DNA from: Candidatus Mcinerneyibacteriota bacterium
Lineage (GTDB): Bacteria; Macinerneyibacteriota; Macinerneyibacteria; Macinerneyibacteriales; DSCS01
Length of the DNA stretch: 41,775 nt
Assembly (NCBI GenBank): GCA_016937175.1
Contig: JAFGWL010000009.1
Span: 1-41,775, forward strand
Direction: 5' to 3'
Shown: positions 1 through 41,775 of the stretch, in pieces
Numbering within the stretch: position 1 is the first letter of the stretch
Layout of the letters: each line of letters starts with the position of its first letter
Position numbers and translations under genes: made by a program
The notes under the pieces: generated by a model
Databases searched by the model: none
What the model was told of the DNA's origin: nothing
Seen by the model: the letters and a program-made list of their open reading frames with translations, nothing else

Positions 1-396
1 ACCCGGGCCCATGAACTTCTGAATAAAGTGGGATTGTCTGATAAAGCCGGATCCTATCCCTCCAGCCTTTCGGGCGGGCAGAAACAAAGGGTGGCCATTG
101 CCAGGGCCCTGGCCATGGAGCCAAAAGTCATGCTCTTCGACGAGCCCACATCGGCTCTCGATCCTGAACTGGTGGGAGAAGTCCTCCTGGTCATGGAGGA
201 CCTGGCCAGAGAGGGAATGACCATGATCGTGGTGACCCATGAGATGTGGTTTGCCAGAGAAGCCGCCGACCGGGTCATCTTCATGGACGAAGGCGTCTTC
301 CTGGAATCGGGACCCCCTGACAAAATCTTTACTGAGCCGGAAGAGGAGAGGACCAAAGCTTTTTTAAGTAAGATCCTGGCTTCTCCCAATACATGA
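1..396 (+). CDS. Polar amino acid ABC transporter ATP-binding protein (5' truncated)
   Basis: This is the C-terminal part of an ABC ATPase; the open frame continues past base 1, so the Walker A region lies outside the window. The signature motif [15 protein letters not shown], the Walker B/D-loop [10 protein letters not shown] and the H-loop VTHEM are all visible. [16 protein letters not shown] and the tail [10 protein letters not shown] are typical of the GlnQ/HisP group that powers uptake of polar amino acids together with a periplasmic binding protein and a permease. It would sit on the cytoplasmic face of the inner membrane. The substrate cannot be told from this fragment. The next gene begins 28 bp downstream on the same strand, so the two may be co-transcribed. 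Confidence 0.93.
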
Positions 397-424
397 TCTA
401 AACTAACAAAAAAAGGAAAAAAAT

Positions 425-982
425 ATGGCCTGGATCAAAGTCATCCCCCCTGAAGAGGCTGAAGGAGCCCTGAAGAGGTGTTATGAGGAGATAAGAAAAT
501 CGCGCGGAAAACTGGCGCATATCCACACGATTCACAGCCTGAACCCGGAATCGTTGAAAAACCATATGGACCTTTACATGACGATCATGTTCAGCCGTTC
601 GGGCCTGTCCCGAAAAGAGCGGGAGATGATCGCTGTGGTCGTTTCGGCCTCCAATCAATGCCCCTATTGCATCCGTCACCATGGAGAAGCTCTGAACTAC
701 TACTGGAAAGACAGGGAAAAACTTGAACGTTTTACCGTTGACTATTCATCTGTCCCTTTGAGCGAGAAGCAATCTGCCATGCTGTCCTACACCAGGTCTT
801 TAACCAAGGATCCCTCTTCGGTGGATAAGGGCTCAGTGGGCCAGATGAAAAAGGCCGGCTTCTCTGATGAAGAGGTCCTCAATATCAACCTTATCGTCTC
901 CTATTTCAATTTTGTCAACAGGGTCGCCATGGGTCTTGGCGTCGAGACGCCTGAAGGCGAGGCCTCAGGCTATCAATATTAG
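425..982 (+). CDS. AhpD-like / carboxymuconolactone decarboxylase family, peroxidase-related protein
   Basis: This 185-residue protein has the AhpD-fold active-site signature Cys79-Pro-Tyr-Cys82 followed by His86 (CPYCIRHHG). The protein matches the uncharacterised peroxidase-related branch of the CMD/AhpD family in length and layout. AhpD relatives use the CxxC pair and a proton-relay histidine to reduce peroxides or disulfides, and that role is inferred here. The purine-rich stretch AAAAAAAGGAAAAAA just before the ATG serves as ribosome binding site. It follows the ABC ATPase gene by 28 bp and is closed by a strong hairpin at 991-1016. Given the redox-stress genes further on, a peroxide-related function is plausible but its substrate is unknown. 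Confidence 0.85.
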   Translation: MAWIKVIPPEEAEGALKRCYEEIRKSRGKLAHIHTIHSLNPESLKNHMDLYMTIMFSRSGLSRKEREMIAVVVSASNQCPYCIRHHGEALNYYWKDREKLERFTVDYSSVPLSEKQSAMLSYTRSLTKDPSSVDKGSVGQMKKAGFSDEEVLNINLIVSYFNFVNRVAMGLGVETPEGEASGYQY

Positions 983-990
983 GAAGAAAA

Positions 991-1016
991 GGCTCCCGTC
1001 TTTTAAGACGGGAGCC
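991..1016. terminator. Bidirectional intrinsic terminator between convergent genes
   Basis: A perfect 10-bp stem, GGCTCCCGTC / GACGGGAGCC, has a 6-nt TTTTAA loop. Read on the minus strand the stem is followed directly by TTTTCTT, and it lies just past the stop of the minus-strand barrel gene. On the plus strand a T-run follows after about 8 nt. It probably serves both convergent transcription units. Confidence 0.8.
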
Positions 1017-1028
1017 GAAGATAGTTTT

Positions 1029-1676
1029 TTACAGATTGATGCCTAACCCGATGGTCAGGGTACGCGGGATCGCTTCCATTTCTTCAGGCATCAGCTCCTG
1101 ATCTTCGCTGATGACATTAGAGAAACCGTAGGTATAACGTAATTCACCGAAGAATTTCCCGGTGATCTCATACTTAGCGCCGACGGCAGCACTGAACTGA
1201 AAACGGTTCAGCCATTCGCCGAAATCATACCCCATATATTCGGCGACATCGGGGTCTTCCACATCATAGACCATCTTATAACCGCCACTTAAGGCATAGC
1301 CCAGTACCGGGCCGGCATAGAGGGTCATCTTCTCCATGGGAAGATAGGTGAAGAGGACAGGCAGCTCAAGGACATTACCAAAAATATAGATGTTCTCGGT
1401 ATACCCTGAACCTTCATAAGAATAACGGTCTCCAAGTTCCAAGTAGTTGAGCTCCGCGGTGATCCCCATCTTCTCATTCATCATATGACGGGCCCACACT
1501 CCGCAGTAGAATCCCATCTTCATCTTTGCTTCCAGATCAGAACCTTCTGTAGGGTCCGGATCCACAGCCATGTTCCCCAAGACCATCCCGGCCCTTAATC
1601 CATAATTCAACTCAAGCGCCGAAGCCATGGAGGCAACGGCGATGATCAAAATAAGAGAAATAAGTAATCTTTTCAT
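1029..1676 (-). CDS. Outer-membrane beta-barrel protein, paralog A1
   Basis: The 215-residue protein starts with a Sec signal peptide (MKRLLISLILIIAVASMASA, probable cleavage after residue 20). Alternating amphipathic strands, rich in Gly and aromatic residues, follow to the very C-terminus, which ends in a hydrophobic strand (LTIGLGINL). This is the layout of small 8-strand OmpA/OmpX-like or PF13568-type outer-membrane barrels. It shares the block MEKMTLYAGPVLGYAL and FFGELRYTYGFSN with its four neighbours and is closest to the gene at 2485-3135. It follows paralog B1 by 33 bp with an AAGGAGGG site, so the two form a two-gene operon ending at the hairpin 991-1016. Substrate or ligand is unknown. 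Confidence 0.85.
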   Translation of the reverse strand: MKRLLISLILIIAVASMASALELNYGLRAGMVLGNMAVDPDPTEGSDLEAKMKMGFYCGVWARHMMNEKMGITAELNYLELGDRYSYEGSGYTENIYIFGNVLELPVLFTYLPMEKMTLYAGPVLGYALSGGYKMVYDVEDPDVAEYMGYDFGEWLNRFQFSAAVGAKYEITGKFFGELRYTYGFSNVISEDQELMPEEMEAIPRTLTIGLGINL

Positions 1677-1709
1677 TTATTCCCTCCTTCTTGTTCAGAA
1701 GCTTTCAGC

Positions 1710-2357
1710 CTACAGGTTCACTCCGAACCCGATGGTGAGTGTGCTGGTCTTCCCTTCTGTCTCCGGGGGCAGTTCAGGGTTGTCATCCGAAAACATATTG
1801 GACATCCCGTAAATATAGCGTATCTCGCCGAAATACTTCCCGGCAAACTGATAGCGTCCGCCCACCGCGGCGCTGAACTCAAAGCGGTTGATCCACTCAT
1901 TCATATCAAGGCCTTCATACCAGGAGATTGCGGGATCGTCGATGGATACTTTATACTTGTAGCCCCCTTTGAGGACATAACCCAGGACAGGGCCTGCATA
2001 AAGGGTCATCTTTTCCATGGGGAGAAAGTAGAAGAGAACCGGCATCTCCAGGATTTTTCCGTAAAACATGTAGTTAACATCATCCCCGGACTCCTCATTG
2101 TAATAGCGGTCCCCCTTCTGGATGTAATTGAGTTCTCCCATGAGGCCCATGGTCTCGCTCAAAGGATATTGGACAAAGACACCGCCGTAAAAACCCATCT
2201 TGATCACATCATCAAAATCAGTAGATCCCCACTCTTCAAACTCCGGATCCAACGCCATGTTCCCCAGAGCAACTCCTCCGCGGACACCATAATCCAAAGC
2301 CATACTCATGCCCACGACCATGAAACACGTCAACAAAAGCACAATCATTTTTTTCAT
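1710..2357 (-). CDS. Outer-membrane beta-barrel protein, paralog B1
   Basis: This 215-residue protein has a signal peptide (about residues 1-20, ending GMSMA) followed by the same barrel as its neighbours. Shared blocks are MEKMTLYAGPVLGYVLKGGY and the terminal strand LTIGFGVNL. Its signal peptide and the first 40 residues are almost identical to those of B2 at 3162-3812, which marks these two as recent duplicates. It is the first gene of the B1-A1 operon, with a promoter at 2379-2406 and the ribosome site AAGGAGG placed before the ATG. Likely an outer-membrane structural, adhesive or small-molecule channel protein; no function can be assigned. Confidence 0.85.
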   Translation of the reverse strand: MKKMIVLLLTCFMVVGMSMALDYGVRGGVALGNMALDPEFEEWGSTDFDDVIKMGFYGGVFVQYPLSETMGLMGELNYIQKGDRYYNEESGDDVNYMFYGKILEMPVLFYFLPMEKMTLYAGPVLGYVLKGGYKYKVSIDDPAISWYEGLDMNEWINRFEFSAAVGGRYQFAGKYFGEIRYIYGMSNMFSDDNPELPPETEGKTSTLTIGFGVNL

Positions 2358-2378
2358 AGCAAACCTCCTTATTTTATA

Positions 2379-2406
2379 AGCATATAACCACTTTGAAAAA
2401 TATCAA
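2379..2406 (-). promoter_or_regulatory. Promoter of the B1-A1 barrel operon
   Basis: On the minus strand TTGATA (2401-2406), a 16-bp spacer, then TATGCT (2379-2384). The same architecture (TTGnnA-16-TATrCT) occurs before B2 and before C, in each case just upstream of AAGGAGG and ATG. Confidence 0.65.
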
Positions 2407-2445
2407 GGAAAAATAAAAAACTTTTCTACTGTGATTCTGAAACGA

Positions 2446-2465
2446 CTCCCGCTTCACCGCGGGAG
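2446..2465 (-). terminator. Probable weak terminator after the B2-A2 operon
   Basis: A 7-bp GC-rich stem CTCCCGC / GCGGGAG with a 6-nt loop lies 19 bp after the A2 stop codon. The tail on the minus strand is only moderately T-rich (CGTTTCAG), so termination may be partial. Confidence 0.5.
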
Positions 2466-2484
2466 CCGCAAGACAGATTAAAAA

Positions 2485-3135
2485 TTACAGATTAATCCCC
2501 ATACCGATAGTCAGGGTACGCGGAATCGCTTCAATATTTTCAATGAAAAGCTCCTGGTCCTCGTTTATGATATTGGAGAACCCGTAAGTATAACGCACTT
2601 CTCCAAAGAACGTCTCCGTAATCTCATATTTGATGCCGGCTGCCGCACTGAATTGAAAACGGTTCAGCCATTCACCGAAATCATAACCCATGTGTTCAGT
2701 CACATCGGGATCATCCCAGTCCGCGACCATTTTATAACCACCGCTTAAGGCATAACCCAGCACTGGGCCGGCATAGAGAGTCATCTTCTCCATGGGGAGA
2801 TAAGTAAAGAGAATGGGGAGCTCCAAGACGTTCTGAATCATATAGAAATACTCCGTGTATCCCGATCCTTCGTCAGCATACCGCTTTCCCTGCTCCACAT
2901 AGTTAAGCTCCGCGGTGATCCCCATCTTCTCATTCATCATATGACGGGCCCAGATTCCGCAGTAAAAGCCCATCTTCATCTTCTTTTCCAAACTGGGCTC
3001 CAAGTCAGAAATATCAGGATCTACGGCCATATTGTCAATGGCCAAACCGGTGCGTAGTCCATAATTCAAATCCAACGCTGTCGCCATAGCGACAACAGCG
3101 ACAATTAAAATAAGAGAAATCATTACTTTTTTCAT
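2485..3135 (-). CDS. Outer-membrane beta-barrel protein, paralog A2
   Basis: This 216-residue protein has a signal peptide (MKKVMISLILIVAVVAMATA) and a barrel body that matches A1 along its whole length, including ARHMMNEKMGITAELNY and FGEWLNRFQFSAA. The terminal strand is LTIGMGINL. The first part after the signal peptide and the extracellular-loop positions (for example around residues 35-50 and 85-95) vary most, as expected of exposed loops. It lies 26 bp after B2 and uses the same leader AGGAGGTTTACT-ATG. The B2-A2 pair therefore repeats the B1-A1 pair in order, spacing and orientation. Confidence 0.85.
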   Translation of the reverse strand: MKKVMISLILIVAVVAMATALDLNYGLRTGLAIDNMAVDPDISDLEPSLEKKMKMGFYCGIWARHMMNEKMGITAELNYVEQGKRYADEGSGYTEYFYMIQNVLELPILFTYLPMEKMTLYAGPVLGYALSGGYKMVADWDDPDVTEHMGYDFGEWLNRFQFSAAAGIKYEITETFFGEVRYTYGFSNIINEDQELFIENIEAIPRTLTIGMGINL

Positions 3136-3161
3136 AGTAAACCTCCTTTTACCCAGCCCGC

Positions 3162-3812
3162 TTACAGGTTCACGCCGAACCCGATGGTCAATGTGCTGGT
3201 TTTGCCTTCCATTTCATCGGGTAACATACCATCGGTATCATCCTTAAATATATTTGAGAACCCGTAAATATAGCGGACTTCCCCAAAATATTTCCCTGCA
3301 AACTGATAGCGTCCGCCTGCTGCAACACTCAACTCAAAGCGGTTGATATACTCATTCATGTCCAGACCCTGATATTGACTAACATCGGGATCATCATAAT
3401 TAATCTTGTACTGATAACCCCCTTTGAGCACATAACCCAAGACAGGGCCGGCATACAGGGTCATCTTCTCCATGGGGAGAAAATAGAAAAGAACCGGCAT
3501 CTCCAGGACTTTGCCGTAGAAGATATAATTGATATCATCTCCGGATTCTTCAAAATAATAATTATCACCTTTCTGGATGAAATTGAGTTCTCCCATGATT
3601 CCCATGGTCTCACTCAGAGGATACTGGACAAAGACGCCGCCGTAAAAACCCATCTTGATCTTGTCTTCCGCATCAGGCGGCCCCCACTCGTCAAACTCCG
3701 GGTCCAGGGCCATGTTCCCTAAAGACAAACCACCCCTGACACCGTAATCCAACGCCATACTCATACCCACAACCATGAAACACGTCAACAAAAGCACAAC
3801 CGTTTTTTTCAT
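3162..3812 (-). CDS. Outer-membrane beta-barrel protein, paralog B2
   Basis: The 216-residue protein starts with MKKTVVLLLTCFMVVGMSMA, a signal peptide nearly identical to that of B1. I chose the ATG at 3812 because AAGGAGG precedes it at ideal spacing. A longer in-frame start at 3860 would lie inside the promoter (-35 at 3855-3860, -10 at 3833-3838). The body carries the family blocks MEKMTLYAGPVLGYVLKGGY and YFGEVRYIYGFSN and ends LTIGFGVNL. It is the first gene of the B2-A2 operon. Outer-membrane location is inferred from signal peptide and strand pattern; function is unknown. Confidence 0.85.
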   Translation of the reverse strand: MKKTVVLLLTCFMVVGMSMALDYGVRGGLSLGNMALDPEFDEWGPPDAEDKIKMGFYGGVFVQYPLSETMGIMGELNFIQKGDNYYFEESGDDINYIFYGKVLEMPVLFYFLPMEKMTLYAGPVLGYVLKGGYQYKINYDDPDVSQYQGLDMNEYINRFELSVAAGGRYQFAGKYFGEVRYIYGFSNIFKDDTDGMLPDEMEGKTSTLTIGFGVNL

Positions 3813-3832
3813 AGTAAACCTCCTTAATGTAA

Positions 3833-3860
3833 AGTATATCACCGAGTTATCTGTTTGCAA
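3833..3860 (-). promoter_or_regulatory. Promoter of the B2-A2 barrel operon
   Basis: Minus strand: TTGCAA (3855-3860), 16-bp spacer, TATACT (3833-3838), then a short leader with AAGGAGG. It rules out the upstream start codon of B2. Confidence 0.7.
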
Positions 3861-3885
3861 GGAACTTGTAAAATATTACTAAAAA

Positions 3886-3906
3886 CCCCCGGAAGAGACC
3901 CGGGGG
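3886..3906 (-). terminator. Intrinsic terminator of barrel gene C
   Basis: Stem CCCCCGG / CCGGGGG with a 7-nt loop, followed on the minus strand by TTTTTAGTAAT, 28 bp past the stop of gene C. Confidence 0.85.
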
Positions 3907-3934
3907 CTGAAAACGTGTTTTCTCTGAGGAGATC

Positions 3935-4582
3935 TTACAGCTGGACACCGATCCCAAAGGAGAAGGAGCGTGTCTTGCCCTCGAGATCATCAGGAAACAG
4001 ACCGTCCTCTTTGAACATATTACTGAAGCCCAGGGTATACCGGAGTTCTCCGAAGTAGCGGCCGGCAAACTGATACCGGGCCCCGATGGCAGCGCTCAGT
4101 TCGAAGCGGTTCAGGAATTCCCCCATGTCATATCCCATATACTGGCTGATCTCCGGATCCGGAATGTCAACGACCTGGACATATCCCCCTTTCAGAAGAT
4201 AACCGAAGACCGGGCCTGCATAAAGATGCATCTTCTCCATGGGCACATAGTAGAAGAGGAGGGGCAGTTCAATGAAATTTCCGTAGAAGTTGAACCAGAT
4301 ATCATCTGTTGTTTCTGTTATCTTATTCTTGTCGCCCTTCTGGACATAGTTGAGCTCAGCCATAAGGCCCATGTTTTCTCCCAGGGGATACTGTATCCAG
4401 AGTCCTGCATAGAACTTGACCGCGATCTCATCGTCGGTGGGCGGCCCCCACTCGTCCAGTTCAGGGTCCAACGACATACTGGCCAGAGACAGCCCTGTCC
4501 GCACGCCGTAGTTCATGTCCGCACTAAAGGCAACACCAACAGCCATCACAGTCACTACAACAAGCAGCACCAGTCGTTTCAT
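3935..4582 (-). CDS. Outer-membrane beta-barrel protein, paralog C
   Basis: The fifth member of the array: 215 residues with a signal peptide (MKRLVLLVVVTVMAVGVAFS, then ADMNYGVRTG). It has the family barrel with MEKMHLYAGPVFGYLLKGGY and YFGELRYTLGFSNMF, and the terminal strand FSFGIGVQL. It resembles the B type in the region DPELDEWGPP but is more divergent than the A and B pairs are from their duplicates. It forms its own transcription unit, with a promoter at 4609-4636, ribosome site AAAGGAGG and the terminator at 3886-3906. It may be the oldest copy. Confidence 0.85.
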   Translation of the reverse strand: MKRLVLLVVVTVMAVGVAFSADMNYGVRTGLSLASMSLDPELDEWGPPTDDEIAVKFYAGLWIQYPLGENMGLMAELNYVQKGDKNKITETTDDIWFNFYGNFIELPLLFYYVPMEKMHLYAGPVFGYLLKGGYVQVVDIPDPEISQYMGYDMGEFLNRFELSAAIGARYQFAGRYFGELRYTLGFSNMFKEDGLFPDDLEGKTRSFSFGIGVQL

Positions 4583-4600
4583 AATAAGCCTCCTTTGCTT

Positions 4601-4636
4601 ATCCTATAAGTATAGGATAAATTAGCAAGATAACAA
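4601..4636 (-). promoter_or_regulatory. Promoter of barrel gene C with overlapping palindrome
   Basis: Minus strand: TTGTTA (4631-4636), 16-bp spacer, TATACT (4609-4614). An inverted repeat ATCCTAT-AAGT-ATAGGAT (4601-4618) covers the -10 box and start-site region. It is absent from the other two barrel promoters, so it may be an operator specific to gene C. Confidence 0.6.
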
Positions 4637-4727
4637 GGCTATTCATCACGTTCTATCCAGAGCCAGTTGTGCCATGACAGGAGTAAAAGCTCAAAGCTTT
4701 TGTCGGATTTCATATTGTCTATAAAGA

Positions 4728-4834
4728 AATTGTCATTCAAATACTTCACGGAATTTAAGTGACGGGGTGAGTAAGTTTGATTGATATATCCGTTAGTTGC
4801 GAAGCACTAAAGAACCGGGAACAAGATCGGTAGA
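4728..4834 (+). repeat. Structured intergenic element, copy 1
   Basis: This is the first copy of a degenerate direct repeat. It opens with a 32-nt imperfect hairpin (GTC at 4732 to GAC at 4763). A block ending CGTTAGT (to about 4797) follows, then AACCGGG at 4813-4819. A T-run (GATTTTTTTA) lies at 4862-4871. No reading frame of note crosses it. See copy 2 for alignment. Confidence 0.6.
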
Positions 4835-4881
4835 TCATCTGTTCGTCGATCTGTCATTCCTGATTTTTTTAGAGAAAAAGG

Positions 4882-4996
4882 AATTGTCCCTCAAATCCTG
4901 TAAAGGATTTAAGGGACGGCGTAACAAAGCTTGATTGTCATGCTCGTTAGTAGTAAAGTGAAGCCCTCTGGAAAAACCGGGCACAGGATCAGCTGA
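4882..4996 (+). repeat. Structured intergenic element, copy 2
   Basis: The second copy lies 154 bp further on. Its hairpin GTCCCTCAAATCCT-GTAA-AGGATTTAAGGGAC (4886-4917) has the same 32-nt length as that of copy 1. The next 34 nt also align without gaps, giving about 47 matches in the first 66 nt. AACCGGG recurs at 4975-4981. At hairpin pair 4/29, A-T in copy 1 becomes C-G in copy 2, a compensating change, and the single internal C-A mismatch is kept. The rest of 4583-5048 holds no gene that I can support. Confidence 0.6.
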
Positions 4997-5030
4997 AAAG
5001 CATTGCAACATTTTTCATCCCGGGTTTTTT
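4973..5030 (+). terminator. Terminator-like long hairpin before the small membrane gene
   Basis: AAAACCGGG (4973-4981) can pair with CCCGGGTTTT (5019-5028) across a loop of about 37 nt, and a T-run follows. This could end a short plus-strand RNA that includes repeat copy 2, or act as an attenuator for the gene at 5049. Confidence 0.35.
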
Positions 5031-5048
5031 GGGTTTTCAGGAGGTCGT

Positions 5049-5165
5049 ATGTCAACTTCATTTTTTATTTTTTTATTCTTGATTTTCGGTCTTCTTCTCT
5101 TCGACATCATCATAAGGATAGTTGATCATCACAATACAAGAAGAAGAGATGATGACGAGACGTGA
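5049..5165 (+). CDS. Small single-span membrane protein, 38 residues
   Basis: ATG at 5049 is preceded at good spacing by CAGGAGG, a near-perfect ribosome binding site. The frame encodes 38 residues: MSTS, then a very hydrophobic stretch FFIFLFLIFGLLLFDIIIRIV (about residues 5-25), then the strongly charged tail DHHNTRRRDDDET. This is the pattern of a one-helix inner-membrane peptide with a cytoplasmic charged tail. It ends 3 bp before the stop codon of the convergent HAD gene. I do not recognise a family. The ribosome site and amphipathic design are the only evidence that it is expressed; function is unknown. Confidence 0.55.
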   Translation: MSTSFFIFLFLIFGLLLFDIIIRIVDHHNTRRRDDDET

Positions 5166-5168
5166 ATC

Positions 5169-5828
5169 TCAGTTAAAAAGAGACTTAATCGTTTCGAAAT
5201 TATCGATACAGTAATCGGGGTTTTCTTTCAACAGCTTCTCCCGGGAATGGGAGCCGGTGGTAATGGCAATAGCTTTGGCGTTCAGGTGACGGGCAGTCTG
5301 AATATCCAGGACGGTATCGCCGATGACATAGAGGGTGTCCGGAAGAGCCCCCAGTTTTTCCTTTGCCTTGCTTCGCGCTGCTTCAGCGATCCCGAAGCGG
5401 TGAAGGGCGTCTTCACCGAACCCTCCCGCGATAAAGAAATCCCACAGGCCGATTTTTCTGAGCTTGTATTCGGCTCCCCTGGAGAGCTCCCCTGTGATTA
5501 GCGCCAGGGGATAGTCCCTCTCAAAAAGGTGCCGTATAAAGGGACAGACGTCGGCATTTGGCCGCCAGATGTCACTTCCAGCGAAACGGGCGAGCTCCTC
5601 TTCATAAAGGGAAAGAAAAAAATCCCATTGGCGTTCTGTAAACTGCATTTTATGATTGGCCAGGACTTCCATAAAGACATCCTTATCGGAGCGCGCCGAA
5701 GTATCGATTCCCTCCATGCCTCCTTGACTATCCAGAAACCGGTCCACCGAACGGGAAAAGGGAAGATCTGTTTTTTCGTCCCGGGTGATGAGAGTTCCGT
5801 TGATATCAAAAAAGATAAGAGGCTTCAT
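5169..5828 (-). CDS. HAD-superfamily hydrolase, phosphoglycolate phosphatase-like
   Basis: This 219-residue protein has the HAD core. Motif I is FFDINGT (Asp8 nucleophile), motif II is LITGE (Thr112), and motif IV is VIGDTVLDIQTA with Asp171 and Asp175. The alpha-helical cap between residues 20 and 90 and the ending AIAITTGSHS resemble phosphoglycolate phosphatase-type (Gph) members that dephosphorylate small metabolites. Oddly, position 10 is Asn where most phosphatases in the family have the second Asp, the general acid/base. That may lower or change its activity. The start is preceded by AAAGGAGA. The substrate is not predictable. Confidence 0.85.
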   Translation of the reverse strand: MKPLIFFDINGTLITRDEKTDLPFSRSVDRFLDSQGGMEGIDTSARSDKDVFMEVLANHKMQFTERQWDFFLSLYEEELARFAGSDIWRPNADVCPFIRHLFERDYPLALITGELSRGAEYKLRKIGLWDFFIAGGFGEDALHRFGIAEAARSKAKEKLGALPDTLYVIGDTVLDIQTARHLNAKAIAITTGSHSREKLLKENPDYCIDNFETIKSLFN

Positions 5829-5847
5829 GGGGTCTCCTTTTAAAAAT

Positions 5848-5893
5848 GAAACTCCCCCTGCAGGAGGTAAGCAGAAGAGACAGGGGGAGTTTC
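5848..5893 (-). terminator. Terminator of the flavodiiron operon
   Basis: A perfect 13-bp stem GAAACTCCCCCTG / CAGGGGGAGTTTC has a 20-nt loop and is followed on the minus strand by ATTTTTAAAA. It begins 4 bp after the fprA stop and separates fprA from the HAD gene. Confidence 0.75.
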
Positions 5894-5896
5894 CGT

Positions 5897-7090
5897 TTAA
5901 TGCGTCTTTTGGGCGATATCTTCTCCGAAGGCCAGGCAGTGAGCACGGGCTTCATCATCGGGGTTCCACATCGCCCGCATCCCTTCGTTCAGAAGCTCAA
6001 AACCGCTTTTTTTCAGCCATTCACTTAAGACGGCCGGGCTTTCGCCGCTCCAACCGTAGGTCCCGAAGGCTGCCGCTTTTTTCTTTTTGAAACCCAGCCC
6101 TTTGATCTCCTCCATGAGCCCGGCCATACCGCTGGTGATTCCTTTTCCTATAGTGGGAGAGCCCACGAGGATCGCCTTTGACCTGAAGACTTCGGTGATG
6201 ATATCGTTTTTATCCGATTTGGAGACATTGAAGAGCTTTACATTCACATCCGGGTCTTTCCTGCGGATGCCTTTGGCGATATGTTCGGCCATGATCCGTG
6301 TCCCGTCCCACATGGTGTCATAGATAAGGGTGATCTGGTTCTCCTGGTAGTCTTTGGCCCATTCCATGTATTGCGTGACGATCTGAACCGGGTTTTCCCG
6401 CCAGATGACTCCGTGGCTGGGGGCGATGATATCGATGGGGATGTTCATGGCCAGGACTTCATTGATCTTCTTTTCAGCCAGGGCGCTGAAAGGGGTCAGG
6501 ATATTGGCATAATACTTGATGCACTCGTTCATCAGTTCATTTTGATCCACCAGGTCGTTGAAGAGATATTCCGACGCGTAATGCTGGCCGAAGGCGTCGT
6601 TACTGAAGAGGATATTGTCTCCGGTAAGGTAGGTCGCCATACTGTCGGGCCAGTGGAGCATGGTCATCTCCACGAAGACAAGCTTTTTCCCATTGCCGAT
6701 GTCGATGGATTCCCCGGTCTTCACCGTCTGAAAGTTCCAGTCCTGATGGTAATGGCCTTTGAGAGACTTGACAGCGTTCGCTGTGCAAATAACGGGTGTA
6801 TCGGGGATATGACGCATGAGTTCCGGTAAAGCGCCGCTGTGGTCGATCTCCCCATGGTTAGCGATGACAAAGTCGATGGTTTTCAAATCCACCTCTTTTT
6901 TCAGGTTTTCCACAAACTCTTTGTCAAAGGGTTTCCAGACCGTGTCGATAAGCACGGTCTTCTCTTCGCGTATCAGATAGGAGTTGTAAGAGGATCCTTT
7001 GTGGGTAGAGTATTCGTCGCCGTGGAATTTGCGCAATTCCCAGTCGATCTTTCCTACCCAGTCCACATTATTCTTCACATTCACTTTCAT
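5897..7090 (-). CDS. fprA: Flavodiiron protein (A-type flavoprotein, O2/NO reductase)
   Basis: This 397-residue protein has two domains. Residues 1-250 form a metallo-beta-lactamase-like di-iron domain with the full ligand set His79-x-Glu81-x-Asp83-His84, His146, Asp165 and His226. Residues 253-397 form a flavodoxin domain with the FMN phosphate loop YDTMWDGTR and the motifs VGSPTIGKG and GTYGWSGE. Family members take electrons from rubredoxin or other carriers and reduce O2 to water or NO to N2O in the cytoplasm of anaerobes. No rubredoxin gene is in the window. It lies 11 bp after the cupin gene and behind a PerR-like box, which fits an oxygen or peroxide response. Confidence 0.96.
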   Translation of the reverse strand: MKVNVKNNVDWVGKIDWELRKFHGDEYSTHKGSSYNSYLIREEKTVLIDTVWKPFDKEFVENLKKEVDLKTIDFVIANHGEIDHSGALPELMRHIPDTPVICTANAVKSLKGHYHQDWNFQTVKTGESIDIGNGKKLVFVEMTMLHWPDSMATYLTGDNILFSNDAFGQHYASEYLFNDLVDQNELMNECIKYYANILTPFSALAEKKINEVLAMNIPIDIIAPSHGVIWRENPVQIVTQYMEWAKDYQENQITLIYDTMWDGTRIMAEHIAKGIRRKDPDVNVKLFNVSKSDKNDIITEVFRSKAILVGSPTIGKGITSGMAGLMEEIKGLGFKKKKAAAFGTYGWSGESPAVLSEWLKKSGFELLNEGMRAMWNPDDEARAHCLAFGEDIAQKTH

Positions 7091-7101
7091 AAACCGCCTC
7101 C

Positions 7102-7443
7102 TTAAGAGATAAAAATTGTCTTTTTATCGGGTTTCGGCGCCTTGATGATCATGAAGCGCAGGTCAGTCTCACTTTCGTTATACCAGCAGTGGAGAATATC
7201 TTTAGGGCTTTCAATGAGGATATCTTTGGCGACCTCTTCCTTTTCCTCCCCGATCTCCACAATCCCGGTCCCTTCCAAAACATAAAAGGCCACATCCACA
7301 GGAGTAATATGCCGTTTCAAAGACTGTCCCGGTTTTAAAGTGATCACCGTGACCATAGCGTCTTTACTGTCATACAGGTTCCGGGCATCCACATTGTGGG
7401 CCGTGGGCATGACAGGGGTCTCTTCCAACCTTTTTATCTTCAT
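7102..7443 (-). CDS. Cupin-domain protein
   Basis: This 113-residue single-domain cupin has PGQSLKRHITPVDVAFYVLEG as motif 1 and ILIESPKDILHCWYN as motif 2. Some of the usual metal-binding histidines are replaced, so metal binding is uncertain. I place the start at ATG 7443, which has GAGAGGAG in front and gives the normal length of small cupins. A longer in-frame start at 7485 would put the -10 region within the leader of the coding sequence. It is the first gene of an operon with fprA, and cupins of this kind are often found beside redox proteins in anaerobes. Its biochemical role is not known. Confidence 0.85.
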   Translation of the reverse strand: MKIKRLEETPVMPTAHNVDARNLYDSKDAMVTVITLKPGQSLKRHITPVDVAFYVLEGTGIVEIGEEKEEVAKDILIESPKDILHCWYNESETDLRFMIIKAPKPDKKTIFIS

Positions 7444-7489
7444 TTTGACTCCTCTCTCCTGCAAAGACCTGCAGGACATCCGCACTTCC

Positions 7490-7526
7490 TTATAAACATT
7501 ATAAGGTTAGTAACAATTAGAGTCAA
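7490..7526 (-). promoter_or_regulatory. Promoter with PerR-like operator for cupin-fprA
   Basis: Minus strand: TTGACT (7521-7526), 17-bp spacer, TATAAT (7498-7503). The -10 box sits inside TTATAAACATTATAA (7490-7504). This 7-1-7 palindrome differs at one position from the established PerR consensus TTATAATnATTATAA, and flanking CC/GG extends the symmetry to 19 bp. PerR-family repression and release by peroxide or oxygen is inferred; no regulator gene of that family is in the window. Confidence 0.7.
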
Positions 7527-7532
7527 GAGCTA

Positions 7533-8021
7533 TTATCTTTTTTTGAGTTCCCCGGCAACAGAGGCTGCTTCTTTGTCCATGAGTTTATCTATCTTATGCC
7601 CCATCTTCATGACAATCCTTCCGGGTGAGGTAAGGGCTCCTTTCTCAAAAGCTTCCTTTGTCATCATCTTGACAGCCCGTGTGCCTCCCCACCCTTTGAA
7701 GGGGAACCCCATGGTGACAAAAGGGATAAAGACCTTGTCGGCCAGGCCGCGGGCTTCTTCCAGAAAAGTCATGATCACCGGTGTGGCAGAGAAAGCCCAT
7801 ACAGGACACCCCGCCAGGACAGCATCATAGGGTGTGCAATCGGGAGCATTTTTCAGGGTGACCTGCGCCTTCTCTCCATGGGGCTGGTCTCCCTGGGGAG
7901 AATCAAAATCCAGACGGATCAGGTCTGTCTCATGTCCGTCTCTCTTCAGGGCCTCTTCGATTTTTTTCGCAAACATCAGGGTATGGCCTGTCTTGGAATG
8001 AACAACCAGGGCGACTTTCAT
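7533..8021 (-). CDS. Flavodoxin-family protein
   Basis: This 162-residue protein opens with MKVALVVHSKTGHTLMFA, a beta strand followed by the FMN phosphate-binding loop HSKTGHT. The middle stretch GCPVWAFSATPVIMTFLE and the later FVTMGFPFKGWGGTRA match flavodoxin/NAD(P)H-dehydrogenase-like folds. It is probably a cytoplasmic electron carrier or FMN-dependent reductase. It follows the metallo-hydrolase gene by 9 bp with the ribosome site AGGAGG, so both are in one operon. As neighbour of the flavodiiron protein it could donate electrons, but that is only inference. Confidence 0.85.
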   Translation of the reverse strand: MKVALVVHSKTGHTLMFAKKIEEALKRDGHETDLIRLDFDSPQGDQPHGEKAQVTLKNAPDCTPYDAVLAGCPVWAFSATPVIMTFLEEARGLADKVFIPFVTMGFPFKGWGGTRAVKMMTKEAFEKGALTSPGRIVMKMGHKIDKLMDKEAASVAGELKKR

Positions 8022-8030
8022 ATTTCCTCC

Positions 8031-8873
8031 TTATGCATTCTCTATGGAAATCACGGCGCCTGCCGGAAGGGAATGGACATTCTCCTCTCCCAGGACCTGC
8101 TTTAAGGAGTTCAGAGCTTCTCCCCCTGTGCAGTGCCCGGCATACACCGTTTGTACACCTGTCTTCTTTAACTCACGGGCTGTCTTCTCCCTCTTTTGTG
8201 CCGAAGCTTTGGAGAGGTGAAATCCTCCTATGACAGCTTTCACATGCGAACAGCCTCCGTAGCGGAGCATCTGACGGGTGATATTGACGATCCCGTGATG
8301 GGAACAACCTGAAATCACGATCAATCCCTCTTGCGTCTTGATCCCCAGGGCGATCTCATCATCAAAGAGGTCCGGCACCGTCCCCTTCTCATCGATAAAA
8401 AAGGGCCCTGAAGTAAGCTCAAAGTCATTCTCATAAGCAAAATGCCCCCCGATGAAATGACGCTCATCAAGGGAAAAAAGAGTAAAATCCTCTTTCACAA
8501 GCATCTCGAACGATTCCAAAAGCGGAAGATGGTCCCGGCATAAACCGATATAACGGGTCTCGTCCTCTGTTACCGCATACCGGGGAAGCACAGCCATGGG
8601 ATGAATAAAGGCAGGGATCCTGCGGTTCACGTTCCTGAAAACGGGTAACCCGTTACCATGGTCATAATGGCCGTGACTGAGGATAAAATGCGTCACCTTG
8701 TCCAGGGAGACGCCCAGCTGAGCCATATTGTTCTTCAGCGCCCCTCCCTGCCCTGTATCAAATAGAAAAGTAAAGGGGCCTGATTCAATAAGAAGAGAGA
8801 GCCCGTGTTCCGAAAGAAGAAACACATTATCCGTGGAGTTCTCCACAAGGACTGTAACCGTGATTTTTTCCAT
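8031..8873 (-). CDS. MBL-fold metallo-hydrolase (COG1237-like)
   Basis: This 280-residue beta-lactamase-fold protein carries the metal motif His67-Gly-His69-Tyr-Asp71-His72, a later GCSHHGIVNI (190-199) and GGFHLS near the end. These are typical of the group related to the archaeal dihydropterin-ribofuranosyl-aminobenzene-phosphate synthase family. The reaction in bacteria is not settled. The ATG is only 6 nt from a good -10 box and has no ribosome binding site, which suggests a leaderless message. It is first in an operon with the flavodoxin gene. Confidence 0.88.
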   Translation of the reverse strand: MEKITVTVLVENSTDNVFLLSEHGLSLLIESGPFTFLFDTGQGGALKNNMAQLGVSLDKVTHFILSHGHYDHGNGLPVFRNVNRRIPAFIHPMAVLPRYAVTEDETRYIGLCRDHLPLLESFEMLVKEDFTLFSLDERHFIGGHFAYENDFELTSGPFFIDEKGTVPDLFDDEIALGIKTQEGLIVISGCSHHGIVNITRQMLRYGGCSHVKAVIGGFHLSKASAQKREKTARELKKTGVQTVYAGHCTGGEALNSLKQVLGEENVHSLPAGAVISIENA

Positions 8874-8879
8874 ATTTCT

Positions 8880-8907
8880 ATCATAGCGACATGTCGGATG
8901 ATGTCAA
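8880..8907 (-). promoter_or_regulatory. Promoter of MBL hydrolase-flavodoxin operon (leaderless) with palindrome
   Basis: Minus strand: TTGACA (8902-8907), 16-bp spacer, TATGAT (8880-8885). Transcription should begin at or next to the ATG at 8873. The spacer contains the perfect palindrome CGACATGTCG (8887-8896), a possible operator. Confidence 0.65.
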
Positions 8908-8953
8908 TACGCCCCTCGGACATCCTGAAATTGAAACGAAGAAGAGATTCTTT

Positions 8954-8982
8954 TTGTCTAATCAAAAGAGTGTGTCTATAAT
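8954..8982 (+). promoter_or_regulatory. Sigma-70 promoter of the DUF975-like gene
   Basis: TTGTCT (8954-8959), 17-bp spacer, TATAAT (8977-8982), 32 bp before the ATG at 9015. Confidence 0.7.
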
Positions 8983-9014
8983 AGAGTGTCGGCTGTTCAA
9001 CACAAAGGAGGAAC

Positions 9015-9641
9015 ATGACCACTATGATGGAAGCTTACGAAATCAGGGCGGAAGCCCGCCGGCTGCTCAACAATAACTGGGCCACAGCCGTGGGGACAGT
9101 CTTTCTCATGGAGATAATCCTCGCCGGGGCCGGTTCCATGTCCCAGATCTTTCTTTTCCTGGCCTGGATCCCCATGCTCCTGGTGGGCGGAGCCGTAGAA
9201 CTGGGGTTAGCCGCTTTTTTCATCAATCTGGCCGAGAAAGACCGACTGATCTTTGAAGAAGCTTTCTACGGTTTCAAAAATATCGTCAAGGCCATGGGCG
9301 TCTATTTCTTCAGCGGCCTCTTTGTCTTTTTATGGAGTCTTCTTCTCATCGTCCCGGGAATCATCGCTGCCATCCGTTATGCACAGGCCTTTTTTATTCT
9401 GAAAGAGGATCCAGAAGTGCCTGTGATGGAAGCCATAAAGAAGAGTTCAGAGATGATGCGCGGCTATAAGACAGATTATTTTCTGCTCCAGCTGAGCTTC
9501 ATCGGATGGGGATTTCTATGCCTGTTCACCTTCGGTATCGGTTTTCTCTGGCTCAGCCCCTATGTAAAGACCAGTAATGCTGTTTTTTACAGAGAACTCA
9601 AGAAGATCCGGGAAGAAGAAAAAGCCGGGACGACAGCTTAA
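9015..9641 (+). CDS. DUF975-family integral membrane protein
   Basis: This 208-residue protein starts with MTTMMEAYEIRAEARRLL, the cytoplasmic amphipathic leader typical of DUF975. About four to five membrane segments follow, at roughly 20-70, 90-125 and 145-185. The conserved SLLLIVPGIIAAIRYAQAFFIL and AIKKSSEMMRGYKTDYF blocks fit the family. Function is unknown; family members are predicted inner-membrane proteins. AAAGGAGG precedes the start. It is a single-gene unit with its own promoter and a strong terminator at 9665-9692. Confidence 0.85.
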   Translation: MTTMMEAYEIRAEARRLLNNNWATAVGTVFLMEIILAGAGSMSQIFLFLAWIPMLLVGGAVELGLAAFFINLAEKDRLIFEEAFYGFKNIVKAMGVYFFSGLFVFLWSLLLIVPGIIAAIRYAQAFFILKEDPEVPVMEAIKKSSEMMRGYKTDYFLLQLSFIGWGFLCLFTFGIGFLWLSPYVKTSNAVFYRELKKIREEEKAGTTA

Positions 9642-9664
9642 GTTTCAATGAAACTATTCTGAAG

Positions 9665-9692
9665 GGGCCCGCCGTAAGACGGGCCCTTTTTT
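9665..9692 (+). terminator. Intrinsic terminator of the DUF975-like gene
   Basis: Stem GGGCCCG / CGGGCCC followed by TTTTTTA on the plus strand. The stop of the convergent NifX-family gene lies 3 bp further on. Confidence 0.85.
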
Positions 9693-9694
9693 AT

Positions 9695-10033
9695 TCAATG
9701 GTCGCAGCAGTTTTCGCCGGTTTCCAGGGAGCCGTCGAGGTAAGCAGCAGCGATCTTTTCAGGCTCCAGGGCAGCAGCCCCGACCACCACATGGATACCT
9801 TTCTCTTCAAAGAGGGATTTAGCCCTTTGTCCCATCCCGCCGGAGATGATGACTTCAGCACCGGCTTCATGCAGAAAACGGGGAAGCAGTCCGGGCTCAT
9901 GGGGCGGAGCAGCCAGTTCTTTAGTCGACCTTATCTTTTTTTCTTTTTCGTCCACATCCACCAGGATAAATTTCTCACAATGTCCGAAATGCATAGATAA
10001 TTTTCCATTAGCCAAGGGAATCGCAATTTTCAT
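9695..10033 (-). CDS. NifX/ORP-family (Nitro_FeMo-Co) protein 1
   Basis: This 112-residue protein has the NifX/NafY/NifB-C-terminal fold. It opens with MKIAIPLANGKLSMHFGHCEKF, where a metal-binding His/Cys cluster (HFGHC) sits in the loop after strand 2. The core continues with AGAEVIISGGMGQRAKSLFEEKG and ends in CCDH, a second metal-binding group. In Desulfovibrio the related orange protein (ORP) of this fold holds a Mo-Cu sulfide cluster. The C-terminal CCDH makes this the best candidate in the operon for a cluster carrier. It overlaps the preceding ATPase gene by 4 bp (ATGA), so translation is coupled. It is the last gene of the operon. Confidence 0.88.
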   Translation of the reverse strand: MKIAIPLANGKLSMHFGHCEKFILVDVDEKEKKIRSTKELAAPPHEPGLLPRFLHEAGAEVIISGGMGQRAKSLFEEKGIHVVVGAAALEPEKIAAAYLDGSLETGENCCDH

Positions 10034-10923
10034 CTCTCCTCCTTTTTCAATGTTGTCAGGGCCTTTTCGACTTCGCTCCAGACAGCGCGGATATCCGTAG
10101 CTGCTGGAATATCTGTCAGGACTGCAGGCCGGCCTTTGACCATGGCCTGAGTCACACCCTTGTCATACCGGACACGCCCGGCGCTCTTTACGTTATATTC
10201 TAAACACTTTTCTTCGATCCGGACCGTCATCTCCTGATTCAGGTCCCATTTGTTGACACTCACCAGGGCGGGAACACGGAAATGGGCTGAAAGTTGAAGG
10301 ACACGCTCCATGTCATGCAGTCCGGAAAGTGTAGGCTCTGTCACAATAAGGACCAGAGAGGCTCCGGTAACAGAAGCGATCACAGGACATCCTATCCCCG
10401 GAGGCCCGTCGGTGATGACAAGGCTTTTCCCCTCTTCCCGGGCTCTTTCCTTGGCCTCTTTTCTCACTAAAGAGACAAGCTGTCCTGAGTTTTCTCCGGC
10501 CGGGTCAAGTTTGGCATGGGCCATGGTCCCGTAAGGAGTTTTGGAAAGAGACCAGGTCCCCGAACGCCGCTCGGGAAAGTCAATGGCTGCCACCGGGCAG
10601 TGGTCGACACACACGCCGCATCCTTCACAGTTATAGGGATCGACACTAAAAATACGGCCTTCAGGCTCAAAACGGATCGCTTCAAAACGGCATAAAGCCT
10701 GACAACGCCCGCATTTTATGCAATCCTGTGTCCGGATCACAGCCTCATGGCCGCTGAAAAACTCTTCGTGCCGGAAGGTCTCCGGCTCCATGACCAAGTG
10801 AAGGTTTGCAGCATCTACATCACAATCGGCGATGACTGAAGAGCCTGCTAAAGCCGCAAAGGAAGCCGTCAGGCTTGTTTTCCCCGTTCCCCCTTTTCCG
10901 CTGATGACGACAAGCTCTTTCAT
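10030..10923 (-). CDS. MinD/Mrp-type P-loop ATPase with inserted 2x[4Fe-4S] ferredoxin, copy 1
   Basis: This 297-residue protein has the deviant Walker A GKGGTGKT (residues 9-16) and a switch/Walker B region ITDGPPGIGCP. Two 4Fe-4S sites are inserted at about residues 65-115, with Cys68/71/74/78 and Cys99/102/105/109. This layout matches the paired MinD-ferredoxin ATPases of the anaerobe ORP cluster, related to the Mrp/Nbp35 scaffold ATPases that bind and transfer metal clusters. It is likely cytoplasmic and dimeric or paired with its neighbour copy 2. It overlaps copy 2 and NifX-like protein 1 by 4 bp each. Confidence 0.92.
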   Translation of the reverse strand: MKELVVISGKGGTGKTSLTASFAALAGSSVIADCDVDAANLHLVMEPETFRHEEFFSGHEAVIRTQDCIKCGRCQALCRFEAIRFEPEGRIFSVDPYNCEGCGVCVDHCPVAAIDFPERRSGTWSLSKTPYGTMAHAKLDPAGENSGQLVSLVRKEAKERAREEGKSLVITDGPPGIGCPVIASVTGASLVLIVTEPTLSGLHDMERVLQLSAHFRVPALVSVNKWDLNQEMTVRIEEKCLEYNVKSAGRVRYDKGVTQAMVKGRPAVLTDIPAATDIRAVWSEVEKALTTLKKEER

Positions 10924-11771
10924 AAGTCCTCCTTTGAACTGATGCCCTCTTTAGCTTTCCTCAAGATCTCTTTAAAAAGAGCTTTATAATCCGGGCTTAA
11001 GACAACAGCGGGGATTCCCCTGGAGTAATGTTCCGCAACAGCCCTGTCATCAGGGACACTTCCGACTATTTCAATCCCCTCCCGGGCACAATAATCACGG
11101 ACCCCCTCATCACCGATTCCATCTCTGTTGATGACCACCCCGAAGGGCCGGCTGAGAGTCCTCACTGTCTCCACAGCCAGCTTCAAGTCATTAAGGCCGA
11201 AGGGAGTGGGTTCTGTGACCAGGAGGACGAAGTCTGCATCACCCACAGCAGCGACCATGGGACAGGCTGTCCCCGGAGGAGAATCGATGATAATGAGAGA
11301 CGCCTCCTCAGCCCTTTTTTTTGCCTCCCGGATCACCGGAGGGGCCAATGCTTCGCCTACGTTTAACTCTCCCTGAATAAAGGTCAGATTGCCCGCTTTC
11401 CCTTGAGAAAGAGCCCCGATGACCCGCTCTCTTTCCGTAATGGCTCCTTCCCTGCAAGCCATAAAGCACCCTCCGCAGGCGTGACACAGCTCCGGGAAGA
11501 TCATAGCCCCCTTGGGGGTTATAGCAATAGCATTGAAACGGCAGGCCTTGGCACAAGCCCCGCACGACGTGCAACGGGAAGAATTCACCACCGGCTCCCG
11601 GATGGAGACATCTCCGCTTTTCTCGAGGGTCAGGGGAAGGAAAAAGATCCCGTTGGGCTCTTCGACATCGGCATCCACCAGGGTCACGGGAAAATCCACA
11701 GACAAGGCCATGTTGACCGCCACTGTTGTCTTCCCGGTTCCCCCTTTTCCTGAAGCGACAGCGATCTTCAT
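10920..11771 (-). CDS. MinD/Mrp-type P-loop ATPase with inserted 2x[4Fe-4S] ferredoxin, copy 2
   Basis: This 283-residue paralog of the next gene has Walker A GKGGTGKT (residues 8-15), a conserved VDADVEEPN, two ferredoxin sites (Cys67/70/73/77 and Cys96/99/102/106) and IDSPPGTACPM. The start is set at ATG 11771, which overlaps the stop of NifX-like protein 2 as ATGA; an in-frame TTG two codons upstream is less likely. Copies 1 and 2 differ widely in sequence but share all cluster ligands, consistent with a heterodimer. Its role is inferred: ATP-driven assembly or delivery of a metal-sulfur cluster to the NifX-family partners. Confidence 0.92.
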   Translation of the reverse strand: MKIAVASGKGGTGKTTVAVNMALSVDFPVTLVDADVEEPNGIFFLPLTLEKSGDVSIREPVVNSSRCTSCGACAKACRFNAIAITPKGAMIFPELCHACGGCFMACREGAITERERVIGALSQGKAGNLTFIQGELNVGEALAPPVIREAKKRAEEASLIIIDSPPGTACPMVAAVGDADFVLLVTEPTPFGLNDLKLAVETVRTLSRPFGVVINRDGIGDEGVRDYCAREGIEIVGSVPDDRAVAEHYSRGIPAVVLSPDYKALFKEILRKAKEGISSKEDL

Positions 11772-12130
11772 ACCCAATGGCCCTCCACATCGGGCCCCTG
11801 GGCCGCTTTCAACTCGCCTTTATTATAGAGTTCGATGACTTCTTTGATAGAGCCCGAAGCTCCAACCACAATATCAATACCTGAAGTCTGCAGGACCCGA
11901 AAGGCTTTCGGCCCGCAAGAGCCTGTTATAAGGACATCGGCACCGGTCTTGACCACATTCTGAGCCGCCTGTACACCGGCCCCCTGGGCAGCATTAAGGT
12001 TCTGTTCATTATCGATGAAAGAATAGCTTCCCCATTCTGTATCATAGACTACAAAAAAGGGAGCCCGCCCGAAACGGGGATCCATCTCTGTATCAATATT
12101 CTTCTCCCTCGCTGTCAATGCGATTTTCAT
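11768..12130 (-). CDS. NifX/ORP-family (Nitro_FeMo-Co) protein 2
   Basis: This 120-residue protein starts MKIALTAREKNIDTEMDPRFGRAPFF, the standard NifX-like opening in which the loop DPRFGRA replaces a HFGH-type metal loop. The core ADVLITGSCGPKAFRVLQTSGID follows, with one Cys. This type is very common in anaerobe genomes beside MinD-ferredoxin ATPases and DUF5320 proteins. AAAAAGGAGA gives a good ribosome site. It is coupled to ATPase copy 2 by a 4-bp overlap. Likely a small cluster-binding or structural partner; the exact cargo is unknown. Confidence 0.9.
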   Translation of the reverse strand: MKIALTAREKNIDTEMDPRFGRAPFFVVYDTEWGSYSFIDNEQNLNAAQGAGVQAAQNVVKTGADVLITGSCGPKAFRVLQTSGIDIVVGASGSIKEVIELYNKGELKAAQGPDVEGHWV

Positions 12131-12144
12131 ATTGTCTCCTTTTT

Positions 12145-12174
12145 AGAGAAGGAGGGGCAAGCCCCCCCTTCTCT
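12145..12174 (-). other. Strong intercistronic hairpin
   Basis: A 14-bp inverted repeat AGAGAAGGAGGGGC / GCCCCCCCTTCTCT with one mismatch and a 2-nt spacer fills the gap between DUF5320 and NifX-like protein 2. There is no T-run behind it on the minus strand, and the next ribosome site follows at once. It looks like an mRNA-stabilising or processing element rather than a full terminator. Confidence 0.5.
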
Positions 12175-12509
12175 CATTTTTCTTTCTTTTCCAGGTCTTC
12201 AAGGCGCTGTCTGATCTCGTTGAGACGGCTCTCCATCCATTTGGCCTCTTCTTTGAGGTCAACGGCCTCTCGTTCGGGGGAATAATCGGGGTAAACGGGA
12301 GCGCCGCCCCAGTTCCCCGAACCGCCGAAAAAAGAGCGAACGCCCCATCCCCGGCCGAACCCTCGTCCAAACCCTCGTCCGAATCCGCCTCCTCGCCCGA
12401 AATAAGCACCGCTGGCGTATCCGGGGCGATCATTTCCTGCGCAGTATCCTGCACCTCTGCCTGTCATGGGGCCGATTCCATTGGGCCCTGTCCTGTCACC
12501 TCTTGGCAT
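12174..12509 (-). CDS. DUF5320-domain protein, Gly/Arg-rich
   Basis: This 111-residue protein opens MPRGDRTGPNGIGPMTGRGAG, the hallmark N-terminus of DUF5320. A Gly/Phe/Arg repeat region (about 38-58, with GRGFGRG repeats) and a C-terminal coiled-coil helix (LKEEAKWMESRLNEIRQRLEDLE) follow. The start is ATG 12509, 2 bp after the preceding stop and with AGGAG inside that gene's end; upstream GTG codons would be badly spaced. Members are regularly found beside NifX-like proteins and MinD-ferredoxin ATPases in anaerobes, but no function is established. One Cys (in GYCAG) could be a ligand. Confidence 0.88.
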   Translation of the reverse strand: MPRGDRTGPNGIGPMTGRGAGYCAGNDRPGYASGAYFGRGGGFGRGFGRGFGRGWGVRSFFGGSGNWGGAPVYPDYSPEREAVDLKEEAKWMESRLNEIRQRLEDLEKKEK

Positions 12510-12511
12510 AT

Positions 12512-12922
12512 TCACCACTCCTTCCTTCCGGGAAAATCTCCCGTCTGATTTCTATGCTGTCCCCACCTGGGACGTCCGTTTCCCCTCTGTCGGCGCCTGC
12601 AACACCCGGGCATTCGGAAATCGTCCAGAGTCTCGCCCTGATGAGAGGCCCAGCGGGTGATTACCTGCTCGACCTCGCCGCAGAGAAAGGGAATAGCCCT
12701 GATTCCGAAGGCCTCTAATGTCTCCAGCATGACCCGGCTGACAGCACCGCAGAGGAGTAGGTCGGCTCCCTCTCTCTTGATCTGCCCTGCTTTCTCGTAG
12801 AGAGATTCCTTCAGGGGCAGGAGGAGACGCTCACCGGAATCCGTGTCGATAAAAAGGATCTCCCGGGAGACGTCAAAGACAGGAGCCAACCGCCCTTGCC
12901 AGTGAGAAACAGCGATTTTCAT
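12512..12922 (-). CDS. NifX/ORP-family (Nitro_FeMo-Co) protein 3
   Basis: First gene of the operon, 136 residues. Residues 1-100 are a NifX-like domain: MKIAVSHWQGRLAPVFDVSREI, then GADLLLCGAVSRVMLETLEAFGIR. The remaining 35 residues are an unusual tail that starts MPGCCRRRQRGNGRPRWG, with a Cys-Cys pair followed by a basic, Arg/Gly/Trp-rich stretch. Such CC-plus-basic tails suggest metal or nucleic-acid contact, though this is inference. A sigma-54 promoter stands 27 bp upstream. The pair with DUF5320 directly downstream (2-bp gap) is a typical arrangement. Confidence 0.85.
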   Translation of the reverse strand: MKIAVSHWQGRLAPVFDVSREILFIDTDSGERLLLPLKESLYEKAGQIKREGADLLLCGAVSRVMLETLEAFGIRAIPFLCGEVEQVITRWASHQGETLDDFRMPGCCRRRQRGNGRPRWGQHRNQTGDFPGRKEW

Positions 12923-12948
12923 AATTCATTCCTTTCACCAGTATATTA

Positions 12949-12964
12949 AGCACATCCTGTGCCA
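12949..12964 (-). promoter_or_regulatory. Sigma-54 (RpoN) promoter of the NifX/MinD operon
   Basis: The minus strand reads TGGCACAGGATGTGCT. The -24 element TGGCAC is perfect, the -12 element GTGCT has the invariant GC, and the GG-to-GC spacing is the required 10 bp. It ends 27 bp before the ATG at 12922. The neighbouring gene encodes a sigma-54 activator, which supports the call. Confidence 0.8.
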
Positions 12965-13047
12965 AAACCAGGGGGCCGGCTGACTTCTCTAACTTCTTGT
13001 CATAAGACTAGTTATAAACTGGAAGACAATAAACATATGAGATAAAT

Positions 13048-13091
13048 TCGCAATCTTGCGACTTCTTGCAAAAAACGTAGCAACTTTGCAA
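13048..13091 (-). promoter_or_regulatory. Twin palindromic enhancer-like sites for the sigma-54 activator
   Basis: Two inverted repeats of the form GCAA-n2-TTGC stand exactly 30 bp apart: GCAATCTTGC at 13050-13059, extended to TCGCAATCTTGCGA, and GCAACTTTGC at 13080-13089. A TTGCA half-site lies between them. They lie 85-125 bp upstream of the sigma-54 promoter, the usual position of NtrC-type activator sites. Confidence 0.6.
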
Positions 13092-13099
13092 CAGGACGC

Positions 13100-14449
13100 T
13101 CAGTTACCCAGGCCTAACCGTTTCAGCTTTCTGTAAAGGGTGCTCTTGTGAATCCCGAGTTCCCGGGCAGCTTTAACTTTGTCTCCGCCGTTTCTCTCCA
13201 AGACATCCCGGAGGAGAGAAGCTTCGGCCCGTTCTGATACTTTTTGAAGGGATGAGATGTCCCTGGGCGGGCCCGGAGGGGCCAGCTCCGGGGGAAGAAG
13301 GTCCGAAGTGACCACAGAACTCCGGCATAAAATAAAGGCCCGTTCTATCACATTCTCCAGTTCCCTGATGTTCCCCGGCCAGCCATAGGAAAGAAAGGCC
13401 TGGTATACTTCCGGAGAAACACCCTGTATGGGGTTTTTCCTCCGGCTGTTGAAAAGACGGATAAACTGTTCTGTAAGAAGGGGAATATCTTCCTGCCGCT
13501 CCCGTAAAGGGGGTAGATGGAGACGGATGACATTGATCCGATAAAAGAGGTCTTCGCGGAAACGGCCTGCTTTGACCTCCTCTTCCAGATCCCTGTTCGT
13601 CGCGGCAATGACCCGGGCATTACTATTTTCTGTTTGTGTACCCCCCAGAGGCTCAAAGGTCTTATCCTGGAGGACCCGGAGAAGTTTGACCTGCATCGCC
13701 GGACTCAGCTCTCCGATCTCATCCAGAAAGATCGTTCCTCCCCGGGCCAGATGAAACCGACCCGGCTTATCTTTGACTGCGCCGGTAAAAGCTCCGGCCT
13801 TATATCCGAAAAGCTCACTCTCCAGAAGATTATCCGGCAGAGCCCCGCAGTTGACAGTCACAAAAGGTTCCTCTTTCCTGGGGCTGATCTGATGCATGGT
13901 CCGGGCCAGGACCTCTTTACCGGTCCCCGACTCGCCGGTGATCAGGACCGTCCCGCCGCTTTCCGCTACAGCCGGAAGCATCTCAAAGAGCGGTTTCATA
14001 GACGGGCTTCTGCTGATAAGCTCTCCGATACGATGACGCTCATCCAACTCCTGACGCAACTGTTCCACTTCGGTCAGGTCCCGGAAAGTCTCGGCTCCAC
14101 CGATGATATGACCCTCGTCATCCTTCAGTACCGCAGTGGAAACGCTTATCGGGATACGTTCGCCCTCTCCGTCGATGATATAACAGGAACGGTTGACTAC
14201 CGGCCGGCCTGTTTCGATTGTTCTTTTCAGAGCACAATCCGTTTCACACATACTGGATCTGAAAACATCTGAACATCGCCGTCCTATAGCCTCCTCTCGC
14301 AAGATTCCTGTGATCTCCTCGGCGGCTCTGTTAAAAGAGGTAACATTCCACTCTTTATCGACGGTAAAGACACCGTCGGAAATACTTTCTAAAATAGCCT
14401 CGGCAAAGGGGCTCATGGCGGGTTGGGATCTTTTTTTATTCTTATCCAT
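13100..14449 (-). CDS. PAS-domain sigma-54-dependent transcriptional activator
   Basis: This 449-residue protein has a PAS sensor (about 16-125), a short linker helix, an AAA+ sigma-54 interaction domain (about 145-385) and a Fis-type helix-turn-helix (about 405-445). The AAA+ part has Walker A TGESGTGKE (171-179), the sigma-54 contact loop GAFTGA (219-224) and Walker B FLDEIGE (241-247). There is no receiver domain, so the PAS domain must sense the signal; it has Cys68 and Cys72 in MCETDC. I chose ATG 14449 over an upstream in-frame start that would overlap the promoter. Its position beside a sigma-54 promoter and enhancer-like pair makes it the likely activator of the NifX/MinD operon, as in the Desulfovibrio ORP locus. 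Confidence 0.95.
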   Translation of the reverse strand: MDKNKKRSQPAMSPFAEAILESISDGVFTVDKEWNVTSFNRAAEEITGILREEAIGRRCSDVFRSSMCETDCALKRTIETGRPVVNRSCYIIDGEGERIPISVSTAVLKDDEGHIIGGAETFRDLTEVEQLRQELDERHRIGELISRSPSMKPLFEMLPAVAESGGTVLITGESGTGKEVLARTMHQISPRKEEPFVTVNCGALPDNLLESELFGYKAGAFTGAVKDKPGRFHLARGGTIFLDEIGELSPAMQVKLLRVLQDKTFEPLGGTQTENSNARVIAATNRDLEEEVKAGRFREDLFYRINVIRLHLPPLRERQEDIPLLTEQFIRLFNSRRKNPIQGVSPEVYQAFLSYGWPGNIRELENVIERAFILCRSSVVTSDLLPPELAPPGPPRDISSLQKVSERAEASLLRDVLERNGGDKVKAARELGIHKSTLYRKLKRLGLGN

Positions 14450-14468
14450 GGCTAACTCTTTCCGTTTG

Positions 14469-14496
14469 AGTATACCCCTTTTGAACGAGCTTTCAA
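14469..14496 (-). promoter_or_regulatory. Sigma-70 promoter of the sigma-54 activator gene
   Basis: Minus strand: TTGAAA (14491-14496), 16-bp spacer, TATACT (14469-14474), 19 bp before the ATG. The -35/spacer region contains the inverted repeat TTGAA-n6-TTCAA. Confidence 0.6.
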
Positions 14497-14519
14497 GTTG
14501 AGAAATAGAGACTGAAAGG

Positions 14520-14544
14520 AGCCGGGAGTGTGCCACCCCCGGCT
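14520..14544 (-). terminator. Terminator-like hairpin after the GlsB-like gene
   Basis: Stem AGCCGGG / CCCGGCT with an inner GTG/CAC pair, 10 bp past the stop of the minus-strand GlsB-like gene. The tail (CCTTTC) is poor in T, so it may work only partly. Confidence 0.55.
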
Positions 14545-14554
14545 TTGCACTCTA

Positions 14555-14809
14555 TCAGGCTTTTTTAATAAGCCGGATGATCCAGATCAGGATAATGGCC
14601 CCGATCAAGGCGACGACAAGGGACGGGATGATCCCGGCCCCCATATTGACTTTGAGGACATCGGAAAAAAGCCATCCGCCTAAAATAGCCCCGACGACTC
14701 CTACGATAAGGTCACCGATAAGTCCGAAACCCTTTCCTTTCATGATCCTCCCGGCAAGCCATCCCGCGGCAAGGCCGATGAGCAAAAACCATACAAGACC
14801 CATACCCAT
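14555..14809 (-). CDS. GlsB/YeaQ/YmgE-family small membrane protein
   Basis: This 84-residue protein has three hydrophobic helices. It shows the family's glycine-rich motifs GLAAGWLAGRIMKGKGFG, GDLIVGVVGAILGGWLF and a C-terminal LIGAIILIWIIRLIKKA. This is the transglycosylase-associated protein family (PF04226), small inner-membrane proteins linked to stress in several bacteria but of unproven biochemical role. GGAGG is well placed. It has its own TTGACA-type promoter at 14853-14880, divergent from that of the DUF1295 gene. Confidence 0.92.
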   Translation of the reverse strand: MGMGLVWFLLIGLAAGWLAGRIMKGKGFGLIGDLIVGVVGAILGGWLFSDVLKVNMGAGIIPSLVVALIGAIILIWIIRLIKKA

Positions 14810-14852
14810 AGATCCACCTCCTATGTTTCACACAAAGAAAACCAACTATTTT

Positions 14853-14880
14853 ATGATACTCTTTGTCCGGGCTATGTCAA
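14853..14880 (-). promoter_or_regulatory. Sigma-70 promoter of the GlsB-like gene
   Basis: Minus strand: TTGACA (14875-14880), 16-bp spacer, TATCAT (14853-14858). Confidence 0.65.
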
Positions 14881-14885
14881 TGCCA

Positions 14886-14914
14886 TTGAATCTTTGTTCT
14901 CAACCGCTTATAAT
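14886..14914 (+). promoter_or_regulatory. Sigma-70 promoter of the DUF1295 gene
   Basis: TTGAAT (14886-14891), 17-bp spacer, TATAAT (14909-14914). It is back to back with the GlsB-like gene promoter, the two -35 boxes being 5 bp apart. Confidence 0.7.
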
Positions 14915-14938
14915 AAAAAGAAACGGCAAGGAGGCTTC

Positions 14939-15706
14939 ATGAATCTTTTTCTTTTTCTTGCGATCTCTCTGGGTATTCAAGTTTTGCTTTTTATCCCCGC
15001 CTTTCTCTTAAAGACAGACAAGCTCACAGACCTCTCCTATTCTTTGAGTTTTGCGGTACTGGCTGTCGCCGGAGTCTTTTTTACCTCCCGGACGCCTCTC
15101 TCCTCCCTGGCCTGCGCCCTTATCCTGGCCTGGAGTATCCGACTGGGACTCTTTCTCTTCAGCCGCATATTGAAGATGAAACAAGACAAACGGTTTGACG
15201 GGGTCCGGGAAAACTTGTTCAGGTTCGGCTCTTTCTGGCTGATCCAGGGTATCACCGTATGGGTTATCCTTCTTCCCTACTTTCTACTTTTGAAGAGCAG
15301 GAACATTTTTACTGCAGTATCAGGAGCAGGCCTGGTGATCTGGATAGCAGGATTAACGATGGAAACCGTGGCGGACTTTCAGAAGAAGCGTTTCCGGAGC
15401 TGTCCTGAGAATAAGGGGAAGTGGATCGAGAGGGGGATGTGGAAAGTCTCACGCCATCCTAACTACTTCGGGGAGATCCTCTGCTGGATCGGTTTTTATC
15501 TCTTTGCGGCCCCTTCGCTGACTCCTATCGGACGTCTTATCGCCCTGGCCAGCCCTCTGTCCATCTCGGCTCTTCTTCTCTTTTTTTCGGGGATCCCCCC
15601 GCTGGAAAAGAGCGCAGACCAGCGCTGGGGGAAAAACAAGGCCTATCAGGCTTACAAAGCAAAGACATCTCTTCTTATTCCGTGGCCCCCGAAAAACCGC
15701 TTATGA
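14939..15706 (+). CDS. DUF1295 / steroid 5-alpha-reductase-like membrane protein
   Basis: This 255-residue polytopic membrane protein has about six to seven hydrophobic segments. The C-terminal half carries the signature of the DUF1295/ICMT-like methyltransferase-reductase fold: RGMWKVSRHPNYFGEILCWIGFYLFA, then DQRWGKNKAYQAYKAKTSLLIPW. Family members sit in the cytoplasmic membrane and are thought to bind lipid or steroid-like substrates with NADPH or SAM; the reaction here is unknown. The start is ATG 14939 with AAGGAGG, since an upstream in-frame start would fall beside the -10 box. It overlaps the convergent methyltransferase gene by 6 bp. Confidence 0.9.
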   Translation: MNLFLFLAISLGIQVLLFIPAFLLKTDKLTDLSYSLSFAVLAVAGVFFTSRTPLSSLACALILAWSIRLGLFLFSRILKMKQDKRFDGVRENLFRFGSFWLIQGITVWVILLPYFLLLKSRNIFTAVSGAGLVIWIAGLTMETVADFQKKRFRSCPENKGKWIERGMWKVSRHPNYFGEILCWIGFYLFAAPSLTPIGRLIALASPLSISALLLFFSGIPPLEKSADQRWGKNKAYQAYKAKTSLLIPWPPKNRL

Positions 15707-16576
15707 CCCGACGCTTTTACGGGGCACAGCCATGACAGCGAATTCGTCCTCAGAAGCCCGGTAGGGATCGCCGGCCACACTCCCCCAGAAGTGAACAGGC
15801 AAGAGGGACACCATAGCTAGCTCCCTCTTCAGCTTCTCCGGAGAAAAATGTTCCAACCAGTTATAGATGACACGGCTCTTTTTTCTCTCGATAATCTCAT
15901 ACTCTTCCAGGACGATTCCCTGTTCCCGGTAAAGGACGCGGCGGAAATACTCATAATAGGGATGTTCAGACCAGAACCCTTCCCCGGAAGAATATCGAAA
16001 GGCTTCTTCTTCACGGAGTCTGGAAAAACGGGAGAGTGAAAAGAGGTCGAAGAGAAAAAACCCACCGGGTTTTAAGGCAGCCTTGACCATGCGGAGAAAA
16101 CGAAGACGCTGTTCAAAACTCATGGCACAGTAATCGCCCATGATAAGGAGAGCTGCATCAAATTTTTTTGGGGGATGATACTCCAGATAATCGCAGAGAT
16201 GATATTCCACCTTACACCCCTCTTCGTCAGCTCGTTTCCGGGCATAATCCAGTGAGCGCGATGAAAAGTCGATCCCCGTCACTTCGAGCCCATGACAAGC
16301 CATAGGCAAAGTATAGAGGCCGGGGCCACACCCGAAATCGATGACGGCCTGTCCCGCTTTAAGGGAAAACTCCTCCAGGATCCACCGCACAGACCTGTCG
16401 ATAAAGCTTTTTTTACGGGACGCGACGTTCACCGCTTCATCCAAATGAAAGTGCAGCATCTGTTTTGAGATGTAAGGGTCTGTCCACAACTCTCGCACCG
16501 TTGTTTCCCCGAAGGGAGGAGGCAGGGGAGTCCGGGGCTTTAATAGATCCACATGCTTCTTTCGTATCCCATCCAT
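15701..16576 (-). CDS. Class I SAM-dependent methyltransferase
   Basis: This 291-residue protein has the SAM-binding motif VIDFGCGPGLYTLPMA (motif I), a following GIDFSSRSLDYARKRA and AALKPGGFFLFDLF (motif III area), all typical of Methyltransf_25-type enzymes. The N-terminal 80 residues are helical and the C-terminal part looks like a substrate cap. I place the start at the ATG that overlaps the stop of the upstream GNAT gene (TGATG). A TTG nine codons upstream is possible but less likely. The substrate is unknown. It is the last gene in a run with two acetyltransferases. Confidence 0.85.
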   Translation of the reverse strand: MDGIRKKHVDLLKPRTPLPPPFGETTVRELWTDPYISKQMLHFHLDEAVNVASRKKSFIDRSVRWILEEFSLKAGQAVIDFGCGPGLYTLPMACHGLEVTGIDFSSRSLDYARKRADEEGCKVEYHLCDYLEYHPPKKFDAALLIMGDYCAMSFEQRLRFLRMVKAALKPGGFFLFDLFSLSRFSRLREEEAFRYSSGEGFWSEHPYYEYFRRVLYREQGIVLEEYEIIERKKSRVIYNWLEHFSPEKLKRELAMVSLLPVHFWGSVAGDPYRASEDEFAVMAVPRKSVGS

Positions 16577-17136
16577 CAAGCCGTTTCTCTGTACTTTCGC
16601 CAATAGGTGAAGAGAAGGGATCGGCCCAGAAGGGGAACAGCTTCCATCTCATTTCGCACAAAAGTAAAACCGCTTTTCTCCAGGACCCGGCAGGAAGCGC
16701 TGTTTTCTGCAGGGGCCGTACCGATAATATAGGAGAGGGAAAAATGAGAGAAGGCCCACTCTGTCAGGGCGCTACATGCTTCAGTAGCATACCCCTTTCC
16801 CCGGTAGGAAGGAAGCAATCCATAGGAGATTTCTGTCTCATCATGAAGCCCATGTCTCCCGACACTGACATGGCCGGCCCTGCTTCCACTCTCTTTTTCG
16901 ATCACTGCCAGGCCGATGATATCTGTGACGGGATCCATCTTCTCATATTTGGACCTCTGCCATCGGAAAAAATCCACAGCCTTCTCACGGTTCATGGCCC
17001 ACCCTTCAAAAAAGTTACCCTTGGCGCTCTCCCGGCAAAGGTTCCAATACCCTTCGAAATCCTCCTCCTCCCATAAGGAAAGAAGAAGACGGGGGGTCTC
17101 TATGGGGAGCTTCAGCTTACCGGCATTACTGTTCAT
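16576..17136 (-). CDS. GNAT N-acetyltransferase, RimJ/RimL type
   Basis: This protein has the GNAT fold of the RimJ/RimL ribosomal-protein acetyltransferase group. The opening is LPIETPRLLLSLWEEEDFEGY, the acetyl-CoA loop is LPSYRGKGYATEACSALTEWAF, and the end is SCRVLEKSGFTFV. I prefer ATG 17136 (186 residues) because the conserved ETPRLLL strand then sits near residue 12, as in relatives. The alternative start at 17175 adds 13 unmatched residues. Its substrate cannot be told. A strong ribosome site at about 17201-17207 serves a different short frame (see 17126-17194). Confidence 0.85.
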   Translation of the reverse strand: MNSNAGKLKLPIETPRLLLSLWEEEDFEGYWNLCRESAKGNFFEGWAMNREKAVDFFRWQRSKYEKMDPVTDIIGLAVIEKESGSRAGHVSVGRHGLHDETEISYGLLPSYRGKGYATEACSALTEWAFSHFSLSYIIGTAPAENSASCRVLEKSGFTFVRNEMEAVPLLGRSLLFTYWRKYRETA

Positions 17137-17194
17137 TTCGAAGCCTTCTGAAGAAAGACCCCCGCTGTCTGTCATCTGTTTGGTTCTTCACCAT
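17126..17194 (-). CDS. Possible 22-codon leader peptide upstream of the GNAT gene
   Basis: The best ribosome site here, AAGGAGG, precedes ATG 17194, which opens a 22-residue frame (MVKNQTDDRQRGSFFRRLRN...) ending 11 nt inside the GNAT gene. The GNAT start itself has only a weak site. Translational coupling through this short frame would explain the layout; a coding frameshift is the other option. Confidence 0.3.
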   Translation of the reverse strand: MVKNQTDDRQRGSFFRRLRNEQ

Positions 17195-17211
17195 CGCTCC
17201 TCCTTATTCCA

Positions 17212-17826
17212 TTATCTATCTGACGGGAAAAAAGAGGTCTTTGTTTCACTTTTATATGATTTTTCGGCGGGACAAAGAGAATCAAGATCATACTCCAGCT
17301 GGACATCCCAGGGCTCGGCCTGGGCCAGTTCTGCATCGATCTCTTCAGCGTCGACACAACCCACTTGTCTGTAGAAAGCCTGTGTCTCCCGGGACGACTG
17401 CGTGGATATGTAGAGCTTTTGAGCTCCCAGACGCTTTGCTTTCAGTGTAAGTTGCAAAAAGAGTGCTTTCCCGATCCCTTGGTTCCGAAACGGACGGGAA
17501 ACATGGAGGAGGACCAGTTGAAGATATTGGCCCCGGCTTCCGAAAAGAAAAGCATCCAGGGCCCCGAAAGCAATGAGTGATCCCTGATGGAACGCTCCAT
17601 AAACAGCTCCTCCACGGTCCAGCAGAGTCCGGAAGAGGACGATGACCTCTTTCTTTTCTTCCTTGTCCCAGTCATCGATAAAAGGAACTTCACGGATGGC
17701 CCAACCTTCTTTTTCTCTTCTCCAGCAATGTGTGACCTTCTGGAAACGATCGAAGGAGTCCAGAAGCCCGGGGAGACACTCTTCCCGGGAGAGGTAGCGG
17801 AAGATGTGATCACGCTTCTCTGTCAT
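17212..17826 (-). CDS. GNAT N-acetyltransferase
   Basis: This 204-residue protein has an N-terminal half with little recognisable sequence and a clear GNAT core at about 90-160. The core contains the strand LQLVLLHVSRPFRNQGIGKALF with the acetyl-CoA pyrophosphate loop (RNQGIGKA), then LYISTQSSRETQAFYRQVGC. It is likely a cytoplasmic small-molecule or peptide acetyltransferase with unknown substrate. It lies 24 bp after the lipoprotein gene and 17 bp before the leader region of the next GNAT gene. The two GNAT genes and the methyltransferase gene may be co-transcribed. Confidence 0.85.
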   Translation of the reverse strand: MTEKRDHIFRYLSREECLPGLLDSFDRFQKVTHCWRREKEGWAIREVPFIDDWDKEEKKEVIVLFRTLLDRGGAVYGAFHQGSLIAFGALDAFLFGSRGQYLQLVLLHVSRPFRNQGIGKALFLQLTLKAKRLGAQKLYISTQSSRETQAFYRQVGCVDAEEIDAELAQAEPWDVQLEYDLDSLCPAEKSYKSETKTSFFPSDR

Positions 17827-17850
17827 CCGCTTTCATCTCCCCGAAAATGG

Positions 17851-18282
17851 CTATTCGTTGCTGTCTTTCAGAAAAGTCACATCGGTCACTTCTGTGTTGA
17901 AGATCTTCCAGTCCCCCTTGACTTGCTTCAGGGTATGGATACCTTCTATCTGATTATCCTGAAACTCCGGGCCGCTGATCTTCTTTGTGACCTGGACAAA
18001 ATGAACCCGCGCCTGGTCTTTACTCTTTTCAAGGACATCAGCCTCTTTGAGCTCATAACTGAAATCGTAGGCCTCAAACATCTGTTCCAATCCCTGTCTC
18101 AGGGTGTTGTAGCCCGGAGCCTCTTTGTGGACGGTCTCAAGAAAACCCTGAGCATTCTCATCGCGGCTCATCTGAAGATTTTGTTCGATGACAGAGATCA
18201 GGGCCTCATCTTCAGGGATTCCTGCTCCGCACCCCCATACCAATAAGAGCCCGATGACTACCAACCCTGCTGTCTTCTTCAT
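17851..18282 (-). CDS. Lipoprotein with NTF2/SnoaL-like domain (tentative)
   Basis: This 143-residue protein begins MKKTAGLVVIGLLLVWGCGAG, a lipoprotein signal peptide with the lipobox LVWGC (Cys18). It is therefore likely anchored to the inner or outer membrane facing the periplasm. The rest alternates helix and strand (NTLRQGLEQMFEAYDFSYEL, then VHFVQVTKKISGPEF, then GDWKIFNTEVTDV), a pattern reminiscent of NTF2-like folds. This is a guess from pattern only. AAGGAGGG precedes the start. The leader carries a terminator-like hairpin at 18300-18323. Confidence 0.75.
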   Translation of the reverse strand: MKKTAGLVVIGLLLVWGCGAGIPEDEALISVIEQNLQMSRDENAQGFLETVHKEAPGYNTLRQGLEQMFEAYDFSYELKEADVLEKSKDQARVHFVQVTKKISGPEFQDNQIEGIHTLKQVKGDWKIFNTEVTDVTFLKDSNE

Positions 18283-18299
18283 TTTCCCTCCTTCAGGTT

Positions 18300-18323
18300 A
18301 AAAAGACTTCAACGAGTCTTTTT
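18300..18323. terminator. Symmetric terminator-like hairpin in the lipoprotein leader
   Basis: AAAAAGACT / AGTCTTTTT with a 6-nt loop TCAACG has T-runs on both strands. It lies 18 bp upstream of the lipoprotein ATG. A possible promoter (TATACT at 18363-18368, minus strand) would place it in the leader as an attenuator. Otherwise 18283-18482 contains only weak promoter-like sequences. Confidence 0.45.
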
Positions 18324-18482
18324 TGTGAACAGAGCATAAGTAAAGGCTCCGTTTTCCCTTAAAGTATACCCCCTTTTCAACTCCTTTTCATCAGGAACCT
18401 TGTTTTTGAAGGGGAAAACCTTTCTCCTATCCGTTTACTTAGCAGGTCCCCTATGATAAAATAGCCATGGAAAGGAGTTCAG

Positions 18483-19085
18483 ATGCAGGGGCATGAGTGT
18501 TACATGGATTTTTCATCACCCTTCGGGATGTTTCATATTATATGGGACCCTGAAGATAAAGCTCATCCCTTACGACGGATCTATCTCTCTTCTCCCGGGG
18601 AAACTTCTCTGAACCGGATGAAAAATAAATATCCGAAAATCTCATTTCTGGCATCCCCTCCTATTCGGGAGATCGGCCGGCTGATCACCGCTTTTCTGGA
18701 AGGTGTTCCCGTCTCTCTTGAAGAAGTCCCTATTGACTTCAACCTATGCCCTCCCTTCCAGGCGGCTGTCCTCAAAGCAGAACGACTGGTCCCTTCCGGA
18801 CATGTCATCACGTACAGCTGTCTGGCAAGTGCTGCCGGAAAGAGAAACGCAGCCAGGGCAACGGGCCATGCTTTAGCGACAAACCTCTTCCCTCTTCTTA
18901 TCCCTTGTCACCGGGCGATCCGTTCCAACGGCACCCTCGGCGGGTATCAGGGGGGACTTGCCATGAAAAGAAAACTTCTCGAAAGGGAAGGCATCGCCTT
19001 TAACCACGACGGAAAAGTGCCTTCGGAGTTTCTCATGGATACGGGCATAGATCCCAAAAGAGAAGAAGAGGATCGATCCTCATGA
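18483..19085 (+). CDS. ogt: Methylated-DNA-protein-cysteine methyltransferase
   Basis: This 200-residue suicide repair protein takes alkyl groups from O6-alkylguanine in DNA. The C-terminal domain has the DNA-binding block GHVITYSCLASAAGKRNAARATGHALATN and the active site LIPCHRAI with acceptor Cys142, followed by GGYQGGLAMKRKLLEREG. The N-terminal domain (1-85) is short and lacks Ada-type metal cysteines, so this is an Ogt/MGMT, not an Ada. AAAGGAG precedes the ATG. It overlaps the radical SAM gene by 4 bp (ATGA), so the two are co-translated. Confidence 0.95.
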   Translation: MQGHECYMDFSSPFGMFHIIWDPEDKAHPLRRIYLSSPGETSLNRMKNKYPKISFLASPPIREIGRLITAFLEGVPVSLEEVPIDFNLCPPFQAAVLKAERLVPSGHVITYSCLASAAGKRNAARATGHALATNLFPLLIPCHRAIRSNGTLGGYQGGLAMKRKLLEREGIAFNHDGKVPSEFLMDTGIDPKREEEDRSS

Positions 19086-20152
19086 CAGATTTCAAAAAAA
19101 TCTATGTGGAACTGACCAATAAGTGCAACCTGGATTGCCGCACCTGCATGCGCAACTCCTGGGAGGAGCCCATGGGGATCATGGAAGGGGCCTTGTACAA
19201 CCGCCTGATGGAGGGGATCCGTCGTTTCAGGACACCCCCGACAATTTTCTTCGGCGGGATAGGAGAGCCGCTGGTCCACTCCCATGTTACAGAGATGATT
19301 TCAGCAGCCAAGGCAGCAGGATGCCGTGCAGAGATGATTACCAACGGAATCCTCCTCACAGAAACCCGGGCCCGCTCCCTTATTGAAGCCGGGCTGGACA
19401 CTCTATGGGTCTCCATCGATGGCGCCCGTCCGGAAAGTTATCTGGACGTCCGGCTGGGGGACCACCTCCCGATAATCCTGGAAAACCTCAAACGCTGGAA
19501 GAAGCTCTCCGGAACTGAAACCGAACTGGGGATCGCCATGGTCCTCATGGACCGCAACAGGGAGGATCTCCCCAAGGTCATCGATCTGGCTGAAAACCTT
19601 CAGGCCCGCCGTTTCTCCCTGAGCCATGTGGAGGCCTACACCCCGTCTCTTTTGAAAGAGAGGCTCTATAGCGATGCGGTGGGCCTTGAGTTTCCCCCTG
19701 AAGGAGTGGCTCTTCCCTCCTTTGAGACAGATGCTAAGGGGGCCGCCCTTATCAAAGAACTGGAGCAAAAATTCATCCTCCCAGAGCCACGGCATCTTCC
19801 TGCCGGCGGAGCCTGCCCTTTTCTTTTAAGGGAGAGTATCAGCATCCGGTGGGACGGGCATATCTCGCCCTGCCTCCCTCTCCTCCACGGCCATACAGTC
19901 CACTTCAGCGACTATTCACGCTTCTGGAACCACTTCTCCCTGGGGTCGTTGAAAGAGGACTCCCTGCAAGAGATCACTTCTTCTCCCTTTTTCACAGAAT
20001 TTCATAAGAAACTGGACGAGTTTGACTTTGCCCCCTGTCTCACGTGCAATGCCTGCGACCTTCCCAGCGTCAACGGAGAAGACTGCTTCGGCCATACCCA
20101 CCCCGCCTGCGGGGGTTGTCTGTGGGCCAGAGGTTTTATCGTCTGTCCTTAA
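19082..20152 (+). CDS. Radical SAM protein with SPASM domain
   Basis: This 356-residue protein has the radical SAM cluster motif at Cys15-x3-Cys19-x2-Cys22 (KCNLDCRTC). The TIM-barrel core includes FFGGIGEPL and LWVSIDGARPESY. The C-terminal SPASM-like region has at least seven cysteines (319, 322, 325, 335, 343, 346, 355), plus an earlier pair in GGACPFLL and SPCLPL. The ending CGGCLWARGFIVCP resembles proteins annotated as maturases of tungsten-cofactor oxidoreductases, but no such enzyme or small cofactor gene is in the window. The target is thus unknown. Fe-S enzyme, cytoplasmic, needs reductant. It is coupled to ogt by a 4-bp overlap. Confidence 0.9.
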   Translation: MTDFKKIYVELTNKCNLDCRTCMRNSWEEPMGIMEGALYNRLMEGIRRFRTPPTIFFGGIGEPLVHSHVTEMISAAKAAGCRAEMITNGILLTETRARSLIEAGLDTLWVSIDGARPESYLDVRLGDHLPIILENLKRWKKLSGTETELGIAMVLMDRNREDLPKVIDLAENLQARRFSLSHVEAYTPSLLKERLYSDAVGLEFPPEGVALPSFETDAKGAALIKELEQKFILPEPRHLPAGGACPFLLRESISIRWDGHISPCLPLLHGHTVHFSDYSRFWNHFSLGSLKEDSLQEITSSPFFTEFHKKLDEFDFAPCLTCNACDLPSVNGEDCFGHTHPACGGCLWARGFIVCP

Positions 20153-20160
20153 AAAAAGAA

Positions 20161-20181
20161 GGGCCGGCTGAAAACCGGCCC
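20161..20181 (-). terminator. Intrinsic terminator of the DUF1508 gene
   Basis: Stem GGGCCGG / CCGGCCC with a 7-nt loop, followed on the minus strand by TTCTTTTTTTAAGG. It lies 7 bp past the minus-strand gene stop. Confidence 0.8.
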
Positions 20182-20187
20182 GCAAAA

Positions 20188-20373
20188 TCACTCGGTCTCG
20201 ACCAGGTCAGCTCCGGGAGCATTTTTCCTCACAGACTCGATCCCCGCCAGACAGTTCTTTTTACTTGTGTACCCTTCGCTTGTGGCGATGACCTGTCCGT
20301 TGACGGCTTTCAGCCGGAAACGGAACTCTCCCTTTTTGTCCTGATACATCTCGAATTTTCCCTTACCCGCCAT
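20188..20373 (-). CDS. DUF1508 (YegP-like) small protein
   Basis: This 61-residue protein matches the DUF1508 repeat: GKFEMYQDKKGEFRFRLKAVNG, VIATSEGYTSKKNCLAGIESVRKNA. One repeat unit is present, where some family members have two. These small cytoplasmic proteins are widespread and of unknown function. The start is ATG 20373, with AAAGGAGAG in front; an upstream in-frame start lacks a ribosome site. A promoter at 20430-20457 and a terminator at 20161-20181 make it a single-gene unit. Confidence 0.9.
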   Translation of the reverse strand: MAGKGKFEMYQDKKGEFRFRLKAVNGQVIATSEGYTSKKNCLAGIESVRKNAPGADLVETE

Positions 20374-20429
20374 GACACTCTCCTTTCGTAAGTGAGCCCT
20401 TGTAATAAAAAACACTTTCCTTATGATTA

Positions 20430-20457
20430 AATATAATCCTTTTTAACGGAATATCAA
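20430..20457 (-). promoter_or_regulatory. Promoter of the DUF1508 gene
   Basis: Minus strand: TTGATA (20452-20457), 16-bp spacer, TATATT (20430-20435). Confidence 0.55.
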
Positions 20458-20565
20458 TAGGAATAACAGCAGATTATTGATAATAAATTGAAGTTCAGCT
20501 TAAAAAGAGGGAAAGAGACTTCATTTGATAAAAAAATAGAGAAAAATAACAAGGTGTCAAAGGAT

Positions 20566-20579
20566 CCGGCTTCTGCCGG
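20566..20579 (-). terminator. Probable terminator of tmRNA
   Basis: Short GC stem CCGGC-TTCT-GCCGG lies 9 nt past the tmRNA 3' end. The minus-strand tail ATCCTTTG has few T residues, so it is a weak candidate. Confidence 0.45.
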
Positions 20580-20587
20580 TTTTGTGA

Positions 20588-20938
20588 TGGAGGTGGCGGG
20601 AATCGAACCCGCGTCCGAAGAGGGCTCCCAGGGGAATCTACATGCTTAGGGCGGTTTTGATTCTGACCCTCCCCGTGGAAACCGTCCGAACCGGAGGAGG
20701 GCGAGCTCCGTGAGGTTCTCCATCTCTGTCCGGAGCGAAAAGAGACGGAAAAGCCTGCTCAAATGATGCCCTGCTACACCCCCGCAGGCACGGGATGAGA
20801 GGACAGCCGCTTAAACTTAATTAAGCAGCGTATGCGAGATTTTCATCTGCATTTACATTTTGTTGCCGTTTATACGGTTCCGGCGAACCGGCATGCATCC
20901 CAAGTTACACCTCTCCCCGTCGAACCCATATCACCCCC
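20588..20938 (-). ncRNA. ssrA: Transfer-messenger RNA (tmRNA, ssrA)
   Basis: The 5' end GGGGGTGATATGGGTTCGAC and the 3' end (GCGGGTTCGATTCCCGC T-arm, then CACCTCC) pair into the alanine-type acceptor stem with one G-U. The 351-nt length is normal. The tag frame at 20821-20850 starts at resume codon GCA and encodes ADENLAYAA before TAA. It is flanked by GC-rich pseudoknot-forming blocks. With SmpB it rescues ribosomes stalled on broken messages and marks the product for proteolysis. The genome continues TCA after discriminator A rather than CCA, so the 3' CCA must be added by the CCA enzyme. A strong promoter is at 20978-21006. Confidence 0.96.
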
Positions 20939-20977
20939 GGTGACGGATATCAGGAGAAGCTCACCTGATGTGTCCTT

Positions 20978-21006
20978 ATCATACACTTTTTTATGTCAAG
21001 TGTCAA
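20978..21006 (-). promoter_or_regulatory. Sigma-70 promoter of ssrA
   Basis: Minus strand: TTGACA (21001-21006), 17-bp spacer, TATGAT (20978-20983). A leader of about 35 nt with the hairpin ATCAGG / CCTGAT precedes the mature 5' end and would be removed, as expected for RNase P processing. Confidence 0.75.
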
Positions 21007-21027
21007 GGGTTGACAGAAAAACGTATC

Positions 21028-21056
21028 TTGCTTTTTGAAAAAGGCTCTTTTATAAT
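21028..21056 (+). promoter_or_regulatory. Sigma-70 promoter of the DAK2-DegV gene
   Basis: TTGCTT (21028-21033), 17-bp spacer, TATAAT (21051-21056). It is divergent from the ssrA promoter. Its position means that an ATG at 21059 cannot be used and that ATG 21083 is the start. Confidence 0.7.
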
Positions 21057-21082
21057 CAATGATAGATTGGAGCGATTACAAT

Positions 21083-22885
21083 ATGAAGATAAACAAGCTG
21101 GACGGGCCTCTCTTTTTCTCCGCTGCGAAAAGAGGAGCCGAGGCGATTTTCAGGCATCGGGAGACCCTCAACACCCTGAACTTCTTCCCTGTTCCCGACA
21201 GCGATACCGGGAACAACCTGACGGTCACCCTTAACGGGACCCTGGGGGCTGTCGAGGTCAACCCTTCCTTCTCTCAGACCCTGGCTTCCATGGCTGAACA
21301 TATAGTCCGTTCCGCCCGGGGGAACTCCGGTTTGATTTTGGCCCAGTTCTTCCAGGGACTTCATGAGGTGAGCACCGAAGCAGCCCATGTCTCCACCCGC
21401 GACTTTTCCCATTTAGTCTCCCGGGCTGTGCCCGCTGTCTATGAGGCTTTGGAAGATCCAGTGGAAGGGACCATGATCACGCTGATCCGGGAGTGGGGAG
21501 AAGCTCTTCAGACTCTCAGCCACCGTATGGATGATTTCCGCCTTCTCCTCTCAAGCGCCCTTGTCCAGGCAAAGAACTCTCTAGAAAAAACAAAAGAACT
21601 CCTTCACTCTCTTAAAGGGGGAAAAAGCGTGGATGCCGGAGCCCTGGGTTTCTATCTTTTTCTGGAAGGGATGGCTACGGCCTTTGACGAGACGGACGCA
21701 GAAGCAGAAGCTCCTTTTCCGGATATTTCTCTCATGGATACGATCCCGGAGGGAAAGGAAATCCTCACCGATAATATCCCCTACCGCTACTGCACCGAGG
21801 TTTACTTCTCATCCCGGGAAAAACCGGAGAACCTTCACACCCTCCTCGGCCCTAAAGGAGATTCCCTCATCATCGCTGGCGGGGAAAAGCGTTACCGCGT
21901 CCACGTCCATACAAACGCCCCGTGGGAAATCATGGGTATCCTCAATGAAAAAGGGACGGTCTTCAGCCATAAAGTGGATGATATGCAGCGGGAGGCTGAC
22001 GTCAACCACCGCAGGAAAGCTGAGGTCGCCATCGTCACGGATTCGGCTGCGGACATCCCTCCGGAATTGGCTGATTTCTACCAGATCCACATGATTCCGC
22101 TTAATATCCTCTTTAAGGGAGTCTCCTTTCAGGATAAAGTCAGCCTCTCTCCGGAACAGCTCTACTCCTTCATGGAGTCTCCCGCAGAACTTCCCTCTTC
22201 CTCTCAGCCTTCTGTGGAGACCATAAGGCAGCGCCTTGCTTTTCTGGCCCGTCACTATAAAGGGATCCTTATCCTCACCGTGGCAAAGGAACTCAGCGGG
22301 ACCTACAATGCCTTTTTAACCGCCGCTGCCGAAATACGAAAAGAGTTCTCCCTCCCTGTCCGTGTCCTGGATACCCGGCTCAACTCGGGAGCCCAGGGGT
22401 TGATGGTCCTCCGGGCCGCAGAGGAGATCGCCCGGGGCCACTCGCTGGAGGAAACAGAGTCTCTTCTGCAGAAAGACATTGGAAAGACAAGGATCATTGT
22501 CGCTCTGGATAATCTTAAGACCATGGCACGGGGGGGAAGGATCTCACCGTTAAAAGGGTTGGCAGCCCGCCTGCTTCATCTCAGGCCTCTTGTGACCCTG
22601 GACCCCCAGGGTAAAGGCGCTCTTGCAGGAAAAACCTTTTCAAGAAAGGGAAGTGAAAAAGTACTATTGAAGATAGCCCGGCAAGCTATGGAGCAGGGAG
22701 GGATAGAGGAATTCGCCGTTGTCCATTCCCGGGCAGAAAAAAGAGCGCAGAAGCTGGAAAACAAACTGGCCGCTGTCATCGGCTCTCCTGCCCTTTTCAC
22801 CATGGAGATCTCCTCAGTGGTGGCCCTCAATGCCGGGCTGGGAGCAGTGGCCTTCTGCTACAGGGCCGCATCCCCTTATCGCTAG
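21083..22885 (+). CDS. DAK2-DegV fusion, FakA-FakB-like fatty acid kinase
   Basis: This 600-residue protein has three parts. Residues 1-205 are a DAK2 (DhaL-like) ATP-binding domain with the metal motif PVPDSDTGNN (Asp39, Asp41) and ARGNSG. Residues about 225-305 resemble the FakA middle domain, with Cys237 and His274/His276 (RVHVHTN) where FakA has a zinc site. Residues 313-600 are a DegV fatty-acid-binding domain, with VTDSAADIP, PSSSQPS and LSGTYNAF. In Staphylococcus FakA phosphorylates fatty acids held by separate FakB (DegV) proteins; here both are in one chain. Product acyl-phosphate would enter lipid synthesis. The start is ATG 21083, downstream of the promoter, with TTGGAGCG in front. 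Confidence 0.93.
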   Translation: MKINKLDGPLFFSAAKRGAEAIFRHRETLNTLNFFPVPDSDTGNNLTVTLNGTLGAVEVNPSFSQTLASMAEHIVRSARGNSGLILAQFFQGLHEVSTEAAHVSTRDFSHLVSRAVPAVYEALEDPVEGTMITLIREWGEALQTLSHRMDDFRLLLSSALVQAKNSLEKTKELLHSLKGGKSVDAGALGFYLFLEGMATAFDETDAEAEAPFPDISLMDTIPEGKEILTDNIPYRYCTEVYFSSREKPENLHTLLGPKGDSLIIAGGEKRYRVHVHTNAPWEIMGILNEKGTVFSHKVDDMQREADVNHRRKAEVAIVTDSAADIPPELADFYQIHMIPLNILFKGVSFQDKVSLSPEQLYSFMESPAELPSSSQPSVETIRQRLAFLARHYKGILILTVAKELSGTYNAFLTAAAEIRKEFSLPVRVLDTRLNSGAQGLMVLRAAEEIARGHSLEETESLLQKDIGKTRIIVALDNLKTMARGGRISPLKGLAARLLHLRPLVTLDPQGKGALAGKTFSRKGSEKVLLKIARQAMEQGGIEEFAVVHSRAEKRAQKLENKLAAVIGSPALFTMEISSVVALNAGLGAVAFCYRAASPYR

Positions 22886-22889
22886 TTTT

Positions 22890-23291
22890 TTACAGCATAA
22901 AAAATGTCCATGCCAGGACAGCCAGCCCCAATACCCCTATACCGATATCCATGATAAACACAGAGCGTCCTTTGTTACGCCGGGTCATGTTCTGTACCCA
23001 CTTCTGAAAGGACTCATAACGGACGAGAAGCAGAAGAGCTTTTATTACTGTCAGCGAAAAAATAATGGTAATAAAAATGGTCCGGGGATGACGTGTTATG
23101 CACTCCATGACCCATGTCCACCCCACAAGAGCTACCCCTATGATAGCGACAGGGAAGGCCCAGACAGGCCTTTGTTCAGAATAGGCCTTTTGGAGAAAGG
23201 CATTTTCATCCCAGGGGAACAGATGGAAGACGATGGGTTTGAGCAGGGCCATAAGACCGAAAAATGTTCCGATTATTTTAAACCAGGCCAT
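22890..23291 (-). CDS. Hypothetical integral membrane protein
   Basis: This 133-residue protein has about four hydrophobic segments, at roughly 4-22, 44-62, 72-90 and 108-132. Charged patches between helices 3 and 4 (YESFQKWVQNMTRRNKGR) give a likely cytoplasmic loop. No family is recognised. AAAGGAGAG precedes the ATG. It converges with the DAK2-DegV gene, 4 bp apart, and lies 35 bp after the gene at 23327, so it may be the last member of a unit with that gene. Confidence 0.7.
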   Translation of the reverse strand: MAWFKIIGTFFGLMALLKPIVFHLFPWDENAFLQKAYSEQRPVWAFPVAIIGVALVGWTWVMECITRHPRTIFITIIFSLTVIKALLLLVRYESFQKWVQNMTRRNKGRSVFIMDIGIGVLGLAVLAWTFFML

Positions 23292-23326
23292 CTTCTCTCC
23301 TTTAAAAGTTCGAGGGAGGAAAAAGG

Positions 23327-23653
23327 TCAGGCTGAAAGACGGATCAGAGCCTCTTCAAGCTCACGGCAACGGGGTTGATTGAAAAAATCATAGATCTCCA
23401 TCAGCCGGTCCTTTTTGACATGTCTGTTGAGATCCATGATGTGTTTGAAGACTTCCGCCACCACATACGTAGCCAGAAAGTCCGAGGTCTCGATGCTCTC
23501 CTTGATCTCCATGGCCATCTCACGCTCCCGGCCGGGGTATTCGATCCGTATGGAGCAGGGATCGGGTTTCATGGCCCGGATTGAGACATCACCGACCTGG
23601 ATCAGCAGAGCCTCTCCCTCCTGACGGAACTGAAAATCAAAATTCACATCCAT
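23327..23653 (-). CDS. Hypothetical cytoplasmic protein
   Basis: This 108-residue protein has no signal peptide or membrane segment. A beta-rich first half (FDFQFRQEGEALLIQVGDVSIRAM, then CSIRIEYPGRE) is followed by helices (SDFLATYVVAEVFKHIMDLNRHV). I do not recognise a family. GGAGGG is well placed before the ATG. It stands between the Xer recombinase gene (52 bp upstream) and the membrane protein gene. Confidence 0.7.
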   Translation of the reverse strand: MDVNFDFQFRQEGEALLIQVGDVSIRAMKPDPCSIRIEYPGREREMAMEIKESIETSDFLATYVVAEVFKHIMDLNRHVKKDRLMEIYDFFNQPRCRELEEALIRLSA

Positions 23654-23705
23654 AACAATCCCTCCATTAAGAATGTAGCATATCTTTCTTTCACGCGCAA
23701 ACTCT

Positions 23706-24590
23706 TTATGCCCGGGGGTGATAGGCCCGATAGGCTTTCTTCATCTCGTCACCCGTAATATGGGTATAGATCTGAGTAGTGGATATATCACTGTGTCCCA
23801 GCATCTCCTGGACATATCGGATATCGGCCCCGTGATTGAGAAGATGCGTTGCGAAACTGTGCCGTAAGGTGTGGGGATGAGCCTTTTCGATCCCCGCTGC
23901 AAGAAAACACTCCCGCAGGATCCTCCATAAGCCGGAGCGGCTCAGGGGCCGTCCCTTCATGTTCAAAAATAGCTTGGGTTCTGTATGACGCATCCCTAAA
24001 AGCTGTCCGCGTACCGGCAGCCAGGCCCGAAGAGCAGAGACAGCGTAATCTCCCAGGGGGACCAGGCGCTCTTTTCCCCCTTTTCCCATGATCCGGACGA
24101 CTCCATACTCCCACAGCAGAGAGGTAAGGGGCAGAGCGATGACTTCCGAAGCTCGCGCTCCTGTGGCATACATAAACTCCAGGATCGCTTTATTCCTGAT
24201 TCCTTTGCCTGTAGAAAGATCCACCTGCTCTAGGATCCGGTTTACCTGGCTTTCCGAGAGGACTTCGGGCAGGGTTCTGATCCGTTTGGGACTTTCCATC
24301 TTCTCCATGGGAGAAGCCCCAAGGCGCCCTTCCCGGACAAGAAAGGAGTAAAACTCTTTAAGAGAGGCATAGGACCTATAGATGGTGGCAGGAGCATAAT
24401 CCTGAGTTCTCATCCATTGGAAATATTCGAGAAGGTCCTGGCGGGAAAATTCCGCGAATCCTCTCTCCCGGCCCTGGGCCCAGATTGAGAGACGCTTCAG
24501 ATCATCAGCATAACTTCGGACAGTATGGGAAGAGGCATTTTTTTCCACACGATAATAGCGTAAAAAAGAGAGGACGGTGTCCCGGGACAT
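23706..24590 (-). CDS. xerD: Tyrosine recombinase XerC/XerD
   Basis: This 294-residue recombinase has the N-terminal SAM-like DNA-binding domain (1-95) and the catalytic domain with all six residues: Arg146 (ATGARASEV), Lys170 (GKGGKERLVPLG), His240 and Arg243 (HPHTLRHSFATHLL), His266 (LGHSDISTTQIYTHI) and Tyr275. Length and motifs fit chromosomal XerC/XerD, which resolve chromosome dimers at dif with FtsK; C versus D cannot be settled from one sequence. No att-like or dif-like palindrome was noticed beside it. It lies in a run with the PII-like and antiporter genes, 8 bp after the former. Confidence 0.92.
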   Translation of the reverse strand: MSRDTVLSFLRYYRVEKNASSHTVRSYADDLKRLSIWAQGRERGFAEFSRQDLLEYFQWMRTQDYAPATIYRSYASLKEFYSFLVREGRLGASPMEKMESPKRIRTLPEVLSESQVNRILEQVDLSTGKGIRNKAILEFMYATGARASEVIALPLTSLLWEYGVVRIMGKGGKERLVPLGDYAVSALRAWLPVRGQLLGMRHTEPKLFLNMKGRPLSRSGLWRILRECFLAAGIEKAHPHTLRHSFATHLLNHGADIRYVQEMLGHSDISTTQIYTHITGDEMKKAYRAYHPRA

Positions 24591-24598
24591 GATATCCC

Positions 24599-24931
24599 CT
24601 ATTCCCGGCCCTGGATGACCTCTTCAGCAGGGATCAGGATGATCCGCCCGATTCCCTCTTTTTCAAAATCGATATCGGCATCGTCCAGGCTTTGAAGAAA
24701 AGCTTTCACTCTTTGTTTATCCTCAACAATGCACGAAATAACTTTACAGTAACGGGATCGCTGATCACTGTTGGGGATCAATCCTGCAAAGAGGGGGATC
24801 CTCTGATTCATCATATTATCCATATTGACCCCATCGACCACTGTCCCGTTATCGATGCCCGCTGTGGTCAGGGCCAGCATAATATCATCTAAAAATTCTT
24901 CTTTGAATAATTGAATGACAAAATAGTACAT
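24599..24931 (-). CDS. PII-like signalling protein (tentative)
   Basis: This 110-residue protein opens MYYFVIQLFKEEFLDDIMLAL and continues with alternating strands and helices (AGIDNGTVVDGVNMDN, then YCKVISCIVEDKQRVKAFLQSL, then GIGRIILIPAEEV). This is the ferredoxin-like beta-alpha-beta layout of PII/CutA-like trimers. The T-loop is short and lacks the uridylylation Tyr region of GlnB. Position directly after a cation:proton antiporter and an EIIA gene suggests a regulator of that transporter, as known for PII-like proteins that sit beside membrane transporters. Assignment rests on layout and context; ligand unknown. Confidence 0.6.
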   Translation of the reverse strand: MYYFVIQLFKEEFLDDIMLALTTAGIDNGTVVDGVNMDNMMNQRIPLFAGLIPNSDQRSRYCKVISCIVEDKQRVKAFLQSLDDADIDFEKEGIGRIILIPAEEVIQGRE

Positions 24932-24944
24932 GGCTCACTCCCCC

Positions 24945-26153
24945 TTAAGTCTCATTATCATGCCGTTCTCCGGCCTGAGTAATGGCAAAACGTGTTAATA
25001 CAGGGCCGACAACCTCTGTAATGATCGTTGTAAAGAGCAGGATATTGATGACCACTGTGGCCAGGTTTACACCGGCTTCTCCATAAGTTCCGGTTCCGAA
25101 CGTCCTGTCCACCAGGATCGCCAGAGCAACGGCTACTCCCACCTGAGGGATCAGTCCCATAGCAACGTATTTCTTCACAACAACAGGAGCTTTTCCCAGG
25201 AGAGCACCCAGCGTCCCTCCTGCGAATTTTCCCCCCATCCGGAGCAGGGTATAGGCCAAGCCCATGAGGCCCACGGCAGGCAGAAGGGAGACGTTCAGCC
25301 GGGCACCGGCTAAAATGAAAAACATGGCAAAGAAGAGAGGTGCCAGGGTATTGACAATATTCAGGCTTCGGTTGCTCATCATGGGGTCTGTATTGGCCAT
25401 GTAGGCTCCGTACGCCATGATGGCCAAAAGCTCAGAAAATCCCAGCTGAGTTGTGATGCCAAGGATGATAAAGAGAGAGGCTCCCAGCCGGATGAGAAGC
25501 TCGTCAGGATGGCGGACTTTTCCGAAAAATAGTTTAAAAAGCCATCCTACAGCGATCCCCACAGCCACGGCTCCGAAGACTTCGATAAGGGGTTTAAGAG
25601 CCAGCTCTCCCAGCGAGAGCTGAGCTCCACCCAAGATAGTCTTGGCTACCGTCGTGGCAAAAGCGAAGATAACCAGAGAGATCGCATCATCGATGCCTAC
25701 TACCGCCAGGATCGTCGATGTAAGGGGCCCGCGGGCCTTATACTGGCTGAGGACAGCTACCGTAGCCGCCGGAGCCGTAGCGGAGGCCACGGCACCCAGG
25801 ACAAGAGCCTGATAGAGCTTATCGGGATTCATGAGATACATCCCAAGGGTGACAAAGATGAAAGCGAGAAACGCCTCGCCCACTACGATAAAGGCGATGG
25901 AGCGTCCCAGTTTTTTAAAGAGCTCTGCCTTGAGTTCCGACCCGATGGCAAAGGCCATGGCTGCAAGGGCCAACTCATTGACAATGGCTGTATGGGTGAT
26001 GAAGGTCGTGTCAAAGACCCCGATGAGAGACTGTCCGAAGAAGACTCCGAGGATGACATACCCGGTCACTCGCGGCAGACGTGTAATACGGGCCAGCCCC
26101 TCTCCGAGGACAGCGACTCCGAGGACGATCCCTAAGAGGAGCAGAGTGTTCAT
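24945..26153 (-). CDS. Cation:proton antiporter (CPA family)
   Basis: This 402-residue protein has about 12-13 membrane helices and the features of the Na+/H+ exchanger superfamily (PF00999). These include GEGLARITRLPRVTGYVILG at the start, ASATAPAATVAVLSQYKARGPLT in the ion-binding region and VVGIDDAISLVIFAFA. The motif GIDDAI places adjacent Asp residues in the membrane core. It probably exchanges Na+ or K+ for protons in the inner membrane. There is no C-terminal nucleotide-binding domain. It overlaps the EIIA gene by 4 bp (ATGA), so the two are co-translated and likely act together. Confidence 0.9.
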   Translation of the reverse strand: MNTLLLLGIVLGVAVLGEGLARITRLPRVTGYVILGVFFGQSLIGVFDTTFITHTAIVNELALAAMAFAIGSELKAELFKKLGRSIAFIVVGEAFLAFIFVTLGMYLMNPDKLYQALVLGAVASATAPAATVAVLSQYKARGPLTSTILAVVGIDDAISLVIFAFATTVAKTILGGAQLSLGELALKPLIEVFGAVAVGIAVGWLFKLFFGKVRHPDELLIRLGASLFIILGITTQLGFSELLAIMAYGAYMANTDPMMSNRSLNIVNTLAPLFFAMFFILAGARLNVSLLPAVGLMGLAYTLLRMGGKFAGGTLGALLGKAPVVVKKYVAMGLIPQVGVAVALAILVDRTFGTGTYGEAGVNLATVVINILLFTTIITEVVGPVLTRFAITQAGERHDNET

Positions 26154-26602
26154 AACGCGGAAAAGACCTCGTAGATGGCTTCAGGGCTCTTTGCGTGGAT
26201 AAGCTGATCCCGCTTCTTTTCACTTTTCAGTACAAGCGCCACTTTTGCCAGGATCTTGAGATAATCGTTGTGCTGGCTGATGTGGGCTGCGATCATCACC
26301 ACGAAATGAACAGGCTTGCCATCCAGAGAGTCCCATTCGACCCCTTCAGAAGAGACCCCCAGGGCGATAGTAATATCTTTCACATGTTCACTTTTTGTAT
26401 GGGGGATGGCGATTCCCAGGCCGATACCCGTGCTCATGATTTTTTCGCGCTCCAGGATATCTTCGGTAAACTTTTGCGGATGGGTTATATTCTCAGAACG
26501 GGCTATAGACTCACATAGTCTCTGGATGATGGCCCCTCTGTCCTTCTCTTTTTCAAAGAGAAATGTCCGGTCCAGAGAGATATAGTCAGCCACTTTTATC
26601 AT
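26150..26602 (-). CDS. PTS EIIA-type protein (fructose/PtsN family)
   Basis: This 150-residue EIIA domain has the phosphorylation site IAIPHTKSEHV (His68) and DYLKILAKVALVLKSEKKRDQLI toward the end. No membrane EIIB/EIIC domains are nearby, so it is a regulatory (PtsN-like) rather than a sugar-uptake component. It heads an operon with a cation antiporter and a PII-like protein. EIIA-Ntr is known to control K+ transport in Escherichia coli, so control of the antiporter is a reasonable inference. AAAGGAGG precedes the ATG. A promoter is at 26627-26654. Confidence 0.9.
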   Translation of the reverse strand: MIKVADYISLDRTFLFEKEKDRGAIIQRLCESIARSENITHPQKFTEDILEREKIMSTGIGLGIAIPHTKSEHVKDITIALGVSSEGVEWDSLDGKPVHFVVMIAAHISQHNDYLKILAKVALVLKSEKKRDQLIHAKSPEAIYEVFSAL

Positions 26603-26626
26603 GCGACCTCCTTTAATACAAAAGAG

Positions 26627-26654
26627 ATGATAACACTCCGAAATAAGGGGTCAA
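26627..26654 (-). promoter_or_regulatory. Promoter of the EIIA-antiporter operon
   Basis: Minus strand: TTGACC (26649-26654), 16-bp spacer, TATCAT (26627-26632). The -35 box overlaps the stop codon of gmhB. Confidence 0.55.
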
Positions 26655-27190
26655 GAATTATCTTCAGAGGGGAAACGGGACAAGATCCACTCTACCGCCT
26701 CGCTAAACGAAGAAACTTCTTTGTCCGCTTCCGTCTCCCTCTTTAACCCTTCTCTGTTCAAAAGAAGGGTCTTCAATCCCGCCTGCCTACCCAGGAGAAC
26801 ATCGCTCTCTTTGTCTCCGACCATAAAGGAGCGATTGAGATCGACATCAAAATCGCGGCAGGCTTGTTCAAGAAGGCCCGGAGCCGGTTTCCGGCAGGAA
26901 CAGCCCTCCTCAGGGGTATGAGGGCAGAAATAGAAGGCATCGATGGCCGCTTCCCGGGGAAGAATAGCATTGATCTTTGCGTTGACTGCCCGGGCATCTG
27001 CAGCTGTGTAATATCCGCGTCCGATCCCCGACTGGTTACTTAAGACAAGAAGCAGCAATCCACATTTCTTTAATCTGGCCAACCCTTCCGGGACATCGGC
27101 GAAAAGCTCCAGAGCATCAGGATCCGAAAGGTAACCAGGATCGATATTGAGAGTATTGTCTCTGTCCAGGAAGACAGCGGGTCTTTTCAC
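26651..27190 (-). CDS. gmhB: D-glycero-D-manno-heptose-1,7-bisphosphate 7-phosphatase
   Basis: This 179-residue HAD phosphatase has motif I FLDRDNTLN (Asp9, Asp11), motif II SNQSG (51-55), a zinc loop FYFCPHTPEEGCSCRKP with Cys89, His91, Cys97, Cys99 and Lys101, and motif IV MVGDKESD (Asp126, Asp130). This set is the GmhB hallmark. GmhB removes the C7 phosphate in making ADP-heptose for LPS core, in the cytoplasm. It fits a diderm with heptose-containing surface sugar, though no other heptose gene is in the window. It starts at GTG 27190, overlapping the methyltransferase stop as GTGA. Confidence 0.92.
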   Translation of the reverse strand: MKRPAVFLDRDNTLNIDPGYLSDPDALELFADVPEGLARLKKCGLLLLVLSNQSGIGRGYYTAADARAVNAKINAILPREAAIDAFYFCPHTPEEGCSCRKPAPGLLEQACRDFDVDLNRSFMVGDKESDVLLGRQAGLKTLLLNREGLKRETEADKEVSSFSEAVEWILSRFPSEDNS

Positions 27191-27930
27191 AGGATTCCTT
27201 TCCTTCCCTTATACCGCTCGGCCATGAGGATCGAACCGGCTACAGCAGCATTCAGGGATTCGATGCCGGGTTCCATGGGAACGGCACAACTCCCGTCTGA
27301 TTTTTTGCGAAGCTGAGAGCTCAATCCGTGTCCTTCGTTCCCGATGCAGAGAATAATCTCACCGGCTTCGGAGAAGTTACTCATGGGAGCCCCCTCCTTT
27401 TCGGCCAGGAGGACAGCCCGCCCGCTTGCAAAGGCCTTTTCCACATGCTCAGGAACCTGGAAAAGAGGGAGGGCGAAGATGAAGCCGGCACTGCTTCTGA
27501 TCACCTTGGGAGAAAAGGGGTCTACGCTGCCGGAAGAAAATAAGACAGCGGAAAACCCGAAAGCAACGGCGGAACGGATAAGGGTACCGGCATTCCCCGG
27601 ATCCTGGATATGATCCAGATAGAGGAAATCTCCGGCGGGGAGGTCGTTTTTCTCTTCAGGCATGGAAAAGAGAGCACAGACACCGTATCCGGTCTTTGTG
27701 GTAGAGAGGCGCTGCATCTCCGTTTCAGTGCAGTCCCTGACTACCCCGGGTTCGACGTTTTCCGGCAGAGGGATCTGATTTTCTGTCCGGCAGAAAAGGT
27801 GACAGACAAGTCCTGCGCCCAGAGCCTGTTCCACGGCATTGGGCCCCTCTGCCAGGATCATCCTCTCCTCATATCTTTTTTTCTTCTGGTGAAGCGCTCT
27901 GACAGCGCTCCATTCTCGTTTAGACAGCAT
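27187..27930 (-). CDS. TrmH/SpoU-family RNA 2'-O-methyltransferase
   Basis: This 247-residue protein has an N-terminal substrate-binding part (LHQKKKRYEERMILAEGPNAVEQAL) and a SPOUT knot domain. The three motifs are present: QDPGNAGTLIRSAVAFG (Asn113, Arg119), CIGNEGHGLS and ESLNAAVAGSILM. It methylates ribose in rRNA or tRNA; RlmB-like is the nearest guess but the target is unproven. It overlaps queA by 11 bp and gmhB by 4 bp, so all three are translationally linked. Confidence 0.92.
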   Translation of the reverse strand: MLSKREWSAVRALHQKKKRYEERMILAEGPNAVEQALGAGLVCHLFCRTENQIPLPENVEPGVVRDCTETEMQRLSTTKTGYGVCALFSMPEEKNDLPAGDFLYLDHIQDPGNAGTLIRSAVAFGFSAVLFSSGSVDPFSPKVIRSSAGFIFALPLFQVPEHVEKAFASGRAVLLAEKEGAPMSNFSEAGEIILCIGNEGHGLSSQLRKKSDGSCAVPMEPGIESLNAAVAGSILMAERYKGRKGIL

Positions 27931-28963
27931 GCGCCTCCTTTGTGATGATCAGCATGGCATCCCCGAATGAGAAGAACCTGTATCTTTTTTCCACTGCCTC
28001 CTGGTAGAGCCTGAGGATCTCCTCTTTCCCGGCGAGGGCTGAGACCAGCATAAGAAGGGTCGAGCGGGGAAGATGAAAATTCGTGATGAGGTTTTCAACG
28101 ATTTTATACGAGTATCCGGGATAGATAAAAAGATCGCTCCATCCCCGTCCCGGCTTCACCTTGCCGTCCCGGCCGGAAGCATGCTCCAAAGTCCTGGTGA
28201 CCGTGGTCCCGCAGGCAAAAAGCCTGCCCCTTCTGTTATTGATGGCTTCTGCAGCCTCTCTGCTGATCTCATAAAACTCGCTGTGCATCCGGTGCCCCTC
28301 CACTGTGTCGCTCTTCACGGGAAGAAAAGTCCCCATTCCCACATGCAAGGTAATAGTGGCCACTTCCACGCCTTTCTCTCTCAAATCACGCAGCAGTTCT
28401 TCCGTAAAATGGAGCCCGGCTGTGGGAGCAGCCACCGAACCGCTTTTTCGGGCAAAGACAGTCTGATAACGCTGCCTGAGATATGCTTCATCATCATTGT
28501 GAATATAAGGAGGGACCGGCATATGCCCGTGCCTCTGAAGAAAGTCATGGACATCGGTATTTTCGGGAAAGCGGACGGTGATCCCTCCCCATTCGAGCTT
28601 TTCTTCCACATGGAGCTCGAATCCGTCGACATCCACCCGGGTTCCCGGACGAAGTCTTTTAACCGGCCTGGCCATGGCTTCCCAAAGCCCCGGCTCCCGC
28701 TCTCCCGTAAGGAGAAACTCCACCCGGGCCCCTGAAGATTTCCGTCCGAAAAGACGCGCCGGGATCACCCTGGTATCATTGATGACTAAAAGGTCCCCCG
28801 AAGAAAAGTAATCGGTAATATCATTGAATATCTTGTCCTCTGAAGCTTGCGTCTGAGTATGGTAGATAAGAAGGCGGGACATCTCTCTTTTCTCAGCATG
28901 TTTCTGTGCGATGAGCTCAGGAGGAAGAAAAAAGTCAAAATCGCTGACTTTCAAGGTCACCAC
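27920..28963 (-). CDS. queA: S-adenosylmethionine:tRNA ribosyltransferase-isomerase
   Basis: This 347-residue protein matches QueA from end to end: SDFDFFLPPELIAQKHAEKR at the start, INDTRVIPARLFGRK, APTAGLHFTEELL, TLHVGMGTFLPVK and NLITNFHLPRSTLLMLVSA. QueA transfers the ribosyl part of SAM to preQ1-tRNA to give epoxyqueuosine, the penultimate step of queuosine modification at wobble position 34. Two GTG codons in tandem (28963 or 28960) can start it; both overlap the SpoIID stop. No other queuosine gene is in the window. Confidence 0.97.
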   Translation of the reverse strand: MVTLKVSDFDFFLPPELIAQKHAEKREMSRLLIYHTQTQASEDKIFNDITDYFSSGDLLVINDTRVIPARLFGRKSSGARVEFLLTGEREPGLWEAMARPVKRLRPGTRVDVDGFELHVEEKLEWGGITVRFPENTDVHDFLQRHGHMPVPPYIHNDDEAYLRQRYQTVFARKSGSVAAPTAGLHFTEELLRDLREKGVEVATITLHVGMGTFLPVKSDTVEGHRMHSEFYEISREAAEAINNRRGRLFACGTTVTRTLEHASGRDGKVKPGRGWSDLFIYPGYSYKIVENLITNFHLPRSTLLMLVSALAGKEEILRLYQEAVEKRYRFFSFGDAMLIITKEAHAV

Positions 28964-30030
28964 CTGATCTTTGCCAGAGAGACATCGCGGTAGTAGAAGG
29001 TCAGGATCTCTTTATAGGAATGTCCCTTTTCAGCCATGTTCCGTGCTCCCCACTGGGAGAGCCCCACTCCGTGCCCGAACCCTCTCCCCCGGAGATAGAG
29101 AGTCCCTCCTTCGATGGAAGCTTTGAAATAGGTACTTTTGATCAAAGAGGCTCCCATGCGCAGCCGGAAGTCATTACCGCTTATCTTGAATGTCCCGGCA
29201 GAAGAGACCAGCTCCAGGCTCAGAGCCCGGCCTGTGGGGGAATACTCCACCAGTATCTTTTTTAAAGGCCCCGTATCAAAGACCCGGGCAAGGGCGGCTA
29301 TCTCAAACCGGCATTCCCAGCTGTCATGGGGTGTCCTGAGCGACCAGGGATCCTCAAAGCTCTTCAGATAGGGATACTGGCCGTCGGTGACCTTCCAGAT
29401 ATCAGAAGGGCGGGCTGTGATCCCTCCGGATGAGGCGTGATAAAAGGCGGTCAGCAGCTCTCCCCGGTAGGTGAGGACGATATCCCGGGTCTCATCCACA
29501 GCCCGGTTAGTGGGCTCGGTCTCCCCTGTCTTCCCTCCGTAGACCTGGGACATATGGCTGGCATCAAGATGCCACAGTTTTGTCCCGTTGTCTTTGATCA
29601 TCCGATAGGCGTAGGTCCGGGCGGCCACAGCCTGGGCTTTTAGAGACTCTTCCGGCCAGGTAGAGACGATCTCCCGGGGGAGGACGCCTTTGAGATAGGA
29701 CTCGATATCGACTTTATTGATGACATAGAGGAAGAGGTAGTCGGTGGCTAACAGAAGCGACCCGCGATAGGAACGGCCCTCAACTGTAAAAAAACCCTCC
29801 CGGGGTGTGAGTTCGATGAACCACTTCCCCGTATCCACACCGTCCACAAAGATCCGGCCGTCTACAGCGTAAGCCCTTCGGGGAGCCATGGTGTAACGTC
29901 CAAAAGAGAAGGACTCGCCGCTCAGGGAAACAGCCCTCTTTTCAACCGACAGAAGGACCTTGATATCCGTCCCGAAAAGAGAGGAAAAGAGCCCGAACAG
30001 GACGAGAAGAGAGAAAACAGTTCTTTTCAC
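28957..30030 (-). CDS. SpoIID/LytB-domain protein
   Basis: This protein of about 357 residues has a signal peptide (VKRTVFSLLVLFGLFSSLFG) and a SpoIID/LytB domain over most of its length. Landmarks are IESYLKGVLPREIVSTWPEESLKAQAVAARTYA, YHASSGGIT and GRGFGHGVGLSQWGA near the end. In spore formers SpoIID cleaves denuded peptidoglycan; outside them the family is linked to cell-wall turnover in the periplasm. I use GTG 30030 since a start at ATG 30054 would run 17 bp into hslU and spoil the signal peptide N-region. No other sporulation gene was seen, so this is not evidence of sporulation. Confidence 0.9.
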   Translation of the reverse strand: MKRTVFSLLVLFGLFSSLFGTDIKVLLSVEKRAVSLSGESFSFGRYTMAPRRAYAVDGRIFVDGVDTGKWFIELTPREGFFTVEGRSYRGSLLLATDYLFLYVINKVDIESYLKGVLPREIVSTWPEESLKAQAVAARTYAYRMIKDNGTKLWHLDASHMSQVYGGKTGETEPTNRAVDETRDIVLTYRGELLTAFYHASSGGITARPSDIWKVTDGQYPYLKSFEDPWSLRTPHDSWECRFEIAALARVFDTGPLKKILVEYSPTGRALSLELVSSAGTFKISGNDFRLRMGASLIKSTYFKASIEGGTLYLRGRGFGHGVGLSQWGARNMAEKGHSYKEILTFYYRDVSLAKIRW

Positions 30031-30037
30031 ACAGGCC

Positions 30038-31420
30038 TCACAGGATGAATGCATTCAAGTCTGTATCCCCGATCAGAGGCAGCACCTTTTCATCTACATA
30101 GTCCGCGGTGATCTCTATGCGGCTTCCTGCTTTTTCCGATGCCTCAAAGGAGATATCGGACAGGACATGTTCCATGACAGTGTAAAGCCGCCGGGCCCCG
30201 ATCTCCTCCACTTCGGAATTCAGCCGATGGGCGAAATGGGACAGACGTGTAATGGCGTCCAGGCTGAAGGTGAGAGTCACCCCTTCGGTCTCAAGGAGCG
30301 CAGAATATTGGCGGATGAGAGAGTTTTTCGGCTCCTGCAGGATCCGGACAAACTCCTCTTCCGAAAGGGATTGAAGCTCCACACGGATGGGAAACCGTCC
30401 CTGAAGCTCGGGGATCAGGTCGCTGGGTTTGGAGACGGTGAAGGCCCCGGCTGCGATAAAGAGAATATGGTCAGTCTTGACAAATCCGTATTTGGTATAG
30501 ACACTGGATCCCTCCACGATGGGAAGAAGGTCTCTCTGAACTCCTTCACGGGAGACATCGGGGCCGGCCCCCTTGGATTCCCTTCCTGCGATCTTATCGA
30601 TCTCGTCGATGAAGATGATCCCGGCCTCTTCCACGCGCTTTTTGGCCTCTACCGCAATGGCGTCTGTATCGATAAGCTTTTCGATCTCCTCGTCCAGGAT
30701 CTTTTCATAGGCATCCCGGACCTTCATCTTGGAGCGTTTCTTCTTCTTGGGCATAAGGCCTGAAAGCATCTCCTGAAAATCAATGCCCATCTCTTCCATA
30801 CTTACATTGGAAAGCACCCCTACCTGGGGAAGGGCCGGCGCCTGTATCTGGTATTCCACCTCTTTGTCATCAAGTTTTCCTGACCGGAACATCTCGCGAA
30901 ACCGCTCTCTTGTATTCTGAAAACGCACCTTCCCGTTTTCACCCGCTTCCAGCACTTCTTCCTCAGGTGTCTCTTCCTCTTCTTCAGGAAGCCGCGGGGG
31001 AGATGCAGGAAGCAGCAGGTCGAGGACTTTGTTTTCTGCGGTCTGACGGGCCCTCTCTTCCACTTCCCGGCGCTTTTCCTCTTTCAGGTCACTGACGGCT
31101 TGCCTGACCAGGTCCCGGATCATCGACTCCACATCACGGCCCACATAACCCACTTCGGTAAATTTCGAGGCTTCTACCTTGATAAAAGGAGCATCGGCCA
31201 TCTGGGCCAGGCGGCGTGCGATCTCTGTCTTTCCAACCCCGGTAGGGCCGATCATAAGAATATTTTTGGGAAGGATCTCCGCCTGCAGTTCTTCAGGAAG
31301 CTGTTTACGGCGCCACCGGTTTCTCAAAGCGATGGCGACAGCCTTTTTTGCTTCTTTCTGTCCGATGATATATTGATCAAGAAAAGCTATTGTCTCTTTG
31401 GGTGTAAAAATATGTTTCAT
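30038..31420 (-). CDS. hslU: ATP-dependent protease ATPase subunit HslU
   Basis: This 460-residue AAA+ unfoldase has Walker A GPTGVGKT (58-65), the pore loop GYVG (91-94), an acidic insertion I-domain (about 110-240) and Walker [11 protein letters not shown]. The C-terminal tail LNAFIL matches the conserved tail that docks into HslV. The ATPase feeds unfolded substrate to the HslV peptidase. hslV, usually just upstream of hslU, is not here: the upstream gene is prmC. GAGGAGGG precedes the ATG. Confidence 0.97.
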
Positions 31421-31430
31421 AATCCCTCCT

Positions 31431-32276
31431 CTATTCCCAGCGAAAAAAGGCTATACGGTCAAACCCTTCAAGGTCACGGCTAAAAATAACTTCTGCCGGA
31501 GCGAAAAGACGGGCGACCTCTTCTGCCTGATTATACCCTATCTCCAGAAAAATCCAACTGCCTTTTCCCCATATCTCCAGGCTCCTTCGCAGCCGGCGGT
31601 AGAAATCCAGGCCGTCTTCACCTCCGTAGAGAGCTTCAGAAGGCTCATAATCCCGGACCTGTGGATCCAGCCGGGGATCGCCGAAAACGATGTAAGGCGG
31701 ATTACAGACGATGGCGTCATATTTTTTCTGGGGAGTAAGAGAAAAAAAGTCGCTGCAAAGCAGGCTGACTTGCCGGCTTACTTCATAGGAAACGATATTG
31801 GCCCGGATCATATCACAAGCCTTCTCTTCTTTTTCCACGGTATCGATGATAAACCCGGTGTTTTCCAGAGCCAATGTCACACTCACGGCCCCGGATCCTC
31901 CTCCGATCTCCAGGAGTTGTGTCCCTTCCTTATTAACGGCGAACTTTTTCAGGACGATATCGACAAGGTTTTCTGTAGCAAAGCGGGGGATAAAACAGCC
32001 GGGTTGTACTAAAAAAGGCCGGCCGTAAAACCAGGCTTTCCCGATGATATATTGAACAGGGACACCTTCCCTGCGCCGGAGCAGATACTCTTTAAAGATT
32101 TTCAGTTCATCGGGGGTAAGGATTTTATCGAAATTAAGATAGACTCCCATGCGGCTTGTCCCGAGAATCTCCGAAAGCATGATCTCGATATCGGAGCGGG
32201 GAGCTTCAGCCCCCTTCTCTTTCAGGTAATCGTCACTCCACTCCAGCAGCCGTTTAACAGTCCAGGGTTCCTGCAT
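31431..32276 (-). CDS. prmC: Peptide chain release factor N5-glutamine methyltransferase
   Basis: This 281-residue enzyme has an N-terminal helical release-factor-binding domain (1-80) and a Rossmann methyltransferase domain with [17 protein letters not shown] (motif I) and the catalytic NPPY at 192-195. It methylates the Gln of the GGQ motif of RF1 and RF2. ATG 32276 is chosen because it sits one base after the prfA stop and gives the normal length; a longer frame upstream runs inside prfA. The prfA-prmC pair is a classic coupling of substrate and modifier. Confidence 0.96.
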
Positions 32277-32277
32277 C

Positions 32278-33348
32278 TCAAAGATCAGCCTCTTCGAGTT
32301 TTCGGGCCTGTTCCTCTGTGATGATCTTATCGATGATCTCATCAAGGTCTCCATGAAGGATCTCCTGAAGATGATAAGTGGTATAATTGATCCTGTGATC
32401 TGTGACTCTGTTCTGCGGAAAGTTATAAGTCCTGATACGTTCAGATCTGTCACCGCTTCCCACCAGAGTCCGCCTGGTGGAGGAGACCTCATCTTCCTGC
32501 TCTCTCAGTTTCAGATCATAGAGCCTGGCCAAAAGGACTTTCATGGCCTTGGCACGGTTCTTATGCTGGCTCTTCTCATCCTGGCACATGACCACAAGCC
32601 CCGTGGGTTTATGGGTGATCCGGACGGCTGATTCAGTGGTATTGACGTGCTGACCTCCGGCTCCGGACGCCCTGTAAACATCCACGATAATATCTCCGGG
32701 ATCCACTTCTACTTCCACCTCTTCAGCTTCCGGAAGGACCGCCACGGTGGCAGCTGAGGTATGTATCCGCCCTCCCGATTCCGTCTCGGGGACACGCTGG
32801 ACCCGGTGTCCGCCGCTTTCGAATTTAAGCCGACTGTAGACCTTCTCTCCTCGGACCATGAAAATGATCTCTTTATATCCTCCCAGTCCTGTGGGACTGG
32901 CATCGATGATCTCATACTTCCAGCCGTTCTTCTCGGCATACCGGGTATACATCCCGTAGAGGTCGCCCGCAAAAAGAGCGGCTTCATCTCCGCCGGTTCC
33001 GGCCCGGATCTCTACGATGATATTCTTGTCGTCGTTGGGGTCTCCCGGAAGGAGGAGAAGTTTGATCTCCTGTTCCAACTCTTCGGCACGTCCGCGGCTG
33101 CTCCCCAGCTCCTCTTCGGCCAGTTCACGCATCTCCTCATCAGAAGAGTGGAGCATCTTTTCCGCCTCGTCAATATTCGCCAGGACATCTTTATAGATCC
33201 CTATCAGAGACACTAAGGGTTCGAGAGCTGAACGCTCTTTGTTCAATCGGACATACTCTTCCTGTTTTCTGACAATATCGGGCTGAGAGAGCCTCTTTTC
33301 TATATCGCGGAACTTTTCCTGAATCTCATACAATCGTTCCAGCAGCAT
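32278..33348 (-). CDS. prfA: Peptide chain release factor 1
   Basis: This 356-residue protein is RF1. It has the catalytic GGQ at 231-233 within [21 protein letters not shown] and the block [22 protein letters not shown]. The codon-recognition tripeptide position reads PET (187-189) in place of the usual PxT variants PAT/PVT. Length, lack of an internal frameshift and the GYKE loop separate it from RF2. It ends translation at UAA and UAG. AGAGGAG precedes the ATG. It follows the rpmE terminator, so a promoter in 33349-33427 is likely, but none stands out. Confidence 0.96.
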
Positions 33349-33397
33349 CTCATCTCCTCTGATTTGACTGGTTCATCGAAAGTGGAAGAAAGAGAGA

Positions 33398-33416
33398 GGG
33401 AGGCTTCAGGCCTCCC
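33398..33416 (-). terminator. Intrinsic terminator after rpmE
   Basis: Stem GGGAGGC / GCCTCCC with a 5-nt loop, followed on the minus strand by a T/C-rich tract TCTCTCTTTCTT, 12 bp past the rpmE stop. Confidence 0.65.
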
Positions 33417-33427
33417 CCATCAACAGA

Positions 33428-33634
33428 TTATTTCTCTTTTTTGCCGTATTTCTTGTTGAACTTGTCAACACGTCCGGCGGTATCCATGATCTTCTGCTGT
33501 CCTGTAAAGAAGGGATGGCACTGTGAACAGATCTCCACTTTGATATCCTTCTTAGTGGAAAGAGTGGTGAACTCATTTCCGCAGGCACATTTGATCGTGA
33601 CTTCATGCATTTCCGGATGCAGGCCTTTTTTCAT
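33428..33634 (-). CDS. rpmE: 50S ribosomal protein L31
   Basis: This 68-residue protein is the zinc-binding (C+) form of L31. Cys16, Cys18, Cys36 and Cys39 provide the zinc ribbon (IKCACGNEF and [10 protein letters not shown]). The opening [12 protein letters not shown] and the ending [12 protein letters not shown] are typical. L31 bridges the ribosomal subunits. The zinc-bearing type is commonly replaced by a zinc-free paralog under zinc starvation; none is seen here. GAGGATACC (weak) precedes the ATG. It follows rho by 13 bp, a gene order known in several phyla. Confidence 0.97.
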
Positions 33635-33647
33635 AATGGTATCCTCC

Positions 33648-34907
33648 TTATGAATTCATTCTATCCAGGAACTCTTGATTACTCTTTGTCTTGGACATCT
33701 TATCGATTAAAAACTCCACCCTCTCCACGACGCCCATGGGGGCCAGGATCTTACGCAGGATCCAGATACGGTTGAGGGTCTTTTGGTCTATGAGAAGCTC
33801 TTCTTTACGGGTCCCGCTCTTTTCAATATCCAGGGCCGGGAAGACACGTTTGTCAACAAGACGGCGGTCCAGGACCAGTTCCATGTTTCCAGTCCCCTTA
33901 AACTCTTCGAAGATGACATCATCCATCCGGCTTCCCGTATCGATGAGAGCTGTCGCAATGATAGTCAGGCTTCCACCCTCTTCGATATTACGGGCTGATC
34001 CAAAAAAGCGTTTTGGTTTATGGAGAGCATTGGAATCTACCCCACCGGAGAGAATCTTCCCGCTGTGGGGGACCACTGTGTTGTTGGCCCGAGCCAGGCG
34101 CGTGATACTGTCCAGAAGGATCACCACATCTTTACCGTACTCCACGAGCCTTTTGGCTTTCTGTATCACCATATCGGCTACCTGGACATGTTTTTCAGCC
34201 TGTTCGTCAAAAGTAGAGGAGATGACCTCTCCCTTGACGGTCCTCTTCATATCGGTGACCTCTTCCGGGCGCTCATCGATGAGCAATACGATAAGGTGCA
34301 CTTCAGGATGGTTTGTCGTAATGGAATTGGCGATCTGCTGAAGCAGGATAGTCTTTCCTGTACGGGGTGGGGCCACGATGAGGCCGCGCTGCCCTTTTCC
34401 CAGGGGGACGAGAAGATCCATAATACGCGTGGACATGTTTTTGGGATCGATCTCCAGTCCGATCTTTTCTGTGGGATAGTAGGGAGTCAGTGTGTCAAAG
34501 AATTTCCGGCTGACAGAAGTTTCCGGGACATCATCATTGACCTTCTGAAGATCCGAGAGGGCAAAATACTTTTCATTGTCCCTGGGGGCCCTGATGGTCC
34601 CTTCCAATGTATCTCCCGTTTTCAGACGCCAGCGCCGGATAAGGTTGGGAGAGACGTAGATATCTTCAGGCGAAGGCAGGTAGTTATTCTCTTCCGAGCG
34701 TAAAAATCCGTAACCGTCGCTGAGGACTTCCAGTACGCCCAGGCCGGAGACCTCTTCATTCTTATCGATAACTTTTTCGACAATACGGAAGAGAACCTCG
34801 TGCCGCCGAAAACCCAAGAGACTTTCTTCATCGATCCCTCTGTCCAGATCAGAGAGATCCTTCAGAAGGTCGTTAATATCCTTCTTTTTCAAATCCTCCA
34901 GTAACAT
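33648..34907 (-). CDS. rho: Transcription termination factor Rho
   Basis: This 419-residue hexameric RNA helicase has an N-terminal helical and OB-fold RNA-binding part with [31 protein letters not shown]. The ATPase core has the P-loop APPRTGKT (179-186), [13 protein letters not shown], the Q-loop [19 protein letters not shown], and [12 protein letters not shown]. It ends untranslated transcripts. The start is ATG 34907 with GAGGAGG in front; a GTG one codon earlier is less likely. It follows the RuvX-CoaE gene by 12 bp and is followed by rpmE. Confidence 0.97.
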
Positions 34908-34919
34908 CACACCTCCTCG

Positions 34920-35945
34920 TTACTTCCCTTTTAACATGATTTCACTGTGGTATGAAATGACCTCATTCAAGAACTTGTCTACTTCTTCCTTGTAGGAGTC
35001 CCAGCCGTGAGATGTATCAACGGCACAATCGAACAGATTTTCAACGTCATGCGGGGGAGCCTGCTGTTTCAAAATGTGGCTAATTTCTCTGTCAGAACGG
35101 CGATCCCGCTCCTTAACCCGTGCTATTATCACATCAGCAGTGCTCTTTGTCAAGAGAGAAAAATCATAGAGATAATAGAGCCGGTTTTCTGCTAAAAGAG
35201 GGACCTCCAAAAAAATGATCTCTCCCTTCCGCATTTCCATCTCCTCCAGAAGCGCTTTCCGGATCAGAGGGTGAAGGACCCTGTTCAATCTGTTCAGCAT
35301 CACCGGTTGTGTAAAGACGACTTCCCCCAGTTTTTTTCTGTCAAGCTCTCCTGCCGGGGTAAAAAACTCCCTGCCGAACAACTGCTCGATAAGCCGGGCC
35401 CCCTCACCTCCCGGGGCTGTCACTCTCCGGGAGACAGTATCGGCAGACAAGAGGGATCCGCCGCACTTTTCCGCCATACGGCCTGATACATAACTCTTCC
35501 CGCTCCCCAGATTTCCCGTGACGGCCACAATGGTGTTTTTTCGGCTGCGCCTTTCCTCCATGAAACGCTCCAGGATAAGGGAAGCTGCGATCTTGTCAAC
35601 TGCTTCTCTTTTTTGTTTAAACCGGATCCCCTCTACAGAGAGACGCTCATAACTTTCATGAGTAGTGAAGGTCTCATCTACCCAGGAGACGGGAAGCATG
35701 AGCCGGGGTTTGACCTTTTCAAAGAAGCGAAAACCTCCCCATACCCTGTTCACTTCCCCGGTTGAAAGAGAGAGAGGATAACCCATGACGATCCTTTCAG
35801 CCTTATAGTCCCGTACGATCTTTTCAAGACGGTTCCATGGGGAATGCGTGTCAATGACGTCCAGAGGAGAAGCCATGGTCCAGGAAGAATCACTTATAGC
35901 GACCCCTGTCCTTTGTTTCCCCCAATCTAAACCCATTAATATCAT
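34920..35945 (-). CDS. ruvX/coaE: RuvX-CoaE fusion: Holliday junction resolvase-like plus dephospho-CoA kinase
   Basis: One unbroken frame of 341 residues joins two normally separate proteins. Residues 1-133 are a RuvX/YqgF RNase H-like nuclease: GLDWGKQRTGVAISD (Asp7), VMGYPLSLSTGEV, WVDETFTTHES (Glu91) and AVDKIAASLIL (Asp117), so the catalytic acidic set is present. Residues 137-341 are dephospho-CoA kinase: P-loop VTGNLGSGKS (142-151), Asp169 in SADTVSRRV, LHPLIRKAL and FLEVPLLAE (246-253), then VKERDRRSD in the lid region. CoaE makes the last step of CoA; RuvX processes rRNA ends or junctions. A short basic linker (ERRSRKN) joins them. No sign of a frameshift. Confidence 0.93.
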   Translation of the reverse strand: MILMGLDWGKQRTGVAISDSSWTMASPLDVIDTHSPWNRLEKIVRDYKAERIVMGYPLSLSTGEVNRVWGGFRFFEKVKPRLMLPVSWVDETFTTHESYERLSVEGIRFKQKREAVDKIAASLILERFMEERRSRKNTIVAVTGNLGSGKSYVSGRMAEKCGGSLLSADTVSRRVTAPGGEGARLIEQLFGREFFTPAGELDRKKLGEVVFTQPVMLNRLNRVLHPLIRKALLEEMEMRKGEIIFLEVPLLAENRLYYLYDFSLLTKSTADVIIARVKERDRRSDREISHILKQQAPPHDVENLFDCAVDTSHGWDSYKEEVDKFLNEVISYHSEIMLKGK

Positions 35946-35996
35946 GAGAAACCTCTGTCACTCCATACCGGCACAGGAAGATCCGATGTCACAAGA

Positions 35997-37583
35997 TCAG
36001 TGCATCTTCGGAACGACATTGTTGACAAATATTTCAACAAGATTTTTATCAAACTGTGTCCCGGAATCAAGACGCAGGCGCCGGACAGCTTCCTCTACAG
36101 GGAGTGCCGCCCGGTAGGGACGATCAGACGTCATGGCATCAAAAGCATCAGCGATGGTCATGATCCGGACCTCCTCGGGGATCTCGCTCCCCTTGGTCCC
36201 GTCAGGATATCCCCGCCCGTCCATCCGTTCGTGGTGGTTACGTATGATGGCACGGCAGGATTCCAGGAACTTGATATCTTTTATGATCTCTTCTCCGATA
36301 ACGGGATGGCGCTTCATCTGGTCGAATTCGATATCTGTCAACTTCCCTGGTTTAGTCAGAATATGAACAGGGACACCGATCTTGCCTATATCGTGGAGTA
36401 TCCCGGCCAGTTCAAGGTTTCTGAGCTTTTCCTCGCTGTATCCCATCTCCCGGGCCAATTCCAGGGCAAAGATCGTGACCCTCTCCGAATGGCCTCGGGT
36501 ATAGACATCTTTTGCTTCGATGGCCTTGGAGAGGGCCCTGACCGTCTGGAGGTAATAGCTCGCCAGCTCTTCATAGATAATGGTGTTTTCGATGTCGATG
36601 GCCGCCTGTTCCGAAAAGATCTTCAAGACTTCCAGTTCCTCTTCATTAAAGCTTTTCCCGTCTTCTTTATTTGTCACGTTGAGTACTCCGATCACGCCTT
36701 TTTTGATGGTGACCAGGGGGATAGAGATAAAGGAGGACGCCGAATATTTATTCCGCTCTCCCTGCAGCTCCACCGGCAGGCTTTCTTCGCTCGTGTCTTT
36801 CACAAGAAGGGGTTTATTGTGCTGAGCCACCCAACCCGCGACTCCTTCCCCTACCCGGACACGCTCACCAATATATCCGCTTGTGTCGCCGATCCCGTCG
36901 ATCACTGTCAAATACTTCTTTTCATCATCCAGCAGCATTACTGAGACCGTGGTGGCTGAGAGGACTTCCTGGACCACTTCAAGAATATAATGGATGGTCT
37001 CGTTAAAGTCCAGAGAGGAGTTGATGGTCTTCATCACGTCGTTGATAAAGCGCAATTCCTGATACTTTTTCTGAAGGGTCTTATCACTGGCCAGTACTTT
37101 CTGTTCCAGCATCCTCTGCTGTTTTGTGAGCTTCCGGTTCGCCTTTTTCAACTCTTCCAGGAGATGTTCGTTTTCCAGGACGACACGCCTCTTCTCCACA
37201 GACCGTTCCAGGATCATAGTTATGGCCCTGGCATCATAGGGTTTCGGGAGAAAATCATAAGCCCCGGCCCGAAGAACCGAGACCAGGATATCCGAGTCGA
37301 TATAGCCTGTCATGATAATGGTGATGATATCGGGACGCTCTTCAGACAGTGTCTTGACCAGATTCAGGCCACTCAACCGGGGCATCTTGATATCCGAGAT
37401 CACAATATCTATATCCGGGGTAGAACGGACGACTTCCAGAGCTTCCAGCCCGTCACTGGCACCGATACAGTGATATCCCAACTCACGCAGTATATCCTGC
37501 ATGACCTCTAAAAGAGGAAGCTCATCGTCAACGACCAGGACTTTCATCTTTTTTTTATCATCCAAAGATGGATCTCCCTTCAC
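35997..37583 (-). CDS. Response regulator with REC, GAF and HD-GYP domains
   Basis: This protein of about 528 residues has three domains. A receiver domain lies at about 13-130 (acid pocket Asp19/Asp20, phosphoacceptor Asp64, Thr92, Lys114 in LPKPYD). A coiled coil (about 130-180) joins it to a GAF domain (about 185-340). An HD-GYP phosphodiesterase (about 345-528) has GHSERVT, LHDIGKIGVP (His397, Asp398) and HHERMDGRGYP (450-460). It should degrade cyclic-di-GMP when phosphorylated and ligand-bound. No partner kinase is beside it. The start is uncertain: GTG 37583 directly follows the eno stop, but a TTG six codons in has a better AGGGAG site. Confidence 0.94.
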   Translation of the reverse strand: MKGDPSLDDKKKMKVLVVDDELPLLEVMQDILRELGYHCIGASDGLEALEVVRSTPDIDIVISDIKMPRLSGLNLVKTLSEERPDIITIIMTGYIDSDILVSVLRAGAYDFLPKPYDARAITMILERSVEKRRVVLENEHLLEELKKANRKLTKQQRMLEQKVLASDKTLQKKYQELRFINDVMKTINSSLDFNETIHYILEVVQEVLSATTVSVMLLDDEKKYLTVIDGIGDTSGYIGERVRVGEGVAGWVAQHNKPLLVKDTSEESLPVELQGERNKYSASSFISIPLVTIKKGVIGVLNVTNKEDGKSFNEEELEVLKIFSEQAAIDIENTIIYEELASYYLQTVRALSKAIEAKDVYTRGHSERVTIFALELAREMGYSEEKLRNLELAGILHDIGKIGVPVHILTKPGKLTDIEFDQMKRHPVIGEEIIKDIKFLESCRAIIRNHHERMDGRGYPDGTKGSEIPEEVRIMTIADAFDAMTSDRPYRAALPVEEAVRRLRLDSGTQFDKNLVEIFVNNVVPKMH

Positions 37584-39856
<2,273 letters not shown>

Positions 39857-39880
39857 TAAACTCCTCCTTTCCACATCTTA

Positions 39881-39909
39881 ACTTTATCCTAATTCTATTT
39901 CAGCGTCAA
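39881..39909 (-). promoter_or_regulatory. Promoter of the dehydrogenase-eno operon
   Basis: Minus strand: TTGACG (39904-39909), 17-bp spacer, TAAAGT (39881-39886), a little before AAAGGAGGAG. Confidence 0.55.
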
Positions 39910-39967
39910 TACGGGAAAGAGAGCGTTCCGTTCACAAACGGCCTCTTTGAAAAAAATAATTCTGCTC

Positions 39968-40453
39968 TTAACGGGACACAGGGTATTTTTCGCGCAGCCT
40001 CTCTTCCACATAAGGTGTCACGAAGGTCTTGAGATCCGCCCCCAGAGAGGCCAGTTCTCTCACGACACTGGCATTCAGATAGATATAATCGATGGAAGGC
40101 ATCAAAAAAAGCGTCTCAAAATCTTCGTCGAGCTTCCTGTTTGTAAGGGCTATCTGCATCTCATACTCAAAGTCTGAGATGGCGCGCATCCCCCGTATGA
40201 TGACTTCTAAATTCTTCTCTTTGACAAACTTGACCAGGAGCCCGTCGAAGGGCTCGACGGTGATCCGCCCATCTCCGTCATAAGTCTTCCGGATCATGTC
40301 CACCCGTTCTTCCACCGTAAAGAGAGGATGCTTTTTTTCATTCCGGGCCACAGCAATGATCAGATGATCAAAGATCTTAAGACTTCTCTCGATAATGTCG
40401 ATATGCCCCCTTGTGATCGGATCAAATGTTCCCGGATATAAGCCCTTTTTCAT
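39968..40453 (-). CDS. coaD: Phosphopantetheine adenylyltransferase
   Basis: This 161-residue nucleotidyltransferase has MKKGLYPGTFDPITRGHIDII (with the H-x-G-H-like ATP motif TRGH), FDGLLVKFV and IRGMRAISDFEYEMQIALTNRKL, and the second ATP motif YIYLNASVVRELASLG. It makes dephospho-CoA from phosphopantetheine; the next step is carried out by the CoaE part of the fusion at 34920-35945. The start is ATG 40453, with AAGGAGGAG in front; the longer frame runs into rsmD. It follows rsmD by 11 bp, a common pair. Confidence 0.97.
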   Translation of the reverse strand: MKKGLYPGTFDPITRGHIDIIERSLKIFDHLIIAVARNEKKHPLFTVEERVDMIRKTYDGDGRITVEPFDGLLVKFVKEKNLEVIIRGMRAISDFEYEMQIALTNRKLDEDFETLFLMPSIDYIYLNASVVRELASLGADLKTFVTPYVEERLREKYPVSR

Positions 40454-40464
40454 TCTGCTCCTCC

Positions 40465-41019
40465 TTAATCCTTTTTTAGAAAATAGAGACAGCTGTCGGC
40501 GATCTTTCGTTCCCTCAGCAAGCTCCACCCTTCCGGAAGGCGCAGCTCATGCTTTTTTTCCGTTTCACAAAATAGAATCCCCTGGGACTTCAGCAAGCGG
40601 GCTATGTCGCTCTCTGCCAGGATCCGGTTCAGATAGTCTTTCCTGAAAGGGGGATCCATCAGGATCACATCAAAGGTGTTTTGTCGGCTTGCCAACAGGG
40701 TGATACCGTGAAAACAATCATTTCGTAAGATTGTCACACGGTCTTTTACCCGAAGGAGAGAAGCATTCTGTTCCACAAGCTTCAGGCTCCCGGGATGCTC
40801 TTCAATAAAGGTGACAGCATGAGCACCCCGGCTCAGGGCCTCGAATCCAAGATTACCCGTCCCCGCGAAAATGTCCAGAATATGGGCTTCTTCCAGAGAA
40901 CAATAATTTTCCAGGATCGCAAAAAGGGTCTCCTTTACACGGCCCAAAGTGGGGCGCAAATTACCCAACGGGGCTGAAACGATCTTTCTTCCTTTAAGTG
41001 TCCCTGCGATTATTCTCAT
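40465..41019 (-). CDS. rsmD: 16S rRNA (guanine966-N2)-methyltransferase
   Basis: This 184-residue enzyme matches RsmD: MRIIAGTLKGRKIVSAP, RPTLGRVKETLFAILENY, the SAM motif LDIFAGTGNLGFEALSRGA and the catalytic LMDPPFRKDYL (NPPY-type DPPF). It methylates G966 of 16S rRNA in the small subunit. The ATG lies 3 nt after the T-run of the upstream terminator and lacks a ribosome site, so initiation may be leaderless or depend on read-through. Forms an operon with coaD. Confidence 0.95.
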   Translation of the reverse strand: MRIIAGTLKGRKIVSAPLGNLRPTLGRVKETLFAILENYCSLEEAHILDIFAGTGNLGFEALSRGAHAVTFIEEHPGSLKLVEQNASLLRVKDRVTILRNDCFHGITLLASRQNTFDVILMDPPFRKDYLNRILAESDIARLLKSQGILFCETEKKHELRLPEGWSLLRERKIADSCLYFLKKD

Positions 41020-41029
41020 GATAAAAAAA

Positions 41030-41047
41030 GGGAGGCTCCCGCCTCCC
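41030..41047 (-). terminator. Intrinsic terminator of the GWxTD-like lipoprotein operon
   Basis: Stem GGGAGGC / GCCTCCC with a 4-nt loop and seven T residues on the minus strand, 9 bp past the lipoprotein stop. The T-run ends 3 nt before the rsmD ATG. Confidence 0.85.
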
Positions 41048-41056
41048 TGTGTCTCA

Positions 41057-41548
41057 CTATAAGTTATCTTCTCCGGGATTGACTAAAAATGCGCCGCTTC
41101 CCCTCTCCACGAAGTAGAAGGTCCTGGAAGGGTTGACATAGGTCCACACCTCTGCTGTCCCGTAATCAGAGGAGACATTCTCCTCTATCCGTTCGGGCTC
41201 CCCATATTTGATCCAGATCTTTCCCTTGTCGGTGAACATCCCCCGCTGAATCGAACCGAATTTCAGATTCGCTTCACGGATGCGCAGCTCCTGACGGGAT
41301 TTGAACTGGTCCACCTTCAGTCCCAATTGAGACGCAACGCGTTCAATGGCGTTTTTATAGGCCACCGTCCGCCGGTCTCTGGGCATAAGGGTGATCTCCT
41401 TTATATTATCAGGTTTCTCCCAATAGATGAGATAGCTGATCATCTTCTCGTCAAGAGGAGTCTCCGCTTCTCTGTAAAGGGCCTGGTAAGAGACACAGGA
41501 GGCCAGGATAAGCAAGAGGACAGGGAGCGCAGAGATGAGCTTCCTCAT
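41057..41548 (-). CDS. Lipoprotein, GWxTD-domain-like
   Basis: This 163-residue protein has a lipoprotein signal peptide with lipobox LASC (MRKLISALPVLLLILASC), so it is membrane-anchored in the periplasm. The C-terminal half (MFTDKGKIWIKYGEPERIEE, then TAEVWTYVNPSRTFYFV) matches the GWxTD domain region, where a tract of the form TDRGRIYIRYGEPD is typical. The literal GW is missing (RGMFTD here). Family function is not known. It overlaps the upstream gene by 4 bp (ATGA) and is followed by the terminator at 41030-41047. Confidence 0.8.
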   Translation of the reverse strand: MRKLISALPVLLLILASCVSYQALYREAETPLDEKMISYLIYWEKPDNIKEITLMPRDRRTVAYKNAIERVASQLGLKVDQFKSRQELRIREANLKFGSIQRGMFTDKGKIWIKYGEPERIEENVSSDYGTAEVWTYVNPSRTFYFVERGSGAFLVNPGEDNL

Positions 41549-41775
41549 TCGTCTTCAGGCATCCCTTCCACTTTTTTTTCTGTGTCTCCAATATAGAAAT
41601 ATTTCTTTCCGGAAAATTCAGCCTCCCCCATCAGGTCTTTAAATGTGTATTCAAAGCGGTAAACACCGGGTGTCGCAGATGAGAGGTCGAGAAAGACAGG
41701 CTGATTACCGTTTTCTCCCACGCCGGCCTTCTCATCTTCAGTGGAATAGATCTCGATATTGGAGAGGTCATGGAT
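41545..41775 (-). CDS. Unrecognised protein, C-terminal fragment (truncated by window end)
   Basis: An open minus-strand frame enters from beyond 41775 and gives 76 residues ending at the TGA that overlaps the lipoprotein ATG. Visible stretches are NIEIYSTEDEKAGVG, QPVFLDLSSATPGVYRFEYT and FSGKKYFYIGDTEKKVEGMP. The strand-rich pattern with GVYRFEYTF looks like an immunoglobulin-like or Sec-exported repeat domain, but I do not recognise a family. Coupling to a GWxTD-like lipoprotein suggests a periplasmic partner. The signal region lies outside the window. Confidence 0.75.
   Translation of the reverse strand: MHDLSNIEIYSTEDEKAGVGENGNQPVFLDLSSATPGVYRFEYTFKDLMGEAEFSGKKYFYIGDTEKKVEGMPEDE

Follow-up and report, generated by a model that had tools for sequence, protein, structure and literature searches.

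The gene at positions 35945–34920 on the minus strand of the window (the whole stretch of 41,775 nucleotides that was analyzed) is a genuine ruvX-coaE fusion, encoding 341 amino acid residues from an ATG start to a TAA stop, with both enzyme domains complete. It is most likely a once-only fusion in which both activities have been kept and two housekeeping enzymes are produced per message. Judging from sequence and conservation, a promoter belonging to rho, the next gene, most likely lies within the CoaE half, a feature that the original prediction had missed. We consider it quite probable that the two observations belong to one arrangement, a bifunctional housekeeping protein with independent halves and a rho promoter nested in the CoaE frame.

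Fused gene and its two domains

As originally predicted, RuvX and CoaE share one unbroken reading frame, which lies on the minus strand. The RuvX/YqgF domain (35556..35945, minus strand; residues 1–130) is matched by Pfam PF03652 with 106 bits against a cut-off of 29.2. The dephospho-CoA kinase (CoaE) domain (34983..35531, minus strand; residues 139–321) is matched over residues 139–310 by PF01121 with 117.4 bits against a cut-off of 27. The NCBIfam equivalog models TIGR00250 (RuvX, 65.2 bits; cut-off 43.25) and TIGR00152 (CoaE, 120.7 bits; cut-off 65.55) also match the fused protein. No stop codon lies between the domains, and the linker is only about six residues long. Besides the fused gene, no second copy of RuvX or CoaE was found in the genome searched, which is 98.7% complete.

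Three genomes were compared within the phylum: that of the window (G000), one of the same genus (G001), and one of the same order but another family (G002). The full-length fusion is present in all three, with 66% identity in G001 and 40% identity in G002, the latter being A+T-rich in this stretch. An artefact, either a lost stop codon or frameshift in the assembly or a pair of genes that relatives keep separate, is thereby ruled out, since the fused frame is unbroken in three independent assemblies. A comparison of G000 with G001 shows purifying selection on each half, with dN well below dS (RuvX, 0.32 against 2.66; CoaE codons 137–264, 0.41 against 1.83).

The gene order in G001 is unchanged: eno, response regulator/HD-GYP, fusion, rho, rpmE, prfA, prmC, and hslU. 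In G002, the HD-GYP gene is followed by two small genes, and these by the fusion and rho. The upstream neighbor, a response regulator-GAF-HD-GYP protein (35997..37583, minus strand), is kept in both. CoaD catalyzes the preceding step of CoA synthesis, and coaD (PF01467 match; 39968–40528, minus strand) shares the strand of the fusion and lies only 4 kb upstream of it, likewise in G001. Elsewhere in the window (1029–4582, minus strand), a tandem array of five paralogs, each about 215 residues long and with an apparent signal peptide, has alternating sequence types and resembles outer-membrane beta-barrel proteins.

The catalytic residues named in the original prediction (Asp7, Glu91, and Asp117; the P-loop at 144–151 and Asp169) were all confirmed by alignment. 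In the RuvX half, the three acidic residues align with carboxylates that do not vary among other YqgF/RuvX proteins, including 1vhx, 1nu0, and 7ess; they are the Asp of the first strand, the Glu after strand 5, and the Asp of the last helix. The CoaE half keeps the P-loop GNLGSGKS (144–151), Asp169, whose counterpart is invariant in 31 other CoaEs, the HP motif (His225 and Pro226), Arg276, Arg280, and Gln295. The catalytic residues of both halves are invariant in the three fused proteins. Two departures in the CoaE half should be noted. The Asn residue of the Asn-x-Gly motif, which is frequent but not invariant (27 of the 31 other CoaEs), is replaced by Thr311 in all three fused proteins, and the usual Gly at P-loop position 145 is missing. 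Because of these two departures, the sequence makes kinase activity likely but not sure.

An AlphaFold2 (AF2) model of the CoaE half, built with CoaE relatives and covering this half only, has pLDDT values mostly above 90. The best 30 Foldseek matches to the model consist entirely of dephospho-CoA kinases and CoA synthases, and CoaE crystal structures, including those of E. coli and Burkholderia, are matched at E 4e-17. The model supports a CoaE fold in this half. A single-sequence model of the whole fusion gave a pLDDT of 34. Of the domain pair for which structure prediction was originally proposed, the CoaE half is the one with a supported fold.

Rho neighborhood and predicted nested promoter

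The fused gene lies directly before rho (33648..34910, minus strand; PF07497 and PF00006; 95% identical in G001), as had been pointed out, but this placement is not special to the fusion. The TAA codon of the fusion ends at 34920, and rho starts at GTG 34910 or ATG 34907, leaving a gap of 9 nt. The ATG at 34907 is more likely to be the start than the listed GTG, because it is better spaced from the putative ribosome-binding site AGGAGG (34912..34917, minus strand; read from the sequence and kept in G001 and G002) and agrees with the rho start in G002. In unrelated bacteria without the fusion, coaE is found directly before rho (G014, G028, G033, and G067) or within about 1.7 kb of it (G013, G045, and G050), and the ruvX match in these genomes, wherever listed, is elsewhere than coaE-rho. 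Since coaE adjoins rho in such fusion-free bacteria, the place of the fusion before rho comes from coaE. This suggests that coaE-rho is an old, recurring neighborhood and that ruvX is the newcomer. In the ancestor of the phylum, ruvX would have come in frame before a coaE gene that already preceded rho, and the two genes would have merged.

The putative promoter consists of a −35 hexamer TTGACA (35148..35153, minus strand; codons 265–266 of the fused gene) and an extended −10 element TGT GATAAT (35125..35133, minus strand; codons 271–274; the same in G001 and G002). With 11 of 12 consensus bases, a 17-nt spacer, and the TG, it lies in frame within the CoaE half, at a distance of about 240 nt from rho, towards which it is directed. 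It occupies the same codons in all three genomes and is the best promoter match of the stretch in G001 and G002. The case for a promoter rests on position, strength, and conservation, the strength being scored against the sigma-70 consensus, which may not be the preference of this host. The exact pattern occurs once per genome of about 2 Mb in all three, always at this site; the reversed pattern, taken as a control, has 0, 0, and 1 occurrences. At a loose threshold, 8 matches were observed against 3.8 expected, and consensus matches commonly arise by chance. Given the amino acids and the codon usage, the chance of both hexamers is 8e-4, 2.5e-3, and 2.8e-3 in the three genomes. If active, this extended −10, sigma-70-type promoter within the CoaE frame would supply at least part of the rho transcripts.

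With the start placed 7 nt after the −10 element, near 35118, a leader of about 208 nt (34911..35118, minus strand) is predicted inside the CoaE frame, and would extend for some 200 nt across the last part of coaE to reach rho. The promoter, the leader, the ribosome site, and the first ~16 rho codons together form a block of about 330 nt (34860..35195, minus strand) that is conserved at the nucleotide level in G001. Constraint and recent recombination both fit the high identity of this block. In our judgment, recent recombination between the two lineages, as opposed to a constrained leader RNA, has somewhat less than an even chance. The values of dN and dS fall together in codons 265–341, to 0.08 and 0.21 (RuvX half, 0.32 and 2.66), and the edges of the block are sharp. 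The predicted leader folds no better than its shuffles (z 0.47, 0.14, and 0.94) and has no clear stretch of C over G of the rut-like kind (41 C and 55 G of 208), Rfam gave no leader match near the gathering score, and G002 keeps the leader only at the promoter and the ribosome site. Against recombination, the block extends from just upstream of the promoter to just past the rho start, the very edges that a functional leader would have. It is also the most conserved 300 nt of the 11.8 kb compared between G000 and G001, and 23/23 four-fold sites are identical in codons 265–341, compared with 26/71 for codons 1–244 and about 40% for the neighboring genes. A short out-of-frame leader peptide, noticed by eye in G000 and G001, was rejected because it lacks a good ribosome site and has no counterpart in G002. 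The promoter claim is independent of the leader question, because G002 supports the promoter separately.

The promoter-like sequence could instead be a chance match held in place by protein constraint, since the three fused proteins all share the surrounding residues (LTK...DVII) and nearly share stretches close by, such as YYLYD. The codons make this highly unlikely. Outside this site, synonymous positions are saturated between G000 and G002, yet the two genomes agree in the codon for 9 of 9 identical residues in positions 261–274, compared with 46 of 118 elsewhere (Fisher P 3.6e-4). Among these codons are ones of low usage in G000, ATA (which encodes 11% of Ile residues) and TTG (which encodes 9% of Leu residues), and the exact motif is, as noted, unique in each genome. 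The residues also leave the pattern of the CoaE family exactly at the −35 and −10 elements. Residue 266 is Thr in the fusion and Val in 26 of 31 other CoaEs; residue 273 is Ile in the fusion and Gln or Arg in 26 of 31. At these positions, Val codons cannot give the ACA of the −35 element, nor can Gln codons give the ATA of the −10 element. The comparison suggests that the need for TTGACA and GATAAT set the kinase codons and these two residues. Such shaping of the protein by a DNA signal is favored because the 9-nt gap is too short for a promoter between the genes. The point on the two residues is suggestive only, as further CoaE positions in the fused protein also deviate from the family.

Range of the fusion and relation of its halves

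The search for the domain pair found the fusion in the three genomes of the phylum and, among the matches listed, no fused match in the 383 genomes outside it, mostly of separate families (386 searched), though fusions with long linkers could escape such a search. This confirms the pair within the phylum and limits its known range to it among the matches listed. Searches of two further phyla (40 and 399 genomes) with the fused profile gave CoaE-only matches among those listed, and two smaller phyla (9 and 24 genomes) gave no match at the strict threshold, which carries little weight. RuvX is absent from each of 20 CoaE loci, mostly picked for long open frames, and no ruvX match lies within 15 kb of the coaE match in 38 outside genomes. 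A scan of named genomes gave one distant RuvX only, and a viral scan gave none. Matches across both halves in a phage collection (H2, H4, and H6) were rejected as fusions, being alignments that cross a stop codon into polA or another neighbor. Two sequences deposited as 'Bacteriophage sp.' (L038 and L040; MT836467.1 and MT835512.1) carry an apparent end of a bacterial DNA polymerase I followed by coaE, and may for this reason be bacterial contigs. The pair is apparently undescribed: in line with the original prediction, whose author knew of no described fusion, no description of RuvX and CoaE as a fusion was found in the open-licence literature.

Other CoaE fusions were observed in the course of the search. 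In an unrelated genome (L030, G025:C1:234500-238500, ORF 1521–3425, minus strand), a 635-residue frame has a PF00849 pseudouridine synthase before CoaE, another fusion of CoaE with an RNA-acting enzyme. In a second locus (L031, G040:C49:5000-9500, ORF 817–2679, minus strand), CoaE is followed by a class I/II aminotransferase in a 621-residue frame.

The N-terminal half would act as a YqgF/RuvX nuclease on the pre-16S rRNA end or on branched nucleic acid, and the C-terminal half would phosphorylate dephospho-CoA. The halves probably act independently, the fusion giving one-to-one production from one message. One of them might be a mere folding or scaffold domain, for example with RuvX solubilizing CoaE, or with CoaE inactive. 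M. tuberculosis CoaE does need its attached UPF0157 domain for folding (PMC2765170), and the CoaE half here deviates at several family residues. This explanation is nevertheless improbable, as the catalytic residues of neither half vary among the three proteins and no further copy of either enzyme was found in the genome. CoaE is required by nearly every free-living bacterium.

Functional coupling, in which binding of CoA, dephospho-CoA, or ATP tunes the nuclease half, or the reverse, would link rRNA maturation or DNA repair to the CoA supply. The linker of about six residues brings the last RuvX helix, which extends to ~134, near the first kinase strand at 138, and the pairing has been retained though the proteins have diverged to 40% identity. 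No residue or interface points to coupling, and elsewhere CoaE joins unrelated partners (the pseudouridine synthase and the aminotransferase above, and UPF0157 in mycobacteria). In the mycobacterial case, tests excluded regulation by the partner and showed that it acts in folding (PMC2765170). We regard coupling as very unlikely. Of the two proposals made originally, simple co-expression of the enzymes fits these observations, while a regulatory link between CoA and nucleic acid processing has no supporting evidence. Very unlikely, too, is a combined scheme in which the halves affect each other's activity and, with the nested rho promoter and leader, fused-gene and rho transcription or Rho termination mutually set their levels.

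Comparison with known systems

RuvX/YqgF, the putative pre-16S rRNA nuclease or Holliday junction resolvase, resembles the N-terminal half in the whole domain and the three carboxylates. Elsewhere, it is a free protein of about 140 residues, whereas here it runs on into the kinase. The RNase activity of D. radiodurans YqgF depends on D22, E106, and D122, its putative catalytic residues (PMC9601230). The C-terminal half resembles CoaE (PF01121 and TIGR00152) in the domain, the P-loop, Asp169, the HP motif, the lid arginines, Gln295, and the modeled fold. It differs from the usual CoaE in the N-terminal RuvX, in Thr at 311, in T266 and I273, and in the putative promoter within its code.

The best-studied bacterial CoaE fusion is the mycobacterial CoaE-UPF0157 protein (PRK03333/NF002879), for which a folding role but no regulatory role was found (PMC2765170). 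It resembles the present protein as a two-domain protein containing CoaE, but its partner is C-terminal and is not an enzyme of known function, unlike the N-terminal RuvX. Its model scores 102 of 215 bits on the fused protein, far under the cut-off. Animal CoA synthase (PPAT-DPCK, that is, CoaD-CoaE) also has CoaE as its C-terminal half, and the mouse structure 2f6r was among those matched. Its partner performs the preceding step of the same pathway, whereas here the partner is a nuclease and coaD is a separate gene. The RuvX-CoaE pair appears to mark a whole small phylum, and offers a simple way to ask whether essential enzymes with unrelated roles can share one polypeptide and yet not be functionally coupled.

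According to the citation of Ingham 1999 in PMC5540618, rho is autogenously regulated in B. subtilis. The composition and fold of the predicted leader gave no evidence of Rho autoregulation here.

A promoter inside an upstream gene that serves the next gene is an element of an ordinary kind. The one predicted here differs from known internal promoters in lying inside coaE at the same codons across the phylum. In other coaE-rho genomes with gaps between the genes (G033, G045, and G050), the best promoter matches are after or at the end of coaE. The nested rho promoter would be a clear example from nature of a DNA signal that seems to have dictated codons and residues in an essential enzyme. Annotation that treats coaE as coding only would overlook it.
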